From: Ciceribacter thiooxidans
GTDB taxonomy: Bacteria; Pseudomonadota; Alphaproteobacteria; Rhizobiales; Rhizobiaceae
Assembly (NCBI RefSeq): GCF_014126615.1
Contig: NZ_CP059897.1
Span: 806,001 to 870,000 of the forward strand
Reading direction: 5' to 3'
Length of the DNA: 64,000 nucleotides
Positions 1-64,000 of this stretch are shown here, piece after piece. Every line of letters starts with the position of its first letter. Position 1 is the first letter of the stretch. The translations under genes and the position numbers were made by a program. The notes below the pieces were generated by a model. It had not been told where the DNA came from. It saw only the letters and a list, made by a program, of their open reading frames with translations, and did not search any database.

Positions 1-515
1 TTGGCGCCGGTCGCGGCCAGAACGAGGCTGTTTTCGAGCGACATGAAGCCGACGACCTGGCTCACCGCATTCCGCCGCGTTACCATCACCAGCAGGCTGA
101 TCAGCAGTACCGACAGCGCAAAGGCGAGATCTTCGCGCACAAGCGGATTGGCCCCGGGGGTGACCCTGAGCATGACGACCATGGCAAGCGCCACGAGCCC
201 GATGCCGGCAAGCATCGTCGGCCCGATGCCGACCACGGTCTCGATCTCGCGATGAATGCCGAGCTGGCGGATCATCCGGTGCAGCACGACCGGGATGACG
301 ATCGCCTTGAACACGAGCGCGATTGCCGCCGTCACATAAAGGTGCGGCGCATCCTGAATGTAGGCCTGCCAGGCGACCGAGAGGGTCAGCACCAGCGAAT
401 GCAGAGCAAAGACGTTGAGGAGGGCATAGAGCCGGTCCTGATAGAGCATCATCATGCTGACGACGACGAGGCCGCCGGCCAGAAGATGTGCGATGTCGAA
501 GACGAGACCGTGCAT
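1..515 (-). CDS. hyfE: Hydrogenase-4 subunit E-like membrane protein, cut by window edge
   Basis: The minus strand from position 515 reads MHGLVFDIAHLLAGGLVVVS and continues open to base 1, giving about 171 residues with the C-terminus outside the window. It is very hydrophobic, with several membrane segments, and matches the HyfE type of membrane subunit of hydrogenase-4/formate-hydrogenlyase-like complexes. The ATG overlaps the TGA of the upstream hyfC by one base (TGATG), so translation is probably coupled. The role is as a membrane-arm subunit of an NDH-1-related redox complex. Catalytic subunits would lie beyond the left edge, so the electron donor cannot be told. Confidence 0.85.
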   Translation of the reverse strand, partial: MHGLVFDIAHLLAGGLVVVSMMMLYQDRLYALLNVFALHSLVLTLSVAWQAYIQDAPHLYVTAAIALVFKAIVIPVVLHRMIRQLGIHREIETVVGIGPTMLAGIGLVALAMVVMLRVTPGANPLVREDLAFALSVLLISLLVMVTRRNAVSQVVGFMSLENSLVLAATGA

Positions 516-1471
516 CAAAGGCTCCTCGAGACGAAGCGCAGAAGGGTTGCGAGCAGCCCGAGCATCAGGGCCGCGCCGAGGAAATCCGGAACGCGGAAAA
601 CCCGCATCTTGGCGGTCGCGGTCTCGAAGACGGCAAGCAGGATGGCGGCGACGGCAAGCTTGACGGGGTAGGCGAGTGCCGCGACCACGTAGGTTGCTGG
701 CGCGTCGCCGGGGCCGGCAAGCTGGAACGGCACGAAGATGCAGGCGATCAGCGAAACGTAGAGCAAAAGTTTCAGCGAGGCGGCAAGTTCGATCATTGCC
801 AGATGCCGCCCGGAATATTCGAGCACCATCGCCTCATGCACCATGGTGAGCTCGAGGTGGGTCGCCGGGTTGTCGACCGGAATACGCGCGTTCTCCGCTA
901 TCGCCACCATGACGATCGCGACGAGTGCGATGCCGAGTGAGACGCGCAGGCCGACCTCCGGTGAATTGACGAAGGCGGCGATGCTCGAAAGCTGCGTCGA
1001 GCCGGCGACGAGCGCCAGTGAAAAGATGATGAGCAGCATGGCCGGCTCGGCAAGTGTCGCGATCATCATCTCACGGCTCGAGCCGATCCCGCCGAAGCTT
1101 GTGCCGACATCCATTCCGGCAAGCGCGAGAAAGAAGCGGGCGCTGCCGAGAAGCGCGACGATGGCGATCAGGTCCGCCGTCCAGCTGAAGATGAGCCCCG
1201 TCGCAAACGTCGGCACGATCGCGGCCGCCACCCAGGTCGCGGCGAAGATCAGATAGGGCGCGACCCGGAAGAGCCAGGAGGCACTCTCCGCCACGATCGC
1301 CTCCTTGCGGAAGAGCCGCACGAGGTCACGGTAGGGCTGGAAGATCGAAGGCCCCCGGCGGCGCAACAGCCGCGCCTTCACCTTGCGTACGAAACCGGTC
1401 AGCAGCGGCGCCAGCGATATGACCAGGGCCATCTGCAGGGCCTGGACGAGGAAGGCGAAGATCACGTCCAT
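515..1471 (-). CDS. hyfC: Hydrogenase-4 subunit C / NuoH-like membrane subunit
   Basis: This 318-residue protein belongs to the respiratory complex I subunit 1 (NuoH/HycD/HyfC) family, which anchors the soluble electron-transfer arm to the membrane arm. Family hallmarks seen are RGPSIFQPYRDLVRLFRKE near the N-terminus and ENARIPVDNPATHLELTMVH in the C-terminal half, with about eight membrane helices. I chose the ATG at 1471, which overlaps the end of hyfB by 10 bases; an upstream extension would run into hyfB coding sequence. It ends exactly where hyfE starts. Expressed as part of the minus-strand hyfB-hyfC-hyfE run. Confidence 0.9.
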   Translation of the reverse strand: MDVIFAFLVQALQMALVISLAPLLTGFVRKVKARLLRRRGPSIFQPYRDLVRLFRKEAIVAESASWLFRVAPYLIFAATWVAAAIVPTFATGLIFSWTADLIAIVALLGSARFFLALAGMDVGTSFGGIGSSREMMIATLAEPAMLLIIFSLALVAGSTQLSSIAAFVNSPEVGLRVSLGIALVAIVMVAIAENARIPVDNPATHLELTMVHEAMVLEYSGRHLAMIELAASLKLLLYVSLIACIFVPFQLAGPGDAPATYVVAALAYPVKLAVAAILLAVFETATAKMRVFRVPDFLGAALMLGLLATLLRFVSRSL

Positions 1472-3483
1472 AGCGCCACCACCAGAAGAAGGAGGATCAG
1501 GGCGACGAAGACGAGGCTGAGATACCGCCGGATCGTCAGGAATTGCAGGTGATTGAGCTTTTCCGCCGCATAGCCGACGACGCCGGTCAACGGCGCATAG
1601 AGCCAATCCCAGATGAGGTCACGCATTGTAACGGTCAGCCGTGCGGGCCGCAGTTCGCCCGGCGCCGGCATATCGACACGCTCTCGCGCACGGAAGACCA
1701 GAGTGCCGAACACCCGACGGATCGGTTGTGCGAAACCGGCTGCGGAGTACTGCGTCATCGGGCTCGGTTCGGGGAAGCCGCAATCCCATGCCGGCGCCCG
1801 CCGGAGTGCCCGCGAGCCGAGGCGATGGACGAGGAAGGCGGACACGGAGGCCGAAAAGGCGATGAAGAGGAAGACCAGAAGGCCGTTATAGGAGCTGTGG
1901 GTTTCGGTGATTGGCACGATTGACAGCCAGCCGATACCGGCCTGTTCCGGAAGCCGATCGCCGACAAGCGCAAGCGCGACCGGGGCAAGGCTGTCCATGA
2001 CGAGGCCCGGCAGGATGCCGGCGAGAAGGCAAAGTGCCGCAAGCACGAGCATGGCAGCGAGCGAGAAACGGTCGACCTCGGCCGCCACGGAGGCGATGGC
2101 CGTGCGCGGGCGCCCGAGAAAGGTCACGCCGAATGCCTTGACGAAGCAGGTGGCGGCGAGCGCCGCCGAAAGGGCCAGGAGCCCGCCGATCGCCGGGACG
2201 ATGATCTTCAGTCCCCATTGCGGCAGATCCGGGCTCTGGAGGATTGCCTGGAAGGCAAGCCATTCCGAGGCGAAGCCGTTGAAAGGCGGCAGCGCCGAAA
2301 TCGCCACGCTGCCGACAAGGAAGGCGAAGCTGGTGACAGGCATGCGATGGATCAGCCCGCCGAGCTTTTCCATGTCCCGCTCGCCGGTCGCACTCAGCAC
2401 CGCGCCGGCGCCGAAGAAGAGCAGACTCTTGAAGAAAGAGTGGTTGAGCACATGGAAGAGCGCCGCCGTGAAGGCGAGTGCCGCCGGACCGCTCATGCCG
2501 TTTGCCGCAAAGGCGAGCGTCAGTCCGAGGCTGACGAAGATTATGCCGATGTTCTCGATCGTGCTGTAGGCGAGCAGCCGCTTGAGATCCCGTTCCATCA
2601 GTGCGTGCAGGATGCCGAGGCTGGCGGTCGCGCCGCCGATCACCAGTACCAGAATGCCCTGCCAAGGTGTCGGCTGTCCGAGAAGGTCGAAAACGACGCG
2701 GACGAAACCGTAAATCGCGACCTTGGTCATGACGCCGCTCATCAGCGCCGAGACATGGCTCGGCGCGGCCGGATGGGCAAGCGGAAGCCACACGTGCAGC
2801 GGCACGAGACCCGCCTTCGAACCGGCGCCGAGAAGAAGAAGCACCAAGACGCTTCCGGCAATGAGCGGCGTATGCTCTGCGGAGCGGATTGCGGCGAAGG
2901 CATAGTTGCCGTCCGCTCCCGCCAGAAGCCCGAACGCGAGCAGCAGCGTGAGCGTGCCGAAGCTCGCCATCACGATGTAGATGTAACCGGCCCTGCGGTT
3001 GGCCGCCTCGTGATGATGCGCCATCACCAGTGCCCAGGAGGCGAGTGACATGAATTCCCAGGAGATGAGGAAGGTAAACGCGTCGGCCGCCAGGATCACG
3101 AGGTTCATGCCCGCGAGGAAGGCGGGAAAAAAGGGAAGCACCCGCTGCGGCGCCTGTTCATGATACCCGTAGCCGAGGCCATAGAGGCTCGCGAGCAGCC
3201 CGCCCAGTCCCACCACCGAAAGAAAAAAGGCCGAGAGCGCGTCGAGCCGGAGATGCGATCCGAGCCAGGGCAGCCCGAGCGGCAGCGACATCTCCGAGGC
3301 GGGAGCCCCATTCGCCGCGCCGAGCAGTTGCAAGACCGCCGTCGCAAGGATGACTGCGGAAACGCAAAGGGCAAGTGTGTAGACGAGGGAGGTTGCCCAG
3401 GCTTTCCGTCCCGTCGCTGCGCCGAGCACTGCTGTTCCCACATACGCGCCGACCGAGACGAGGATGACCTGGACCGGCGTCAT
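1462..3483 (-). CDS. hyfB: Hydrogenase-4 subunit B / NuoL-type proton-pumping subunit
   Basis: A 673-residue polytopic protein of the NuoL/M/N antiporter-like family. The proton-channel signature PAAPSHVSALMSGVMTKVAI lies near residue 240 and contains the conserved lysine. A second conserved lysine is seen in LNHSFFKSLLFFGAG near residue 350. Length is normal for HyfB. It would form a proton or sodium translocating module of the membrane arm. The ATG at 3483 overlaps the stop of the upstream XRE gene (ATGA), implying coupling. It shares an operon with hyfC and hyfE. The family could equally be annotated NADH-quinone oxidoreductase subunit L-like; the HyfC and HyfE neighbours favour hydrogenase-4 type. 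Confidence 0.9.
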   Translation of the reverse strand: MTPVQVILVSVGAYVGTAVLGAATGRKAWATSLVYTLALCVSAVILATAVLQLLGAANGAPASEMSLPLGLPWLGSHLRLDALSAFFLSVVGLGGLLASLYGLGYGYHEQAPQRVLPFFPAFLAGMNLVILAADAFTFLISWEFMSLASWALVMAHHHEAANRRAGYIYIVMASFGTLTLLLAFGLLAGADGNYAFAAIRSAEHTPLIAGSVLVLLLLGAGSKAGLVPLHVWLPLAHPAAPSHVSALMSGVMTKVAIYGFVRVVFDLLGQPTPWQGILVLVIGGATASLGILHALMERDLKRLLAYSTIENIGIIFVSLGLTLAFAANGMSGPAALAFTAALFHVLNHSFFKSLLFFGAGAVLSATGERDMEKLGGLIHRMPVTSFAFLVGSVAISALPPFNGFASEWLAFQAILQSPDLPQWGLKIIVPAIGGLLALSAALAATCFVKAFGVTFLGRPRTAIASVAAEVDRFSLAAMLVLAALCLLAGILPGLVMDSLAPVALALVGDRLPEQAGIGWLSIVPITETHSSYNGLLVFLFIAFSASVSAFLVHRLGSRALRRAPAWDCGFPEPSPMTQYSAAGFAQPIRRVFGTLVFRARERVDMPAPGELRPARLTVTMRDLIWDWLYAPLTGVVGYAAEKLNHLQFLTIRRYLSLVFVALILLLLVVALWT

Positions 3484-3800
3484 GAACGACCCCCCGCGTC
3501 CTGGATGCCTGTGGCGTCTTCGCCCGCCTTGGGCGCCGCTCTCAATCGCACGCCGCGTCCGCCGGTCTCGCTTGCAGCGCCCTCGTCAATCAGTTCGATG
3601 CCGGCTCCGTCGAGCGCACGCAAAAGGCGCATCAGCGAGTCGACGTTGCCGCGGATGACGTGCGGGCTTGCTTCCATGCGCTGGATGGTCGGTACGGACA
3701 CACCGACGAGGCCGGCCAGTTGACGCTGGTCAATTCCGAGAAGAGCCCTGGCGGCTCGCAATTGAGCGGAGGTAATCACAGTTCCGCCATCGCTTCTCAT
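3480..3800 (-). CDS. Small XRE-family helix-turn-helix regulator
   Basis: A 106-residue protein with an XRE/Cro HTH at about residues 10-65: ITSAQLRAARALLGIDQRQL is followed by a second helix ending VPTIQRMEAS. It has a short basic tail. It is the first gene of the minus-strand run and overlaps hyfB by an ATGA junction. That placement suggests it controls expression of the hydrogenase-4-like operon; this is inference from position. No recognisable toxin partner is fused or adjacent. Confidence 0.85.
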   Translation of the reverse strand: MRSDGGTVITSAQLRAARALLGIDQRQLAGLVGVSVPTIQRMEASPHVIRGNVDSLMRLLRALDGAGIELIDEGAASETGGRGVRLRAAPKAGEDATGIQDAGGRS

Positions 3801-4251
3801 ATTTCAGCCTTGGTGTTTCATGTTTACTACCAATCTATTGATGTTTCAAACCATATTCTTACGGCGCGACATTTCGCGAACCTTCGGCGGAATTCTGCTT
3901 TTTTCGGATCGCAATACTCCCGCGATCTGCTCCGCCTTTTCTTGCGTTCCGTCATGTCTTGTCGGCCACGCATTGGAGGGGGAAGCTTGCCCGACACGGG
4001 TCGGCGCTGGCGTCTTTTCATAGCGGGTCGCAAGAAGGTGCAGTCGGTACCGTGCTGCTTACGCGCACCATGCCTGAAAGCGAAGCGCTTCTTCTCCACA
4101 CCAACGTTCGCCCGGGTCTTCCGACCGACGCGAACGAGAGGTCCGCTGGAAAAGGCAAGGCTGTTGCGAGAGGGAGAGTGGGGAAGGGGCTTCCTGGCGG
4201 AGTGAGGTGTCTGGAGAGAGGCTCCGGGCAATCCGCCATGGAGAAAGCCAG
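3801..4251. other. Gene-free divergent intergenic region
   Basis: About 450 bases separate the divergent XRE-hyf operon and the parB-like gene, so promoters for both must lie here. The part near 3810-3880 is AT-richer and carries two copies of TGTTTCA (about 3817 and 3843). No convincing gene or RNA structure was seen. Confidence 0.5.
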
Positions 4252-6417
4252 ATGGTAAAAGCTTCTGAAAAGATCACACTCAATACCGGGCGCGAAATTC
4301 CCTTCAACAAGCTTGTGCTCAGTCAGCGGAATGTTCGCAAGACGAAGGCGGGCATGTCCGTTGCGGATCTCGCCGAGGACATCGCCCGACGCGGACTTCT
4401 GACCAGTCTCAACGTTCGCGTCGAACATGACGCGCAAGGGCACGAAACCGGGTTCTTTCGTATTCCGGCCGGCGGGCGCCGTTACCGGGCGCTCGAGCTC
4501 CTCGTCAGTCAGGGACGCCTTTCCAGAACCGTCGCCGTTCCCTGCATCCTGAGCAAATCCACGACCGATGAGGTGGAGGACTCGCTTGCGGAAAACACTC
4601 AGCGCCTCGATCTGCATCCGCTGGATCAGTTTCGGGCGATCATGACGCTCTGGGAGGAGGGTGTCGGAGAAGAGGAAATCGCCGGACGCTTCTTTATTTC
4701 CGTCGCGACTGTGAGGCAAAGGCTGAGGCTTGCATCCGTCTCTCCGCGCCTTCTCGAGCGATATGCCGCCGACGAGATGACGCTCCAGCAGGTCATGGCG
4801 TTTTCGATCACCGATGACCGCGCACGCCAGGAGCAGGTCTGGGAGTTGATTTCGCGCCAGCCGTCGCGCGAACCCTACTACATTCGTAGGCTCCTGACCG
4901 AAACGACTGTGCGCGCAACGGATCGCCGCGCAGTCTATGTCGGCATCGCGGCTTATGAAGCGGCGGGCGGGATCGTGATGCGCGATCTCTTCGACGACGA
5001 TAACGGCGGATGGCTGGAGGATCCATCCTTGCTGGAACAGCTCGCGATCGAAAAGCTCAGGGCAGACGCCGACGCTCTGAAAACCGACGAAGGCTGGAAA
5101 TGGGTCGAGGCCGCATTTGATTTCCCATACGGACACTCCGCCGGTCTTCGTCGTTTCTACCCAGAGCGGGTCGAGTTGACGGATGACGAGCTTGATCGCC
5201 GTCAAGAGGTTGAGACACAGTACAAGACGCTCGATGCCGGTTACGCAGAAGCGACCGAATACGACGCCGACCTCGAACAACGGTTGGAGGAACTCGGCGG
5301 CGAACTTGATCGGCTGAACAATCGACCCCTGGTTTTTGATCGGCAGGAGGTCGCCCGCGGCGGCGCGTTCATCTCGCTTGGCGCCGACGGCATACCGAAA
5401 ATCGAGCGGGGCTTCGTCCGCCCCGAAGATGAGCCGGCTGGTACTGCCGAAGGCGACGATGCGAGCGACCGTAACGAGGAGGACGACGGCGAAGGAGATG
5501 GTGCGCCGTCCACGACGGAAGGTGCCCGCTCCAGCGCAGAGGCGAACACGGTGGATGGAGCCGACGAGGAAGATGGTACCGCGCGTGGACTTTCCGACCG
5601 TGTTGTCGAAGACCTGACGGCCGCGCGCACCCTGGCACTCAGAAATGCGCTCGCCAACGATCCGGCGATTGCCTTCGTCGCCGCCCTGCATGCCCTCGTG
5701 CTCAGGACCTTCTTCTCCCAAGGTTCCGCTTCCTGCCTCGAACTGACGTTCCAGAGCGCAAATCTGGGCCAGACGCCGGGCCTTTGCGACACCGTCTGGG
5801 CAAAGGAGATCGACCGACGCCACGAGGCGTGGGGACAGGATCTCCCGCGGAATGCCAGCGCGCTCTGGGACTACCTGATCTCGCTCGACGAGGTCCGTCG
5901 ACAGGCCTTGTTCGCGCACTGCATTTCGCTGTCGCTCAACGCCGTCGTCCAGGCATGGAACCGGCGGCCTGCCGCACTCTTGCATGCCGAACAGCTTGCC
6001 CGCTCCCTCGGCTTCGATATGGCCGAGGCAGGTTGGGAACCGACCGTCGACAACTACCTCGGCAGGATCACCAAGGCGCATATCTTGAAGGCCGTTCGCG
6101 AGGCCCGTGGAGAGCCGTCGGTCCAGCTTATCGACCATCTCAAGAAGCCCGACATGGCGCGCGAGGCCGAGCGGCTGCTGCGGCGTAGGAAATGGCTCCC
6201 GGAGCCGCTGCGCGCATCTGCTCCCGAAGTCTCGCCGGAAGAAGCCGCGGCTCGCGCCGTCGCTGCCGATGCGAATGCCGGTGGCTATACGAGCAGCACT
6301 ACGGATGAGGATGCAGGAACTGGCGCTCCGCGGTCTCCGGTGCAGGAGCCGGACGCTGGAGATCCTGCTTTCCGTCTCGTCGAGGATGAAGGCGCATCGG
6401 TTTCGGCCACAGGTTGA
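4252..6417 (+). CDS. Orphan ParB/RepB/Spo0J-family protein (721 aa)
   Basis: The N-terminal about 200 residues form a ParB/Srx-type domain with the conserved boxes PAGGRRYRALE and DSLAENTQRLDLHPLDQFRA, then an HTH (GRFFISVATVRQRL). The remainder is a long acidic region and a helical C-terminal domain. At 721 residues it is far longer than a canonical ParB. There is no ParA next to it, so it is unlikely to be the plasmid partition ParB; such proteins are common accessory DNA-binding proteins on rhizobial plasmids. I chose the ATG at 4252 because GGAGAAAG lies just upstream; an in-frame ATG at 4207 has no good ribosome site. Confidence 0.85.
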   Translation: MVKASEKITLNTGREIPFNKLVLSQRNVRKTKAGMSVADLAEDIARRGLLTSLNVRVEHDAQGHETGFFRIPAGGRRYRALELLVSQGRLSRTVAVPCILSKSTTDEVEDSLAENTQRLDLHPLDQFRAIMTLWEEGVGEEEIAGRFFISVATVRQRLRLASVSPRLLERYAADEMTLQQVMAFSITDDRARQEQVWELISRQPSREPYYIRRLLTETTVRATDRRAVYVGIAAYEAAGGIVMRDLFDDDNGGWLEDPSLLEQLAIEKLRADADALKTDEGWKWVEAAFDFPYGHSAGLRRFYPERVELTDDELDRRQEVETQYKTLDAGYAEATEYDADLEQRLEELGGELDRLNNRPLVFDRQEVARGGAFISLGADGIPKIERGFVRPEDEPAGTAEGDDASDRNEEDDGEGDGAPSTTEGARSSAEANTVDGADEEDGTARGLSDRVVEDLTAARTLALRNALANDPAIAFVAALHALVLRTFFSQGSASCLELTFQSANLGQTPGLCDTVWAKEIDRRHEAWGQDLPRNASALWDYLISLDEVRRQALFAHCISLSLNAVVQAWNRRPAALLHAEQLARSLGFDMAEAGWEPTVDNYLGRITKAHILKAVREARGEPSVQLIDHLKKPDMAREAERLLRRRKWLPEPLRASAPEVSPEEAAARAVAADANAGGYTSSTTDEDAGTGAPRSPVQEPDAGDPAFRLVEDEGASVSATG

Positions 6418-6432
6418 GCCAACCCTTCAAGA

Positions 6433-6525
6433 AGGCCCGGCCCTCCTGCCGGGCCTCGCTCTACTCCGCCGGCTGCCATCTCTTCGGCGGCAACCACCCC
6501 AACAGCCCGGCCCTTCGCGCCGGGC
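6433..6525 (+). terminator. Tandem GC-rich hairpins between parB-like and DUF932 genes
   Basis: Three stem-loops occupy the 131-base gap. The first is AGGCCCGG/CCGGGCCT (6433-6456), the second CCGCCG/CGGCGG (6466-6490), and the third GCCCGGC/GCCGGGC (6505-6525) followed by GATCTTGTTTC. None has a strong T-run, so they may be attenuators or mRNA-stabilising structures rather than full terminators. Confidence 0.45.
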
Positions 6526-6548
6526 GATCTTGTTTCAGGAGACAGCAC

Positions 6549-7742
6549 ATGAATACCACGATCTTCAGTTCAATCCCTGCTTCGACCACAGGATTCAAGG
6601 TCGACATCTCGCGTGGCGAGCGTGTCGGACGCGTGTCGTCGGAGTGGTTTTCTCGCCCCGCAGACGAGCGCTATCTGTCGCTCGGTGCGCTCTACGAAGC
6701 CGTGAAAATGCGATCCGACCGTGCCCAGTCGCGTACCGTCGAAAGTGCGGCAATCCGGGTTGAGGCCAATCGCGCTGATGCCGACAGGATCGAACTGATC
6801 GTCCCCGGCCAGAGACGGCCCCTTTTCCCGACCCACTGGAGCTATGGGCAGCTCTGCAGTCTCGTTGGCGCACCGGCGACCTATATGCGCCAGCTTCCCG
6901 CGCCCCTTGCCGGCATCAACCTCCAGCACGGACTGCTCTCCCACCGGTCTGAGCTGATGAAGACGCTGGAGACCGATGACGAACGTGTCGAACTCCGCGC
7001 CATCACGGGGCCGGAATACGGCAGGGTCTGGGATCATGAACTGGTGTCGGCGGTCATGCATATTGCCGGAAACGGAACCGGTGACACGATCTGGAAAGTG
7101 CCGGGTGTTCTCGACTGGTCAACGATGACCCACAATCCCTTCGTCGAAGTCAGTGAAGAGACCACCACGCTCTATGCCAGCGATCGCGACGTCTTCCTGT
7201 TCCTCGTTGACGACACCCACCCGATCGAAGCCGGCCGGCTGCCCAATGGCGAACCGGATCTCTATTTCCGCGGTTTCTACTGCTGGAACAGTGAAGTGGG
7301 TTCGAAGACACTGGGGATTGCGTCCTTCTACTTGCGGGCGGTGTGCGCCAATCGCAATCTCTGGGGAACGGAGAACTTCGAGGAAATCGTGATCCGTCAT
7401 TCGAAGTTCGCCGGCCATCGCTTCGCCCGTGAGGCCGCGCCAGCATTGACGAGCTTCGCCAACTCCTCTCCGGCAAATTTCGTCGCGGGAATCAGGGCCG
7501 CGCGAGATCGTATCGTTGCCCGCACCGACGAGGACCGCGAGGGTTTCCTGCGCAAGCGCGGCTTCTCGAAAGGTGACAGCGCCAGGATCATCGAAACGGT
7601 CTTGCAGGAGGAGGGGAGGCCGCCGGAATCGATCTTCGACTTCGTTCAGGGCATGACGGCGCTTGCCCGAAGAAGAACCCATCAGGACGCTCGTCTTGAA
7701 CTGGAGGGGAAGGCAAGAAAGTTGCTCGAGCAAGCCTCGTGA
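6549..7742 (+). CDS. DUF932-family plasmid protein
   Basis: A 397-residue protein of the DUF932 (phage/plasmid-like) family. Seen features include a central YFRGFYCWNSEVGSKTLGI block and the following CANRNLWGTENFEEIVIRHS, typical of the family. No enzymatic motif is evident and no function is established. Start chosen at 6549, preceded by AGGAGA at good spacing; a longer in-frame reading from 6414 would run through the hairpins. Same strand as the parB-like gene, 131 bases downstream, so probably co-transcribed. In rhizobial plasmids this family sits with the same DUF1173/toprim/DUF2493 set seen here. Confidence 0.8.
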   Translation: MNTTIFSSIPASTTGFKVDISRGERVGRVSSEWFSRPADERYLSLGALYEAVKMRSDRAQSRTVESAAIRVEANRADADRIELIVPGQRRPLFPTHWSYGQLCSLVGAPATYMRQLPAPLAGINLQHGLLSHRSELMKTLETDDERVELRAITGPEYGRVWDHELVSAVMHIAGNGTGDTIWKVPGVLDWSTMTHNPFVEVSEETTTLYASDRDVFLFLVDDTHPIEAGRLPNGEPDLYFRGFYCWNSEVGSKTLGIASFYLRAVCANRNLWGTENFEEIVIRHSKFAGHRFAREAAPALTSFANSSPANFVAGIRAARDRIVARTDEDREGFLRKRGFSKGDSARIIETVLQEEGRPPESIFDFVQGMTALARRRTHQDARLELEGKARKLLEQAS

Positions 7743-8047
7743 CAATCTTCCCGGCGCTCAACGATCCGTATCATTTCTCCTGTAACGAGGTTCCGTGTCT
7801 GCCTCGTGTCGAGGGAGGTGCCGTGCAAGATACCACTCCGTCGCGCGGCCAACCGCTCGGCGGGGCGCATCGGATCGATCTACCTCTGCGTGTCGTTTCT
7901 GAGGCTCGGCTATTGTGCCTTGCAAGACATTCCGGAATATAGTCGCCACACGCGGCCCGGAAGGCCCATCGAGAAGTCTGCCATATTCAATTGGCAGGCA
8001 AACGTCGGATGAATTGACGCGGTTGTTTAATCAGGGGTGGGTAACGA
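7743..8047. other. Gene-free stretch before the toxin-antitoxin locus
   Basis: About 300 bases with no supported gene in either strand. Short open frames here have no family resemblance and no ribosome site. Confidence 0.4.
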
Positions 8048-8075
8048 TATAGCGCCAACCTAGGGTGGCGTTATA
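8048..8075. promoter_or_regulatory. 28-bp palindrome, likely operator of the HigB-like locus
   Basis: Arms TATAGCGCCA and TGGCGTTATA flank a CCTAGG centre; only two base pairs mismatch over 28 bases. It lies 35 bases before the toxin ATG. Such sites usually bind the cognate antitoxin. A further half-like copy, ACGTTATA, follows at about 8082. Confidence 0.6.
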
Positions 8076-8109
8076 GGGTTGACGTTATATAAAGTGGAAG
8101 CTATATCCA

Positions 8110-8474
8110 ATGTCGTGGAATGTGGTATTTGATGAGGACTTCGCTAGGGAGTTCAGGGGGTTCGACAAGGAGGTAAAGATCGAACTGCGAGCAATGGTCT
8201 TGCTTCTCGAGATCGTGGACCTGAGCTTGGACGGCCACGCGCTGATACCCTTAATGGTTCGGACTACGCAAATATGAAGGAGCTTCGATTTGATGCGGCT
8301 GATGGAGTTTGGAGGGCCGCATTTGCATTCGATCCGGAGAGAAAAGCCGTTATTCTTGTCGCCGGAGACAAGTCGGGTACGAATGAAAAGAAGTTCTATA
8401 AGAAGCTGATCAACACTGCTGACAAGCGCTACAAAGCGCATTTAAGAGAGTTGAAGAAGAAGGAGAAAGAGTGA
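8110..8474 (+). pseudogene. RelE/HigB-type toxin with a single-base frameshift
   Basis: The reading from ATG 8110 begins MSWNVVFDEDFAREFRGFDK, typical of phage-derived Gp49/HigB-like toxins, but after residue 35 it goes out of frame and stops at 8277. From about 8217 the next frame reads GPELGRPRADTLNGSDYANM, then KELRFDAADGVWRAAFAFD and LVAGDKSGTNEKKFYKKLI, the rest of the same family. One base is missing around 8209-8217. Joined, the protein would be about 121 residues, normal for the family. It abuts the antitoxin gene by TGATG. Either the toxin is inactivated or the base call is wrong. Confidence 0.85.
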
Positions 8475-8842
8475 TGGCTAAATCAGCAAAAGACGTTTTT
8501 GCCGAAACGATGACTCCCGAGATGATCGAGGCGTCCGACCTGCGAGCTAAGGAATTGCTTGAGGAATATGACACGCTTCAAAAGCTGCGGAAAGCCCTCG
8601 ACCTGACACAGGAGCATATCGGACGCAAGATGGGCAAGAAGCAGGTTTCGGTTGCGCAGATGGAGAAGCGCTCCGATTTTCTTCTTTCAACGCTTCGGGA
8701 TTACGTGGAGGCTCTCGGTGGAGAGCTAGAGCTGGTCGTCAAGTTCAAGGACCATGCGCCTGTTCGTTTGGCGGGTATTGGCGAAAAGATTTTTTCGGAA
8801 GTTCCACGAAGACAGAACCGCTCCCGCCGTATTGCCGCTTAA
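8474..8842 (+). CDS. XRE-family antitoxin of the HigB-like pair
   Basis: A 122-residue protein with an HTH at about residues 38-75 (LRKALDLTQEHIGRKMGKKQ) followed by VSVAQMEKRSDFLLSTLRDY and VEALGGELELVVKF. This is the standard layout of antitoxins paired downstream of RelE/HigB-like toxins. ATG 8474 overlaps the toxin stop by one base and has GGAG upstream; a GTG three bases earlier is less likely. It would neutralise the toxin and repress the operon through the palindrome at 8048. Because the toxin frame is broken, it may now be an orphan regulator. Confidence 0.85.
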   Translation: MAKSAKDVFAETMTPEMIEASDLRAKELLEEYDTLQKLRKALDLTQEHIGRKMGKKQVSVAQMEKRSDFLLSTLRDYVEALGGELELVVKFKDHAPVRLAGIGEKIFSEVPRRQNRSRRIAA

Positions 8843-9180
8843 CATATTGCCATAGTGGCAGCGACAGCGGTCCGCTCCATTGTCTGCACGCCGCCGCTCC
8901 TGCACCGAGGTTGCATACGGGAATTGACCGTGAATAAGCGCTAAGGAACCGCGTCGCATGCAAACGGCGATGTCGTCTTGTGGTGCGCTCCGCGGGAGTT
9001 GTGGCGGTTGCTAGTATCCAAGATTGCTCTTTTAATTCAATTCGATAGCCGTTTTCTATGATCTTTGCTACCTAACGCCCGACATCATTGATTTGGTGTC
9101 GTCGTCGCATTTGCGGGACTGGGCACGGAGAGCTCGGGCGTAGGCGACGCGTCGGCAGGTTCATGGCCACTCTGTCAAGT
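8843..9180. other. Gene-free stretch between two toxin-antitoxin loci
   Basis: About 340 bases with no supported gene. A small TGCCA/TGGCA stem lies just after the antitoxin gene near 8850. Nothing else recognised. Confidence 0.4.
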
Positions 9181-9217
9181 CATATGGACTTTACGTGCGG
9201 TGCATATGGACTATAAT
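9181..9217 (+). promoter_or_regulatory. Promoter with CATATGGACT direct repeats upstream of Xre-RES locus
   Basis: CATATGGACT occurs at 9181-9190 and again at 9203-9212, a 22-base period (two helical turns). The second copy runs into a perfect TATAAT (9212-9217) about 20 bases before the antitoxin start codon. The arrangement suggests autoregulation by the Xre antitoxin. Confidence 0.6.
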
Positions 9218-9236
9218 TGCTTTGTTGGAGGTTGCG

Positions 9237-9626
9237 ATGCAAGTTGCAGAGAAAACACGCGAGCCCGCTAACATCAACGCCGTTGCGCTGAAAGCCTACG
9301 CACGTGTTGTCGACCTCTGGCGCCTCAGCGTGAAGGAGGCAGCTGGTCTTGCAGACATGTCCGAGAGTACATGGAAGCGCGCCAGGAAGCCCGATTTCGC
9401 GGGAGAGTTGACGAAGGACCAACTCCTGCGTCTCAGTGCGGTGATAGGCATCTACAAGTCGCTCGAACTCTATTTTTCCGAGCCGCTCGCGCGCAGTTGG
9501 TTCTCGCGCCCGAATGCGGGGCCCCTGTTCGGTGGCCGACGACCCGTGGACACCGCGATCGAGGGAGGGCTGCCGCAGATCCTGGCGGTTCGTACCTATC
9601 TCGATGCCGTGCGCGGTGGCGCATGA
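9237..9626 (+). CDS. MbcA/ParS/Xre-type antitoxin of a RES toxin
   Basis: A 129-residue DUF2384-type antitoxin. The N-terminal Xre-like HTH is seen as LSVKEAAGLADMSESTWKRA, and the C-terminal toxin-binding region ends RPVDTAIEGGLPQILAVRTY. ATG 9237 follows GGAGG with ideal spacing. Its stop overlaps the RES gene start (ATGA), the usual order antitoxin-then-toxin for Xre-RES pairs. Expected to block the active site of the RES toxin and repress the promoter upstream. Confidence 0.9.
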   Translation: MQVAEKTREPANINAVALKAYARVVDLWRLSVKEAAGLADMSESTWKRARKPDFAGELTKDQLLRLSAVIGIYKSLELYFSEPLARSWFSRPNAGPLFGGRRPVDTAIEGGLPQILAVRTYLDAVRGGA

Positions 9627-10324
9627 GGCGGAGCGAGATTCGCGACCGAGGTCTGATCCGTCTTTTGCCTGCAACCTACCACAAGCCGCCCGCGCTTCGT
9701 GGCCTCGTGGACACTGACGACGAACTCACGGTTCTTGCGGAAGTCGAGGGGTTAACCAGTGGCCGTCTTCTCGCCGAACGGGGCAGAAACCCTCATCTCG
9801 ACCCGCGCGAACTTGCCTGGCGGCGGCGGAGCCGTGATCTTGCCGTCTATGGAGATACGCACGTTAATGCTGCCTTCGTATACACGCGCGCGGGCGGCAA
9901 CCGCTTCAATTCCGACGAGCGTGGCGCCTGGTACTGCGCCTGGGATGTCTTGGTCAGCGTCAGCGAGGTGGCCTGGCATCGTACAAGGGAGCTTGGCTAC
10001 GCAGGTTCATTCAATGACAGCGCCCGATACGTCGAATTGTTGGCGGACTTCATCGGTGAGTTCAATGACATCACCGACGAACCACGCCATCCAGCGCTGA
10101 ACCCCGATCCTGAAATCGGCTATCCCGAAGGGCAGAGTCTTGCCCGGCATCTGCGGCGCGAAGGCTCGCGCGGCCTGATCTACCCGTCTGTCCGGGCGCC
10201 TCACCCTGGGGGGAATTGTCTTGTTTGCTTCGAGCCTCACGCCATCCAGAATGTCCGCCCGGGGGCGTCCTGGGATCTCGTCTGGGATGGAACCCCGGAT
10301 TATTCAATCCTTGCCGTCGCTTGA
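9623..10324 (+). CDS. RES-domain toxin (NAD+ phosphorylase family)
   Basis: A 233-residue RES-domain protein. Seen are the N-terminal LIRLLPATYHKPPALRGLVD, the family block AFVYTRAGGNRFNSDERGAW, where the R and E are the conserved polar residues, and a later SRGLIYPSVRAPHPGGNCLV. Characterised RES toxins (for example MbcT) degrade NAD+ and arrest growth. The ATG overlaps the antitoxin stop by four bases. It ends about 136 bases before a convergent gene. It is the longer, more complete of the two RES toxins in this window. Confidence 0.9.
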   Translation: MRRSEIRDRGLIRLLPATYHKPPALRGLVDTDDELTVLAEVEGLTSGRLLAERGRNPHLDPRELAWRRRSRDLAVYGDTHVNAAFVYTRAGGNRFNSDERGAWYCAWDVLVSVSEVAWHRTRELGYAGSFNDSARYVELLADFIGEFNDITDEPRHPALNPDPEIGYPEGQSLARHLRREGSRGLIYPSVRAPHPGGNCLVCFEPHAIQNVRPGASWDLVWDGTPDYSILAVA

Positions 10325-10460
10325 TCTCGCTTGTGAAGGTCACTCTCGGGAACATCCATCCTTCGGATGCAGAGTTCAATCAACCTCGCGATCCTGGATT
10401 CGGGCCGGTCGATTTGCCGGGGCTGGACCGATCAGCGCTGCACCTTGGCGGATTTAGCGG

Positions 10461-11651
10461 TTACGGCAATCTCGGCATGTGGCCGTCGGCTACACGCCAG
10501 ACCCACGACGCGATCTCGGGCCTTGCGCTGGTCATTTCCGCCACGATGCGCTCGTAATTCTCGTCCGCTGCCGCCGGAACGATGAACATTGCGACGGGTG
10601 CCGGTCGCAGGTCCGGTAAGGTGACGGACACAATCGGTCGATCGCGAGTAAGGTTGAAGCGCAGACCCTTGATGCTCTTTCGCCGCAGACCAGACAAGCG
10701 CTTCAGAAGCAACTGCTCGTGCACGTTTTCAAACGGAATCCAGTTCTCGTTCACCACCATCACTGCAAGCTCTTCGATGGTCGCGACACCGCAGGCGGAA
10801 ATCCCGAAGGTGGCGATCAGGATCAGGTGATGGTCTTCACTCGAGCGCCAGAGTTCGAGTTCGGGCTTGAACCTTGCGTTCAATCGCTGCCACGCAGCTT
10901 CCTCGATGATCAGCGGAAACGGAAGATGCCGTAACGTGGCGCGTTGACTGTCACGCCCTGGCTTGAATTCCTTGACCTCCGCAATTGTGAGCATCAGCCT
11001 GCGCGGTCCCGTTCCGGACGCCTGTGCAGCGGCCAACGTGGCTGTCCGGCGCGTCGCGATGCCCGCCTTGTCGTCCGGGTGGAAAACCTCCGGCACGAAC
11101 AGAAGCTCACTGAGTTCCTTGCCCTGGACAGTCATCTGTGCGGCGGCACCCAGAACACTCGCGCGCACTCGACCCCAGCCACGCTTGCCTGCCCAGGATG
11201 ACCTCCACTCGGTCAGTTCCCCCACCTCCCAGAGATAGTGCAGCACTGCCCGCAAAGAGAGCTTCTTCGCCTCGTTTCGTATGGGCGCCTCTGCAGGCTC
11301 GATGGGCTGAGAAGGCGTCTTGCGCGATCCTCTCTTCGTAATCGGAAAATCCAGCCTCAGGCTCGCGCGCCCGTCTGCGCCAATCCTGATGGCGCCCCCG
11401 ACCAGGGGTCCGAGACCCGACAGTTCGTAAGGCGGGTCATAGGACGGGCAGGACGGATCGTGGGCCCGCCCCGAAAGGGGCATGCGTTTGACGATATAAT
11501 TCCCCTCTACCCGGGCGATGTACATCGGGATCGGCGGCTCCCGGCACAGGCAGTGCGGTCGAGTTTCCTGTTCGTAGGCGCGCGACAGGAACGACTGGAT
11601 CGCGTTCGGTTCTCCATCGATGATCCTGCCGTCGATCAGAAATCGTCGCAT
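10461..11651 (-). CDS. DUF1173 plasmid protein
   Basis: A 396-residue protein of the DUF1173 family, found on plasmids of Rhizobiales. The N-terminus carries a cysteine/histidine set (CLCREPPIP near residue 34 and GRAHDPSCPSY near residue 62) that could bind a metal. No catalytic motif can be named. It is transcribed divergently from the toprim gene; the palindrome at 11729-11758 lies about 80 bases upstream of its start and probably carries its promoter. Function unknown; its repeated co-occurrence with transfer genes suggests a role in plasmid maintenance or spread, which is inference. Confidence 0.8.
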   Translation of the reverse strand: MRRFLIDGRIIDGEPNAIQSFLSRAYEQETRPHCLCREPPIPMYIARVEGNYIVKRMPLSGRAHDPSCPSYDPPYELSGLGPLVGGAIRIGADGRASLRLDFPITKRGSRKTPSQPIEPAEAPIRNEAKKLSLRAVLHYLWEVGELTEWRSSWAGKRGWGRVRASVLGAAAQMTVQGKELSELLFVPEVFHPDDKAGIATRRTATLAAAQASGTGPRRLMLTIAEVKEFKPGRDSQRATLRHLPFPLIIEEAAWQRLNARFKPELELWRSSEDHHLILIATFGISACGVATIEELAVMVVNENWIPFENVHEQLLLKRLSGLRRKSIKGLRFNLTRDRPIVSVTLPDLRPAPVAMFIVPAAADENYERIVAEMTSARPEIASWVWRVADGHMPRLP

Positions 11652-12161
11652 GTCCTTCCTCCTGTTTTCTCCTCGCAGGTCGTGCTTAGGACCAGCGCGC
11701 TCCGGCGGGAGGCGTACGACCTTCCGCTATTATACTGCCGTTTATGGGGCAGTATAATGCAATTGGAGGCGCGATGAAGGCTGGTGAAGGCGGCTGAAGG
11801 CTATGGGTTTGATTGAACCACGACGAAGTCACGCAAGGAGGGAGAGAGGGGCCGCGGTTTGGGCGGCCAGCCCGGTTTGGAGAGCGCCCGGTGGGCCGCT
11901 GACCAGTCGCTCTCGGCAAGGTTTGCCATGACCATGATCCCTCTCCAAGTGCTCGAGCAGGCGCCGAAACGCTCCGCCTACCTGACCCACGCAGTGGGGG
12001 CGATGCGCTGCGTCCTCCTGGCGCGTCACTCGTCCCGTTCTCTATGCCAATGCCACCGACCCGACTGCGATGAACGCCGCCGCGCCTCTTACGAAGTTCC
12101 CAAGCTTTCGGGAAGCGCGCTGCATGTCGGGCGTGATCGGCCGGCTGTGATGGAGGTTCCC
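11652..12161. other. Gene-free divergent region with palindromic promoters
   Basis: About 510 bases lie between the DUF1173 and toprim genes. Apart from the palindrome at 11729-11758, a repeated GAAGGC element (about 11774-11800) and a G-rich stretch near 11838, no gene was recognised. Open frames crossing it look like shadows. Confidence 0.4.
11729..11758. promoter_or_regulatory. Perfect palindrome of two back-to-back GGCAGTATAAT promoter boxes
   Basis: ATTATACTGCC (11729-11739) and GGCAGTATAAT (11748-11758) are perfect 11-base arms around an 8-base centre. Each arm contains a consensus TATAAT, one pointing to DUF1173 and one to the toprim gene. The same 11-mer recurs at 21370-21380, oriented towards traC. 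Probably overlapping divergent promoters or a shared operator. Confidence 0.6.
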
Positions 12162-13226
12162 ATGCTTTCAGCCTCGCAACTGGCGGACCGCCTTGCGAAA
12201 AATGTCGAGGCGGTTTGCCGTCATTATCTCTCGGCCGGTCGTCGTCTCGGCAACTATTGGCTCGTCGGGGACGTTGCCAACAATAGCGGCCGCTCACTCT
12301 ATGTTCATTTGGCTGGCCCACGTGCGGGTCACTGGACAGATTGCGCGACCGGACAGCACGGTGATTTGCTCGATCTCGTGCGAGAGACCTGCGACCTCGC
12401 CAGTTTCCGCGACGTCGCCGACGAGGCCCGACGCTTCCTCAGCCTTCCGCACCCGCCCTTGGTCGACGCTGATCGGCTGCCCTCCCGTGGGAGTAACGTG
12501 AACGATCACGTGTCGGCCGCGGCATCTGCGGTCGATCGCGCCAGGCGCTTGTTCCGTATGACACAGCCGCTCGCCGGCACAGTTGCAGACGCCTACCTGC
12601 GCGGACGCGCGATCCGGCACGGGGCTTTACACCCGGCCCTGCGCTTTCATCCCTGCTGCTACTACCGGGATCTCGCGACGGGTGTGACGAGCAGTTATCC
12701 GGCCGTGATCGCCGCAGTGACCGACGAAGTCGGTGCGATCACGGGCGTTCATCGCACCTATCTCGATAGCGCGGCACGCAAGCCGCGCAGCATCGGCAAA
12801 GCCCGGGTCGACACGCCGCGCCGAGCGCTCGGCAGGCTTCTCGGCAATGCGGTCCGCTTTCACTTCCCCCAACATGGCAGCGTTCCGGTGATGGTCGCCG
12901 GTGAGGGGATCGAGAGCATCCTGTCGCTTTCGGAGGTGATGCCTGCCATGCCGATGGTTGCCGCGCTGAGCGCCAACCACCTTGCAGCGTTCCGGCTCCC
13001 GACTGGATGTATCCGCCTCTACATCGCCACGGACGCGGATGCGGCCGGCCGCCACGGCGTCGAGGGCTTGAGCCGCCGGGCGCAGGCACTCCGAATCGTG
13101 CCGCTCGTGCTTAATCCGGAACTCGGTGATTTCAACGAGGACCTGCGTCGGCTCGGTCCTGAACGTCTCACGGCCAGCTTGCGATCGCAACTCGCGCCTG
13201 ACGACGCCCGGGCCTTCCTACGATGA
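12162..13226 (+). CDS. Toprim-domain plasmid primase-like protein
   Basis: A 354-residue protein with a DUF7146-like N-terminal half and a C-terminal toprim fold. Toprim signs are VMVAGEGIESILSLSEVMPA (catalytic glutamate) and IRLYIATDADAAGRHGVEGL (DxD). The N-terminus contains GHWTDCATGQHGDLLDLVRE, similar to zinc/primase-like proteins of plasmids and phages. It may prime DNA synthesis on transferred single strands, but no activity is shown. The ATG at 12162 has GGAGG six bases upstream; an in-frame upstream reading to 11859 lacks family sequence. Followed by 364 non-coding bases with hairpins. Confidence 0.85.
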   Translation: MLSASQLADRLAKNVEAVCRHYLSAGRRLGNYWLVGDVANNSGRSLYVHLAGPRAGHWTDCATGQHGDLLDLVRETCDLASFRDVADEARRFLSLPHPPLVDADRLPSRGSNVNDHVSAAASAVDRARRLFRMTQPLAGTVADAYLRGRAIRHGALHPALRFHPCCYYRDLATGVTSSYPAVIAAVTDEVGAITGVHRTYLDSAARKPRSIGKARVDTPRRALGRLLGNAVRFHFPQHGSVPVMVAGEGIESILSLSEVMPAMPMVAALSANHLAAFRLPTGCIRLYIATDADAAGRHGVEGLSRRAQALRIVPLVLNPELGDFNEDLRRLGPERLTASLRSQLAPDDARAFLR

Positions 13227-13401
13227 TGAAGCCACTCCTGTCGGTGCGGGCAGGTCGGGCGTGGCGGGGAGGCCGGGTCGGATGGTCGGCGTTTCTGCGG
13301 CGCGCCCGCGTGCCTGCCGAGGACGACCCTTACCATACGGCCGTCGGGCCTTCAGCGGGTCAGGCGGGTTTCTTCCCCGCGCCGTTGGCGCATCGGCTGT
13401 T

Positions 13402-13426
13402 CCGAAAACCGGTGCCCGGTTTTCGG
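13402..13426. repeat. Perfect palindrome CCGAAAACCGG / CCGGTTTTCGG
   Basis: Eleven-base perfect arms (13402-13412, 13416-13426) around TGC. The sequence resembles a dispersed intergenic palindrome common in rhizobial genomes. It could act as a terminator for the toprim gene, although no T-run follows. Confidence 0.6.
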
Positions 13427-13478
13427 GCCGATCGGCGCCGGCGCTCCTCGCGCGACAAGAATCCCTTCTTCCGCCGCC

Positions 13479-13515
13479 CGGCGCTTCGCTGGGCCGCGGC
13501 GCTGAAGCGCCGCGG
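13479..13515 (+). promoter_or_regulatory. Mutually exclusive hairpins upstream of DUF2493 gene
   Basis: CGGCGCTTC (13479-13487) can pair with GAAGCGCCG (13504-13512). Alternatively CCGCGGCGC (13494-13502) can pair with GCGCCGCGG (13507-13515). Both are 9-base perfect stems and share bases, so only one can form. They lie 76 bases before the start codon. Confidence 0.45.
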
Positions 13516-13590
13516 TTCCGGCCCGCCGCCGTAAGGACAGAGGTCGCCGCCAGGCCGCGAGAGGCGCGGCCGCAACCGACGGAGACCATC

Positions 13591-14532
13591 ATGGACCTGA
13601 CCCTTCCCGCCGACGACGCCTTTGAACCCCACCACACCTCATCTCCGACCGACCGCTTCATCTACGAGATGCAGATCTACGGGCATCGTCCTTTCCAGGA
13701 CGAACCGGACCCAAGGCCATTGCCCGAAGAGCCGCTCGTCCAGACGGCCCTGACCGCGGTCTTCGATGCCCTCACCGAGATGCTCGGCGACACGCGTCTG
13801 GAGCCCGATCTCGAGGACGTGCTCTGGTCGACCGTCAATCTCTTCCATCGCTCCGGCGAGCGCATCCAGCGCGAGCTTCAGCGCAACGAGGATGCACAGC
13901 GAAGCGGACAGAGCGAGCAGGACGGCTCGGAGGTGAAAAGCGTCGAGCTTGAGCGTCTCATCGCCGAGGGGACAACCCTTTTGGAGCGTCGCAACGCCTT
14001 CGAGTTCATGCGTGACTATGCCGGCGATCTCTTCGAAGCCCAAACAGGATCTGCATGGCGCCCGCGCACCGGATCGAAGGTCAGTCACGCCAATATGACT
14101 GCGGCGATGATCGACAGCCGCGACTTTCTCTCCGCCCGCCGCCGTGCCGAGACCGAGGTGCTGATTCCCGGCGGCACGAAGATCGCCTTCGGCGGCGGCA
14201 TCGACTACAACGATCACGAACGGATCTGGGCGAAGCTCGACCAGGCCCTCGCCAAGTATCCCGACATGGTGCTGCTGCATGGCGGTTCGCCGAAAGGGGC
14301 CGAACGCATTGCGGCCTGCTGGGCCGAGGCGCGCAAGGTGACGCAGATCGCCTTCAAACCGAACTGGGCGAAGCACGCCAAGGCGGCACCTTTCCGGCGC
14401 AACGACGAGATGCTGTCGGTCCTACCCGCCGGGGTCGTCATCTTCCCCGGCTCCGGCATTACCGGCAATCTCGCCGACAAGGCGCGTCGCCTCGGTATTC
14501 CGGTCTGGCAGGTCGCTGGGGATGGCGCGTGA
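13591..14532 (+). CDS. DUF2493 (SLOG-superfamily) plasmid protein
   Basis: A 313-residue protein whose C-terminal about 130 residues form a DUF2493/SLOG Rossmann-like domain: TKIAFGGGIDYNDHERIWAK, then VLLHGGSPKGAERIAACWAE, a glycine-rich loop with family-typical arrangement. The N-terminal region is helical and charged, without a known domain. SLOG domains bind nucleotides or nucleotide-derived ligands; the ligand here is unknown. Start 13591 was taken because family similarity starts there; it follows a structured leader. It ends near the convergent second RES toxin gene. Confidence 0.85.
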   Translation: MDLTLPADDAFEPHHTSSPTDRFIYEMQIYGHRPFQDEPDPRPLPEEPLVQTALTAVFDALTEMLGDTRLEPDLEDVLWSTVNLFHRSGERIQRELQRNEDAQRSGQSEQDGSEVKSVELERLIAEGTTLLERRNAFEFMRDYAGDLFEAQTGSAWRPRTGSKVSHANMTAAMIDSRDFLSARRRAETEVLIPGGTKIAFGGGIDYNDHERIWAKLDQALAKYPDMVLLHGGSPKGAERIAACWAEARKVTQIAFKPNWAKHAKAAPFRRNDEMLSVLPAGVVIFPGSGITGNLADKARRLGIPVWQVAGDGA

Positions 14533-14611
14533 GCGCCATTTCTTCCGCGCAAGGAAGTGCGGGATGATTGTGCGTTCGCGTCTAGATCGCGTCGACGCAA
14601 CGTGTATCTGT

Positions 14612-15118
14612 TCACGCAGCCGGTGGGTGCAATCTCGTGTCGAGCGCAAAAGCCTCCTGAAATTTCAGAGCATAGGCGCCAGTCCCGCTGCCCGGCAGAA
14701 AGATCAGGTTCCAGCTATGCGACGACACGGCACTCGGGATCGCGACGAAACGGTGACGTTGAAGCAGATCGTCTCCGAATGCTTGCTGTCCCGCGCCAGG
14801 GATGCCCGGGCGGAGCCAATTGGGGTTGGGTAGGCTTGCCGGGTCGACGACATGGACATCGCCGGCATCGGCAATGACAGCCGCTGTCATTATATGCGCA
14901 ACCGTGTCGAGAGCCCGAAACCCCTTGTGGACCGCGACCTCGAGGATCGCAGTGGCGGGATCGAGCGAGCAGTAGACCGCGCGAACACCCTTGCTGTTCC
15001 AGCGGCCGCCCACGCGATAGGCGCCTTCGCCGCTATCCCATGTCGGCGCGTGGACGGCTTGATCGAGCCGCCAGGCGACCAACTCGGTCCCGCCGAGACC
15101 GATAGGTAAAAGGCTCAT
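14612..15118 (-). CDS. RES-domain toxin, second copy
   Basis: A 168-residue RES toxin. Diagnostic motif GAYRVGGRWNSKGVRAVYCS lies at about residues 33-52 with the conserved arginines; SLDPATAILEVAVHKGF follows and contains the conserved glutamate. This is the compact form, shorter than the copy at 9623. Predicted NAD+ phosphorylase. It is encoded downstream of its antitoxin and overlaps it by ATGA. Little sequence resemblance to the first RES copy, so the pairs were probably acquired separately rather than duplicated. Confidence 0.9.
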   Translation of the reverse strand: MSLLPIGLGGTELVAWRLDQAVHAPTWDSGEGAYRVGGRWNSKGVRAVYCSLDPATAILEVAVHKGFRALDTVAHIMTAAVIADAGDVHVVDPASLPNPNWLRPGIPGAGQQAFGDDLLQRHRFVAIPSAVSSHSWNLIFLPGSGTGAYALKFQEAFALDTRLHPPAA

Positions 15119-15600
15119 GCATAGACGCCGTATTCGAGACGGTCGAGATGATCCTCAACCAGTTCCACGCCAGCGGGCGTCCCAAGAAGATCGATCGGAC
15201 GGCGCTGGTCGAGCCCGATCGCAGGCCGCTCCAGCCATTGCTCTGCCTCTGCCTGCGATCCGAAAATATCCGTTGCCTTTGCGAGAATCTCGGCGAATTT
15301 CCACGCCCGGCCGCTCTGTTCCTGACTGAGCGGCTTGGAGGGCGTGTCCTTCCGCCGCTGCCAGGTGCGCAGGCTCATGCCCACCGCCTTTTCGAGCGAG
15401 TCCGTCTTGCCGATGATGACCAGATGTCCGACAAGGTGATCCAGCGCCGAGGACGGCAGGCCGCGCAAAAGCAACTCATGCGCATCGAGGGGGCTGGTCA
15501 GGCTGCGCGCAAGCACGCGCACACCACCAAGCAACGCAGCTACCTTCTGCAGTTCGCTGGTCGTCGCTTCAGGAGCAATTTTCTCTGCAGCAATAGCCAT
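15115..15600 (-). CDS. MbcA/ParS/Xre-type antitoxin, second copy
   Basis: A 161-residue DUF2384 antitoxin: KAVGMSLRTWQRRKDTPSKP marks the HTH, EILAKATDIFGSQAEAEQWL leads into the C-terminal domain, and LLGTPAGVELVEDHLDRLEY is the toxin-binding tail. Start placed at 15600, which has GGAG at 15607-15610; an in-frame ATG at 15618 has no ribosome site. Overlaps the RES toxin start. The upstream TATATA-rich stretch at about 15630 is the likely promoter. Confidence 0.9.
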   Translation of the reverse strand: MAIAAEKIAPEATTSELQKVAALLGGVRVLARSLTSPLDAHELLLRGLPSSALDHLVGHLVIIGKTDSLEKAVGMSLRTWQRRKDTPSKPLSQEQSGRAWKFAEILAKATDIFGSQAEAEQWLERPAIGLDQRRPIDLLGTPAGVELVEDHLDRLEYGVYA

Positions 15601-15744
15601 CGGCCAACTCCACGTCATTTGTCGTTCTATATATGACAGTTGACGCCATCAATTTCAAGGCGGCGTGTTGCTGCCCACAGTTACACGGTACACGTTCGGC
15701 AGCTTCGACTTGACGTGTACAGGTTGAAATTGTTCACATGCGGC

Positions 15745-16373
15745 ATGTTCAAAACCATCAATGCCGTACAGATTCACGTTTCCCTCGACGAGATCGAGCC
15801 GGAGGTCTGGCGTCGACTGGTTTTGCCGGTGCACTGGAATCTCGAGCAAGTGCATCTTGCCATTCAGGCGGCCTTCAACTGGTGGAACTATCACCTGCAT
15901 GAGTTCCGGATCGGCGGCTTGCGCTACGGCGACGTGGAGCTATTGACCGAAGATGCCTTCGACGACGATTCTCGTGTCTTTGATTTTCGGGAGGTTCGCC
16001 TTCGCGACTTCGAGTACGGAGCCATCTTCAACTACCTCTATGACTTCGGCGATAGCTGGTGCCACTCTGTCGCGATCGAGGAATTCAGGGCTCTCGAGGT
16101 CGCTCCTAGGCACGGGGTTTGCATCGATGGCGGGCATGCCCGGCCACCCGAAGATGTCGGCAGCGTGCTCGGCTACAAGCGCTTTCTGGAATCATGTCGG
16201 ACAGAGAGGACCCCGAACACGCGCAAACCAAACGGTGGTGTGGTGGGCATTTCGATCCCGAGTGGTTCGATCTCGCTGTCGTGGACAAGGACGTGCGCAA
16301 CGCATTGCGCCCGAATGTGAAGCGCCGGCTGTATCAGCCAAAGCCGAGGCGCAGCGAACCGAAAACGGCGTAG
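15745..16373 (+). pseudogene. Plasmid pRiA4b ORF-3 family protein, frameshifted near the end
   Basis: Frame one from ATG 15745 (MFKTINAVQIHVSLDEIEPE, then VWRRLVLPVHWNLEQVHLAI) is typical of the pRiA4b ORF-3 family and runs through PPEDVGSVLGYKRFLE. It then leaves the family and stops at 16320. The family C-terminus continues in the next frame from about 16191: MSDREDPEHAQTK, then GGHFDPEWFDLAVVDKDVRN, to a TAG at 16371. One base appears deleted around 16186-16191. Function of the family is unknown; it is common on rhizobial plasmids. As read, the last about 60 residues are replaced by unrelated sequence. Confidence 0.8.
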
Positions 16374-16481
16374 ATCAGCGCAACTCCACCACGCCCCATT
16401 TTTTACTCCGCCGTTAGCATTCAGCCTTGACGGTCAATGACGATGTCGTGGATTCCCTTGCATGGCCCGAACCCGCCGGGC

Positions 16482-16886
16482 TTAAAGCGACCAGTCTTCC
16501 ACATGCAGGTTGTCAACCCTGTTGAATTCGCCGACATTGTTGGTGACGAGAGTTAGTCCGCGGGCCTTCGCCTGCCCCGCGATCAGCACGTCATAGGGGC
16601 CGATGGGCGTCCCCTTCGCGGCAAGGGCCGCCCGGATTTCGCCTGCGACAAAGGCATCGTTCCGGTCAAACTCAAGGATCGGAAAATCTGCCATAAACAA
16701 ACGCAAGGTTTCCAGGTTGTGCTGGACCTTCGCGCTTTTCTGCGCTCCGAAATAGAGTTCATACGCGACGACCGTCGGCAGGCCGATACTGCCCTGAGGG
16801 CTGTGGAGTACACGGCTTACCAAGGCGTTTGACTTGCGGCCGATCAAGGCAATAACGGTGTTGGTGTCGAGAAGATGCGAGATCAC
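16482..16886 (-). CDS. vapC: VapC-type PIN-domain ribonuclease toxin
   Basis: A 134-residue PIN-domain protein. Acidic active-site residues are seen in HLLDTNTVIALIG (D near residue 7), the central glutamate in VVAYELYFGAQKSA, and the C-terminal IGPYDVLIAGQAKARGLTLV and NNVGEFNRVDNL. VapC toxins cleave tRNA or rRNA. The start overlaps the vapB stop (ATGA). All expected acidic residues are present, so the toxin looks intact. Confidence 0.93.
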   Translation of the reverse strand: MISHLLDTNTVIALIGRKSNALVSRVLHSPQGSIGLPTVVAYELYFGAQKSAKVQHNLETLRLFMADFPILEFDRNDAFVAGEIRAALAAKGTPIGPYDVLIAGQAKARGLTLVTNNVGEFNRVDNLHVEDWSL

Positions 16887-17143
16887 TGAAACACCGCGTC
16901 AAGCTCCGGTCGATCCTGCTGTTCAGGCTGCTCGCGCCCGCTCTCCATGAAGTCTTCACTCATGCCGCGGGCCAGCGCTGCTTTCAGCGACGACCACGGC
17001 TCGCCCGCCTCGACATGGGGACGGAGAATGAGCGCATCGCCCTCCTGCGTGATCTCCACGCGCTCGACGTTGAAGCGGAATTCCTTCGGCAGGCGGACGG
17101 CCTGCGAGTTTCCGGACTGGAATACGCGTGCAAAATGGGGCAT
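16883..17143 (-). CDS. vapB: VapB-type antitoxin (AbrB/SpoVT-like)
   Basis: An 86-residue antitoxin. The N-terminal swapped-hairpin DNA-binding region reads ARVFQSGNSQAVRLPKEFRF, the classic VapB/MazE-like SGNSQAVRLP motif. The C-terminal half is acidic and would bind VapC. It precedes and overlaps vapC. Expected to repress its own promoter through the imperfect palindrome at 17159-17180. Confidence 0.93.
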   Translation of the reverse strand: MPHFARVFQSGNSQAVRLPKEFRFNVERVEITQEGDALILRPHVEAGEPWSSLKAALARGMSEDFMESGREQPEQQDRPELDAVFQ

Positions 17144-17158
17144 AGTTGCCTCCTTTCT

Positions 17159-17180
17159 GTATCTACTGAGATGTATATAC
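17159..17180. promoter_or_regulatory. Imperfect palindrome upstream of vapBC
   Basis: The 22 bases have outer arms GTATNNAC / GTNNATAC and lie 15 bases upstream of the vapB start codon, overlapping a TATA-rich promoter-like stretch. Likely VapBC operator. Confidence 0.5.
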
Positions 17181-17469
17181 GGCTCGTCGACCGTCAGTTC
17201 AAGAAGGACATGTCACTTGATCGCATCGGCGATCCGCCGGATCGGGCTCTGTTTCGCTGGCAAGCCGGCTCCACGAAGCCTGCAAGCAGTCTTCGCGCCT
17301 GATGACGTAATGATCCCTTGCGTTGTCCCAGGTCACCGACCTGCCGCATCGCCGAGGCCGTCACGTTTCTGAACCGCTGCAACGCCTTCGTGCTCAGCGC
17401 TCTATCCTCCGAGGTTCCTGCACGGCGGGAAAATCTGGATAATGCGGAGGATTAACAGAGGAGTGGGCA

Positions 17470-17730
17470 ATGCGGCAGTCTGCGACACGCGACCTGAGCA
17501 AGCACATTGGCGATGTCACCGCCGCCGCCGGCGGCGAGTCCGCTGTGCTCACCCGGCATGGGAAATCCCGGTTCGTGCTGATGAACTACGAGCATTACGA
17601 GAGGATGTGAGCCGGTGGAGACCCTCGACGCGGCCATCGTGTCTCCGAGATGCCGGAAGAGCACAAGGAACCCTTCGCCGCGGCGATCGATCGGCTGGCA
17701 AACGGCGAAGGGTGTGACGCCGGCCCGTGA
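17470..17730 (+). pseudogene. Phd/YefM-type antitoxin with an in-frame TGA
   Basis: From ATG 17470 (GGAG upstream) the frame reads MRQSATRDLSKHIGDVTAAA, then SAVLTRHGKSRFVLMNYEHY, a Phd/YefM antitoxin. Codon 47 (17608-17610) is TGA. Past it the same frame stays open with family-like sequence (GDPRRGHRVSEMPEEHKEPF) to TGA at 17728. The simplest reading is a CGA-to-TGA change truncating an 86-residue antitoxin to 46 residues. The DNA-binding part would survive. No Doc, RelE or other toxin gene follows in the next 650 bases. Confidence 0.75.
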
Positions 17731-18142
17731 GCTCCTGCCCGCGCGAATTCACCGACGTGAAGCGATGTCGGCCGCGGCTGCTCAGGACCGACGGATCGGG
17801 GCAGGAGGGCGTCCGTCGAGGAGACTGTGGTCGTGCCGAGACCGGACGGCGGGCGGTATCGTTGAAGATCGCCTGGTCGAGATCAGAGGGATGAGCCTCC
17901 CGAGACGTTGCGGCGCCGCTTGTTCGCGATATGGTCACCGCGGTCGTCTCAACGTGCACCCGAGAGATGTGGCGGCCAGTCGACATTCCTTGCTGACCGT
18001 GCTTGGCCGGGAAGGCCGAGGGGACATCGGGTCGGACGGTAGGTCCGCAACGGAAGGTGCTGGCAGTCTCTTTCAGTGCCGGACCGGGCGGCCTCAATGG
18101 TTTGTCGCCGCTTCGGTTGCACGAGACCATTCCCGTTTCTAT
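17731..18142. other. Gene-free stretch downstream of the Phd-like gene
   Basis: About 410 bases without a supportable gene. A toxin partner for Phd was looked for in all frames and not seen. Confidence 0.4.
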
Positions 18143-18191
18143 GTCGCCCTTTAGGCGACCGTCTGCTTTTGCGGTCAACCCCTGAAGGGGT
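18143..18191 (+). repeat. Series of small overlapping hairpins
   Basis: GTCGCC/GGCGAC (18143-18159), GACCG/CGGTC (18157-18176) and ACCCCT/AGGGGT (18178-18191) follow each other directly. The first two share bases. They form the left flank of the large nested inverted repeat and precede the DUF736 gene. Confidence 0.6.
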
Positions 18192-18194
18192 ACG

Positions 18195-18326
18195 TCTCGA
18201 CGAAAATTCTGCAAAATTCGATTTTGGTTTGTCATGCGGGCGCCTGGCACTTTCATCCCGCAAGCGGGATGAAAGTGCGCCCGCCTTTTTGGCGGAAAAT
18301 AGAATTTTGCAGAATTTTCGCCGAGA
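18195..18326. repeat. Large nested inverted repeat in the leader of the DUF736 gene
   Basis: Outer arms: 18201-18219 (cgaaaattctgcaaaattc) is perfectly complementary to 18302-18320, and TCTCG/CGAGA extend them to 25 bases with one mismatch. Inner arms: CACTTTCATCCCGC (18248-18261) pairs perfectly with 18264-18277 over a two-base loop. GCGGGCG (18236-18242) and CGCCCGC (18278-18284) continue that stem beyond a five-base bulge. A competing CCGCC-TTTTT-GGCGG hairpin lies at 18281-18295. The whole unit ends 72 bases before the ATG of the DUF736 gene. Confidence 0.9.
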
Positions 18327-18398
18327 TGACCGCAGCAGATCGGCCGTCTCTTCGCGCGTCATCGGGAATGGTCCCGAGCAAACGAAGGAGACAATACC

Positions 18399-18722
18399 AT
18401 GGCCACCACGATCGCAACCCTGACGCAGAAGACCGACGGCACCCTCGAAGGCGTCTTCGCCACCATCCGGGTCAACGCCCTAATCGCCATCGTCCCGAAC
18501 TCCGCCAAGGCAAGCGAAGAAGCGCCCGACTACCGCGTCATCCACCGCAAGACCGGCTTCGAGATCGGCGCAGCGTGGAACCGCATCGCCCGACAGACCG
18601 GCGAGGAATACCTCTCGGTCAAGCTGGAGGCTCCGGAGATCGGCGTCATCTTCGGTAACGTCGCTCCCGCACCCGGCGGTGACCCGAACCGCAAGGTGAT
18701 CCTCTGGAACAACCCGAACTGA
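18399..18722 (+). CDS. DUF736 family plasmid protein
   Basis: A 107-residue DUF736 protein: GTLEGVFATIRVNALIAIVP, then DYRVIHRKTGFEIGAAWNRI and YLSVKLEAPEIGVIFGNVAP. The family is small, widespread on alphaproteobacterial plasmids and of unknown function; the fold is predicted beta-rich. AAGGAGA lies just before the ATG. It sits next to the transfer genes, as is usual. The unusually structured leader upstream suggests RNA-level or local protein control. A strong hairpin follows the stop. Confidence 0.9.
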   Translation: MATTIATLTQKTDGTLEGVFATIRVNALIAIVPNSAKASEEAPDYRVIHRKTGFEIGAAWNRIARQTGEEYLSVKLEAPEIGVIFGNVAPAPGGDPNRKVILWNNPN

Positions 18723-18732
18723 GCCGAAAGCA

Positions 18733-18758
18733 GCCGGCCCCGCGAAATCGGGGCCGGC
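18733..18758 (+). terminator. Strong GC hairpin after the DUF736 gene
   Basis: GCCGGCCCCG (18733-18742) and CGGGGCCGGC (18749-18758) form a perfect 10-base stem with a 6-base loop, 11 bases after the stop. It lacks a clear T-run but is probably the end of the transcript. Confidence 0.65.
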
Positions 18759-18923
18759 CTCGTCGCTTCTACAATTATCCGACGTTGTCGCCACCGGGTC
18801 GTCGCCCTTCCCCGGCGATCGCCAACGTCGTCTGCGGGTCGCCCGGGGTTTCCCAAGTTCCGCGCCGGGCGTCGCGGACATCTGACCGTCCGTGCTTTCT
18901 GTCACGACTGGCATGGGGCCTCA

Positions 18924-20831
18924 TCACGTGGGGGTGACAAAGCGGCTGGTTTTTGCCGCTTGCTTCATGTCTTTCCGACGGAAATACATGGCTCGGCCGC
19001 AGCGGATGGGACTGTGCCCCTGCACGATGATAATCTGTTCGTCCTTGCGCATCGCCTGGGTGATCTCATGCGGCATGATCAACTGTCGGCGTTGGAAGCT
19101 CACGCTTTCGGACCTGCGCGATGTGTTCCCCTTTGTCGCCCAGCCGATGCTGCGCGAGCTTCCCTTCACCTCCACCGTCATCTCGCCGCACAGCGCCGAA
19201 ACATGGCGGGCGGTGTCGAGTGCCTTGATCGCGGCATAGGACGCGAAGGCGCAACCCTCGATCCATGACGTCGCCCCGTCCTTTCCGAAATGTCGCTCCA
19301 ACTGCGCCACCGACTGGTACATCAACATCATCGTGATGCCATATTTTCGACCACGGTCGCGCGCCTCTTCGAGTAGGCGCATGTAGCCAAGGAGATCTGC
19401 TTCATCGAGCATGAAGAGAGCCCGGCGCTCGAAAACGCCGTCCGCCTGCACCATGGTGTTGATCAGGGAGCCGACGATGACGCGCGCGATCCCCGGATAG
19501 GAACGAAGGACCGAGGCAGGTATGTTGAGGAAGACGTCCTTTGTGCCGCGGGCGATCTCTTGGGCCTTGAAGGCATTGCCGCAAACGAGCGCCGCATAGG
19601 CGTCAAGCGAGAGCCATTGGGTATCCTTCGATGCAGTCGAATAGACACCGCTGAACGTCTGTTCGGTCATGTTGGTGAAGACGCCCAACGTCTCCCGGAT
19701 GAACGCGGAGGCGGAGTGTTCCTGTATGTCTCGCAGCCTTGCCAGCACCGAGGGCTCCGGCTCGGACACGATTTGGCGCAGACTGCGCAGTGTGCGCTGG
19801 CCCGCATATTCGGGTGAGAGCATGACATGTGCCAGCAGACCGGTCAGGAGATTATGGGCCTGGTTCTGGAAATACGAGGCGGTCGAACTTTCCAGCCGCG
19901 CGCTTTCAGAAAGCAGCATGTGTGCGATGGCGATGATATCCTCTTCCTTGTGCCGTGACGCTTCTATTCCATCGAGAACGTCGAAACCCATGATCGGGTT
20001 CGTCGGATCGAGCACCATGACATCCCGGCCGAGCACCCGGCTGCGGTGCTCAATGACCATCGGAGCGACCTCGGCAGATGAATCCAGGCAAATCAGCGGT
20101 CCCGTATAGCGCAGGGCGGTCGGGACGACATTGCTGGTGGTTTTGTACCCACCCGAGCCGGCAAAAAAGAGCATGTGCGTCGAGTCGAAGTCCTGTTTGA
20201 ACGTCAGCAGCGGGACCTTGCCGCCGCGGCCCCACGTGGTGGGATCGCCCGGGTCGAAGGGCAGTTTATGGACGTTGTCTTTGTCGACGCGATAACGTTC
20301 GCCCACGACGATTTCTCCATCTGGCGGAAAAAGGCGTCCGGCCGCCGTCATTGGCAGCCAATCCGCGTCTCCGAACGCCCCGCGCCTCGCTCGCTTTACC
20401 GGTTCCCGCACGACTGTGGACAAGCGTGCGGCGATGCCGACCGATATGAAGCCGCCGATCGCACCGATCACGGCGGCCACGTCGAGAAATGAGAGCGCCC
20501 GATCCCATGAGACCTCGCCGCTCTCCACGTAGGGCGAGAGTCTGCCGAATTCTCGCAGCCCATAGAATGCTGCCACCGTCAGGAAGCAAACCAGGCTGGT
20601 CATTGCGACAGACTTCCGCCTGTGCATGGGCAGGATCGATACGCCCATAAGGCCAGCGAGCGGTCCGAGCAAGAGAGGCGGCAAGGGCGAGGCCCGCAGG
20701 AACCAGGACTGCGTGTGTCCGGGCAAGTCGACGGCGAGCCGCGACCAGTGCCACCCGACGACATAGACGGCCAAACCCGTCACGGCGACGGGTAGCAGGA
20801 AAACCAAACGTCTCCCTGTCTCCGCCATCAT
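18924..20831 (-). CDS. traG: TraG conjugative coupling protein (VirD4 family)
   Basis: A 635-residue type IV coupling protein of the Ti-plasmid TraG type. Several N-terminal membrane helices are followed by a cytoplasmic ATPase. Walker A region is FFAGSGGYKTTSNVVPTALR; Walker B is the hydrophobic RALFMLDEADLLGYMRLLEE. It would dock the TraA-DNA complex on the secretion channel and power transfer. The start overlaps the traD stop (ATGA). Length is normal. The channel it feeds is probably the VirB system at the right of the window. Confidence 0.93.
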   Translation of the reverse strand: MMAETGRRLVFLLPVAVTGLAVYVVGWHWSRLAVDLPGHTQSWFLRASPLPPLLLGPLAGLMGVSILPMHRRKSVAMTSLVCFLTVAAFYGLREFGRLSPYVESGEVSWDRALSFLDVAAVIGAIGGFISVGIAARLSTVVREPVKRARRGAFGDADWLPMTAAGRLFPPDGEIVVGERYRVDKDNVHKLPFDPGDPTTWGRGGKVPLLTFKQDFDSTHMLFFAGSGGYKTTSNVVPTALRYTGPLICLDSSAEVAPMVIEHRSRVLGRDVMVLDPTNPIMGFDVLDGIEASRHKEEDIIAIAHMLLSESARLESSTASYFQNQAHNLLTGLLAHVMLSPEYAGQRTLRSLRQIVSEPEPSVLARLRDIQEHSASAFIRETLGVFTNMTEQTFSGVYSTASKDTQWLSLDAYAALVCGNAFKAQEIARGTKDVFLNIPASVLRSYPGIARVIVGSLINTMVQADGVFERRALFMLDEADLLGYMRLLEEARDRGRKYGITMMLMYQSVAQLERHFGKDGATSWIEGCAFASYAAIKALDTARHVSALCGEMTVEVKGSSRSIGWATKGNTSRRSESVSFQRRQLIMPHEITQAMRKDEQIIIVQGHSPIRCGRAMYFRRKDMKQAAKTSRFVTPT

Positions 20832-21058
20832 TCGGTCGCCTCCCCGATCGGCGATGATGCCGCCGACGGGTCCGCCTGGAACGCTTCCTGTCCGGCCCTG
20901 CGCAGGCGATGATGTTCCGGAGAATCAGGACCGAGCCTTGCCAGTTCGATAAGGCCGCCGAGCAGAAATGCCCGGTCGGCTCGGGCCAGACCCGCCTTGA
21001 CCACGAGACTGCCAAGCAGCACTCGCTCCCGTGCGGCGGTCGTCCGATCAAGGGTCAT
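20828..21058 (-). CDS. traD: TraD conjugal transfer accessory protein
   Basis: A 76-residue protein matching small TraD of Ti/pSym transfer regions: LLGSLVVKAGLARADRAFLL is the family core. I chose ATG 21058 because a strong GGAGG lies six bases upstream, overlapping the end of traC by 11 bases. A longer in-frame reading starting in traC (21091) lacks such a site. TraD is thought to be part of the relaxosome; its exact role is not defined. Tightly coupled to traC and traG. Confidence 0.85.
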   Translation of the reverse strand: MTLDRTTAARERVLLGSLVVKAGLARADRAFLLGGLIELARLGPDSPEHHRLRRAGQEAFQADPSAASSPIGEATE

Positions 21059-21329
21059 GAGGAGCCTCCGCCGGCGCTCCAGTTTCGCCATCTGGCGAGC
21101 GATGCGACGAAGTGCTTGGGCTCGACCTCCTTTCCTGTTTGCGAAATCGCGTCGCGATCTCGTCCATGATCTGCTCGACCGCCGCGTCGACGATTTCCAT
21201 TTCTGCGAGCCCCGTCCTGATAGCCGCACGGGCAAATCGCTCCGCCGATTTAACTATCAGAAGTTTTCGCCTCTCTCTGAGCCGCTCTATCTGTGCCTCG
21301 AGATCCGAGATCGATGATTTCGGCCTCAT
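21048..21329 (-). CDS. traC: TraC conjugal transfer accessory protein
   Basis: A 93-residue TraC-type protein: SISDLEAQIERLRERRKLLI forms a coiled-coil-like N-terminus and RAAIRTGLAEMEIVDAAVEQ is the conserved core. It probably helps TraA at oriT. Start taken at 21329, where GGAGGG lies seven bases upstream; an ATG 15 bases earlier has a poorer site. First gene of the traC-traD-traG operon, divergent from traA. Confidence 0.87.
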   Translation of the reverse strand: MRPKSSISDLEAQIERLRERRKLLIVKSAERFARAAIRTGLAEMEIVDAAVEQIMDEIATRFRKQERRSSPSTSSHRSPDGETGAPAEAPHDP

Positions 21330-21369
21330 TTCCGTACCCTCCATGACTTCGACAGGATCGATCGCTTCA

Positions 21370-21380
21370 ATTATACTGCC
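21370..21380 (-). promoter_or_regulatory. GGCAGTATAAT promoter element of traCDG
   Basis: On the minus strand GGCAGTATAAT gives a consensus -10 box about 40 bases upstream of the traC start. The same 11-mer forms both arms of the palindrome at 11729-11758. It hints at a shared regulator or shared promoter ancestry. Confidence 0.55.
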
Positions 21381-21493
21381 TAGAATAAGCTAGTAAAATG
21401 GAATAGTCTAGGCCAGCCAATGAATGGCACGCGACGCTTTCGATGAGGCCGTCTGGCAGAAGGCCGGACCGGAACAACGGGTTCGGTCCGGCG

Positions 21494-21522
21494 AGGGCGC
21501 AATATACGTCGCTGGCGCGACG
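21494..21522. other. Origin of transfer (oriT), nic region
   Basis: On the minus strand an inverted repeat CGTCGC-GCCA-GCGACG (21507-21522) is followed six bases later by TGCG|CCCT, matching the RSF1010/Ti-type nic core. The inferred nick lies between 21498 and 21497 on the minus strand. The site lies between divergent traA and traC, exactly where oriT lies in Ti plasmids. Confidence 0.85.
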
Positions 21523-21547
21523 TGCTCGAAGTGGTCTGGAGACTGTC

Positions 21548-24500
21548 TTGGCGATCATGTTCGTCAGAGCGCAGGTGATCAGCAGGGGAGCGGGACGCAG
21601 CGTCGTCTCGGCCGCCGCCTATCGCCACCGAGCGCGCATGACGGCCGCGCTGACCGGAGAGGCATTCAGCTATCGCGGCGGGTCCCGCGAACTGGCGCAT
21701 GAGGAGTTGACACTGCCGGATCAGGCGCCGCAGTGGATCAAATCGCTTATCGACGGAAGGCCAGTGGCAAGAGCAAGCGAGGCCTTCTGGAACGCGGTCG
21801 ATGCCTTCGAAGCGCGGGCGGATGCGCAGCTCGCCCGCGAGGTGATCATTGCTCTGCCAGAGGAACTGACGCGGAGCGAAAACATCGCACTCGTCCGTGA
21901 CTTTGTCCGTCTCGCCCTCACATCGAAAGGCATGGTGGCCGACTGGGTCTATCACGACAAGGACGGCAATCCGCACATCCATCTGATGACGACCTTGCGG
22001 CCCCTGTCGGAGGCTGGATTTGGACCGAAGAAGGTTCCTGTCCTTGGCGAGAACGGCGAGCCGTTGCGCGTCGTCACGCCGGACAGACCAGGCGGGAAGA
22101 TCGTCTACAAGCTCTGGGCTGGCGACAAGGAAACCATGAAGGAATGGAAGATCGCGTGGGCGGAAACCGCTAACCGTCATCTGGCACTTGCCGGCCATGA
22201 CATCCGTCTTGATGGTCGCTCCTATGCCGAACAGGGTCTGGAGGGGATTGCCCAAAGACACCTCGGGCCGCAGAAGGCGGCGCTCGCACGCAGGGGCACG
22301 GAGATGTACTTCGCGCCCGCCGACCTGGCACACCGGCAGGCGATGTCCGATCGGCTTATGGGCGATCCCGAGCTTCTCCTCAGGCAGCTCGCAAATGAAC
22401 GTTCCACCTTTAGCGAGAGGGACATCGCCAGGGCGCTCCATCGCTACGTTGACGATCCGGTGGATTTCGCAAACATCCGCGCGAAGCTTATGAGCTCTGA
22501 AAGCCTGGTCCTGCTGAGACCTCAGGGGCTTGTCGGCGAAACGGGTCAGGTGAAGGAACCGGCGATCTTCACGACTCGGGAGATCCTGCGCATCGAATAT
22601 GACATGGCACAGTCGGCGCGCGTTCTGTCGAAGCGCCGTGGCTTTGCGATCTCGGTCGATATGGTCGCCGCCGCGATTACACAGATGGAGCAGGATCCAC
22701 AAAAGCCTCTCCGTCTCGATCCTGAGCAGATCGATGCCATCCGTCACGTGACGGGTGACCATGCCATCGCGGCGGTCGTCGGCCTTGCGGGCGCAGGCAA
22801 GTCGACCCTGCTCTCGGCCGCGCGCATCGCCTGGGAAAGCGACAGCCGTCGGGTGATCGGCGCCGCACTTTCTGGCAAAGCAGCCGAGGGGCTGGAGGAA
22901 AGTTCCGGGATCAGATCGCGTACGCTGGCCTCCTTAGAACTGGCATGGGCCGCCGGCCGGGAGAAGCTCAAACGCGGTGACGTCCTCGTAATTGACGAAG
23001 CCGGCATGATCTCCTCGCAACAAATGTCACGCGCCGTTGACCTCGTCGCAAAGGCAGGAGCAAAGGTCGTGCTCGTCGGCGACGCCATGCAGTTGCAGCC
23101 GATCCAGGCAGGCGCCGCATTCAGGGCAATGACTGAGCGGATCGGCTTTGCAGAACTGTCCGGTGTGCGCCGCCAGCGCGATGCCTGGGCTCGTCACGCA
23201 TCGCGGCTGTTTGCCCGCGGCAGGGTCGAAGAGGCCCTTGATGCTTATGCTCAACGAGGCCGCATCGTCGAGTTCGAGACCCGCCGCGATGTCATCGAGC
23301 GCCTGGTTGCCGACTGGGCCGAAGCCCGCAGCGGTCTCCTCAGGAACTCCGCCGCCTTTGAACATCCAGGCCGCCTGCGCGGTGACGAACTGCTCGTCCT
23401 TGCCCACACCAACGATGATGTTCGAAAGCTCAACGAGGCCTTGCGCAACGTCATGATCGGCGAGGGTGCGTTGACTGGCACGCGCCAGTTCCAGACGGCG
23501 CGCGGGCTTCGCGAATTCGCTGCCGGTGACCGCCTCATCTTCCTCGAGAATGCTCGCTTCGTCGAGCCGCGGGTGAAATCTCTCGGTCCCCAATACGTCA
23601 GGAACGGCATGCTCGGCACGGTCGTTTCGACCGGCGACAAACGAGGCGATCCGCTTCTGACGGTGCGTCTCGACAATGACCGCGACCTGATTATCAGCCA
23701 GGACAGCTACCGCAACGTCGATCACGGTTATGCCGCAACCATCCACAAGTCCCAAGGGTCAACCGTGGAGCGGACCTTCGTGCTCGCGACCGGCATGATG
23801 GATCGGCATCTGACCTATGTGGCAATGACACGCCATCGCGACCGCGTGGATCTCTATGCCGCGAAGGAAGATTTTGAACCGAAGCGGGAGTGGGAACGAA
23901 AGCCCCGCGTCGATCATGCCGCCGGCGTCACCGGCGAGCTTGTGGCGGCCGGACGAGCCAAGTTCCGCTCCACTGAGGAGGATGCTGAAGAGAGCCCTTA
24001 TGCCGATGTGAAGACCGACGACGGAGCCGTCCACCGGCTTTGGGGCGTGAGCCTGCCGAAGGCGCTCGAGGAGGGTGGCATCTCGATAGGTGACACGATC
24101 ACACTGCGCAAGGATGGCGTAGAGCGGGTCAAGGTCAAGGTTGCCGTTACCGACGAGAAAACCGGTCAAAGGCGCTTTGAGGAAAGGGAGGTCGACCGAA
24201 ATGTGTGGACCGGAAGGCAGATCGAAACTGCCCATATCCGCCGGGAGAGGATCGAGCGGGAAAGCCGACGGCCGGTGTTGTTCAAGCAACTTGTCGAGCG
24301 CCTCGGCCGATCCGGCGCGAAGACCACGACCTTAGATTTTGAAAGTGAGGAGGCTTATCAGGCGCACGCCCGCGATTTCGCACGGCGGCGAGGGATAGAA
24401 CAGTTCGCTGCGGCCGTGGCCGGAGTGGACGAAGGCGCTTCTGGACGGCTGACGTGGATTGCGGAGAAGCGGGAGCGGGTGGTGAAGCTCTGGGAGCGGG

Positions 24501-26161
24501 CGGTTTTTGCGCCTGACCTTGCGATCGAGCGCGAACGGGGTGTCTCGTACGTCGACGAGGAGCGGAGCGCATCCCTTTCGGCCGGTACCCTGCCGGGTGT
24601 CAAATATCTGCTCCCGCCCACGACGATTTTTGCGCGCAGCCTCGAGGAGGATGCGCGCCTTGCACAGCTGTCTTCTGAAGCCTGGCAGAGTCGCCAGGCG
24701 ATCTTACGACCGGTGCTCGCCCGAATCTATCGCGACCCGGATCGCGCGATGTCGACGCTGAACGAGTTCGCCTCGGACACCAGGATTGAGCCGCGCGTGC
24801 TTGCCAATGACCTCCGGTCTGAACCAGATCGCCTCGGCCGGTTGCGCGGATCCGACCTGATCGTCGATGGTCGTGCAGCCCGCGACGAGCGCAAAGCCGC
24901 GATGGCCGCCGTGTCGGTGATGTTGCCGTTGGCCCGTGCGCACGCGGTCGAGTTCCGCAGGCAGGCAGGACACTTTGCCACCCGCGAGCAGCAGCGGCGC
25001 GCGCACATGGCGTTGTCGGTCCCCGCGCTCTCAAAACAGGCAATGGTGCGTCTCGTCGAAATCGAGGCCGTCCGCGAACACGGCGGGAATGATGCCTACA
25101 AGACAGCCTTTGCCTATGCCGCCGAGCATCGCCCGCTGGTCCGAGAGCTCAAGGCCGCCGACGAGGCGCTGACCGCGCGCTTCGGCTTCAGCGCCTTCAC
25201 CGAAAAGGCGCATGCAGTTGCCGAACGCAACATGTTCGAACGGATGCCTAAGGACCTTCGTCCCGAGCGTCGGGAGGCGCTTGTCCGCCTCTTTCGCGCC
25301 ATAAGGCGCTTTGCCGATGAACAGAAGCTGGCCGAGAGGTACGACCGCGCGAAGGTCGTTGCCGGCGCGAGCATCGCCGCGACGAACGGGCCTGCCAACG
25401 TGCTGCCGATCCTTCCTGCCGTGACGGAGTTCAGAACAACGATCGCGGACGAGGCGAGGGAGCGCGCACTCGCCTCAGAGCCTTATCGTGACAATCGGGT
25501 CGCGCTCGCCGAGACGGCCAGGCAGATATGGCGCGATCCAGCAGCCGCCGTTGACAAGATCGAGGCCTTGATTGTGAAGGGCTTTGCCGGCGAGAGGATC
25601 GCCGCAGCCGTGGCCAACGACCCCTCTGCGTATGGCGCGTTGCGCGGCTCGGGCCGTCTGATGGACCGGTTGCTTGCTTCCGGCGCAGAACGGAAGGAGG
25701 CACAGCGTTCTGTCCCACAAGCGAGTGTCCGTCTGCGCGCTCTCGCCTCAGCTTACGTCGGCGCCGTGCACGCAGAGCACCGGGCGGTCACGGAGGAACG
25801 ACGACGCATGGCCGTTGTCGTTCCCGGATTGTCGCAAGCTGCCGAAGAAGCCCTGCGGACCTTCGCGAGACGAACGAAGGACGAGGCCATAATGCCCCGC
25901 GCGTCCTCTGCGCTCCTCGATCCCCAGGTAAGACAGGAGTTGGCCTCCGTCAGTCGGGCACTTGACGAGCGGTTCGGCAACGGCGCGATTCTGCGGGGTG
26001 AACGGGAGATCATCAAGCGGGTACCGCCGGCGCAACGTCGGGCTCTTGAGGCGATGCTCGAAGAACTCAAAGCCTTCCAGCAGATCGCGCGGCTGGAAGG
26101 CCTTGACAACGTTCCCGATCGTACCGCTCGGCCAAACAGGGGGTATGACATTCGTCGATAA
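21548..26161 (+). CDS. traA: TraA relaxase-helicase (MOBQ type)
   Basis: A 1537-residue conjugative relaxase. Order of domains: MobA/MobL relaxase (first about 240 residues) with the metal-binding histidines in YHDKDGNPHIHLMTT near residue 136; then a TraA/RecD-like helicase with Walker A GLAGAGKST near residue 412 and Walker B VLVIDEAGMIS; then a long helical C-terminal region. It nicks oriT and unwinds the transferred strand. Start: GGAG six bases before TTG 21548 gives (M)AIMFVRAQVISRGAG, the usual TraA N-terminus; the ATG at 21557 is too far from the ribosome site. Length is typical of large Rhizobiales TraA. Confidence 0.93.
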   Translation: MAIMFVRAQVISRGAGRSVVSAAAYRHRARMTAALTGEAFSYRGGSRELAHEELTLPDQAPQWIKSLIDGRPVARASEAFWNAVDAFEARADAQLAREVIIALPEELTRSENIALVRDFVRLALTSKGMVADWVYHDKDGNPHIHLMTTLRPLSEAGFGPKKVPVLGENGEPLRVVTPDRPGGKIVYKLWAGDKETMKEWKIAWAETANRHLALAGHDIRLDGRSYAEQGLEGIAQRHLGPQKAALARRGTEMYFAPADLAHRQAMSDRLMGDPELLLRQLANERSTFSERDIARALHRYVDDPVDFANIRAKLMSSESLVLLRPQGLVGETGQVKEPAIFTTREILRIEYDMAQSARVLSKRRGFAISVDMVAAAITQMEQDPQKPLRLDPEQIDAIRHVTGDHAIAAVVGLAGAGKSTLLSAARIAWESDSRRVIGAALSGKAAEGLEESSGIRSRTLASLELAWAAGREKLKRGDVLVIDEAGMISSQQMSRAVDLVAKAGAKVVLVGDAMQLQPIQAGAAFRAMTERIGFAELSGVRRQRDAWARHASRLFARGRVEEALDAYAQRGRIVEFETRRDVIERLVADWAEARSGLLRNSAAFEHPGRLRGDELLVLAHTNDDVRKLNEALRNVMIGEGALTGTRQFQTARGLREFAAGDRLIFLENARFVEPRVKSLGPQYVRNGMLGTVVSTGDKRGDPLLTVRLDNDRDLIISQDSYRNVDHGYAATIHKSQGSTVERTFVLATGMMDRHLTYVAMTRHRDRVDLYAAKEDFEPKREWERKPRVDHAAGVTGELVAAGRAKFRSTEEDAEESPYADVKTDDGAVHRLWGVSLPKALEEGGISIGDTITLRKDGVERVKVKVAVTDEKTGQRRFEEREVDRNVWTGRQIETAHIRRERIERESRRPVLFKQLVERLGRSGAKTTTLDFESEEAYQAHARDFARRRGIEQFAAAVAGVDEGASGRLTWIAEKRERVVKLWERAVFAPDLAIERERGVSYVDEERSASLSAGTLPGVKYLLPPTTIFARSLEEDARLAQLSSEAWQSRQAILRPVLARIYRDPDRAMSTLNEFASDTRIEPRVLANDLRSEPDRLGRLRGSDLIVDGRAARDERKAAMAAVSVMLPLARAHAVEFRRQAGHFATREQQRRAHMALSVPALSKQAMVRLVEIEAVREHGGNDAYKTAFAYAAEHRPLVRELKAADEALTARFGFSAFTEKAHAVAERNMFERMPKDLRPERREALVRLFRAIRRFADEQKLAERYDRAKVVAGASIAATNGPANVLPILPAVTEFRTTIADEARERALASEPYRDNRVALAETARQIWRDPAAAVDKIEALIVKGFAGERIAAAVANDPSAYGALRGSGRLMDRLLASGAERKEAQRSVPQASVRLRALASAYVGAVHAEHRAVTEERRRMAVVVPGLSQAAEEALRTFARRTKDEAIMPRASSALLDPQVRQELASVSRALDERFGNGAILRGEREIIKRVPPAQRRALEAMLEELKAFQQIARLEGLDNVPDRTARPNRGYDIRR

Positions 26162-26395
26162 CAGGGATGCAGGCCCTTCTTCTCAGGGCGCAAGGTCCCA
26201 GTTCATGCGCGTCATCGATTACGGACCTGCCGCCTCCGGCCGACGCCATAGTACTTTGGGGTTATGTTCGATCCAGCGTCGCTCGTTCATCCTCTCCGAA
26301 ATCAAGAGATGTGGGTGGAGGCCTGCGGTACAGCGGTTGGATTTGCCTTTCGCGGGTGCCGAGAAGATCAACAACAACTCCCTGGGAGGTGGAAC
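26162..26395. other. Intergenic region between traA and the permease gene
   Basis: About 230 bases marking the right edge of the transfer block. No gene recognised; the permease promoter must lie here. Confidence 0.35.
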
Positions 26396-27727
26396 ATGAA
26401 TGACGCGATTAAACTAGACCGCGCACTGGGACTGTGGTCCGTCGTGCTCTTCGGTCTTGCCTATATGACGCCGATGATTGTCTTCGGCACGTTCGGAGCC
26501 CTTGCGGCCGCGAGCGAGGGCACAACGGCGATGGCCTATCTGGTTGCTGCCGCAGCCATTCTTCTGGCGGCTATCAGCTATGGCGTGATGGCGCGCGTCT
26601 ATCCCGTCGCCGGATCCGCCTACACCTACGCACGCAAGTCCATCAGCCCGAGCGTCGGCTTCCTCGTCGGATGGGCGGTGTTGCTCGACTACTTCTTTCT
26701 GCCAATGGTCATCTGGCTGATCGGTGCGGCCTACCTGACTTCAGCCTTCCCCTCTGTCCCCGCCTATGTCTGGATTGTCGGCTTCATCATACTGACTACG
26801 ATCGTCAACCTTGTCGGCATCGCCTTTGCAAACCGCGTAAATCTCGTTCTCATGCTGGTGCAGCTTGCGGTGCTCGTCGCTTTCGTGGTCCTTGCGGGGC
26901 GCTATGTAATCGCGAGCAATGGCCCCGGTGGCCTCGTCTCGGCAACACCGTTCTTCAAGGCAGGCGTTCCCTTCTCGGCGTCGATTGCGGGCGCTGCAAT
27001 TGCCGCGTACTCCTTCCTCGGTTTTGACGCGGTCTCAACCCTGACCGAAGAGACCAAGGACGCGAAGCGTACCATGCCGCGAGCGATCCTCATCACGGCG
27101 CTTGGTGGCGGCCTGATCTTCGTCACCGCGGCCTATTTTACCCAGCTTGCACATCCCGGCATGGATTTCGTTTCGATCGACGCCGCAGCGAGCGAAATCG
27201 CCCGGACGATCGGTGGCGACCTCTTCGTGACCATCTTTCTCGCAACGCTGGTTGTTGCGCAGTTCACCTCCGGGCTCGCCGCTCAGGCGGCCGTCGGTCG
27301 CCTGCTCTTTGCCATGGGACGCGACGGTGTCCTGCCGGGCTCGCTGTTCGGGCGCTTGCACAGAAAGTGGCACACGCCGGTCGTGAACCTCGTCCTTGTC
27401 GGCGTGGTCGGCTTGCTGGCGCTGACCATGGATGTCACCACCTCCACCTCCTTCATCAATTTCGGCGCATTCCTTGCCTTCACGGCCGTCAATGTCTCGG
27501 TCATCGCGCTGTCCATGAAGGGTAATGTACAGGTGAAGCCGCTTGGCGCCTTGATCGGCCTTGTCATCCCGGCGGTGGCTTCGGTCTGCGACCTCTTCCT
27601 GCTCTGGAACCTCGACGGGCACGCAAAGCTCCTGGGACTGGCCTGGTTGATGATTGGCCTCGGCTATCTGATCTATCTCACCCGATTCTTCCAGGCAGCC
27701 CCTCCCGAGATGAGCTTTGCGGAGTGA
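26396..27727 (+). CDS. APC-family amino-acid/polyamine permease (PuuP-like)
   Basis: A 443-residue transporter of the amino acid-polyamine-organocation family with about 12 membrane helices. Family signs: ALGLWSVVLFGLAYMTPMIV at the N-terminus and SFLGFDAVSTLTEETKDAKR in the middle, closest in character to putrescine importers. Start at 26396 follows GGAGG. Downstream lie a LuxR regulator (convergent) and an amidase, so it may bring in an amine or amide used by the latter. Substrate is not determined by sequence. Confidence 0.85.
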   Translation: MNDAIKLDRALGLWSVVLFGLAYMTPMIVFGTFGALAAASEGTTAMAYLVAAAAILLAAISYGVMARVYPVAGSAYTYARKSISPSVGFLVGWAVLLDYFFLPMVIWLIGAAYLTSAFPSVPAYVWIVGFIILTTIVNLVGIAFANRVNLVLMLVQLAVLVAFVVLAGRYVIASNGPGGLVSATPFFKAGVPFSASIAGAAIAAYSFLGFDAVSTLTEETKDAKRTMPRAILITALGGGLIFVTAAYFTQLAHPGMDFVSIDAAASEIARTIGGDLFVTIFLATLVVAQFTSGLAAQAAVGRLLFAMGRDGVLPGSLFGRLHRKWHTPVVNLVLVGVVGLLALTMDVTTSTSFINFGAFLAFTAVNVSVIALSMKGNVQVKPLGALIGLVIPAVASVCDLFLLWNLDGHAKLLGLAWLMIGLGYLIYLTRFFQAAPPEMSFAE

Positions 27728-27765
27728 TCGACCCAGTGCGGCGGCCCGGCCATCAAATGGCCGGG

Positions 27766-28548
27766 CTATGCCAGGAAGAGGCGAAAGAGCTCGCCCTGGC
27801 TGGAGATGTTGAGTTTCGAATATATCTGCCGACGGTGCACCTTGACGGTGTTGGGCGAGAGACCAAGGACGGCGGCAAGCGAGAGGTTGGAATGTCCTTT
27901 CAGAATCAGCGTCACGATCTCGAGTTCGCGTCTGGTGAGCCGCGGATGTTCAATCCTCGACACAGGGGTTGCATTCCTGATCTCCAGCAAGAGGGCGGGA
28001 GCATCGCGCCAATGACGACTTCCCAGGGTACAGACCAGAGGTGCAGCCGATCGCAAGCACTGAAGGTCTTCTTCGGAAAACGGAGCCGCACGGCCTGTTC
28101 GCGACAAGGACAGAACCGCGGTATAGCCGTGGTTCAATCGCAGGACGAAACCGATCTCATCGACGATTGCGGTTGTTGCGTAGTGAAGACGAAAATACTC
28201 GGTGCGGGAAAAATCGTCGGGTGCGAGCTCGCGCATCACGATCATCCGCTCGCTGCTGTCGGTACGGATGGCGTCGTAAAAAGGATCGAGCACAAAGGCG
28301 CCGGCCAGATAGCGGTCGACGATCAGCGTCCGCTCGGCAACGATCTTGTCATTATAGAGATCAAATGCCCGACCGTCCGATGAGTAGATGAAACCGTTCA
28401 TCATCTGAAATGGCGAGAGCAGTCTAAGAGAAGCGCCCAGCGCATCCGGAAAACCACGCGAGCCGAGGCAGTCGATCGCCTCCGCAACAAGCGTGTTCCA
28501 AGCCTTGAATGTCGGTAAAGAAGCAAGTGGACCGAGCGCCGAACTCAC
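27766..28548 (-). CDS. LuxR-family transcriptional regulator without known sensor domain
   Basis: A 260-residue protein with a C-terminal GerE/LuxR HTH (about residues 195-258): HPRLTRRELEIVTLILKGHS, then LSPNTVKVHRRQIYSKLNIS. The N-terminal 190 residues are a GAF-like region I cannot name. Start codon is GTG, with GGGGA upstream. It diverges from the amidase gene and converges on the permease gene; it probably controls one or both. No LuxI partner is adjacent. Confidence 0.85.
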   Translation of the reverse strand: MSSALGPLASLPTFKAWNTLVAEAIDCLGSRGFPDALGASLRLLSPFQMMNGFIYSSDGRAFDLYNDKIVAERTLIVDRYLAGAFVLDPFYDAIRTDSSERMIVMRELAPDDFSRTEYFRLHYATTAIVDEIGFVLRLNHGYTAVLSLSRTGRAAPFSEEDLQCLRSAAPLVCTLGSRHWRDAPALLLEIRNATPVSRIEHPRLTRRELEIVTLILKGHSNLSLAAVLGLSPNTVKVHRRQIYSKLNISSQGELFRLFLA

Positions 28549-28635
28549 GATTTTTCCCCGATGATTGAATCCGGCAGAAACGTACCCGGCTTCAAGAAGC
28601 TCTTCCGATCAAAGTACAACTATTGGACCGTCAGC

Positions 28636-30108
28636 ATGCGCACCATACAAACCACGACCTCCACTGTCGAACATCCGCTGGATCTTCCTGCCTGCGAGAT
28701 CGCACGCGGCATCCGCGAGCAGCGTTTCAGTGCCGAGAGCGTGGTTGCGGAGTCGATCCGGCGCGCAAAGGCTGTCAGTACCGTGCTGAATCCGTTTGTC
28801 GTCATCCGGGAAGAAGGAGCATTGGAGACTGCGCGGGCGGCCGACCGGGCAGTCGAGCGTGGCGAGCCTCTCGGGACTCTGCACGGTGTACCGTTCGCGG
28901 CAAAGGATTTGACCCCGACGGCAGGCGATCTGACGACGTTCGGCTCCTGGACCAAGGGCAACTGGGTGCCGGAGGAGACGGCGCTCGTCGTTCGCCGGCT
29001 GCAGGAGGCTGGCGGCATCTTGATCGCAAAGACGACGACGCCCGAATTTGCCTATTCAAGCTTCACGCAGAGCCCGCGGTGGGGCGTCACGCGCAACCCC
29101 TGGGATCCCGAGCGTACGTCAGGTGGCTCCTCAGGTGGCTCGGCCGTTGCGGTCGCGACGGGCGTGGTTCCTTTTGCCGAGGGATCTGACATGGGCGGGT
29201 CGGTGCGCATCCCGGCAGCGCTCAGTGGCACGGTCGGCCTCAAGCCCAGCATCGGGCGTATTCCGATGACCATTCTGCCGAGTGTCTTCGACAATATCTC
29301 CCATTTCGGTCCGCTCGCCCGCACGGTTTCAGACGCCGTCTCGTTCATGGAAGCAACCTGCGGGCCGAGCGACGAGGATATCTCGTCTTTGCCGATCGGC
29401 TTCGCTTCGCGTCAAGCCAGAGCCGGTTGTCTCGAGGGCAAACGTTTTGCGCTCTCAGTCGACCTCGGCTACTACGCGGTCGAGCCCGAGGTCGAGCGCT
29501 TGGTCGGCGATGCCGCAGAAGAACTGCGTCGTGCAGGCGCGACGGTAGAGGTCGTCTCTATGCAGTGGAGCCGTACCGTCAATGACGGATGGTTTGACCT
29601 CTGGTGCGTCTTCATGTCGGCCTTCTTCGGCGAGGCGACCAAAGACCGACGACCGCAAATGGATCCTGCCGTCGTGGCAATGATCGAGCGGGGAGTGTCG
29701 ATGAATGCCACCAGCTACAAACGTATTGAACTGTTGCGCACAGAGATGTGGCAGGACATGGCCAGTCTGTTCAGGACCTTCGATGCATTTCTGTGTCCGA
29801 CCTGCGCCGTCACCGCACCACGGGTCGGGGAAAACGATGACGATTACGTCGCAACCGGCCCGGACGATCGCTTCGTCGGCCTGGACATGACCTGCCCGTT
29901 CAACATGCTCCCACAGCTGCCGGCCCTTTCCCTTCCCGTAGGTCTTGCGGCCAAAGGTCTGCCTGTCGGACTGCAAATCGTCGGACGACGCTTCGCTGAC
30001 GAAGATATTCTTTCGATTGCCGCAGCTCTTGAGGCGCGGCTCGCGTCTTCCGGAAGGCCTCGATCCCGGACTGCGACCTACGCAATGGCAAGGAGCTTTC
30101 AAGGTTAG
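28636..30108 (+). CDS. Amidase (amidase-signature family)
   Basis: A 490-residue amidase-signature enzyme. The Ser-cisSer-Lys triad is visible: lysine in GVPFAAKDLTPTAG, cis-serine in RTSGGSSGGSAVAVATG, nucleophile serine in GSDMGGSVRIPAALSG. It would hydrolyse an amide to acid and ammonia; substrate unknown. I chose ATG 28636, where family similarity begins. An in-frame ATG at 28561 would leave only 12 bases to the divergent LuxR start, too little for two promoters. Followed by a strong terminator at 30188. Confidence 0.88.
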   Translation: MRTIQTTTSTVEHPLDLPACEIARGIREQRFSAESVVAESIRRAKAVSTVLNPFVVIREEGALETARAADRAVERGEPLGTLHGVPFAAKDLTPTAGDLTTFGSWTKGNWVPEETALVVRRLQEAGGILIAKTTTPEFAYSSFTQSPRWGVTRNPWDPERTSGGSSGGSAVAVATGVVPFAEGSDMGGSVRIPAALSGTVGLKPSIGRIPMTILPSVFDNISHFGPLARTVSDAVSFMEATCGPSDEDISSLPIGFASRQARAGCLEGKRFALSVDLGYYAVEPEVERLVGDAAEELRRAGATVEVVSMQWSRTVNDGWFDLWCVFMSAFFGEATKDRRPQMDPAVVAMIERGVSMNATSYKRIELLRTEMWQDMASLFRTFDAFLCPTCAVTAPRVGENDDDYVATGPDDRFVGLDMTCPFNMLPQLPALSLPVGLAAKGLPVGLQIVGRRFADEDILSIAAALEARLASSGRPRSRTATYAMARSFQG

Positions 30109-30187
30109 CGCGGTCGCCCTTCTTTCTACAGAGGAATGCGTCGTTGGCGGCCGAGACTTCTCGGTGTGGAGGGCCGATTTCCAGTTT

Positions 30188-30217
30188 GCGTTTGCCGGGA
30201 GGGTTTCCGGCAAACGC
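30188..30217. terminator. Terminator between convergent amidase and cupredoxin genes
   Basis: Perfect 11-base stem GCGTTTGCCGG (30188-30198) / CCGGCAAACGC (30207-30217) with an 8-base loop, followed on the plus strand by ATTTTCC. It ends the amidase transcript and lies seven bases beyond the cupredoxin stop, so it may serve both. Confidence 0.75.
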
Positions 30218-30224
30218 ATTTTCC

Positions 30225-30557
30225 TCAGGCGATGACCTTTATCCGCCCCTTCATGTTCGGGTGCCATCGGCAGAAATAGTCCACGGTGTCACCAGGAGCT
30301 ACCACGTGTGTCGCCGATTTTCCGGGCGGGATCGGAACCTCCCAGCCGCCCTTGACCGTCGCGGTGTGCGCAAAGGGATCCCGGTTGGTCCATTCGATGG
30401 TTTCGCCGACCCTCACGTCGATTTCAGCCGGGGTAAAAGCGAGCTTCTCGACGGTGACATGCACAGTGCCATTGTGCGCTTTGGCCACCGCTCGGACGGC
30501 CAACAGCATCGATCCGGCAAGCAGAAGGCTCCTGCGACGGATGAGGGTTGTCGTCAT
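30225..30557 (-). CDS. Cupredoxin (periplasmic copper protein)
   Basis: A 110-residue plastocyanin/amicyanin-like protein. Copper ligands are seen: histidine in DPFAHTATVKG and Cys-His-Met in YFCRWHPNMKGRI. The N-terminus RRRSLLLAGSMLLAVRAVAKA looks like a twin-arginine or Sec signal with an AKA-H cleavage site. It probably shuttles electrons in the periplasm. Its start overlaps the DUF4142 stop (ATGA), so the two are one operon behind an ECF-type promoter. A link to the cbb3 oxidase at 33-37 kb is possible but inferred. Confidence 0.9.
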   Translation of the reverse strand: MTTTLIRRRSLLLAGSMLLAVRAVAKAHNGTVHVTVEKLAFTPAEIDVRVGETIEWTNRDPFAHTATVKGGWEVPIPPGKSATHVVAPGDTVDYFCRWHPNMKGRIKVIA

Positions 30558-31075
30558 TTCAGTCCTTCCGCAACCTGCTCGGCATGCTGCTCGTGGCCCT
30601 GGAAGAGCTTGAGGCCGGTTTCGAGCAGGGCTTTCAACTCGGTGTTCTGTGCCGAGGGGATCAGCACCGTCTCAAGAGCGCCGTTGACCTGCTTATGATA
30701 GGCGACCTCGTTCTCGATATAGGCCTTGTCGAAGGCCGCGCCGTCGAGCTTGGCGAGTTCTTCACGTTTGTCTTCGGCGGCCTTGGCGAGCGCCTGGCTG
30801 GTGGCATTGTCTTCCGGCGTCACGTTCAGCTTCTTGACGAGTGCAAGTGCCATGTCATTCACCGCCTCGTGGTCCTTCTGCATGGACTCTGCAAAGGCTT
30901 TGACTTCCGCATTGGTCGTCTTGGAAAGGGCGAGCTTGGCAGCTTCGACGTCGATCACGCCGGCGCTGTAGGCGATATGAGCAATCTGGGGATCACTCGG
31001 CGCGTCGGCGGCCAGGACGAGCGGGGCGGTGAGCATGAGGAAAGCGGCACCTGCCGCGGCGATAAGCGTTTTCAT
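30554..31075 (-). CDS. DUF4142 secreted helical protein
   Basis: A 173-residue protein with a Sec signal (MKTLIAAAGAAFLMLTAPLV, cleavage after LAA) and a DUF4142 ferritin-like four-helix domain: DPQIAHIAYSAGVIDVEAAK, then FAESMQKDHEAVNDMAL. Members are periplasmic and often ECF-sigma controlled. AGGAGA precedes the ATG. A promoter motif almost identical to that of the ECF sigma gene lies at 31127-31158. Function unknown. Confidence 0.88.
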   Translation of the reverse strand: MKTLIAAAGAAFLMLTAPLVLAADAPSDPQIAHIAYSAGVIDVEAAKLALSKTTNAEVKAFAESMQKDHEAVNDMALALVKKLNVTPEDNATSQALAKAAEDKREELAKLDGAAFDKAYIENEVAYHKQVNGALETVLIPSAQNTELKALLETGLKLFQGHEQHAEQVAEGLK

Positions 31076-31126
31076 GGGAGTCTCCTTGGCGCCGGCACCT
31101 TGCGGGCGCTGTTTTCGGTTGGCACT

Positions 31127-31158
31127 GCATTTGATGCCGGCCAGCCGTGGAGGTTCCC
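31127..31158 (-). promoter_or_regulatory. ECF-type promoter of the DUF4142-cupredoxin operon
   Basis: Minus strand: GGGAACCT (31158-31151), twelve bases, GGCATC, one base, AATGC (to 31127). The same sequence pattern and spacing recurs at 31872-31903 in front of the sigma gene. GGAAC -35 elements are typical of ECF sigma factors. Confidence 0.75.
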
Positions 31159-31159
31159 G

Positions 31160-31849
31160 CTATTTCGACAGACCCAGCCTTGCGATGACGGTTTCCGTCA
31201 GCCGGTCGCAGCGTGTTCCCGCAAAGGGGAAGGCGTCGGTCACGACGGGACCAATCCGCTCCTCCAGACGGATCCTGATCAGCCTGCGAGCGCGATGGAG
31301 CCGCGATTTGACGGTGGCGATCGGGATGTCCAGCAGGGACGCGGTTTCCTCGACGCTCAGACCCTCGATGACCCGCGCGACGAAGACGAGGCGGAAGGTT
31401 TCGGGAAGGGCGTCGGTCGCCTCCTCAACCAGAATGAGAAGTTGTCGCTGCGCCATGATGCGCTCCGGATCGGCTGTCGGGACGGAGCCCGGGAAGGGAA
31501 CGATGTCTGCCTCCGCTGATGTTTGCGCGGGTGTCGTGCGCTTCAGGCGCTTCTGCGCGCGCAGCCGCGCCAGCGCGGCATTGAGGGCGATCCGGGAGAG
31601 CCATGTCGAAAGGGAAGCTTCCCCTGCAAAACGGCTGAGATTGGAGAACGCGCTCAGATAGGCCTCCTGCAGCGCCTCTTCCGCGTCCGCATTATTGCGG
31701 ATGACGGCTCGTACCAGCCGGTAAAGGCGTTGGTTGTGCGTGCGAATGATCTCTCTGACGGCCTGCACGTCGCCTGAAATGGCTCGCCGCACGAGGTCGG
31801 CTTCGGCCTCGGCGCCGGTGGGAAGCATGGGCATCTGCAAGGATGACAT
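31160..31849 (-). CDS. ECF-family RNA polymerase sigma factor
   Basis: A 229-residue sigma-70 family protein with region 2 (LYRLVRAVIRNNADAEEALQ, then EAYLSAFSNLSRFAGEA) and region 4 (VIEGLSVEETASLLDIPIAT, VKSRLHRARRLIRIRLEE). Start at 31849 follows GGAGAA at good spacing; a longer in-frame reading has a weaker site. No anti-sigma gene follows; the next gene down is the DUF4142-cupredoxin operon, which has a matching promoter. It probably activates itself and that operon. The signal is unknown. Confidence 0.9.
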   Translation of the reverse strand: MSSLQMPMLPTGAEAEADLVRRAISGDVQAVREIIRTHNQRLYRLVRAVIRNNADAEEALQEAYLSAFSNLSRFAGEASLSTWLSRIALNAALARLRAQKRLKRTTPAQTSAEADIVPFPGSVPTADPERIMAQRQLLILVEEATDALPETFRLVFVARVIEGLSVEETASLLDIPIATVKSRLHRARRLIRIRLEERIGPVVTDAFPFAGTRCDRLTETVIARLGLSK

Positions 31850-31871
31850 GGGTCTATTCTCCGTTCGTCCG

Positions 31872-31903
31872 GCATTGGATGCCGACGGTGACGAAAGGTT
31901 CCC
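31872..31903 (-). promoter_or_regulatory. ECF-type autoregulatory promoter of the sigma gene
   Basis: Minus strand: GGGAACCT (31903-31896), twelve bases, GGCATC, one base, AATGC (to 31872), 22 bases upstream of the sigma start codon. It matches the motif at 31127-31158 at 21 of the 22 positions outside the variable spacers when the flanking GC is included. Confidence 0.75.
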
Positions 31904-32011
31904 GCCCTTGCGCGCCTTTCTCGAAGGCACATCGAAAAACGAACGAGATGTTTCGTCGGGAACGAACGCCCGGGGCCCTTTGGTCCTTCGAGGCTCGCGA
32001 CCGCCACGATG

Positions 32012-32479
32012 TCACGACAGCGCGTCACGCGAAATCGGAACGATCCGCATGGAATCCTCACCGCGATGAAAGGCAATTGCAAGACGAAAGGAGTGGGCGA
32101 TGCGAAGCGCCCGATCAAGAAACAGATTTGCCACCTCAGGTGGGCAGAGCTGGTCGACCGTGTCTCGAAACAGCGACAGCCATCGACGGAAGTGCTCCTC
32201 CGCCAATTCGGGGATGGCAAGATGCGGCGGCAGCGGGCGGCCCTCATACCTGTCGGTGCGAAGAAGTGTGGCGGACCAGAAGGCGCACATCTTGTCGAGG
32301 TGCGCTGGCCAGTCTTGCGGTGGGATGGCTCCGTCGAAGATCGGTGCCAGCAGTTCATCCTTGCGGATCCTGTCGTAAAAGCCGTGGACAACGGAATGGA
32401 TCATCGCTTCGTCAAGCACGGCTGGGAGCGGCTTCCCGTCAATGACGATCGTTCGTTCAGGAGTGGGGCGACCTCTCAT
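32012..32479 (-). CDS. Group III truncated hemoglobin
   Basis: A 155-residue group III truncated hemoglobin. Family marks: IHSVVHGFYDRIRKDELLAP, then DKMCAFWSATLLRTDRYEGR, and the proximal histidine region PPHLAIPELAEEHFRRWLSL. Such proteins bind oxygen or nitric oxide; NO detoxification is a common proposal. It is the last gene of the run with the cbb3 oxidase and an NsrR-like regulator, which favours an NO or low-oxygen role. The start overlaps the DUF2189 stop (ATGA). Confidence 0.9.
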   Translation of the reverse strand: MRGRPTPERTIVIDGKPLPAVLDEAMIHSVVHGFYDRIRKDELLAPIFDGAIPPQDWPAHLDKMCAFWSATLLRTDRYEGRPLPPHLAIPELAEEHFRRWLSLFRDTVDQLCPPEVANLFLDRALRIAHSFRLAIAFHRGEDSMRIVPISRDALS

Positions 32480-33261
32480 CGAATTGCCTTGTAGCTGTGC
32501 CACGTGCCATGGCCGAGCAGCGGAAAGATGATGATGAGCCCCAGAAGTCCCGTCACGATGCCAATGGCGCTCAATGCCAGCACGATTGCGCCCCAGACGA
32601 GCATGACGGGCAGATTGCGGAAGACGAGTGAGATGCTCGTGCCCATCGCCGTGAAAGCGTCCGTCCGTTCGGCCAGTAGCATCGGGATGGCGAATGTGCT
32701 GATGGCGAAGGAGAAGGCGGCGAAAAGCCCGCCGACCACAGTGCCGACGAAGATCATCCCCAGACCTTCGGTCGTACTGAAGAGCATTGTCACAATACGG
32801 TCCAGACCCGGGAAGGGGCGCAATCCCATGAAGAGGGCATAGATGATAACCGCTGCGCGCATCCAGACCAGCATCAGCAGGCAGAGGATCGCGCCCGTGT
32901 ACCAGACCTGTGCACCGGACGCAGCCTTTACCAGGACCATGCGTGCGAGGCTGGGGCGAACACCCTCTTCGATATCCCGGCTCTTGCGATAGAGACCGAT
33001 GGCGACCAGAGGGCCCACCACCATGAAGCCCGCGAGAGCCGGAAAGAGGATGTAATCGAGCTGAAAGCGAAAGAGGCACCAGACGATCGCAAGCGAGAGC
33101 AGGAAGACTGCAAAGCCGTAGAGGAGGCTCGGAAGAGGATTACGCCAGAGGTCGCGCCAACCTTCTGAAAGCCAGCCGAAGGCCGCCCCGGCGGGCAGGT
33201 GACGTCGCCGTTGCTCGGCGAGAGGTATGCTCGTGTGGGCGGTTTTTTGGGTCGTTCCCAT
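32476..33261 (-). CDS. DUF2189 polytopic membrane protein
   Basis: A 261-residue integral membrane protein of the DUF2189 family, with about six membrane helices and a basic N-terminus. Signature stretches are AFGWLSEGWRDLWRNPLPSL and FAISTFAIPMLLAERTDAFT. The family is often found beside cytochrome oxidase genes in proteobacteria; its function is unknown. It lies between the small membrane protein of the cco run and the hemoglobin, in the same direction with 15 bases to the gene upstream. Confidence 0.85.
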   Translation of the reverse strand: MGTTQKTAHTSIPLAEQRRRHLPAGAAFGWLSEGWRDLWRNPLPSLLYGFAVFLLSLAIVWCLFRFQLDYILFPALAGFMVVGPLVAIGLYRKSRDIEEGVRPSLARMVLVKAASGAQVWYTGAILCLLMLVWMRAAVIIYALFMGLRPFPGLDRIVTMLFSTTEGLGMIFVGTVVGGLFAAFSFAISTFAIPMLLAERTDAFTAMGTSISLVFRNLPVMLVWGAIVLALSAIGIVTGLLGLIIIFPLLGHGTWHSYKAIR

Positions 33262-33276
33262 TTGTTCTTGCTCCTC

Positions 33277-33486
33277 TCAGCAGGCTGACGCTGCGGCACG
33301 ATATGTGCCGTCGCTACCTTCCGCCTTCAGGTGATCCACGCATTCGGGCTGACTGCCAGTTGCGACGTGGACGAGATGGACATTTGCCCCGACAAAGACG
33401 AGTGCACCCATGCCGACAAGCAGCCATGAGACGATCCGCCAGTTGAGGCGCTCGGACAGCTCAGTCTTCTCCATGGCCTTGCTCAT
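33277..33486 (-). CDS. Small single-pass membrane protein downstream of ccoP
   Basis: A 69-residue protein with one strong membrane helix (VSWLLVGMGALVFVGANVHL) and a C-terminal periplasmic tail with cysteines (ECVDHL and the final AASAC). Its start overlaps the ccoP stop by four bases, so it is translated with the oxidase. No known family recognised with certainty. It may be an assembly or stability factor; that is inference from position. Confidence 0.75.
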   Translation of the reverse strand: MSKAMEKTELSERLNWRIVSWLLVGMGALVFVGANVHLVHVATGSQPECVDHLKAEGSDGTYRAAASAC

Positions 33487-34361
33487 TGGCGGTCTTCTCC
33501 GAGTGTGCCGACATAAAGCGCCAGCAGCTTCATATCGACCGGGGAAAGCCGATCTTCCCAGCTCGGCATCTGGCCTTGTCGCCCGGAATAGATCGTGGTG
33601 AAGACAGTTTGTGCATCGCTGCCGTAGATCCATGTTTTGTCGGTGAGATTCGGTGCGCCGATATCGGTGCTTCCGCCTGCGTCCTCGCCGTGACAGGCCG
33701 TGCAGTTCTCCGAAAAGATCTCCTTGCCGGTGTCGATCAGGGCCTTGTTGTCGTCACTCATCGGCAGGCCGGAGAGAGAGCGGACGTAAGCCGCGACGGC
33801 ACGGACCTGCTCACGCTCAAGCGTCCCGTCGCGACCGAAAGCCAGCATCTGCGAGCTCCGTGTGTCGGAATGTGCGGAGTTGATGCCGACGCGGATCGTA
33901 TCGAGGATGGTTTCCGGTTCGCCACCCCAAAGCCAGGCTTTGGCCGAAAGGTTCGGAAACCCAGGTCCACCGGTGCCTCGCGTTCCGTGACAAGCGGCGC
34001 AATTGTCGATGAAAAGCGTGCGACCTGTCTCGCGCACATGCTGCATCAGCTCGGGATTGGCCGCGATTTCACCAAGGCTTGCTTCGGCAATGCGGTCCGT
34101 CCATGCGGCCCGGAGAGCCGCGGCATCCTCGACCTGTTTGGTGACGACCTTGCGCTGGTCTATGCCGAGCAGGCCTTTCGTATAGGTCACCCCCAGAGGC
34201 CAGGCGGGCATCAGTATCCAGTAACCGATCGCAATAAGCGTGGTGGCGGCAAGGAAGAACAGGACGACACGTGGGATCGGCGTTTCGAGCTCCTCGATGC
34301 CGTTCCATTCGTGTCCCGTCGTGTATCGCCCCGTGGCGGAATCGTGTCTCTCTTTGGCCAT
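33483..34361 (-). CDS. ccoP: Cytochrome cbb3 oxidase subunit III, di-heme CcoP
   Basis: A 292-residue membrane-anchored di-heme cytochrome c. Two CxxCH sites are seen, CAACH near residue 120 and CTACH near residue 220. The N-terminus carries TTGHEWNGIEELETPIPR, the classic CcoP entry, then one membrane helix. It passes electrons to CcoO/CcoN. Located right after ccoQ with two bases between stop and start. Length normal. Confidence 0.95.
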   Translation of the reverse strand: MAKERHDSATGRYTTGHEWNGIEELETPIPRVVLFFLAATTLIAIGYWILMPAWPLGVTYTKGLLGIDQRKVVTKQVEDAAALRAAWTDRIAEASLGEIAANPELMQHVRETGRTLFIDNCAACHGTRGTGGPGFPNLSAKAWLWGGEPETILDTIRVGINSAHSDTRSSQMLAFGRDGTLEREQVRAVAAYVRSLSGLPMSDDNKALIDTGKEIFSENCTACHGEDAGGSTDIGAPNLTDKTWIYGSDAQTVFTTIYSGRQGQMPSWEDRLSPVDMKLLALYVGTLGEDRQ

Positions 34362-34363
34362 AC

Positions 34364-34534
34364 TCAGTCTCCCGGCCGATCGTCTTTGTCGAGGATGCTA
34401 TTCTTCGCGCGATCAAAGCGCTTCCGGTTACCGGGCCAGAGTGCGTAGATCAGAATGGCGAGCGCCATTGCGACGAGATAGAAGAGCCCCCAGCTTTTCG
34501 CAAAGGCGACGACGCTGTTGTGGTCCAGCTCCAC
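34364..34534 (-). CDS. ccoQ: Cytochrome cbb3 oxidase subunit IV, CcoQ
   Basis: A 56-residue protein starting at GTG 34534: MELDHNSVVAFAKSWGLFYL, then VAMALAILIYALWPGNRKRF. This is a typical CcoQ with one membrane helix and a basic YALWPGNRK turn. It sits between ccoO (stop one base upstream) and ccoP. CcoQ helps stabilise the oxidase complex. The GTG start and shortness make it easy to miss. Confidence 0.92.
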   Translation of the reverse strand: MELDHNSVVAFAKSWGLFYLVAMALAILIYALWPGNRKRFDRAKNSILDKDDRPGD

Positions 34535-34535
34535 G

Positions 34536-35270
34536 TCAGTCCTCCTTCACTGCGGTTTCCTCCCGCGCCGCCTGCGTCAACTGGCCGACGACTTGGAGGT
34601 AGGCGACGAGTGCGTCCATTTCGGTCAGCACACCCTGATTGCCGTCGAAGGTGCGCACATTGGTCGCCTCGCCGTAGCGTTCCGTCACGCCGGATGATTC
34701 AGGGCTGTCCGGTGCTGCCTGGCCTCTGGCGTCAGCCGTTGCATTTTCGATCATCGCGTCCGTGTAGGGCACTCCGACCGCGCGCTGAGCCGCGAGGTGT
34801 TCACCGAGATCATCGATCCGAAGCGCATTCCTCTTCAGCCAGCCGTAGCGGGGCATCACTGATTCCGGCACGACGTCACGTGGATTGAGGAGATGCGCCA
34901 CGTGCCAGGCGTCGGAGTATTTGCCTCCGAGACGGGCAAGATCAGGCCCTGTCCGCTTTGAGCCCCACAGCATAGGGTGATCATATTTCGACTCCACGGC
35001 GAGAGAGTACGGCCCGTAACGTTCCACCTCGTCGCGCAAGGTCCGGATCATCTGTGAGTGGCAGGCGTAACAGCCTTCGCGGATATAGATGTTGCGACCG
35101 GCGAGCTCGAGTGGGGTGTAGACACGCATGTCTGGCGCCGCCTCGACCGTCTCATGAATGGTAAACAGCGGGGCGATTTCGACGAAACCGCCGATCGAGG
35201 CGACGCCGACGATCGCCAGAACGAAGCCGACCGCGTTGCGTTCGATCTTGCGATGGAAAAACTCCTTCAT
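34536..35270 (-). CDS. ccoO: Cytochrome cbb3 oxidase subunit II, mono-heme CcoO
   Basis: A 244-residue cytochrome c subunit with an N-terminal membrane anchor and one heme site, CYACH near residue 68, in YIREGCYACHSQMIRTLRDE. Other family marks: YDHPMLWGSKRTGPDLARLG and HLLNPRDVVPESVMPRYGWL. Follows ccoN with two bases between. Part of the high-affinity terminal oxidase used at low oxygen. Confidence 0.95.
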   Translation of the reverse strand: MKEFFHRKIERNAVGFVLAIVGVASIGGFVEIAPLFTIHETVEAAPDMRVYTPLELAGRNIYIREGCYACHSQMIRTLRDEVERYGPYSLAVESKYDHPMLWGSKRTGPDLARLGGKYSDAWHVAHLLNPRDVVPESVMPRYGWLKRNALRIDDLGEHLAAQRAVGVPYTDAMIENATADARGQAAPDSPESSGVTERYGEATNVRTFDGNQGVLTEMDALVAYLQVVGQLTQAAREETAVKED

Positions 35271-35272
35271 GC

Positions 35273-36931
35273 TTATTCTCCTGCCTGCGTGACGCCTGTC
35301 GCGGCATAGAGCGGCACGTCGCCGTCAGCCTCCGCCTTGCGGCGGCTTTGAGCCATCCGGATCGTCATCCCGACGTTGAAAGCGCAGATGACAGCGCCGG
35401 TCAGGAACAGGAGACCCCCGAAAGCGCGGGCGATATAGTAAGGGTGCATGGCAACCAGACTGTCGATGAAGGAATAGGCGAGCGTGCCGCTGTCGTTATA
35501 GGTTCGCCACATCAGGCCTTGAACGATGCCCGAGTTCCACATCGCGAAGACGTAGATGATGGTGCCGGCAAGCGCGAGCCAGAAATGGACCTCGATTAGC
35601 TTCGGCGAGTACATGCGGTCCTGCTTCCACATCCACGGCACCAGAGCGTAGATCGATCCGAAAGTGATCATCGCGACCCAGCCGAGAGCTCCGGCATGGA
35701 CGTGGCCGACGGTCCAGTCGGTATAGTGTGAGAGCGAGTTGACGGCGCGAATTGCCATGAACGAGCCCTCGAAGGTGGAGAGGCCGTAGAACACTGCGGC
35801 AACCATCATGAACCGTAGCGTCGCGTCGTCTCGAACCTTGTGCCAAGCGCCGTTGAGTGTGGCAAGCGCATTGCCGGCGGATGCCCATGATGGCACCAGC
35901 AATACGATCGAGAAGGTCATGCCGAGCGTCTGCACCCATTGTGGCAAGGCCGTGTAATGCAGGTGGTGCGCGCCGGCCCACATGTACATGAAGGTGATGC
36001 CCCAAAAGCTGATGATGGAGAGCCGATAGGAAAATATCGGCCGCTCCGCCCGCTTGGGCATGTAGTAATACATCATGCCGAGGAAGCCTGCCGTCAGGAA
36101 GAATGCAACGGCGTTGTGCCCATACCACCATTGCGTCATCGCATCCTGCACACCGGCAAACAGCGAGTAGCTCTTGGCATGGCCGAGGGAAACGGGGACC
36201 GCAAGATTGTTGACGATGTGTAGGACCGCAACGACGAGGATGAACGCCATGTAGTACCAGTTCGCCACGTAGATATGCGGCTCCTTGCGGCGCTGCAGCG
36301 TGCGAATGTAAATAAGGAAGTATACGACCCATACGACGACCAGCCAGATATCCGCATACCACTCAGGTTCGGCGTACTCCTTGGATTGCGTAAGGCCCAT
36401 CAGATAGCCAGTCGCGGCGACGACGCAGAAAAGGTTGTATCCGATCAGGACGAACCAAGGGCTGAACTGATCCGGCAGTCTCGCGCGACAGGTCCGCTGC
36501 AGGACGTGAAACGAGGTGGCGATCAGTGCATTCCCGCCGAATCCGAAGATGACGCCTGACGTATGTACCGGGCGCAGCCGTCCGAAGCTCGCCCAGGCCG
36601 AGTCCACAAAGGTCAGTTCCGGCCATGCAAGCAGGGCTGCGACCCATACGCCGACGAACATGCCGACGACGGCCCATGCGAGAGCCAGTATGATCCCGAT
36701 CCGCGTCGGGTCGTCATAATATTCCGAAAGTCGGCTCAACGGCGGCTCAGGCGCAAAGATCACCGACAGCACTGCAGATCCGAGGGCCAGGCTGAATGCG
36801 AGGACGACGTAGCCGTGCACCGCAAGTGGATCTCCGCGGCCAGCCACAGCCATCGCCAGCCCGATCAGGGCGAGCGCACCGAGCACGACGAGGGCCAAAC
36901 GACGTTCCGTACCGGTCAGTGCCGTTACCAT
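35273..36931 (-). CDS. ccoN: Cytochrome cbb3 oxidase catalytic subunit CcoN
   Basis: A 552-residue heme-copper oxidase subunit I of the cbb3 class with about 12-14 membrane helices. Metal-site histidines are seen in GRLRPVHTSGVIFGFGGNAL, WWYGHNAVAFFLTAGFLGMM and MWAGAHHLHYTALPQWVQTL, and TVGHVHAGALGWVAMITFGS carries the heme ligands near the C-terminus. It reduces oxygen to water and pumps protons. First structural gene after the NsrR-like regulator gene, 21 bases downstream, so probably transcribed with it. Confidence 0.96.
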   Translation of the reverse strand: MVTALTGTERRLALVVLGALALIGLAMAVAGRGDPLAVHGYVVLAFSLALGSAVLSVIFAPEPPLSRLSEYYDDPTRIGIILALAWAVVGMFVGVWVAALLAWPELTFVDSAWASFGRLRPVHTSGVIFGFGGNALIATSFHVLQRTCRARLPDQFSPWFVLIGYNLFCVVAATGYLMGLTQSKEYAEPEWYADIWLVVVWVVYFLIYIRTLQRRKEPHIYVANWYYMAFILVVAVLHIVNNLAVPVSLGHAKSYSLFAGVQDAMTQWWYGHNAVAFFLTAGFLGMMYYYMPKRAERPIFSYRLSIISFWGITFMYMWAGAHHLHYTALPQWVQTLGMTFSIVLLVPSWASAGNALATLNGAWHKVRDDATLRFMMVAAVFYGLSTFEGSFMAIRAVNSLSHYTDWTVGHVHAGALGWVAMITFGSIYALVPWMWKQDRMYSPKLIEVHFWLALAGTIIYVFAMWNSGIVQGLMWRTYNDSGTLAYSFIDSLVAMHPYYIARAFGGLLFLTGAVICAFNVGMTIRMAQSRRKAEADGDVPLYAATGVTQAGE

Positions 36932-36952
36932 GAATTTTCTTCCTTTCGTGGA

Positions 36953-37399
36953 TCAGGCGATCGCAGGATCAATGCCGAGCAGCGGGCCAAGGGCGGATTT
37001 GTTGCGCACGAGATCGGCGAGCGTGTATTTGTCGAGGACCGCTAGGAAGGCGGACAGCGCCTCATGCAGCATGCCTTTGAGCCGACAGGCCGGCGAAATG
37101 GCGCAAGGTCTGCCGCAGGTTTGCATGCATTCGGCCAACGAGAACTCTTCCTCGGTTGCCCGAACGAGCGCGCCGATTCCGATTTCCTCCGGCTGTCTCA
37201 ACAACCGCAGTCCCCCCGTCCGGCCGCGCGTCGTTTCCAGGAGGCCGAGGTCACGCAGCGTCTGTGCCACCTTGATAAGATGATTGCGCGATAGCTCGTA
37301 GGCGCACGCGACATCCGTGACGGTGCATGTGCGATCCGGCCGGGTCGCAATATAGATCAGCATGCGCAAGGCGTAGTCGGTGTGGAGGGTCATTCGCAT
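36953..37399 (-). CDS. Rrf2-family regulator, NsrR-like (Fe-S, nitric-oxide responsive type)
   Basis: A 148-residue Rrf2 protein: N-terminal winged helix MTLHTDYALRMLIYIATRPD, recognition region YELSRNHLIKVAQTLRDLGL, and a three-cysteine cluster site in ECMQTCGRPCAISPACRLKG. The cysteine pattern and the following MLHEALSAFLAVLDKYTLAD match NsrR, which binds a cluster that reacts with NO. It heads the ccoNOQP run. The palindrome at 37437-37465, about 38 bases upstream, is its probable operator and may also control the divergent carbonic anhydrase gene. Confidence 0.88.
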   Translation of the reverse strand: MRMTLHTDYALRMLIYIATRPDRTCTVTDVACAYELSRNHLIKVAQTLRDLGLLETTRGRTGGLRLLRQPEEIGIGALVRATEEEFSLAECMQTCGRPCAISPACRLKGMLHEALSAFLAVLDKYTLADLVRNKSALGPLLGIDPAIA

Positions 37400-37436
37400 G
37401 GAGCGTTTCCCAAAAAGGCGTGGCCGATCGTCAATG

Positions 37437-37465
37437 TAAAATAGGTATTCTGAATACCACTTTTA
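37437..37465. promoter_or_regulatory. Palindrome GGTATT-N3-AATACC, likely Rrf2/NsrR-like operator
   Basis: A 29-base imperfect palindrome with core GGTATT-CTG-AATACC and TAAAA/TTTTA outer arms. It lies between the regulator-cco operon and the carbonic anhydrase gene. No FNR-type TTGAT-N4-ATCAA box was seen in the same 230-base region. Confidence 0.6.
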
Positions 37466-37634
37466 TCGCCGAAGTTTCGATCATGGAAGTGCAATAACGT
37501 CGCAGGGGCAGTCGCCATCCTCGCTTGACGCTTCACGGAGCCGTCCTCGGGGTCCGATAACAAAGGAATGCGGATTTGACAGATGTCAGTTGGAAAGAGA
37601 TACGTCCGGTGTCATCCACAAGCGGAGCGTCGTC

Positions 37635-38231
37635 ATGATCGAAGACCTTTTCACCCGCAACAGAGCATGGTCTGCCGAGCGCAAGGCAGAGAGGGCGGAC
37701 TATTTCGAGCGCCTGTCGAAACTGCAGGCGCCGGAGTATCTGTGGATCGGCTGCTCCGACAGTCGTGTACCGGCCAATGTGATCGCCGGCCTCGAACCGG
37801 GAGAGGTGTTCGTCCACCGCAATATCGCCAACCTGATCCACCCCGCCGACCTGAACATGCTGTCGGTCGTTGAATTTGCCGTCAATCAGCTCGGCGTGAA
37901 GCACATCATCATCTGCGGGCACTACGGTTGCGGCGGCATTCGGGCGGCGGTGAGCGGAGAGCGCTTCGGCCTGATCGATCATTGGCTGCAGCCGATTCGC
38001 GACGTGGCCGACATTCGCTTTGAATGTCGCGAATGCTGGAGCGAGGAGGACCTCGACCGGCTGTGCGAAGTCTCCGTCGCCGCGCAGGTCGAACGTCTTG
38101 CCCGGACGCCGACGATCCAGGAGGCCTGGCAAGCAGGAAAGGACGTTTCCATCCATGGCTGGATCTACGGATTGCAGGACGGCTTGCTGTCCAATCTCGA
38201 CTGCACGGTGAGGGGAGGCTCTAGGTCCTGA
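37635..38231 (+). CDS. Beta-class carbonic anhydrase
   Basis: A 198-residue beta-carbonic anhydrase. Zinc ligands are in WIGCSDSRVPANVIAGLEPG (Cys, Asp-Arg dyad) and IICGHYGCGGIRAAVSGERF (His, Cys). Also HRNIANLIHPADLNMLSVVE. It interconverts CO2 and bicarbonate. Start 37635 has GGAG seven bases upstream; a longer reading to 37590 lacks one. Divergent from the NsrR-like gene; the palindrome at 37437 may control both. Confidence 0.93.
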   Translation: MIEDLFTRNRAWSAERKAERADYFERLSKLQAPEYLWIGCSDSRVPANVIAGLEPGEVFVHRNIANLIHPADLNMLSVVEFAVNQLGVKHIIICGHYGCGGIRAAVSGERFGLIDHWLQPIRDVADIRFECRECWSEEDLDRLCEVSVAAQVERLARTPTIQEAWQAGKDVSIHGWIYGLQDGLLSNLDCTVRGGSRS

Positions 38232-38508
38232 GCTTACCGTTCGGCAGGGGCGGTTGCGGGAATGTACGACGGGGTTCCCAACGCGGCGTCTGTCGACCTT
38301 GCTTGGTGTAGCCAGGCTTCCGACGAAAGCCGATTCCCGCTCGACGCGCGATCGAGACAGACCACGCAGGTGTCGTTGTGCGGCCAACGCGGGATGCTGA
38401 GACGGAGGTTCGGTCCGCGATCGCGCATTTTTTTGCCGCGATTGTTGTCGCGCGTGAGAGTATGCTGACCAAAAGAATCGGTCGGCTTCCTGCGTTTCAG
38501 GCTGCGAA
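38232..38508. other. Intergenic region downstream of carbonic anhydrase
   Basis: About 280 bases with no recognised gene. A short run TTTTTTT near 38430 lies in a GCGATCGCGC context but does not form a clear terminator. Confidence 0.35.
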
Positions 38509-38877
38509 ATGACGAGAGTGGGATCCTGTGTCTTGTGGTATCTTGGGCGGTTCTTCGCGCCAGAGCTTCGGGCCTGGCGAGGCAACTTGCCTCTTGCTGC
38601 CGTCTTCTGGGGCTACGGTGTCTTCGTGAGTGGCGAGCTTGCGGCCTTGTATGCTCTTGCCGTCTATCTGCAGCAGCCGCTGGTCCAGCAGATGCTCATC
38701 GTCGTCTTTGGGGTTTACACGCCGTGGATCCTGATCGTGATCTGGCGTTCAGCGGACAATGCCGCAGCGTTCTGGGGGACAATGGCCAGGTGGCTGACCA
38801 TGGCGTGGGCTCTCAATACCCTTTTTGTCCTCCTGTTTTTGCAGATTGATCTGCTGGTGCAATATGGACATGGATAG
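38509..38877 (+). CDS. Uncharacterised four-helix membrane protein
   Basis: A 122-residue protein with about three to four membrane helices (LPLAAVFWGYGVFVSGELAA, QMLIVVFGVYTPWILIVIWR, WALNTLFVLLFLQIDLLVQY). I do not recognise the family with certainty. Its end overlaps the start of the TDT transporter gene by 14 bases, so the two are probably translated together. It may be a partner of the transporter. Confidence 0.65.
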   Translation: MTRVGSCVLWYLGRFFAPELRAWRGNLPLAAVFWGYGVFVSGELAALYALAVYLQQPLVQQMLIVVFGVYTPWILIVIWRSADNAAAFWGTMARWLTMAWALNTLFVLLFLQIDLLVQYGHG

Positions 38878-39940
38878 GCAAGGTACGAAGGAGGCTGCCG
38901 CGAGCGTCGCTCCGCACCCGATCCTAGATGCGGCGGCCACGCTGTTTCCCGGTTATTTTGCATTGGTCATGGCGACAGGTGTGGTCTCCATTGCCTGCGA
39001 GCTCCTGGGGATGCGTGGCCTTGCGCTAATGCTCGTCGCGGTAAACTGGATTGCCTATCCAGTGCTCTGGGTCCTGACGTTCGTTAGAGCGTTGCGATTT
39101 CGCGACCTGCTCTTCCGCGACATTTCGGATCACCAGAGGGCGCCCGGTTTCTTCACGATCGTGGCAAGCACCTGCGTTCTCGGAACGCAGAACATGATCG
39201 TCCTCGGCGCGGCAGGTATCGCCTCGGTGCTGTGGTGGTTCGGGCTGCTTTTGTGGTTCGTGGTCATGTACACGTTCTTCACGGCCGTTACCGTACGGCG
39301 GGGCAAGCCGACGCTCGCGCGTGGCATCAACGGCGCCTGGCTGATTGCCGCAGTCTCCACCCAGTCCGTGGTGGTATTGCGGGGCGTGATTGACGTCGCA
39401 GAGGCGCCAGCGGAATTGGTCCAGTTCCAGGTGCTTGCCATGTTCCTGATCGGTTGCATGCTCTATCTCGCGATCATTCCGCTCATCTTCTATCGTCTCA
39501 CCTTCATATCGCTCAGTCGCGAGGACTTCAGTCCGCCCTATTGGATCAACATGGGAGCTGTGGCGATCACGGCTCTGGCCGGTTCCATTTTGGTCCTTCG
39601 CGGCGAAACATGGCCGATGATCACGCCGCTCCTGCCATTCCTGAGAGGCTTTACCTTTTTCTTCTGGGCGGTCGCGAGCTGGTGGATCCCGTTCCTTTTT
39701 GCACTTATGGCCTGGCGCTATGTCTGGATGAAGGACCGGTTCACGTACGAACCTGCGGTGTGGGGAATGGTCTTCCCGATGGGCATGTACTGCACCAGCA
39801 CATACCAGTTCGGTCGCGCCATGGGCTACGGGTTCCTCGACCCGGTTCCGAAGGTACTTGTCTTCGTTGCGCTTTCTGCCTGGCTCCTCGGCATGGCCGG
39901 ACTGTTGCGGCGTATCGCGAGGTCGCTCGTCCGAACATAG
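38864..39940 (+). CDS. TDT-family (TehA/SLAC1-like) transporter
   Basis: A 358-residue protein with about ten membrane helices. The N-terminus FPGYFALVMATGVVSIACEL is the hallmark of the tellurite-resistance/dicarboxylate transporter family; FPMGMYCTSTYQFGRAMGYG near the C-terminus also fits. Such proteins carry C4-dicarboxylates, sulfite or anions. Start 38864 (MDMDRQG) overlaps the upstream membrane gene; the M three codons later is an alternative. Substrate unknown. A convergent LysR gene follows. Confidence 0.8.
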   Translation: MDMDRQGTKEAAASVAPHPILDAAATLFPGYFALVMATGVVSIACELLGMRGLALMLVAVNWIAYPVLWVLTFVRALRFRDLLFRDISDHQRAPGFFTIVASTCVLGTQNMIVLGAAGIASVLWWFGLLLWFVVMYTFFTAVTVRRGKPTLARGINGAWLIAAVSTQSVVVLRGVIDVAEAPAELVQFQVLAMFLIGCMLYLAIIPLIFYRLTFISLSREDFSPPYWINMGAVAITALAGSILVLRGETWPMITPLLPFLRGFTFFFWAVASWWIPFLFALMAWRYVWMKDRFTYEPAVWGMVFPMGMYCTSTYQFGRAMGYGFLDPVPKVLVFVALSAWLLGMAGLLRRIARSLVRT

Positions 39941-39978
39941 CTTCGGGGACTTTGCGGGAATTGTGGGAGTCTGGCGGC

Positions 39979-40818
39979 TCACACCCGCGCTGCGGCTGCC
40001 ACGCGCAGACCCTCGCGAAGAAGCGGCAGCATCGCCGGGTCGGTTCGTTCCGACGAAACCAGGTAAGCAGGGTAGGAAAAAGCTGGACTGTTGGTGACGA
40101 TTTCGAGCCGTCCCTCGGCAAGTTGCGGCCGGACAAACCCCTCTCGGAAGTAACCGGCGCCCCCGACCGCGAGAATATAGTCGAGCGCCAATGGTCCGTA
40201 ATCGATGGTGACTGCCGGATTCGCGAGCTCGGGAAACGCCGCCCGGACGTTTGTGGCAAACTCCTCACCCCAGTCTATGCCGACCATCTCGACCTCCTCC
40301 CGGGGCGACGCCGTCCGCACGAGCACGAGCCGTTCCTCGAAGAGCAGCTCGGCTACAAGACCCGGCCTGCGTGGAGCACCATAGAGCACGGCCGCGTCTA
40401 CAGCGCCCTCTCGCACCAGCTCTAGCAGTCGTTCGCCGGTCTCAATTCTCGTGCGCAAAGCGATATCGGGGCATTCGCGCCGCATCCAGACCAGCCATTG
40501 CGACAGAAGCGGGTTCCAGAGGCTGAGTTCGGCACCGAGCGATATCGACGCTGCCCGGCCGGGCGGGAGCGCGACGGTGCTTCGTGCCGTCTCCCAGGTC
40601 TGTACGAGGCCGGCGGCAAAACGGAGAAACCGGTCGCCGGCGGGTGTCAGCCGCGCACCGGCCTTGTTTCGCACGAATACCGCTCGTCCCAAATGCTCTT
40701 CCAGCACGCGGATGCGCGCGCTCACCGCCGTCTGCGAAATATGAAGTGTTTCTGCCGCGCCCACGAAGCTGCCGGTTTTAACGACCTCCAGGAAGGTGCG
40801 GGCGACGCCGATGTCCAT
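39979..40818 (-). CDS. LysR-family transcriptional regulator
   Basis: A 279-residue LysR-type regulator: N-terminal HTH VARTFLEVVKTGSFVGAAET, then LHISQTAVSARIRVLEEHLG, and a C-terminal periplasmic-binding-like effector domain. Start placed at 40818, where MDIGVARTF begins; GGAGG lies nine bases upstream. It diverges from the PLP enzyme gene with 115 bases between, the standard arrangement for a LysR regulator and its target. Confidence 0.9.
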   Translation of the reverse strand: MDIGVARTFLEVVKTGSFVGAAETLHISQTAVSARIRVLEEHLGRAVFVRNKAGARLTPAGDRFLRFAAGLVQTWETARSTVALPPGRAASISLGAELSLWNPLLSQWLVWMRRECPDIALRTRIETGERLLELVREGAVDAAVLYGAPRRPGLVAELLFEERLVLVRTASPREEVEMVGIDWGEEFATNVRAAFPELANPAVTIDYGPLALDYILAVGGAGYFREGFVRPQLAEGRLEIVTNSPAFSYPAYLVSSERTDPAMLPLLREGLRVAAAARV

Positions 40819-40933
40819 GGAAGACTTCCCTCCAGATAACCGCAAGATAGTTGCGGACATATAACAATAGAATTCATTTGTCAGCGATGTGGCTCCCAGC
40901 CATTTTCCAGCAGAAGCTTGAGGAGTGATACCC

Positions 40934-42100
40934 ATGTGCGACAAGACGGCGCCAGGAGTTCAACCAGAAACGGTCGCCGCGGCGCATGGCGTGGCAAGTG
41001 ATGCGGCCTTTGGAGCAGTGGCACCGCCGCTCTATCTGTCTAGCACCTACGAATTTGCGGGCTACGACGAACCCCGGGCGTACGACTATGGCCGCGTCGG
41101 CAATCCCACGAGAGACCTTCTGGCAGAGGCAATTGCCAAGCTCGAGGAAGGAGCCGGGGCAGTTTTGACGCCAAGCGGCATGGCCGCAATCGACCTGATC
41201 GTCGGGCGCCTGCCGGCCGGAAGCCTGGTGCTGGCGCCCTTCGATTGCTACGGTGGCACGATGCGTCTCCTGAAGGCGCGGGCGGAACTCAGGCAGATCC
41301 GTCTAGAACTGGTCGATCAGTCGAATCTCGAACTGTTCGAAACGCATCTCGCGGCGCGCGCCGCTTTGGTTCTCGTCGAAAGCCCGAGCAATCCATTGAT
41401 GCGTGTGGTCGACATCGCGGCGCTCTCGGCCCGCGCGCGCGCCGTCGACGCCCGTGTTGTGGTCGACAACACGTTTCTTTCGCCGGCCCTTCAAAAGCCG
41501 CTGTCGCTCGGTGCCGACTACGTGCTGCATTCGACGACAAAGTTCCTGAACGGTCACTCCGACGTGATTGCCGGCGCCGTCATCGCCGCTGATGCTGATG
41601 AGCACCGGGCGCTGAAACACTGGGCCAACGTCACGGGAGCGATAGCGGCTCCGTTCGATTCCTGGCTGACGTTGCGGGGGCTCAGGACCCTGTTCGTCCG
41701 GATGGAGAGGCAGGAAAAGAACGCGATGGCGATCGCCGAGTTGCTCGCGGCGCACCCGGCCGTTGTCCGTGTCCACTATCCAGGGCTCGCCGGCCATCCG
41801 GACCACGCCCTGGCGGCGAGGCAGCAGAAGGGCTTCGGCGCCATGATGAGCTTCGAGCTCGCCGGCGGAGTGTCGGCCGTGCAGCGCTTCGTCCGGTCGG
41901 TGCGCACTTTCACTCTGGCCGAATCCCTGGGCGGCGTCGAAAGTCTGGTGGCGCACCCCGCGACGATGACCCATCTCGACATGGGAGCCGAGGCGCGTGC
42001 AAGGGCAGGTATCGGCGATGGTCTGCTGAGGTTGTCGGTCGGGCTCGAACACATCGACGACCTGCGGGCCGGATTGCAAGCCGGCCTGTCGGACTGCTGA
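40934..42100 (+). CDS. Cys/Met-metabolism PLP enzyme (cystathionine gamma-synthase / lyase type)
   Basis: A 388-residue PLP enzyme of the trans-sulfuration family. The PLP lysine is in VLHSTTKFLNGHSDVIAGAV; other marks are YGRVGNPTRDLLAEAIAKLE and LVESPSNPLMRVVDIAALSA. It could be cystathionine gamma-synthase, beta-lyase or O-acylhomoserine sulfhydrylase; sequence reading alone does not decide. ATG 40934 follows GAGGAG. Divergent LysR suggests it is induced by a sulfur or amino-acid signal. Confidence 0.87.
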   Translation: MCDKTAPGVQPETVAAAHGVASDAAFGAVAPPLYLSSTYEFAGYDEPRAYDYGRVGNPTRDLLAEAIAKLEEGAGAVLTPSGMAAIDLIVGRLPAGSLVLAPFDCYGGTMRLLKARAELRQIRLELVDQSNLELFETHLAARAALVLVESPSNPLMRVVDIAALSARARAVDARVVVDNTFLSPALQKPLSLGADYVLHSTTKFLNGHSDVIAGAVIAADADEHRALKHWANVTGAIAAPFDSWLTLRGLRTLFVRMERQEKNAMAIAELLAAHPAVVRVHYPGLAGHPDHALAARQQKGFGAMMSFELAGGVSAVQRFVRSVRTFTLAESLGGVESLVAHPATMTHLDMGAEARARAGIGDGLLRLSVGLEHIDDLRAGLQAGLSDC

Positions 42101-42228
42101 GGCGTAGATTCATCGATCTTCCACACACCGCCGTGGCTGGTGCATTCCAGCCCCGGGTCCACCGGGCAGGAAAATCAGTCGGATGCAAAGCGCTTTCTGA
42201 CCGGCTTCGCCTTTCCTCAGTCGCAAAA

Positions 42229-42247
42229 GTGGTATATGAAATGCCAC
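42229..42247. promoter_or_regulatory. Imperfect palindrome GTGGTAT...ATGCCAC before a small membrane gene
   Basis: The 19 bases have GTGG/CCAC outer arms and resemble the GGTATT-N3-AATACC site at 37437 at 10 of 15 core positions. It lies 16 bases upstream of the ATG of the 49-residue membrane protein, overlapping a promoter-like TATATG. Confidence 0.4.
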
Positions 42248-42263
42248 AATAACGGAGGTAATG

Positions 42264-42413
42264 ATGGACAGGAACGAAGTGCGCAGGCCAGTGGTCTTCT
42301 CCAGCGAGCATGTGAGCGGAAGAGACGTCGATGGTCGTAGCTTGATGCCGATGCTGATCATCGGCCTTGTTCTGATCGCGATCGGCTATGCCGCGATCAT
42401 GATTTTCGTGTAG
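42264..42413 (+). CDS. 49-residue single-pass membrane protein
   Basis: ATG 42264 (GGAGG five bases upstream) encodes MDRNEVRRPVVFSSEHVSGR, then a C-terminal membrane helix SLMPMLIIGLVLIAIGYAAI ending MIFV. It has a soluble basic head and one hydrophobic tail, so it is probably tail-anchored. No family recognised. The good ribosome site, isolated position and upstream palindrome argue it is real. Confidence 0.7.
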   Translation: MDRNEVRRPVVFSSEHVSGRDVDGRSLMPMLIIGLVLIAIGYAAIMIFV

Positions 42414-42674
42414 GCGCTAGGTAAAGACTCCGCCGTCCTTCACTCCGGCGGAAGTGCGCCTCTGTGAGCAGGTGAGCCGAGCTCTGCGGGCGAGAGTGAT
42501 TTTCCGCTCGCGCCCGGCATCAAGGCCCAGTGAGTAAAGGCGGGAGCGGTTCGGTCTGCAGTTGGTGTCCGGCTGCGAACGGTTTTGCCGGCCCGCCTAG
42601 GACGACCGCGGTGGACCAGCGCCGCGGCCCTTCAGCCTAGCGGGAACATCAGCCGAAGCCAGGCCGGCAATCCA
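42414..42674. other. Intergenic region, no gene seen
   Basis: About 260 bases between the small membrane gene and the convergent ABC binding-protein gene. No strong terminator or gene recognised. Confidence 0.35.
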
Positions 42675-43748
42675 TCAGCGAATCCACTCGTTCCAGCGCT
42701 GCAGCATCATCGCAGCATTCTCGTTGATCCACTCAGCATCTGGAACAATGACGTAGTCCCGCACTTCCTCGCCATGGGGCATCGTTTGGCGAGCCTCGTC
42801 GGACATCAACGCAATCGCGTCACGGCTCGGCGGTGTACACGAGAGAATCTCGCACGCCTCGGCCTGCGCTTTCGGCGAGTTGAGCCAGAAGGCCATCAAT
42901 CTCAGCGCGTTCTCGCGGTTTGGCGCATTCTTGAGGAGCGCTATTCTATCTCCCACAAGGAAAGAGGCCTTGTAGGACCAGGCGATCGGAAGGCCTTCGT
43001 TTCGCATTGCCTTTGCTCGCGTTAACCAGATCTGTCCGAGCGCGTACTCACCATTGCGGAATCCTTGAACACTCTGATCACCTGTTTTCCACCAAAGGGA
43101 AACGGCCGGTCTGATTTGATCGAGCTTGGCAAGTGCGCGGTCGACGTCCAGAGGAAAGAGCTTGTCGCGCGTAACACCGTCGGCGAGAAGTGCGGCAGCC
43201 ATCACGCGCCAAGGATCGTCGAAATTGGGGAAAGCTCGCTCGCCCGGAAATTTCTTCGTGTCCCACATGTCTGCCCAAGTCGCGGGCACCGCTTCTCCAG
43301 GAAGATCCGTTCGGTAAGCCATCAGGGTTGCCGTCGACTGGAGAAGTACGCCGCCGGCGGAACATGCTTCGGCGCCGAGATCTTTCCGATCCGCGAACTG
43401 GCGGCAGAACTCCGTCAAATCTTCTGTGGCCTCACGATGTGTCTTCGATGCGGCCTGTATCTCGCCATCAAGGTACAGGTCCCAGGTAACGTTCCCGGTT
43501 TTCGCCATTGCGGCGGCCTTGGAACGCATTTCCGAATTGGTCGCGACTACCGTGACGACCTCGATTCCGGTTGCCTTTGTAAAGGGGGCAAACCAGGCTT
43601 CTTTCAATGCGCGGTCATAGGCACCGCCGGTGGAGGCGATAACGACCCGTTCGCCGGCAGAAACTGGTGAAGAAATCACGGCGAGGGACAAAATGCCAAC
43701 TGCGATGGGATTGAGTACCTTTGCAGCGCTTGGAAGGTGAGCGGTCAT
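42675..43748 (-). CDS. ABC transporter substrate-binding protein (polyamine/spermidine type)
   Basis: A 357-residue periplasmic binding protein of the PotD-like extracellular type-1 group. A signal peptide ends near SSPVSAGERV; the mature part begins VVIASTGGAYDRALKEAWFA, and DMWDTKKFPGERAFPNFDDP is typical. It is the last gene of a minus-strand ATPase-permease-permease-binding protein importer. The ligand is probably a polyamine, betaine or amino acid; the neighbouring aminotransferase suggests an amine. Confidence 0.88.
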   Translation of the reverse strand: MTAHLPSAAKVLNPIAVGILSLAVISSPVSAGERVVIASTGGAYDRALKEAWFAPFTKATGIEVVTVVATNSEMRSKAAAMAKTGNVTWDLYLDGEIQAASKTHREATEDLTEFCRQFADRKDLGAEACSAGGVLLQSTATLMAYRTDLPGEAVPATWADMWDTKKFPGERAFPNFDDPWRVMAAALLADGVTRDKLFPLDVDRALAKLDQIRPAVSLWWKTGDQSVQGFRNGEYALGQIWLTRAKAMRNEGLPIAWSYKASFLVGDRIALLKNAPNRENALRLMAFWLNSPKAQAEACEILSCTPPSRDAIALMSDEARQTMPHGEEVRDYVIVPDAEWINENAAMMLQRWNEWIR

Positions 43749-43781
43749 GAAGATGTTCCTTTCTCAATTTGGAGGTCGCGG

Positions 43782-44648
43782 TTACGCGCTCGGCTTTCGG
43801 ACATTCAGAACGTGGGCCGCGCCCATCAGTAAGAGGGATGTCGCAACGAGAATCGTCGATGCTGCGGCGATGATCGGAGTCAGGTTGAAATCGATGTCCT
43901 CGAACATTTTGCGCCCGATCGATTTTCCTCCCGTGTCAGATATGAAGAACGCCACGGTCGCCTCATCGAAGGAGGCGAGGAAGGCAAATACAGCTGCTGC
44001 CGCGACTCCTGGCGCGATGTTTGGCAGAATAACCAGGAAGAACGCCTGTAGCCTGTTCGCCCCGCAATTCAACGCTGCCAATTCGAGTGCTGGATCGAAC
44101 TTCTGGAGCGACGCAGTAACCGTGATGATCACGTAGGGAACAGCAAGCACTGTATGCGCGACAAGAAAGCCTAATAGACTTCCAGTGAGTTGTAGTGGCG
44201 AGAACGAGAGATAGAGCGCAACGCCGAGGATGATGTGAGGCACGATCATCGGCCCAAGCGCGAGGGTCTGCAGGAATGACCTGAACGGCAGATTTCCACG
44301 TACAATTGCAAGTGCTGCCATTGTACCAACGACCGTTGCTGTCGCAGTCGTCGCGAGGGCGATTTTCAGACTGAACCATGTTGCCGCCATCCAATCGGCG
44401 TCGCCGAAGTACGCGCCGTACCATTTGAGGGTCAGGCCTCGTGGCGGAAACTGGATGTAGTCCGTTTCGCTGATCGACATGGGGATGACGATCAACGTCG
44501 GCAGCAGCAGGAAAATGAGGATACAGCCAACAAGGGCGCCTGTGGCAATAGTGCCCAAAGCTCTCGAGTACGTGCGAAAGGCCGGGCTGGCAATGACTCT
44601 TCGGGGCAGCGGAAAGTGAGCCTTGTCGTGTGCTTGGTCAATGGACAC
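43782..44648 (-). CDS. ABC transporter permease (PotC type)
   Basis: A 288-residue inner-membrane permease with six helices. The EAA loop is seen as LELAALNCGANRLQAFFLVI, then LPNIAPGVAAAAVFAFLASF. It starts 11 bases inside the end of the other permease gene. Together they would form the heterodimeric channel of the importer. Length normal. Confidence 0.92.
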   Translation of the reverse strand: MSIDQAHDKAHFPLPRRVIASPAFRTYSRALGTIATGALVGCILIFLLLPTLIVIPMSISETDYIQFPPRGLTLKWYGAYFGDADWMAATWFSLKIALATTATATVVGTMAALAIVRGNLPFRSFLQTLALGPMIVPHIILGVALYLSFSPLQLTGSLLGFLVAHTVLAVPYVIITVTASLQKFDPALELAALNCGANRLQAFFLVILPNIAPGVAAAAVFAFLASFDEATVAFFISDTGGKSIGRKMFEDIDFNLTPIIAAASTILVATSLLLMGAAHVLNVRKPSA

Positions 44649-45537
44649 TGTTCAATCCCTTGCTGAATGATAGCGTCCGGCGGAACAGCAGGACGGAGAT
44701 GACGGTAACCGCGAGGAGAAGCGTCGAAAGTGCAGCTGCAAAGGGCCAATCGAGGAGCACAGTTGTCTGCTGGCCTATGAGCGTCGCCATCAGCATGGAA
44801 CTTGGGCCACCCACCAGCGCCGGAGTGATGTAAAATCCGAGCGCGAGGACGAAACACATCACAGAGCCGGCAAAGACGCCCGGCAGACTCAGTGGGACGG
44901 TAACCTCAAGAAAGGCCCTTGTCGGACCCGCCCCGAGATTGCGAGCTGCACGCAGGTAGTCGGGAGACATTCCGCGAAGTCCGGAATAGATCGGGAGGAT
45001 CATGAAGGGTAACAACACGTGGGTCATCGCGACCACGACGGCGCCCTGCGTGTAGATCAGCTTGAGCGGGTCGTCCACGATCCCCGATTTGACCAGCAAT
45101 CCATTGATCAGGCCATGGCGTTGGAGCAGAACGACCCAAGCATACGAGCGGATCAGGATGGAGGTCCACAGCGGGATGAAAACACAGGCGGCGGTCACCA
45201 TGGCCAAGCCCTTGCTGAGCTTCGCCATGAGGTAGGCAACGGGAAAGCCTAACGCGAGACACGCCATGGTTACGACGGCGGCGACCTCTACCGTGCTGAG
45301 GAGGACGCTCAGGTGTAGTGGCTCGGTAAAGATCCGCCGATAGTGGTTGAGGGTTCCGCCTGAAAAGCTCAGCGCTATTAGTCGCGCAACCGGGTACACG
45401 AACCCTGCTAGAAGAGCGAGCATGAGCGGCGTGGCGAGCCAAATTGATGTGGCCTGCGAATAGAAGCGGGCAGATGATGTCATTCGCCGAGCGGTCCGAT
45501 GCTTACGCCGCGCAGACGTTGGTGCAGAGCTCGTCAT
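44638..45537 (-). CDS. ABC transporter permease (PotB type)
   Basis: A 299-residue permease with six helices and EAA loop MSPDYLRAARNLGAGPTRAF, then LEVTVPLSLPGVFAGSVMCF. Start set at 45537, which has GGAGAGG eight bases upstream and would overlap the ancestral ATPase stop as ATGA. An in-frame ATG at 45483 lacks a ribosome site. As currently read the ATPase frame extends 34 bases into this gene because of a frameshift there. Confidence 0.9.
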   Translation of the reverse strand: MTSSAPTSARRKHRTARRMTSSARFYSQATSIWLATPLMLALLAGFVYPVARLIALSFSGGTLNHYRRIFTEPLHLSVLLSTVEVAAVVTMACLALGFPVAYLMAKLSKGLAMVTAACVFIPLWTSILIRSYAWVVLLQRHGLINGLLVKSGIVDDPLKLIYTQGAVVVAMTHVLLPFMILPIYSGLRGMSPDYLRAARNLGAGPTRAFLEVTVPLSLPGVFAGSVMCFVLALGFYITPALVGGPSSMLMATLIGQQTTVLLDWPFAAALSTLLLAVTVISVLLFRRTLSFSKGLNSVH

Positions 45538-46651
45538 GCCGCGCACCTCTCCGCCAGCGGGAAGACATGCACGGCCGTATCGTCGAGGATGACGTCCACC
45601 TCGTCCCCCCGTGGAATGAGGCGAAGCTGTCGGCGGCCATCTGTACCTGTAGCGTCGTCCCTGGCCGGTCGACCAGGCGAACGAGGTAAATATAAGTCGA
45701 GCCGACGAAGATTGCCGCCTCCACAATACCGGGCAGGGCGGTAGGCCCCCCTTGAGCGCGCTTTGAGAGACGCACGCGTTCTGGGCGGATCGCGAGGCGC
45801 ACCGGCGCGCCTGCCATGCATTCTTCAAGATGGCCACTCGACGTTTGACGCAGGGCGATGACGGTTCGCTCGGATAGACGGATGACTGCCTGCGCCTCCG
45901 TGCAGTTAAGGCAATCGCCGTCAACAAAATTCATCCGCCCAATAAAATCTGCGACGAACTGTGAGTTCGGATGCCGATAAAGATCGCTCGGTGAGCCGAG
46001 CTGCATCAAGCGACCATCGGACATGATAGCGACGCGATCTGACATAGTCAGTGCTTCGTCCTGATCATGCGTTACGTAGACGACTGTGGCTCCGAGGTGC
46101 TCTTGTATGCGCTTGATTTCGAACTGCATCGCCTCGCGCAGTTTCTTGTCGAGTGCGCCGAGCGGTTCGTCCATCAATAGTACGGGTGGCTCGAATGCTA
46201 GTGCGCGAGCAACAGCGACGCGCTGTTGTTGACCACCAGACAGCTGATTGGGGTAGCGGTCGGCGTAACTTGCGAGCTGCACAAGCTCGAGCATTTCTTC
46301 CACGCGTCGGCCGATGGCGGCGCTATCCATCCGGCGCCTCATTCGAAGCGGGAATGCGATGTTCTGCCTGATCGTCAGATGCGGAAAGAGAGCATACTTC
46401 TGAAATACCATCCCAATGTTTCGATGATTGGGTACGAGAGACGTCACATCACTGCCCCCAATGAGTATCCTGCCGGCGCTTGGAACTTCGAAGCCGGCGA
46501 TCATAGTCAAGGCCGTCGTCTTTCCCGAGCCCGACGGCCCCAGAAGCGAGACGAATTCGCCAGCAGAGATCTCGAGTGAAAGATCGCGAACAGCGGATAT
46601 CTCGCCATATCGCTTTTGAAGTCCTGCAAGAGTCAAACATTGGCCGATCAA
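45503..46651 (-). CDS. ABC transporter ATP-binding protein (PotA type), C-terminus frameshifted
   Basis: The ATPase domain is intact: Walker A LLGPSGSGKTTALTMIAGFE, Q-loop MVFQKYALFPHL, signature NQLSGGQQQRVAVARALAFE, Walker B VLLMDEPLGALDKKLREAMQ, switch VYVTHDQDEALTMSD. A TOBE-type domain follows. At a run of six C (45605-45610 on the plus strand) the frame slips: the family-like tail DEVDVILDDTAVHVFPLAER lies in the next frame and would stop at 45534, overlapping the permease ATG. As read, the last about 35 residues are foreign (382 residues). One missing G in the coding strand explains it. Confidence 0.85.
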   Translation of the reverse strand: MIGQCLTLAGLQKRYGEISAVRDLSLEISAGEFVSLLGPSGSGKTTALTMIAGFEVPSAGRILIGGSDVTSLVPNHRNIGMVFQKYALFPHLTIRQNIAFPLRMRRRMDSAAIGRRVEEMLELVQLASYADRYPNQLSGGQQQRVAVARALAFEPPVLLMDEPLGALDKKLREAMQFEIKRIQEHLGATVVYVTHDQDEALTMSDRVAIMSDGRLMQLGSPSDLYRHPNSQFVADFIGRMNFVDGDCLNCTEAQAVIRLSERTVIALRQTSSGHLEECMAGAPVRLAIRPERVRLSKRAQGGPTALPGIVEAAIFVGSTYIYLVRLVDRPGTTLQVQMAADSFASFHGGTRWTSSSTIRPCMSSRWRRGARHDELCTNVCAA

Positions 46652-46835
46652 TTCTGTATCCCTTTCAGCTGCTTCTGTTCCGCATCCGCGTATTGCGATC
46701 CGTATTGAATCGCAGAGAAATCCCTTCCTCGGACCGTGACGGGCCGCGGCGATGTACTTCCTATTGGGGCAGTGTCGTCACGTCGGCCGCTTCAGGTGGC
46801 CTGCATGACGGCGTGTGTGAAAGATGCTAGTGGTC

Positions 46836-46851
46836 TTTTGATGTGACAAAA
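46836..46851. promoter_or_regulatory. TTTTG-N6-CAAAA palindrome, site 1 (ABC/GntR divergent region)
   Basis: TTTTGATGTGACAAAA lies in the 274-base region between the divergent ABC operon and the GntR regulator gene. It shares the TTTTG-N6-CAAAA pattern with three other sites in the window. Confidence 0.5.
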
Positions 46852-46876
46852 ACTTCGCAATTCCTTCATAGTTGAA

Positions 46877-46892
46877 TTTTGTTGCATCAAAA
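46877..46892. promoter_or_regulatory. TTTTG-N6-CAAAA palindrome, site 2 (34 bases before gntR)
   Basis: TTTTGTTGCATCAAAA differs by one base from the perfect palindrome at 47656. Its position before the GntR gene suggests autoregulation and control of the divergent importer. Confidence 0.6.
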
Positions 46893-46925
46893 AAATGCAA
46901 TGTCAACCGATCTTGGGGATGAAGA

Positions 46926-47623
46926 ATGGCCGATCAAGCGAACGAAGCCGCAGATATCGAGAGAGTATCGGAAAGGCTGGGGGATGCTGCGTACCGGGAA
47001 TTGAAGGAGCGCATCGTGCGGGGCGTCTATCGGCCGGGCCACAAATTGACTGTGCGTGCTGTCGCCCAGGACCTTGATCTCAGCACAACGCCTGCGCGTG
47101 ACGCAATCAACCGATTGGCGAGCGAGGGTGCTCTCGTCTACTCGGGCCGAAGACCGTCGTCGTGCCGATTCTGGATGCGGCAGCGCTGCGAGAAATCACG
47201 CTTACTCGCCTGGCGCTTGAGGGGTTGGCGTCAGAGCAGGCGGCTCAATTCGGGACGCAAGACGCTATCGAAAAACTCAGGTCATTGCAGCTACTTATCA
47301 ACAATGCGCTCAACGAAGGGCACTACGCAGAAGCGTTATGGCACAACAAGGAATTTCACTTCACGATTTATCGTCTTTCAGGGCTTCCTCATCTCGTCAC
47401 AATGATTGAGAGTCTGTGGTTGAGGATTGGGCCATCCCTCCACAATCTCTACCCAGAGTTTGCCGAAGAAAAATACGGAGTTCGTAATCACGAGCTTGCT
47501 ATTGAGGCGCTGGGAGAGTGTGATGGGCCAAGTCTCCGTGCGGCCATGGAGAATGATATCCGCGACGGATATCGGCGCCTCAGGCGCGCCTCTGAAGAGA
47601 GGGCTGCCGCTTCCCTCAGATAA
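46926..47623 (+). pseudogene. GntR/FadR-family (FCD) regulator, frameshifted
   Basis: The first frame from ATG 46926 encodes a GntR winged helix: AAYRELKERIVRGVYRPGHK, then VAQDLDLSTTPARDAINRLA and EGALVYSG. It then loses family sequence. The FCD ligand domain continues in the next frame from about 47150: PILDAAALREITLTRLALEG, then HYAEALWHNKEFHFTIYRLS, ending 47623. One base is missing near 47147-47151 (GGGCC). Joined, it would be about 232 residues, normal for FCD regulators. If real, the HTH would be made without its sensor domain, probably disturbing control of the cluster. Confidence 0.88.
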
Positions 47624-47655
47624 GATTTTTGTTGCGTGGGCTTGACGAGGCATAA

Positions 47656-47671
47656 TTTTGTTGCAACAAAA
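47656..47671. promoter_or_regulatory. Perfect TTTTGTTGCAACAAAA palindrome, site 3 (before aminotransferase)
   Basis: A perfect 16-base palindrome 55 bases upstream of the aminotransferase start codon, between it and the GntR gene. Strongest member of the TTTTG-N6-CAAAA group; probable GntR operator. Confidence 0.7.
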
Positions 47672-47726
47672 ATGTGAAGCTCGTGCAAAGCGGGCGACCG
47701 ATTTCTCGTTCTAGGAAGCAGGGATT

Positions 47727-49085
47727 ATGCTCACGCAAGCGCCACGAGAACTGCGGGAGACGTCTGTCCGCAGTAATTCCTTCCGTCTGTTCAGCCGTGC
47801 CAAGTCGGTGTTCCCCGATGGAACCACGCGCGTAACAGTCGAGAGGGATCCATTCCCAGTCTACGTCCAAAGGGGAGAGGGAGCATATCTTGTCGACGTC
47901 GATGGGAACCGCTTCCTCGACCTCAACAACAACTTCACCACTCTCATTCATGGGCATGGTTATGCGCCGGTGTCCGAGGCGGTCGTCGGTTTGCTGAATT
48001 CGGGGACCTGCTTCGCCAACCCGACGGAACACGAAATTGCATTAGCGGAGCTGCTAACGAGCCGCATTCCTGCAATGGAACGCGTCCGTTTCGTCAATAG
48101 CGGAACGGAAGCTGTCATGTTTGCGATCAAGGCGGCGCGCGCGTTCACGGGCCGGCCTGGGGTCGCTCGGATCGAGGGAGCGTACCATGGCGCCTACGAC
48201 TGGGCGGAGGTCGGGCAGAGCGTTTCGCCCGGTAGAGGTGGGTGGGAGAGCCCTCCCCGCGCGAGGCCTGTTTATCGAGGTACGCCGCAGAGCGTCCTGG
48301 ATGATGTGCATCTTCTGCGATTTAACGACGTAGATGGGCTCGAACGGCTGTTGGCTGCACAGCACCAACATATCGCATGTGTGCTAATCGACCCGATGCC
48401 GAGCCGCGCCGGACTGATAGCTCCGAATCCCGGTTTTGTTGCCGCGCTGTCGGAGGTTGCATCCAGATATGGCATCCTGATCATCGCAGACGAAGTGCTC
48501 AATCTTCGACAGGGCTACGCTGGGGCTTCAGCTCGGTACGGGTTGAGGCCGGATCTGATCACTGCCGGCAAAATAATAGGTGGCGGCTTCCCGATCGGCG
48601 CCATCGGTGGAAGAGAGGAGGTGATGCGCGTCTTTGGGACTGAAGACGCGAAACCTTTGTTACCGCAGGGCGGGACATTTTCAGCCAATCCGCTTTCCAT
48701 GGCCGCCGGCCGCGTCGCTATGGAGGCTATGACGCCGGAAGCGTTCGACCGCCTCGAGAGAATGGGAGACAGAGTTCGCCTCGGTCTCAGAGAGACAATT
48801 GCGAGAAGGGGCGCCCCATTCTCCATAACAGGTGCCGCATCGCTCTTTCGTATACATCCGACACCGATCGCACCGACAGAATATCGGGACGCATATCTGG
48901 ACGTCGCGGGGATGGCGGTCATGCGACGAATGACCCACCAGTTCGCCCAATCAGGCATCTTGCTACCCTACGGTGCCGCTGCTTGCCTGTCGACGGCAAT
49001 GGGCGATGGCGACATCGAAAGCGTTCTCAGTGCATTTGAGGATTTTCTCTGTGCAGAAACTCAATCCGGAAAGGGATGTGCGTAA
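47727..49085 (+). CDS. Class III aminotransferase (glutamate-1-semialdehyde aminomutase-like)
   Basis: A 452-residue PLP enzyme. The PLP lysine is in DLITAGKIIGGGFPIGAIGG near residue 280; cofactor loops include FVNSGTEAVMFAIKAARAFT and LIIADEVLNLRQGYAGASAR. The fold is glutamate-1-semialdehyde aminomutase-like, but the catabolic setting (importer, TPP enzyme, SDR) points to an amine or amino-acid transaminase rather than heme synthesis. Its stop overlaps the next ATG (TAATG). Preceded by the perfect palindrome at 47656. Confidence 0.87.
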   Translation: MLTQAPRELRETSVRSNSFRLFSRAKSVFPDGTTRVTVERDPFPVYVQRGEGAYLVDVDGNRFLDLNNNFTTLIHGHGYAPVSEAVVGLLNSGTCFANPTEHEIALAELLTSRIPAMERVRFVNSGTEAVMFAIKAARAFTGRPGVARIEGAYHGAYDWAEVGQSVSPGRGGWESPPRARPVYRGTPQSVLDDVHLLRFNDVDGLERLLAAQHQHIACVLIDPMPSRAGLIAPNPGFVAALSEVASRYGILIIADEVLNLRQGYAGASARYGLRPDLITAGKIIGGGFPIGAIGGREEVMRVFGTEDAKPLLPQGGTFSANPLSMAAGRVAMEAMTPEAFDRLERMGDRVRLGLRETIARRGAPFSITGAASLFRIHPTPIAPTEYRDAYLDVAGMAVMRRMTHQFAQSGILLPYGAAACLSTAMGDGDIESVLSAFEDFLCAETQSGKGCA

Positions 49086-49865
49086 TGGCCCAGCAAACGT
49101 CAACCGAAACGGTCGCTCAGCGAATCGCGGCGACACTTCGACGCCATGATGTCGAAGTCATTTTCGCACAAAGCCTTCCGTCGGCAGTGATACTAGCTGC
49201 GGAAGCAAACGGTATTCGCCAGATCGCGTATCGTCAGGAAAATATGGGCGGCGCCATGGCCGACGGATACGCCCGCATGTCCGGCAAAGTCGGCGTCGTA
49301 GCGGCACAAAATGGCCCTGCAGCAACCTTGTTGGTACCCCCGCTTGCAGAAGCTCTCAAGGCCAGCATACCGATCATCGCCCTGGTGCAGGACGTCGAGC
49401 GCGATCAAACCGACAAGAACGCGTTTCAGGACTTCGATCAGATTTCCCTGTTCCAAGCGTGCACCAAATGGGTGCGTCGTGTGACAGTTGCCGAACGCAT
49501 CGACGATTACCTTGATGCTGCGTTCACGGCCGCAACGTCAGGGCGTGCAGGGCCGGTCGCCCTTCTCCTTCCGGCCGATCTCTTAAGAGCTCAGTTGAAA
49601 GCGCCGGCAGTCGTACGCTCAAGGAATCTCGGCCATTGGCCGCTAGATCGTACCCGTCCTTCCGAAGCTGATGTGGCAAACGTCGCCTCGCTGCTCGCAT
49701 CCGCAAACTCGCCAGTCGTGATTGCAGGCGGAGGTATTCATTGCGGTGGCGCGGCGCATGAGCTCGCGGCGCTTCAGCAGGAGGCATGTTTGCCGGTTTT
49801 CACTACCAACATGGGAAAGGGAGCCGTCGACGAACACCATCCGCTTTCCGCTGGCGTATTGGGGT

Positions 49866-49871
49866 CGCTTG
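49866..49871 (+). repeat. Target-site duplication, left copy
   Basis: CGCTTG immediately before the IS left end; identical to 51066-51071. Because the element ends are G and C, the true duplication may be the inner four bases GCTT. Confidence 0.8.
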
Positions 49872-51065
49872 GTAATCCTCCCGTGAATAAAGGGCTTTAA
49901 AAGTAGAATTTTCTCGGCAAGATGCTCGAGGAGATTTCGATGAAGAAGAGCCGATTTAGCGAAGCCCAGATCATGGCCGTGTTGCGCCAGGCGGAAGGTG
50001 GAATGCCGGTGCCTGACCTTTGCAGGGAGCATGGCATCAGCACCGCCAGTTTTTACAAATGGCGTGCGAAGTATGGCGGCATGGACGCCTCGATGATGAG
50101 CCAGATGAAGGCTCTTGAGGAAGAGAACCGACGATTGAAACGGATGTATGCGGACTTGAGCATGCAGGCCGATCTGCTGAAGGAGGCTCTCGGAAAAAAA
50201 TAACGCGGCCATCTCAGCGCCGGGAGCTGGCCGAGAAAGCAGTGGCGCAAGGCGGTGTGAGCATAGCGCTGGCATGCAGGACGTTTGGCGTCAGCGAGAC
50301 CTGTTATCGGTATAGCCCTCAGCGCAATGCCGACAACGAACGGATCGCCGATCTGTTGCTTGGGCTTGTGAAGGTGAAGAAGACGTGGGGTTTCGGCCTG
50401 TGCTACCTTCACCTGCGCAATGTCCAGGGACATCGCTGGAACCATAAGCGTGTCTACCGCATCTACCGGGAGCTTGAACTGAACCTCAGGATCAAGCCTC
50501 GTCGGCGGTTGAAGCGGGAGAAGCCGGATGAACTGGCGGTGCCGGATGCGCCGAATATGGTCTGGTCGATGGACTTCATGGCGGACCGCCTGGCAGACGG
50601 CCGCCAGTTCAGGCTCTTGAATGTGCTGGATGACTTCAACCGTGAAGGTCTGGGCATCGAGGTCGACTTCTCGCTACCCGCCGAACGGGTCGTGCGCAGT
50701 CTCAACCAGATCATCGAATGGCGGGGAAAGCCGCTGTCGATCAGGGTTGATAACGGCCCGGAATATGTCAGTTCGACGCTCATCGAATGGGCAGAAACAC
50801 AGGGAATCGCATTGAATTACATCCAGCCCGGCAAGCCGCAGCAGAACGCCTATGTCGAGCGCTACAATCGAACGGTCCGGCACGAATGGCTTGATCTGTA
50901 TATTTTTGACAGCATAACGGAGGTGCAAGAGATCGCCACAGAGTGGCTTTGGACATATAACCACGAACGGCCCAACATGGGCATTGGCGGCATCACACCC
51001 GCTCAGAAACTGAAAATGGCCGCGTGAATTCTACCGCTGAACCCCGTTAAAACGGGGAGGATTAC
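49872..51065 (+). mobile_element. IS3-family insertion sequence (IS407-like group)
   Basis: About 1194 bases bounded by imperfect inverted repeats starting GTAATCCTCCC at the left and, read from the other strand, GTAATCCTCCCC at the right. CGCTTG is repeated on both sides. It carries orfA and orfB with an A7 slippery run between them. The right end also has a CCCCGTT/AACGGGG hairpin (51042-51057). Both ends, both frames and the duplication are intact, which suggests a recent and potentially active copy. Confidence 0.93.
49940..51027 (+). CDS. IS3-family transposase OrfAB made by -1 frameshifting
   Basis: OrfA (49940-50203, 87 residues) has an HTH ([20 protein letters not shown]) and a leucine-zipper-like tail ([20 protein letters not shown]). 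AAAAAAA at 50194-50200 directly before the TAA stop is a classic slip site. Shifting -1 joins it to OrfB, which ends at 51027. OrfB has the DDE residues in [40 protein letters not shown] and [20 protein letters not shown]. The fused product would be the transposase; OrfA alone is usually a repressor. Confidence 0.92.
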
Positions 51066-51071
51066 CGCTTG
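51066..51071 (+). repeat. Target-site duplication, right copy
   Basis: CGCTTG directly after the IS right end, matching 49866-49871. Confidence 0.8.
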
Positions 51072-51993
51072 TCGGACCACGTTCACTCGGACGCCACTCC
51101 TCCGCCTTGCTTGAATGTGCCGACCTGATCCTTCTGGTTGGTACGCGGACAAATCAAAACGGCACTGACAACTGGAGCCAGATCCCCGCTGGGGCGACCG
51201 TCGTGCACATTGATGTCGATCCGGGAGAGATCGGGCGCAATTATGAATCCGTTCGCCTCGTTGGCGACGCTCGGGAAACGCTGGCGGCATTGCGAGCCGC
51301 CCTTACTAATGTGGCCCTCACAAAAAGGCATGCGGCACGTCCACGTCTGCAGGAGTGTATAGCGTCATACTGGCAGCGTTTCGACCTTGACCGCCACCAT
51401 CTCGTGACATCTCGCGACCGTCCCGTACGCCCCGAGCGCCTCATGTCCGAGCTTCAAGCCCTCCTGACCGATGATGTGGTCGTCGTCGCCGATGCGAGCT
51501 ATTCGTCAATGTGGGTCTTGGGCCAGTTGAGAGCAACTGCCGTTGGCGCACGCTTCATAGCTCCGCGCGGGCTTGCCGGTCTTGGTTGGGGCGTACCCCT
51601 CGCAATAGGCGCCAAGACGGCCCGTCCGGAGAAAGCCGTTGTTGCGATTGTCGGCGATGGCGGCTTCGCCCACAGTTGGGCCGAACTCGAGACGATGATG
51701 CGCATGAATGTGCCCATTACTATTATTGTTCTCAACAACGGTATTCTTGGCTTCCAACGGGATGCGGAAACCGTAAAGTTCGGGAAATACACATCCGCAT
51801 GCCTATTTGCGGAAGTCGACCATGTGAAACTCGCGGAAGCATGTGGATGTCCGGCCGTTCGAGTGCAGGATCCAAGTGAGATCGCTGAGCACCTGCAGCG
51901 AGGGATCCAACGAGGACCACTGCTTATCGAGGTGATTACGGATCCGGAGGCGCATCCACCGCTCTCCCTGTTTGCTAGAATGGACGAAGCGGC

Positions 51994-52770
51994 GTGAGAA
52001 CTCGTGACGCGCAAAGGGTTGCCGTCGTGACGGGCGGCACCTCGGGTATCGGGCTGGCGACAGCCCGGTACCTTCTCGCGCGCGGCCACCGTGTTGCCAT
52101 CTTTGGCCAGCGATCCGCCAGTGTAGAAAGTGCTGTCCAAATATTGTCGTCCGATTTCGGCTCCGAGCGTCTGTTCGCGCGTATAACCGATTTGGCAGCG
52201 CCCGCTGAGATAACGACCTTTTTCGAGGATCTGCGCAGTTGCTGGCGCACTCCCGAGATCCTCATCTGCAATGCAGGTGTCTCTCCCAAAGGACCAAACG
52301 GTCCAACCCCTTTCCAAACCCTCACGCTTAATGAATGGAATGACGTGCTTGCGGTCAACTTGACTGGAGCGATGCTATGTTGCCAAGCGGTTGTGCCCGG
52401 CATGGTTGCTGAAAAGTTCGGTCGGATCGTGTTTGTCGGCTCTCTTGCGGGCCGCGCGGTCCCGAGAATTGCCGGTTCAGCATATGTCGTCTCAAAAGCG
52501 GCTCTCTCGGGGCTTGCTCGTTCACTCGTTCCACTTCTCACGCCGCAGGGGATCACAGTGAACGTCGTTGCACCGGGCAGGATAGCGACGGAGATGTCCG
52601 GTGCGAGTAGCAATGAGACCAACCGTGCGGCCATCGCGCGTATTCCTGCTGGTCGCCTTGGCGAACCGGAGGAGGTTGCCGCCGCGATCGGCTTTCTGAC
52701 GTCTGAGAAAGCGGCATTCATCAGCGGCGCGATTATAGACGTCAACGGTGGAGAGTACGCGCCGGTGTAA
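51994..52770 (+). CDS. Short-chain dehydrogenase/reductase
   Basis: A 258-residue classical SDR. NAD(P)-binding motif VAVVTGGTSGIGLATARYLL at the N-terminus, the NAG motif in ILICNAGVSPKG, catalytic serine in VFVGSLAGRAVP and YxxxK in SAYVVSKAALSGLARSL. Start is GTG 51994, overlapping the TPP-enzyme stop (GTGA). It would oxidise or reduce an alcohol/carbonyl intermediate of the pathway. Substrate not determined. Confidence 0.9.
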   Translation: MRTRDAQRVAVVTGGTSGIGLATARYLLARGHRVAIFGQRSASVESAVQILSSDFGSERLFARITDLAAPAEITTFFEDLRSCWRTPEILICNAGVSPKGPNGPTPFQTLTLNEWNDVLAVNLTGAMLCCQAVVPGMVAEKFGRIVFVGSLAGRAVPRIAGSAYVVSKAALSGLARSLVPLLTPQGITVNVVAPGRIATEMSGASSNETNRAAIARIPAGRLGEPEEVAAAIGFLTSEKAAFISGAIIDVNGGEYAPV

Positions 52771-52783
52771 GGTCGGAGGCGAT

Positions 52784-53494
52784 ATGCTGTCCCACGGTCA
52801 TATTCTGATCTACACGGCAGATGCTGAGCTCTTTCTCCTCATAGAGTATATCCTTGAGGTGGAAGGCTTTTCTGTACGGCTTTGCACCGATCGCGAGGAA
52901 TTGCTGACGTTGGCGGCCGTCGAGCGGCCATCGGCCGTCTTGATTGATTGCTCCGGTTCCCACGTAGATGCGCCCACTTTGTGCCGCAGCATCAATAGAG
53001 CTGCAGACGGGCGCGTTCGGATTGCGGCATTTGCGCAAGCGCGATGGGACGAGTGTGGTCGTGACCTTAACGCCGTGGGGGTTGATCTCGTGATATGTCG
53101 CCCAATTGAACCACGTCGGTTGCTTGCGTTTCTCGGGGACATCCGGAAGGACGTGACCGCGGATTGCCGTCCGCACACGCGGCCGGAACAGTCCTATTCG
53201 CATGCAGACATCGAGATTAATGTCGCCAGGGTTCGGGTTACCCGGAAGGGACACCCCGTTCGTCTCTCAGCGCTACAATTCAGACTGCTTCTATACCTCA
53301 TGAAGACGCCTCAGGCCGTGCATAGTCGTGAGGAACTGATTACGGCGGGATGGCCACCCGACGTCGAGGTCGAGCCACGCACCGTAGACGTTCATATCGG
53401 CCACATTAGACGTGCGCTCAATCGATACGGGCCCGAAGTCATACGCACAGTGCGATCAGTCGGCTACTCTCTCGACATGTTTTCTAGCGAATAG
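52784..53494 (+). CDS. Atypical OmpR/PhoB-family response regulator (degenerate receiver), copy 1
   Basis: A 236-residue two-domain protein. The receiver-like domain starts HILIYTADAELFLLIEYILE and lacks the usual acidic pair; the phospho-site-like aspartate remains in AVLIDCSGSH; the switch lysine is replaced by arginine (VICRPIEPRR). The C-terminal winged helix is intact: FRLLLYLMKTPQAVHSREEL, then VEPRTVDVHIGHIRRALNRY and VIRTVRSVGYSLD. No histidine kinase is near. It follows the SDR by 13 bases with GGAGG before ATG 52784. Exactly the same length as the copy at 57374. Confidence 0.85.
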   Translation: MLSHGHILIYTADAELFLLIEYILEVEGFSVRLCTDREELLTLAAVERPSAVLIDCSGSHVDAPTLCRSINRAADGRVRIAAFAQARWDECGRDLNAVGVDLVICRPIEPRRLLAFLGDIRKDVTADCRPHTRPEQSYSHADIEINVARVRVTRKGHPVRLSALQFRLLLYLMKTPQAVHSREELITAGWPPDVEVEPRTVDVHIGHIRRALNRYGPEVIRTVRSVGYSLDMFSSE

Positions 53495-53655
53495 GGGACG
53501 AACCTATCCGAAATGTAGCCCCCGGCGGCCGCAGGTGCGGCGCACGCGCCAAGGTCCTCCGGATCTTTCGTTCTGTCGCGTCCACCAAAGCTTCCAGTTG
53601 CCGCAATCCAAGTTTGTTTCTATGGTGGCAATTCAATTTCGGATGGTAAGATGAA

Positions 53656-54069
53656 ATGGTGGCAACTCAAAAGGCGCCAGACGAAGTGGACGTCCGAGCG
53701 GGATCGCGTCTCAAGTCGGCACGGCGACTGAAGCGAATGAGCCAAGTGGAACTCGCCCGTATACTTGGCGTTACGTTTCAGCAGATACAGAAGTATGAGA
53801 ACGGGAAGAACCGAATAAGTGCCGGCAAAATTGTTGCGGCGGCGAACGCCCTCGGCGTGATGCCGAGCTTCTTCTTCGATGAAGAGGACCGCGTGACGAA
53901 GGACGTAGTGGAGGCTTCGTCTGAGATGCACAGGCTGATTGACCTGGTGGCTGCAGGCGACGCGCTTGAGTTGAATAGGCATTTTGCCAGAATTAAAACG
54001 CCGTCCCTGAGGAGAGCAGTCGTGTCATTTGTCACCGCGATAGCCACAGCAGGAGACGACCAAATCTAG
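53656..54069 (+). CDS. XRE-family transcriptional regulator
   Basis: A 137-residue protein with an N-terminal XRE HTH: SRLKSARRLKRMSQVELARI, then GVTFQQIQKYENGKNRISAG and FFFDEEDRV. The C-terminal half is helical and unassigned. This type is frequent in rhizobial genomes, often several copies. It ends four bases past the convergent small gene's end. The sequence ATGGTGGCAA occurs both at the start codon and 37 bases upstream, a local repeat that may matter for start choice. Confidence 0.85.
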   Translation: MVATQKAPDEVDVRAGSRLKSARRLKRMSQVELARILGVTFQQIQKYENGKNRISAGKIVAAANALGVMPSFFFDEEDRVTKDVVEASSEMHRLIDLVAAGDALELNRHFARIKTPSLRRAVVSFVTAIATAGDDQI

Positions 54070-54254
54070 AGTTCTGTCGGTCGTCCGTGTTCTATGTTGG
54101 CGAGTTCCTCCAGGACCATGGCTAGTAAGTATATTAGAAACAGATAGCCGCCTTTTCGAGCAAGTTGAACCGTACCTTGAATTTCGTCGCGCGCCCTCGA
54201 AACTTCCAGGAGAGCCTCCTTCTGTGAGGTGACCATTTTGCTCCCCACGTCCAT
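54066..54254 (-). CDS. Small protein downstream of the AHL synthase
   Basis: A 62-residue protein with one hydrophobic helix (GGYLFLIYLLAMVLEELANI) preceded by a helical charged N-terminus. It starts three bases after the AHL-synthase stop, so it is probably translated with it. No family recognised. It could be a membrane-associated accessory of the quorum-sensing locus. Confidence 0.55.
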   Translation of the reverse strand: MDVGSKMVTSQKEALLEVSRARDEIQGTVQLARKGGYLFLIYLLAMVLEELANIEHGRPTEL

Positions 54255-54256
54255 TT

Positions 54257-54889
54257 CTATTCAGCCGCAACAGGGTTCGGAAGCCGCTGCCCTTGAAGCA
54301 CCCGCTCGCTGTTTCCACGCAGGGCTTGCAGCATCTCCAGAGTTCGGCAATCGAATTTGGCAACGACAGCGACCACACTGTCCTTGCCAATATCCCTCGG
54401 GATACCGAGAGGCGTAATTAAGAAATTGAGCTGAACCAACCGCAGGAGCCAAATCGGTTCCATCTCGATGATAATTCGGTTGACGCCGGACTCCATGCCC
54501 CATTCCACGATAGCGGAGAGTAATGCATTGGCGACGGGGCTTAGTGTGCGGCCACGCTCACGGTAGGGTCGAGCAACGCAGTAACGGGTCCACTCCCAAA
54601 TATCTTCGCCAACGGGTCTTTCGACTTCACACAAGTCAGCAAGAACACTGGACAACAGATGCGGTTTGGTGGTCGGCAACATCCTTTGATAGCCCACAAC
54701 CCGACCGTCCTGTCTGCAGATCATGTGCAAGGCATAATGATTGTCGAACTGGTCGATCTCGCGATGATCGGCATGTGCTAGATCGCACCAGCCCTTTTCC
54801 TCGACGAATACATCGTGACGGAGCCGATATGCCTCGTCCATTTCGGTCCGGTACAGGTGGATGTTGTCGGCGGTGATGATTTCAATCAT
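54257..54889 (-). CDS. Acyl-homoserine-lactone synthase (LuxI family, BjaI-like)
   Basis: A 210-residue autoinducer synthase. Invariant residues of the LuxI N-terminal half are visible: R/F/W in YRLRHDVFVEEKGWCDLAHA, D in EIDQFDNHYALHMI, and the ExxR-type IWEWTRYCVARPYRERGR. The WEWTRY wording and PLGIPRDIGKDSVVAVVAKF resemble Bradyrhizobium BjaI-type synthases rather than TraI/SinI. It would make an N-acyl-homoserine lactone; chain type is not decided by sequence. Start 54889 follows a G-rich site. Downstream of its LuxR partner. Confidence 0.9.
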   Translation of the reverse strand: MIEIITADNIHLYRTEMDEAYRLRHDVFVEEKGWCDLAHADHREIDQFDNHYALHMICRQDGRVVGYQRMLPTTKPHLLSSVLADLCEVERPVGEDIWEWTRYCVARPYRERGRTLSPVANALLSAIVEWGMESGVNRIIIEMEPIWLLRLVQLNFLITPLGIPRDIGKDSVVAVVAKFDCRTLEMLQALRGNSERVLQGQRLPNPVAAE

Positions 54890-54918
54890 GATTGGCCCCC
54901 AGGAGTTGAGCCAAGTGT

Positions 54919-54958
54919 GCTGTATCAGAACAGCGAGAGACAGTGGGGAAGTTCCCAC
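54919..54958. promoter_or_regulatory. Palindromes between luxR-type and luxI-type genes
   Basis: GCTGT-N6-ACAGC (54919-54934) is lux-box-like and lies 30 bases upstream of the AHL synthase start. GTGGG-N6-CCCAC (54943-54958) lies 12 bases after the luxR-type stop and may be a terminator or second operator. Confidence 0.45.
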
Positions 54959-54969
54959 CTTGACAGACG

Positions 54970-55713
54970 CTAACTGATCAACCTGAGCCGGAAAGCCTCT
55001 GCGACGGCATGTGCTCGATTCACAGCACCGAGTTTCATACGGATATTGTGCACGTGCTTGGCGATTGCCTTGTCGGAGACGCCAAAAATGACACCAATTT
55101 CCCAATCAGTTTTACCCGCGGCGACCCAGGCCAAGGTCTCTCTCTCGCGCGCGGTCAGGCGCACCCTTGCCCGGACTTCATTGTTCTTGAGTTCGACTGC
55201 TCTACCGAAGGCAAAACTTGCGATGAGCGTCATCACACCTTTTGCCTCCGGGGCGTCATCGATGTACGCGCCGGCGAATGAAAACCCGACATGGCGGCCG
55301 TCCAAAGACAACAATGGCACGGTACAGCCGTTGCGCAATGCAAAGTCCGCGGCGCTAGCCATGACGTAACGCTCGTTTGTGCTGAGATCTGGTTGAGCGG
55401 GTAGCTCGGACCAGGTGAATGTCGGCTGCGCGCGAAGAACTCGTCGGATCGTAGGATCTTGGAACAGCAACCCCCTGTGAAAATAGATTGTCGCCCAATC
55501 CTCCGGCCAATCGGCCAAGAGGACATGACGCAATTGCTCGCCCGGTAACGTTCCCGGTTTCGGGATGAAGCCCGCCAGAATTTTCTCAATCCCAAACGTC
55601 GCTGTCGCCCGCTTCACTGCTGTCGTCAGATCTGCGTGGTTATTAATGCTTCGCACATCAGACAAAAATGAAAGCGTCCGCTCAAGGCCTATGGAAAGCT
55701 CATTCGTCGCCAT
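54970..55713 (-). CDS. LuxR-family quorum-sensing regulator with autoinducer-binding domain
   Basis: A 247-residue LuxR-type regulator. N-terminal autoinducer-binding domain includes WPEDWATIYFHRGLLFQDPT with the conserved W, Y and D positions, then PTFTWSELPAQ. C-terminal HTH: VRLTARERETLAWVAAGKTD, then VSDKAIAKHVHNIRMKLGAV. The HTH-proximal SDKAIAKHVHNIRMKLG differs from TraR but fits BjaR-like regulators. Start taken as ATG 55713; an in-frame ATG at 55746 is possible. Upstream neighbour of the AHL synthase. Confidence 0.9.
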   Translation of the reverse strand: MATNELSIGLERTLSFLSDVRSINNHADLTTAVKRATATFGIEKILAGFIPKPGTLPGEQLRHVLLADWPEDWATIYFHRGLLFQDPTIRRVLRAQPTFTWSELPAQPDLSTNERYVMASAADFALRNGCTVPLLSLDGRHVGFSFAGAYIDDAPEAKGVMTLIASFAFGRAVELKNNEVRARVRLTARERETLAWVAAGKTDWEIGVIFGVSDKAIAKHVHNIRMKLGAVNRAHAVAEAFRLRLIS

Positions 55714-55803
55714 GCAAACACGTATAACGTGCCTGCGAATTCCCATCTATAGGAGCGGCTCCAAGAATGAGATCCCGGTTACACGAATCGCGTGCGAGGA
55801 GCG

Positions 55804-56034
55804 CTAAGTGGGCCGGCGTTTAAGCTGGAGAAACACGTCGAACCAAAAATGGTAATCGCTCCGCCTCCGCTCTGCCCACGCGTCAAGAGCACAATATGCT
55901 GCTGCCGTGGCGGCTTCGTTGCCGTAGAGAGAGAGTGCGGTCTCGATGACGTCTGCCTTTTGATGCTCCTGCCAGGCGCCGTCCTTCCCGGGACTTTGCT
56001 CAATGGACACGGTAATGCTCGAAAACTTGGACAC
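55804..56034 (-). CDS. Small conserved-looking protein upstream of luxR-type gene
   Basis: A 76-residue soluble protein (SITVSIEQSPGKDGAWQEHQ, then TAAAYCALDAWAERRRSDYH, FWFDVFLQL). No membrane helix or known motif. Same direction as and 90 bases upstream of the quorum regulator. It reads like a real rhizobial small protein (balanced composition), but I cannot name the family. Confidence 0.55.
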   Translation of the reverse strand: MSKFSSITVSIEQSPGKDGAWQEHQKADVIETALSLYGNEAATAAAYCALDAWAERRRSDYHFWFDVFLQLKRRPT

Positions 56035-56168
56035 GGTAGTATCTCCTGCGATCCGGCAGGGAAGATTAAGATTTGCCGAACGTTAGATCTCGCTTGCGCG
56101 AGCCACAGAACCTGTGCGGTTCGCATCGTGCCGTCCCTGGCAAACGTGTCCTGAATACTGCGGCGGTT

Positions 56169-57104
56169 TCAGCCGTTAGCTTTATCCGCCTGGAGTCGCA
56201 GTCGTTTGATGTTCTCCTTGCATATCGTCTTCACTTGAGTGGTTAACGCTTCGGCCCTCTCGACGAGCCATTCCAGTCCCTCTTGGCTGATTTCGTAGTG
56301 GTCCGAATACCTAGCTTTCACATAGGCTTCATTTATTGCGTTGAACCACGCGCTATAACGCTGTCTGCCGCGTGGCCAGATTTCAACGAGACGATGATCC
56401 CTATCCTCGGCGAGTTGACGCAAATGCTTTAGGTTGTGTGAAGGGGGGGCGTAGCTAGTGAGTGTAAGGAGCACGACTGAGTATGAGCGTTCGATGGCTT
56501 GATGCAGTGTAAACGCCGCGTGCTTCCGCCATTCTGCATCCTGTCTCGCCCGTTCGATTTGGAAACCCGCCGTTTCCAAAAGAAGCTGTAGATCTGGTGA
56601 ACGATTGAAGAAGTAGTTTTTCGATATTTCGTAAGCGTCTGCCGCCGTTAGTTGTTTCGGCTCGGCGAGCGGTTCATCGTCGAGTTGGTAGAGCACGATA
56701 CCGTCACGACGTATGTCGACGAAGAAATACTGCCCATCATAGAGCGCTGTGTTCACCTCGCGCCTTGAATGGACAATCAGGCTGACGGGCGTCTGGATTT
56801 CCGGCAGATGCATCAGCCGGTCCTGCGCCTTGTGCCAGTAGGTGGCGAAGTCCGTGAGCTTCTTGTTGTTGACGATAATCAGCAGATCATAGTCGGACTT
56901 GTATCCCTTCTTCGTGTGCGGTTCGTCGACCCAGGTACCGCGGGCGTAGGATCCGAAGAGAATGATCTTCAGGATGCGGCCGCGCTTCTTGAACTCGGCC
57001 GTTCCCTCCTTCAAGGCGTCCTCGAACTCCTCATGCAGCACCTCGACGATGCGCGCGAGCTCACGCTGCTTTCGATGCGGGAGATGATCGAGGCTGATCT
57101 TCAT
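56169..57104 (-). CDS. Nucleotidyltransferase-HEPN fusion protein
   Basis: A 311-residue fusion. N-terminal minimal nucleotidyltransferase: IILFGSYARGTWVDEPHTKK followed by GYKSDYDLLIIVNNK, giving the GSx(n)DxD active site. C-terminal HEPN domain: HAAFTLHQAIERSYSVVLLT and PPSHNLKHLRQLAEDRDHRL, then EAYVKARYSDHYEIS. Start set at 57104 (MKISLDHLPH). MNT and HEPN are known as a toxin-antitoxin pair when encoded separately; fused forms are also common and their role is unclear. Divergent from the second response regulator. Confidence 0.88.
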   Translation of the reverse strand: MKISLDHLPHRKQRELARIVEVLHEEFEDALKEGTAEFKKRGRILKIILFGSYARGTWVDEPHTKKGYKSDYDLLIIVNNKKLTDFATYWHKAQDRLMHLPEIQTPVSLIVHSRREVNTALYDGQYFFVDIRRDGIVLYQLDDEPLAEPKQLTAADAYEISKNYFFNRSPDLQLLLETAGFQIERARQDAEWRKHAAFTLHQAIERSYSVVLLTLTSYAPPSHNLKHLRQLAEDRDHRLVEIWPRGRQRYSAWFNAINEAYVKARYSDHYEISQEGLEWLVERAEALTTQVKTICKENIKRLRLQADKANG

Positions 57105-57189
57105 TGGATGCGGTGGGTTCCTTGAGGTCATTGAGCATGAATAGCGCCGAATTCATAGAGTGCCTATAGCGCGAGAAATTTCAACAAAA

Positions 57190-57201
57190 ATGTTGCAACA
57201 T
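57190..57201. promoter_or_regulatory. Perfect palindrome ATGTTGCAACAT
   Basis: A 12-base perfect palindrome sharing the TGTTGCAACA core with the site at 47656. It lies in the divergent region between the MNT-HEPN and response-regulator genes. Confidence 0.45.
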
Positions 57202-57305
57202 AAGGCGGCGGCGTTTGGCCGCGCAGAGCCAATTTATAGGAATATATCGTCAATCCCATAGATTTGTTGGGATGACGGCGAGCCGTATAGCGATGTAAAT
57301 GCTAG

Positions 57306-57321
57306 TTTTGTGACATCAAAA
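57306..57321. promoter_or_regulatory. TTTTG-N6-CAAAA palindrome, site 4, with TGACATC repeats
   Basis: TTTTGTGACATCAAAA lies 52 bases before the second response regulator start. TGACATC inside it (57311-57317) recurs at 57332-57338, a 21-base period, as expected for direct repeats bound by OmpR-family regulators on one DNA face. Confidence 0.5.
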
Positions 57322-57373
57322 ATCCGAGTGATGACATCGAAGAGGGCTAATTCACAGTATGAAGGCGCAGAAC

Positions 57374-58084
57374 ATGTCACGCTTGGTCCTTTTTGTTTCT
57401 AACAATGCCGACCTCTACATGCTGCTCGCGCACATCTTGAACAGAGAGGGCTTTCGGACTGCGTTGGTGAGTGAAGATGAGGTGCTAGAACGCGCGGCGT
57501 CCGCGGACGTCACCGCGCTCATTCTGGATTCCGGAGAGGGATCGGAACTGGTCCTGAAAGTCTGTGCTGCAATCAAGGCTTCAGAAGAGACATCGAAAAT
57601 TCCGACAGTCGCGATTGTGCCGTCAGGGGACGAGCGCCACTACCTCGCACTGCTGAAAGCGGGCATTGACGAGAACTTTGTGCGGCCGATCTCGCCTGCG
57701 CGGTTGTTGGCATACCTCGATTCGTTGCATCCGTTCGATGCAAATGATCATCATTTGGCAGACAAGTCCCACGAGAGGAAAGTGACAATTGGACCGTTGA
57801 AACTCGAAGTCCGACGTCGCCTCGTCTCTCATGGCAACAACGAAGTTCAATTCGGACCTATTGAATTCAACATATTAAGCCGCTTGCTGCATGCTCCGGG
57901 TCGAGTATGCAGCCGCTCGGAACTTATCGAGGCCGCGTGGCCCGGCGACCGCTACGTGCAGCCACGTACTGTCGATGTTCATGTCGGTCGATTGCGCCGG
58001 GCTCTCGAGCGCCTCACAGGACGCACCCTTATTCGTACGGTTCGCTCCACCGGCTATGCAATAGAATTCGACAATATTGTCTGA
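57374..58084 (+). CDS. Atypical OmpR/PhoB-family response regulator (degenerate receiver), copy 2
   Basis: A 236-residue paralogue of the protein at 52784. Receiver starts LVLFVSNNADLYMLLAHILN (acidic pair replaced by NN), has an aspartate in ALILDSGEGSELV, and arginine for the switch lysine (FVRPISPARLLAYL). Winged helix: FGPIEFNILSRLLHAPGRVC, then VQPRTVDVHVGRLRRALERL and LIRTVRSTGYAIE. ATG 57374 has AAGG upstream; ATG 57359 is an alternative. Followed by an AT-rich stretch and the alpha-oxoamine synthase gene. No kinase nearby. Confidence 0.85.
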   Translation: MSRLVLFVSNNADLYMLLAHILNREGFRTALVSEDEVLERAASADVTALILDSGEGSELVLKVCAAIKASEETSKIPTVAIVPSGDERHYLALLKAGIDENFVRPISPARLLAYLDSLHPFDANDHHLADKSHERKVTIGPLKLEVRRRLVSHGNNEVQFGPIEFNILSRLLHAPGRVCSRSELIEAAWPGDRYVQPRTVDVHVGRLRRALERLTGRTLIRTVRSTGYAIEFDNIV

Positions 58085-58086
58085 TA

Positions 58087-58200
58087 ATGAAGGTCGACGA
58101 TTATTATTACCATCATAAATGGCTTTGTGAATTCAAGGAAAATACATTCGCAACAAGGTTAACAAATAATTCAAAAGATATTTCCGATATGCTTCGTTGA
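58087..58200 (+). other. AT-rich stretch with a possible 37-residue peptide
   Basis: ATG 58087, two bases after the regulator stop, opens a 37-codon frame (MKVDDYYYHHKWLCEFKENT, ending TNNSKDISDMLR). The stretch is strikingly AT-rich beside its neighbours. It may be a small gene or simply the promoter of the next gene. No clear ribosome site. Confidence 0.35.
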
Positions 58201-58262
58201 GTTCCGCATCGCGTGAAGCGACTCTCCCATTATCGTATCAATCCCATGGGAGATCGTCCGAA

Positions 58263-59525
58263 ATGGCAGGCAAAATGTCGACGCAACCGGGGCTGCCCAT
58301 TAAAAATGTCCCAAGGAACACTGCGAGTGTAATCCAGCACGCCGAAGGCCACTTCGATGCCGCACATTTTCAAGGCTTAATGGCGATTTATGCGCGGCCT
58401 CTCGCTGGCCGCTCCGTTGGCCTCATCCACGATGGTGGGCGATGCGTGGTCGATTTCGTGCGCTGCTCATATCTGGGTCTGGATAATCACCCGCACCTCA
58501 TCGCCGGTGCCATCGAAGCGATGAGAGAGTATGGCGCGCTTCACTGGTCGTGCGCCAGGACACGGTTGAACTTTTCAATCCTTGGTGACCTGGAAAATGC
58601 CTTATCCGATCTGTTTCGTTCCCGGGTAGTTACCTACACCACGGTGCTCGCTGCGAACATGAGCGCGTTGCCCCTGATTGCTTCGGGGCACTTGACGGGC
58701 GGTGTGAAGCCGGTGGTTGTATTTGATCGACTAGCCCATGCGACGCTTGCCTTTCACAAGGGAACAATCGCGGCCGAAACTCGTGTGGCGACAATCGCGC
58801 ATAACGATCTTGACGCCCTTGAAGACCTTTGCCGAAACAATAGCTCCGTCGCATTCGTCTGTGATGGAGTATATTCGATGGGGGGAAGTGCTGATATCGA
58901 ACGACTGCGGTGTTTGCAGGACCTCTACGGGCTTTTTCTCTATATAGATGATGCGCACGGGATATCGATTTTCGGGGAGCACGGCGAGGGTTTTGCGAGG
59001 TCTCAGCTTCTGGGGCCGCTAGGCGAACGCACGATCATTGCTGCGTCGCTTGGAAAGGGTTTCGGCGCCTCCGGCGGTCTGCTCATGCTTGGTACCGCGA
59101 GGCAAGAAGAGCTGTTCCGGCGGTTCGCCGTTGCGCATGCGTTTTCGGCGTCAATGAACGTGGCGGCTATCGGCTCCGCATTGGCGTCGCAGGCGCTGCA
59201 CCGGACCGACGAACTCGGCCGTCTACAGCGGAGGCTCAGGAGTAGAATCTCGTTGTTCGATAGTCTCGTTGCAACCGGCCAACAAGGTTCTCTCTTGCCG
59301 ATCCGGACGGTGGAGATTGGAGATGAGCTAGCGGCAATCTCTGCAGCACGTGCGCTGCTTGATCGTGGCTTCTACTCATCGGCTATCTTCTTTCCGACAG
59401 TTGCGCGGGGTCGAGCTGGGTTGCGACTTTGCCCGACGGCTGGGCATTCGGAGGAGGACATCCGAGCCGTAGGGCATGCAATCCACGGCGTCCTGTCAGA
59501 CTTGGACGTAGCGCCTCGGCTTTAG
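58263..59525 (+). CDS. Alpha-oxoamine synthase (AONS/KBL/CqsA-like PLP enzyme)
   Basis: A 420-residue fold-type I PLP enzyme of the alpha-oxoamine synthase family (BioF, KBL, SPT, HemA, CqsA). Seen: LFLYIDDAHGISIFGEHGEG (PLP-binding DxAH) and TIIAASLGKGFGASGGLLML (PLP lysine). It joins an acyl-CoA/ACP and an amino acid. There are no biotin, heme, threonine-degradation or sphingolipid genes nearby, so the product is unknown. The location beside a response regulator and close to an AHL quorum system makes a signal molecule possible. Start 58263 chosen (GGAG upstream); a TTG at 58197 would add 22 residues. Confidence 0.85.
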   Translation: MAGKMSTQPGLPIKNVPRNTASVIQHAEGHFDAAHFQGLMAIYARPLAGRSVGLIHDGGRCVVDFVRCSYLGLDNHPHLIAGAIEAMREYGALHWSCARTRLNFSILGDLENALSDLFRSRVVTYTTVLAANMSALPLIASGHLTGGVKPVVVFDRLAHATLAFHKGTIAAETRVATIAHNDLDALEDLCRNNSSVAFVCDGVYSMGGSADIERLRCLQDLYGLFLYIDDAHGISIFGEHGEGFARSQLLGPLGERTIIAASLGKGFGASGGLLMLGTARQEELFRRFAVAHAFSASMNVAAIGSALASQALHRTDELGRLQRRLRSRISLFDSLVATGQQGSLLPIRTVEIGDELAAISAARALLDRGFYSSAIFFPTVARGRAGLRLCPTAGHSEEDIRAVGHAIHGVLSDLDVAPRL

Positions 59526-59584
59526 CCATCTACTTACATGTATCCCGTTGATCCAAGTTCCAACTGCTCAGGCGGAGCACATCC

Positions 59585-59878
59585 ATGGACGAGCATTTCT
59601 CTGAGTGCAGCGTCTATCCTCCAGATCAAGCAAGATTGATCGAAAACGTTTCCCTTCGCATGTCCGCATTGGGCGCGTCGATAGTGCTCAACGACTCGGA
59701 GACGGTATTCCTCCTGGATGAGGGCGTGGCTGTCATGAAATCAGTCAACGGTCGGCTTCTGATGCAGGTTTCTGCCGCCAACATTATTGTGTTGCGAGCG
59801 CTAAAGATCGCGTTCGAGGCTAGCATTTTCGATGCATCCGCGGTGGTCCCTGCCGAGTTCTTCTGGTGCCCGGGTTGA
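59585..59878 (+). CDS. Small protein, possibly DUF2218-like
   Basis: A 97-residue protein: PDQARLIENVSLRMSALGAS, then VAVMKSVNGRLLMQVSAANI and IVLRALKIAFEASIFDASAV. The layout (alpha/beta, a G-x-L-x-hydrophobic strand, then a helix) resembles DUF2218, but the match is loose. It follows the oxoamine synthase by 59 bases in the same direction and may belong to the same transcript. Confidence 0.5.
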   Translation: MDEHFSECSVYPPDQARLIENVSLRMSALGASIVLNDSETVFLLDEGVAVMKSVNGRLLMQVSAANIIVLRALKIAFEASIFDASAVVPAEFFWCPG

Positions 59879-60253
59879 GACGAACTGCATTAGGCCGTCT
59901 AGGACCACTTCGTTGCGGCACGCAGAGCGACACGTTCTTCCGCCTTTCGGTCGCTACAAAGGGCGCCCATGAAGGCTCCAAAAGCCGAAACGAACGTATG
60001 GGACCAAAACCGGACCGTCGGTCTGAGCGTGCTCGAAGTCGGGGCAGGGTGAGCGACGGCCCGATCGATCGCGGGGCGTCAGGGAACGATGTTGAGAATG
60101 GCATCGATCGTTTCGGAAGGTGCTAATTGGAGAGGTGGTTGAAAGACCGGGCTCCTTCGTGCGACGTACGAAAACTTGGCCATCGCCTCTGTAGTCCGGC
60201 GCGGACCGCGGCGCCTTGCAGCTGTCACCTTCGGAGGAAGCCAAGACGCAACG
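59879..60253. other. Gene-free stretch
   Basis: About 375 bases at the right border of the signalling island. Open frames exist on both strands but none has recognisable family sequence or a good ribosome site. Confidence 0.4.
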
Positions 60254-60766
60254 TCAGCACCACGGTTCTCGTCGGCCTGACCACGTTCTTGCCAAACCCT
60301 CCGCGACCAGAATATCGCCGAGGCTCCTGCCGTTGCGGACGAGCACGCGTAGCTTACGGCCGTATTTGTCCTCATCGCGGTTTTGCCATGCACGCAGTTC
60401 AAACGGACCAGCATTCACGAGCTGTGTGAGGCGCGCGGTCGCACGCTCGCCGAGAGTCTTCTCTGACGTGCATTTGGGCTCCGAGATCTCAGGAGTATCG
60501 ATGTCTGCGACGCGGATCTTCTCGCCGGCCACGTAGAGTGTATCTCCGTCGACGATACAATTCCGTTTGATGATGCCGCATCTTTGGAAGGTCTCAGATC
60601 GTGCGCGCGATCTGGATTCGGACAATGAGAAGTATGTGTATGCAGACAGTGCAGCGGTCAGGCAAAGTGCAGCGATCAGAACTGTCACTAGCGACGGTCC
60701 CTTGCCCGGTGGTTCGTTTCGCGCCGGCTTCTTGGGTCTTTTGAATGGAATTATGTTGCCTGGCAT
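60254..60766 (-). CDS. Thermonuclease-family (SNase-like) membrane-anchored nuclease
   Basis: A 170-residue protein: basic N-terminus, one membrane helix (SLVTVLIAALCLTAALSAYT), then a staphylococcal-nuclease-like domain. Active-site pattern: DGDTLYVAGEKIRVADIDTP (R), TLGERATARLTQLV (E), and YGRKLRVLVRNGRSLGDILV (R). Calcium-dependent DNA/RNA cleavage outside the cytoplasm is expected. Such genes are often near virB-type loci on rhizobial plasmids. Separate transcript from the MarR-like gene upstream. Confidence 0.88.
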   Translation of the reverse strand: MPGNIIPFKRPKKPARNEPPGKGPSLVTVLIAALCLTAALSAYTYFSLSESRSRARSETFQRCGIIKRNCIVDGDTLYVAGEKIRVADIDTPEISEPKCTSEKTLGERATARLTQLVNAGPFELRAWQNRDEDKYGRKLRVLVRNGRSLGDILVAEGLARTWSGRREPWC

Positions 60767-61089
60767 GGATCACCTCAAGATTGGCGCGGCCACGTGGCCT
60801 GAGACTGGAGGAAAACATATGACGGCACTGTAGACGAGCAATGTCCGCCGTGGCCGCGTAAACCGCGGAAATGTCCGCATCACTCTTAGACGATGGTCGC
60901 CAAACGCACTTTGGGGCGGCCTTGCGTTATCCGCTGCCACAAAATTTCCCGGAACGCCCTCTGTTGACCTCTCGGGCACGCAGGCAACAAAACGAACGCT
61001 GGCAAAGCGATCCTGCCTACCCACCGCAGCCAAGCATAACGCACTGGTTCAAGTCAGTATCACGGGGATTTCACCGCGGCCTTTATGCG
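60767..61089. other. Gene-free stretch
   Basis: About 320 bases between the MarR-like and thermonuclease genes, both on the minus strand. No gene or strong structure recognised. Confidence 0.4.
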
Positions 61090-61443
61090 CTAAGCGGGCT
61101 GAAAGCTACGAATCTTCTCAAATATTTCCGGTGCGATCTCAAACTGGCGTGCTTTGCCGCGACCCATAGAATTCTTCACAAACGTCTCGGTCAGCAGTCC
61201 ACGTCTTACCAGCGGGTCGATGGTCTCCGCAACTCCTGTACGCGTGAGTTTCGTTTTATCCGTTATGTTTGAGATAGTTAATGCCTGATGTCCCTGATGC
61301 ATAATGTAGAGAATGCTCATCATGCCGATCTGCTTCAGCCGTGATTGGGGCGTCTCGTCCTCTAGAGGGTTGTCGAGGATCTCCCGGAATATGAAGGCCG
61401 AGAAGGCGAGATTGTGCCATTGGGCGTCCAAGGTACTTGTCAT
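61090..61443 (-). CDS. MarR-like winged-helix regulator next to the virB operon
   Basis: A 117-residue protein with a MarR-like winged helix: SRLKQIGMMSILYIMHQGHQ, then TISNITDKTKLTRTGVAETI and DPLVRRGLLTE. It lies divergently upstream of the gene preceding virB1. A TATAAT box lies just upstream on its strand, and an imperfect palindrome (61469-61484) lies between the divergent genes. It probably controls conjugation genes, as small repressors do in rhizobial virB-type plasmids; identity with any named repressor is not claimed. Confidence 0.8.
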   Translation of the reverse strand: MTSTLDAQWHNLAFSAFIFREILDNPLEDETPQSRLKQIGMMSILYIMHQGHQALTISNITDKTKLTRTGVAETIDPLVRRGLLTETFVKNSMGRGKARQFEIAPEIFEKIRSFQPA

Positions 61444-61468
61444 CTTTTTAACTACATTATATAAGGCT

Positions 61469-61484
61469 GTTTAATTCGTTGAAC
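61469..61484. promoter_or_regulatory. Palindrome GTTNAA-N4-TTNAAC between MarR-like and virB-side genes
   Basis: Arms GTTTAA and TTGAAC, 16 bases in all. It lies just upstream of a TATAAT box that points to the MarR-like gene. Candidate operator for autoregulation and for virB control. Confidence 0.45.
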
Positions 61485-61538
61485 GCCGAGCGGTCGCTGC
61501 GGTTTTGAGCAGCACGCCGGTTTCGGAGGGTACGGCAT

Positions 61539-62060
61539 ATGAGGAGCCTTCTGGTTGGGTGGTTCGTATCGCTCGCTGCTGCCAGTTCATCACATCTCGT
61601 TCCGGGCGGCAACGCGCACGCAAACGATTGGGGGTGCCAGGTGATCCTATGCCTCTCCAATCCCGGAGGCGCGACACAGTTTGCCGAATGCCGTCCTCCC
61701 GTCGAGCGGTTGTGGCGTGAACTTGCACAAGGTCATTCGTTTCCGACTTGCACCGGCGTGGGGTTCTGGGCATCCGGGCCAGGATACGAGCCTCTCTATT
61801 GCGACGAAGGCTACAGGCTCTCGCTTCGCTTTGGTGGTCGCGGACGGGAGGCAAGCTGTGTGTCAACGGCACCGCAAGTCGTGACGGGTCCCGAGTGTTC
61901 TCCAGGCAGAGATCACTCGCAACTCATTATAGCACGGCGCGCCGGGGACCGGGAACGGACGTGTCGGCGCTACGTGACGAGACAGCCGCATCTTCGTTCG
62001 AAACCGCATTATATCGATGTGACAATCGACGGAATCGGGCGCCAACGGGTGTGGTACTGA
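61539..62060 (+). CDS. Secreted cysteine-containing protein of the virB locus
   Basis: A 173-residue protein with a signal peptide (cleavage near GNAHA-NDWG). The mature part has many cysteines: NDWGCQVILCLSNPGGATQF, AECRPPVERLWRELAQGHSF, PTCTGVGFWASGPGYEPLYC, and ends PHYIDVTIDGIGRQRVWY. I recognise this as a conserved protein placed before virB1 in rhizobial plasmids, without known function. Three bases separate it from virB1, so it belongs to the virB operon. Confidence 0.82.
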   Translation: MRSLLVGWFVSLAAASSSHLVPGGNAHANDWGCQVILCLSNPGGATQFAECRPPVERLWRELAQGHSFPTCTGVGFWASGPGYEPLYCDEGYRLSLRFGGRGREASCVSTAPQVVTGPECSPGRDHSQLIIARRAGDRERTCRRYVTRQPHLRSKPHYIDVTIDGIGRQRVWY

Positions 62061-62063
62061 GCC

Positions 62064-62735
62064 ATGTCCGTCGCTTTGCTCTACCTCACACAAAGTTGCG
62101 TGCCGACCTTCGTGACCGAGACCCCGGCTCGTGTCGTTAGCGCTGAAAGCGGCTTCGATCCGTTCGCCATTCGGATCACCGGTCCCGCCCCGCTTTCGCG
62201 AAAGCCGGCGTCCAGCTCGGAAGCGATCGAACTCGCAACGTCGCTGACGGCCGAGCGCCAGGATATTCAGCTTGGCCTCGGCGCCATCAGCACCCAGCGA
62301 CTCCGCACGTTGAACATAACAATGTCCGAGACCTTCGATCCGCGCCGAAACCTTCAAGTCACGGCGGGACTGCTCGACGAGTATTACCGTCTCGCCATGA
62401 AGGCAGGCGCAGATTCCGGCCGGCCTGAACAGTTGATGCTGCAATCCTACTACGACGGAGGCGGTTCCTCTGTCGGCTCCTCGCTCCGGTACGAAAAGCA
62501 GGTCGAGGAGAACGCGAGGCAGCTCGATCGAGCGCTGGCGACTGCCGTGATCGCAGACAACGAGCAGGATGGAGACAGCATCGAAGACAGCCATGTCGAA
62601 GTCACGGTTGAGGCAGCAACCAGCGACCAGCGACCCGACGAAGCGGCATCGGCGCCATCGTGGGACGTTTTTAGTTTGCGACGGAGGTCCCCCGTCCTCG
62701 TGTTTCAGAACAGTCAAATGGAGCAGAGCGAATGA
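62064..62735 (+). CDS. virB1: VirB1-like lytic transglycosylase
   Basis: A 223-residue VirB1 homologue. The catalytic glutamate lies in RVVSAESGFDPFAIRI; QLGLGAISTQRLRTLNITMS and FDPRRNLQVTAGLLDEYYRL complete the SLT fold. It opens peptidoglycan for the secretion channel. The N-terminus shows no obvious signal peptide. The C-terminal third is low-complexity and charged. Overlaps virB2 by four bases. Confidence 0.9.
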   Translation: MSVALLYLTQSCVPTFVTETPARVVSAESGFDPFAIRITGPAPLSRKPASSSEAIELATSLTAERQDIQLGLGAISTQRLRTLNITMSETFDPRRNLQVTAGLLDEYYRLAMKAGADSGRPEQLMLQSYYDGGGSSVGSSLRYEKQVEENARQLDRALATAVIADNEQDGDSIEDSHVEVTVEAATSDQRPDEAASAPSWDVFSLRRRSPVLVFQNSQMEQSE

Positions 62736-63031
62736 CCTTGATTTCCCGATTCCGCCCGGTCGCCGCCTCGACCGCGATGGCCGTCGCCACCATGATCATC
62801 CTGGTCGAACCGGCCTTCGCGCAAGCGGCCGGCATCGAGACCGTGCTGCAGAACATCGTCGATATGCTGACCGGCAACATCGCCAAGCTGCTGGCAGTGA
62901 TCGCCGTGATCGTGATCTGCATTGCCTGGATGTTCGGCTACATGGACCTGAGACGGGCCGGGTTCTGGATCATCGGGATCGGCGGCATCTTCGGTGCCAC
63001 TGAACTTGTGAACACGATTGTCGGGAGCTGA
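62732..63031 (+). CDS. virB2: VirB2-like pilin subunit
   Basis: A 99-residue pro-pilin: N-terminal leader with cleavage after AFAQA, then IETVLQNIVDMLTGNIAKLL and two membrane helices (LAVIAVIVICIAWMFGYMDL and GFWIIGIGGIFGATELVNTI) separated by a short polar loop, as in VirB2/TrbC. Forms the conjugative pilus. ATGA overlap with virB1. Confidence 0.92.
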   Translation: MTLISRFRPVAASTAMAVATMIILVEPAFAQAAGIETVLQNIVDMLTGNIAKLLAVIAVIVICIAWMFGYMDLRRAGFWIIGIGGIFGATELVNTIVGS

Positions 63032-63035
63032 GCGC

Positions 63036-63377
63036 ATGCTGCCCCCACGGCCAACGCTCGAGGAAGACACTCTCTTCATTGCTTGCACACGGCCGGCAAT
63101 GATCGCCGGCGTCACAATGGAGGCGATGGGGCTAAACATCATGCTCACGACGGTCCTCTACATCCTCGCCGGCTCGATCGCCTACTTGGCCGTCGGCGTC
63201 GTCTTCCATCTCGTCTTTCGCGCGAGTGTGACGCACGACCACAATATGTTCCGCATCCTGCTTGCCTGGGTGGAAACGCGCGGCCGGTCGCGCACCAGCT
63301 CCTATTGGGGTGGAGCGACGGTTTCGCCGCTGAAGCTCGCCCGCCGTTATGACGAAAGAGACCTTGGTTATGCCTGA
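63036..63377 (+). CDS. virB3: VirB3-like membrane protein
   Basis: A 113-residue VirB3 homologue: PRPTLEEDTLFIACTRPAMI at the N-terminus and a membrane segment MLTTVLYILAGSIAYLAVGV, then VETRGRSRTSSYWGGATVSP. Works with VirB4 in pilus assembly. Start 63036 is preferred because MLPPRPTLEED matches the family; an in-frame start at 63018 overlaps virB2. Overlaps virB4 by eight bases. Confidence 0.9.
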   Translation: MLPPRPTLEEDTLFIACTRPAMIAGVTMEAMGLNIMLTTVLYILAGSIAYLAVGVVFHLVFRASVTHDHNMFRILLAWVETRGRSRTSSYWGGATVSPLKLARRYDERDLGYA

Positions 63378-64000
63378 CCTCGCCACGCTCAGATCTCGCG
63401 AGCTCGGCCCGGAGACCTTCATCCCCTACATCCGCCACGTCGACGAGTCGGCGATCGCGCTCGATTCCAGGGCGATGATGATGATGATTGCGCTCGAAGG
63501 CGTCTCATTCGAGACAGCCGACTTTCTCGATCTGAACGCGCTTCATTGCGACCTCAACACGCTCTACCGGAACATCGCGGACGAGCGGCTTGCCCTATGG
63601 ACCCATCTCATTCGCCGTCGGGACAGTGACTATCCCGATGGAACCTTCACGAGCACCTTTTCGGCCACGCTCGACGACAAGTACCGCGAGAGTATGGTCG
63701 GCCAGCATCTGTTCCGCAACGATCTCTACCTGACAGTCATTCTGTCCCCCGCCCAAGATCCGGCTGACAGGGCGGCGAAGCTGCTGTCGCGGCTATGGCA
63801 TGCCCGCCGCGCTCGTGCCGAACTGGACGAGGAAGCCCTGAAGCAGCTTCGGGACACAGTCGTCGACATCAAAACCGCGTTGAAGCGCTTCGAACCCAGG
63901 GTACTTTCCGTCTATGAGCGCGATGGCCTTCTATTCTCGGAGCCAAGCGAGGTGTTGCATCAACTCGTCGGCGGGCGGCGTGAGCCGATCCCGCTGACGG
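63370..64000 (+). CDS. virB4: VirB4-like ATPase, N-terminal part (cut by window edge)
   Basis: ATG 63370 opens a frame to the window end (about 210 residues): PDLATLRSRELGPETFIPYI, then LDSRAMMMMIALEGVSFETA, TLYRNIADERLALWTHLIRR and ESMVGQHLFRNDLYLTVILS. This is the N-terminal domain of VirB4-type ATPases; Walker motifs lie beyond the edge. VirB4 energises pilus assembly and substrate transfer. The operon clearly continues to the right. Confidence 0.93.
   Translation, partial: MPDLATLRSRELGPETFIPYIRHVDESAIALDSRAMMMMIALEGVSFETADFLDLNALHCDLNTLYRNIADERLALWTHLIRRRDSDYPDGTFTSTFSATLDDKYRESMVGQHLFRNDLYLTVILSPAQDPADRAAKLLSRLWHARRARAELDEEALKQLRDTVVDIKTALKRFEPRVLSVYERDGLLFSEPSEVLHQLVGGRREPIPLT

Follow-up and report, generated by a model that had tools for sequence, protein, structure and literature searches.

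A conserved hairpin leader of DUF736 genes on rhizobial plasmids as a candidate promoter acting on single-stranded DNA

The window, the 64,000-nucleotide stretch of Ciceribacter thiooxidans DNA that was analysed as a whole, carries a DUF736 gene on its plus strand at 18399..18722 (107 amino acids; PF05284, E 4.5e-20). Its product is predicted to be an all-beta domain (mean pLDDT 89, pTM 0.82), and a search for structural relatives of the predicted structure returned none with confidence. In an account of one Mesorhizobium ICE type, DUF736, a protein of unknown function, is described as present on all of its elements, often twice (PMC8627217). The upstream leader of the gene is occupied by a single hairpin element at 18111..18390, delimited by a repeat search, related leaders and folding, of which the minus strand is proposed to be the folding one. 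Its base is formed by an outer pair of 25-nt arms, found by the repeat search (88% complementary) and in class alignments: a left arm at 18111..18135 (CTTCGGTTGC..GACCATTCCCG) and a right arm at 18363..18387 (CGGGAATGGTC..GCAAACGAAG), the latter also being part of a local hairpin, CGGGAATGGTCCCG. Further up lie a conserved side hairpin, ACCCC..GGGGT, at 18178..18191 (class alignments and consensus structures) and two AT-rich arms of 31 nt at 18195..18225 and 18296..18326 (94% complementary in the repeat search; both were also recovered from the class A and B alignments). The tip is an inner GC-rich stem-loop at 18247..18278, with a stem of 15 bp (18247..18261 with 18264..18278) and a 2-base loop. 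A Shine-Dalgarno sequence, GAAGGAG, is read on the plus strand at 18384..18390, at the exit of the hairpin.

The repeats that the first-pass annotation had reported in this leader are real, apart from minor corrections. The 19-base perfect arms lie at 18201..18219, inside the AT-rich arms, the 25-base arms with one mismatch are found both by direct reading and by the repeat search, and GCGGGCG/CGCCCGC, CCGCC-TTTTT-GGCGG and the left hairpin GTCGCC..GGCGAC are all present. The two-base loop of the inner stem is likewise as described, the stem itself being 15 rather than 14 bp long. The wording 'perfectly nested' is too strong, as internal loops and mismatches occur, and the estimate of about 180 bases is too short: it missed the outer pair (18111..18135/18363..18387), with which the structure spans about 280 bases and includes the Shine-Dalgarno region. 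The nested repeats form the variable end of a larger fold, shaped like a rod, that covers 18111..18390. Folding of both strands had been suggested as a check, and as RNA the segment 18140..18400 is far more stable than its shuffles on each strand (z = −10.2 on the plus and −11.5 on the minus strand; 0 of 200 shuffles equally stable). In a G+C-corrected scan of the whole window in 250-base pieces with DNA parameters, 18151..18400 ranks first (z = −8.9 on the minus and −8.7 on the plus strand), the runner-up being 13301..13550 with z = −4.3.

A related leader is found upstream of DUF736 in 79 out of 80 loci, which are those of the top 80 among the 159 DUF736 relatives that had been confirmed; L071 is the sole exception. 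The arms are hence kept upstream of orthologous genes, and it was their absence there that the first-pass annotation had named as a sign against a conserved functional RNA. The 79 leaders fall into three length classes: A, which resembles the window (seven loci and L004), B (22 loci) and C (49 loci). In L004, a run of N upstream of position 6001 breaks the element in the middle of an arm, perhaps through an assembly failure at the hairpin. Single-row exceptions aside, all classes share CCATTCCCGTT, the side hairpin TCAACCC..GGGGT (CCAACCC in class B), the long arms, and CATCGGGAATGGTCCCGA with GAAGGAG ahead of the start codon. In addition, CCATTCCCG in the outer left arm is almost invariant across A, B and C. 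The nested palindrome corresponds to the apical arm, which differs from class to class more than any other part: it is AT-rich in A and B, extended by the GC-rich inner stem in A but not in B or C, and short and GC-rich in C. Searched on its own, the leader matches 300 plasmid records (Rhizobium 164, Sinorhizobium 57, Agrobacterium 41, others 38).

A covariance model built from 39 class C leaders, R1, was used to map the spread of the element; several of its matches have weak E-values (1e-4 to 1e-3), and the E-values of the model are approximate. R1 matches 30 of 247 genomes of the family, with one or two matches per matching genome, and eight genomes in a sample of 397 from the order, with three of the eight belonging to other families. 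As DUF736 occurs in 120 of the same 397 genomes, most DUF736 genes of the order are without an element detectable by R1. Among 36 fetched matches outside the window, the downstream gene is DUF736 in 29, a small gene of no assigned kind in three, a ParB-like gene in two (L117, L119) and DUF2958 in one, while the remaining match, near a contig end (L088), has none of these genes. In other words, in 35 of the 36 matches the element leads straight into the start of a gene of one of these four kinds. The small genes (L106, L108, L113) encode a protein of about 60 amino acids starting with MSHDL or MSHNL, and related open reading frames in L130 and L133 had no Pfam match. In one locus (L132, G009:C6), two DUF736 genes separated by 3 kb each have their own element; their identity to the DUF736 of the window is 87% and 61%. 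A search of the Ciceribacter genome for dispersed copies found the element in one place only. This single genomic place, together with the 35 of 36 matches lying directly at gene starts, makes a mobile palindromic element unlikely, and the 30 matching family genomes likewise hold one or two matches each.

That the leader contains a conserved structure is nearly certain. In the gene-strand consensus structures, 98.0% (class B) and 98.6% (class C) of the cells can pair, and slid controls partly favour these structures because they were derived from the same rows. Pairs changed on both sides number seven in class B against 2.5 in shuffles, and three in class C against 0.2, with none of 500 shuffles reaching as many in either class. 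Such compensatory changes, the second mark of a conserved functional RNA named in the first-pass annotation, are thus present above the shuffled level. One possible explanation is control of translation by a structured leader of the mRNA: the Shine-Dalgarno sequence would pair with GUCUCUUCG (classes A and B) or CUUCUUCG (class C), or else with the long-range arm, and a ligand, a protein or a small RNA would tip the balance. The very stable RNA fold of the gene strand agrees with it, as do the covarying pairs and the presence of both Shine-Dalgarno pairings in the sequences. Selection for pairing in a sense RNA should, however, show more changes to G-U than to A-C. A tree-based count in gene letters over the 201 pairs common to the folds of both strands gave the reverse, 38 events from Watson-Crick to A-C and 21 to G-U (binomial p 0.036), which argues against such selection. 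The pattern only leans toward the opposite strand: the matching transitions at unpaired sites number 125 (A-C type) and 103 (G-U type), and the ratio at pairs is no different from this baseline (Fisher p 0.24). The excess of G-U over A-C in conserved pairs by which a sense cis-regulatory RNA would be recognized was not found. The same element also stands upstream of four kinds of genes, and a search of the window and nine loci against Rfam 15 gave no match at gathering score, the only hits at E 1 or better being microRNA models, far below threshold, in two elements. We regard control by an mRNA leader as unlikely for these reasons and for one more, namely that the gene strand is the less stable of the two.

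The comparison of the strands covered 45 leaders (eight of class A including the window, 21 of class B and 16 of 46 of class C). According to the predicted folds, the minus strand, which is the template strand of DUF736, is the more stable one in all 45 with DNA parameters and in 44 with RNA parameters; its z-score is the lower one in 35 and 39 leaders, respectively. The Frpo1 and Frpo2 promoters of plasmid F show the same strand difference. The preference is not specific to this element. The antisense strand is also more stable upstream of 17 out of 20 distant DUF736 genes, many of which lack such an element, and, with DNA parameters, upstream of 17 out of 18 traC genes. The other controls, likewise folded with DNA parameters, give a mixed picture, with the antisense strand as the stabler one in 7/18 (traD), 5/18 (traA), 2/12 (RES), 11/17 (DUF2493) and 9/18 (DUF1173) upstream regions.

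The position of the leader on the plasmid gives the strand difference a direction. A nick-like motif, TGCGCCCTC, is present on the minus strand at 21493..21501, between traC (ending at 21344) and traA (starting around 21548). We take this motif in the traC-traA gap to be the nick core of a Q/Ti-type plasmid, and hence the putative oriT. The relaxase is described as typically located in the lagging region in a survey of leading regions (PMC11541004). With the relaxase on that side, traC, traD, traG and DUF736 would enter the recipient first, and the entering strand would be the template of DUF736. Provided that the nick is placed correctly, the element lies in the leading region before a gene templated by the entering strand, as is the case for Frpo-type promoters. 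TraA is in reach in 40 of the 80 loci, and the geometry recurs in 39 of these: TraA is co-oriented and downstream in all 40, and in 39 the predicted strand carries the nick motif. Because their gene order is the same, the 40 loci do not count as independent cases. TraG is convergent in all 40 loci that have it. L130, with a MobA/VirD2-type relaxase and NikA/MobC, is a separate case in favour: DUF2958 and its element are located on the strand of the relaxase, past the divergent gap. L133 has a small gene and a DUF736-like gene along with the element, and its TraG is convergent. The presumed leading region of the window also contains two toxin-antitoxin pairs, RES/Xre (14612..15618) and a VapC/VapB-like pair (16482..17143). 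From the options listed in the first-pass annotation (a replication or transfer site, a protein-bound super-operator, an antisense or structured RNA, a palindromic element), position and strand relative to oriT thus point to transfer, with a sense RNA disfavoured and the mobile palindrome unlikely.

The distal arm of the folded strand carries promoter-like boxes. On the minus strand of the window, a candidate −35 box, TTGACC (18173..18178), is followed after 17 nt by a candidate −10 box, CCTAAA (18150..18155), at or beside unpaired bases. Most class B leaders have TTGGCC, 18 nt and CTATAC at this place, and most class C leaders TTGACG, 17 nt and CTTAGA; GTCAAC is invariant in 46 class C rows. 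The boxes fit about eight to nine of the 12 consensus bases, the −10 box being weak. Against the E. coli consensus, 1.6% (C), 3.3% (B) and 1.3% (A) of the shuffles score as well; against an S. meliloti consensus, these proportions are 16%, 0.7% and 0%. Boxes that face the gene in duplex DNA score lower than those of the distal arm in class C (7.0 vs. 8.9 out of 12), and the two scores lie closer together in B (7.6 vs. 8.0) and A (7.9 vs. 8.1). A general promoter scan picks another site on the minus strand. Above the −35 box, where an UP element is expected, classes A and B have the AT-rich duplex, which is absent in class C. In duplex DNA, the candidate −35/−10 pair faces left, away from DUF736. 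This orientation could also be read as that of a duplex control region, in which CCATTCCCG and its inverted copy would be operators while TTGAC and the −10 box would drive a leftward transcript. Both copies of CCATTCCCG are highly conserved, as operators might be, yet this reading does not explain why there is a long rod, why the apical arm has been exchanged while its pairing persists, or why the strands differ, and we consider it improbable.

Taken together, place, strand, fold, the order of the boxes, the AT-rich duplex (in A and B) and the Shine-Dalgarno sequence at the exit would fit a promoter that works on single-stranded DNA, and on balance we favour, with some reserve, the reading of the leader as a hairpin promoter with an Frpo-like mode of action. 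Judging from the motif and the gene order, transfer would start near 21.50 kb and the minus strand would enter the recipient first, toward lower coordinates, which makes DUF736 the first evident gene for which the entering strand is the template. The leader of this strand is predicted to fold into a long, imperfect rod, presumably also in vivo. Its distal arm would act as the non-template promoter strand, with TTGAC, 17-19 nt and a weak −10 box at a poorly paired spot and, in classes A and B, the AT-rich duplex above the boxes. The proximal arm would be the template: RNA polymerase would leave through the base of the rod and transcribe DUF736 from a start near 18355-18370. Second-strand synthesis would then abolish the hairpin, and because the boxes face away from the gene in duplex DNA, expression would be limited to a short burst during establishment. 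In addition, this transcript may serve as a primer for the second strand, a role reported in vitro for Frpo (PMC7690428). The reported priming of DNA synthesis by Frpo-type sites and the fold on the entering strand would also suit an initiation site of the ssi/sso type that serves second-strand synthesis only and lies near the gene without serving it. Such a site has little probability in our view, as it accounts neither for the end of the element at the start codon in 35 of 36 matches nor for the included Shine-Dalgarno sequence.

A wider reading of the single-strand promoter is that of a family, unrelated in sequence to Frpo, whose core is constant and whose apical arm can be exchanged; on plasmids and conjugative elements of Hyphomicrobiales, it would activate DUF736, ParB-like, DUF2958 and small unassigned genes upon DNA entry; we put this forward tentatively, as a possibility somewhat short of probable. 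The products of these genes would then be candidate establishment or anti-defence factors. If the element works in the proposed way, rhizobial and agrobacterial plasmids would have a separate, structurally conserved form of early expression from the strand that enters, the covariance model would be a tool for finding the genes served, and a role for DUF736 would be suggested. The 2024 survey of leading regions took five known Frpo/ssi sequences plus a small number of candidates as queries (PMC11541004) and, as a sequence search with known sites, would miss the rhizobial element. An unrelated conserved hairpin leader, containing TTTCTTCCCC..CAAGAA, lies at 13301..13590 of the window, before a DUF2493 gene that likely starts at 13591. 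It precedes DUF2493 in 60 sequences including the window (57 unique), and the entering strand is the stabler one in 41 of the 57. This hairpin may be another single-strand promoter on the same plasmid. In five loci (L149, L153, L154, L155, L158), a distant DUF736 gene has another long upstream hairpin, the inner part of which resembles by eye that of DUF2493.

Among known systems, the cis-regulatory RNA leaders of Rfam are similarly structured, conserved and covarying, are located before a start codon and can hold the Shine-Dalgarno sequence, but the element belongs to none of these families at gathering score and has no excess of G-U. Like the element, the oriT of Q/Ti-type plasmids has hairpins within the plasmid's transfer region; here, however, the nick-like motif and the relaxase are 3.1 kb away from the element. 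The papers on single-strand promoters of the Frpo type (PMC9849209, PMC11541004) cite Masai and Arai (1997). The stem-loop of Frpo is described as restoring −10 and −35 boxes, and the deletion of Frpo in F as having abolished the early expression of three fusions (PMC9849209). A search of full-text literature for Frpo in rhizobia yielded nothing beyond a primer name. In sequence, the element shows no significant similarity to Frpo1 and Frpo2 of F, the two sites compared (best BLAST E 0.61), and a search of the F leading region with R1 gave no match with an E-value of 5 or lower. It also differs from them in its weak −10 box, in DUF736 as the main gene and in the lack of an AT-rich duplex in class C. 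That the element works like Frpo, without a detectable sequence relation, nonetheless appears to us slightly more plausible than not, given what the two have in common: a place in the leading region before a gene that points to oriT and has the entering strand as its template (for Frpo as described in PMC9849209 and PMC11541004), a large imperfect stem-loop that is stabler on the entering strand, a TTGAC-like −35 box, an AT-rich duplex (in the rhizobial classes A and B), and the presence of ParB-like genes behind some of the sites, both in the leading region of F and at the two rhizobial elements mentioned above.
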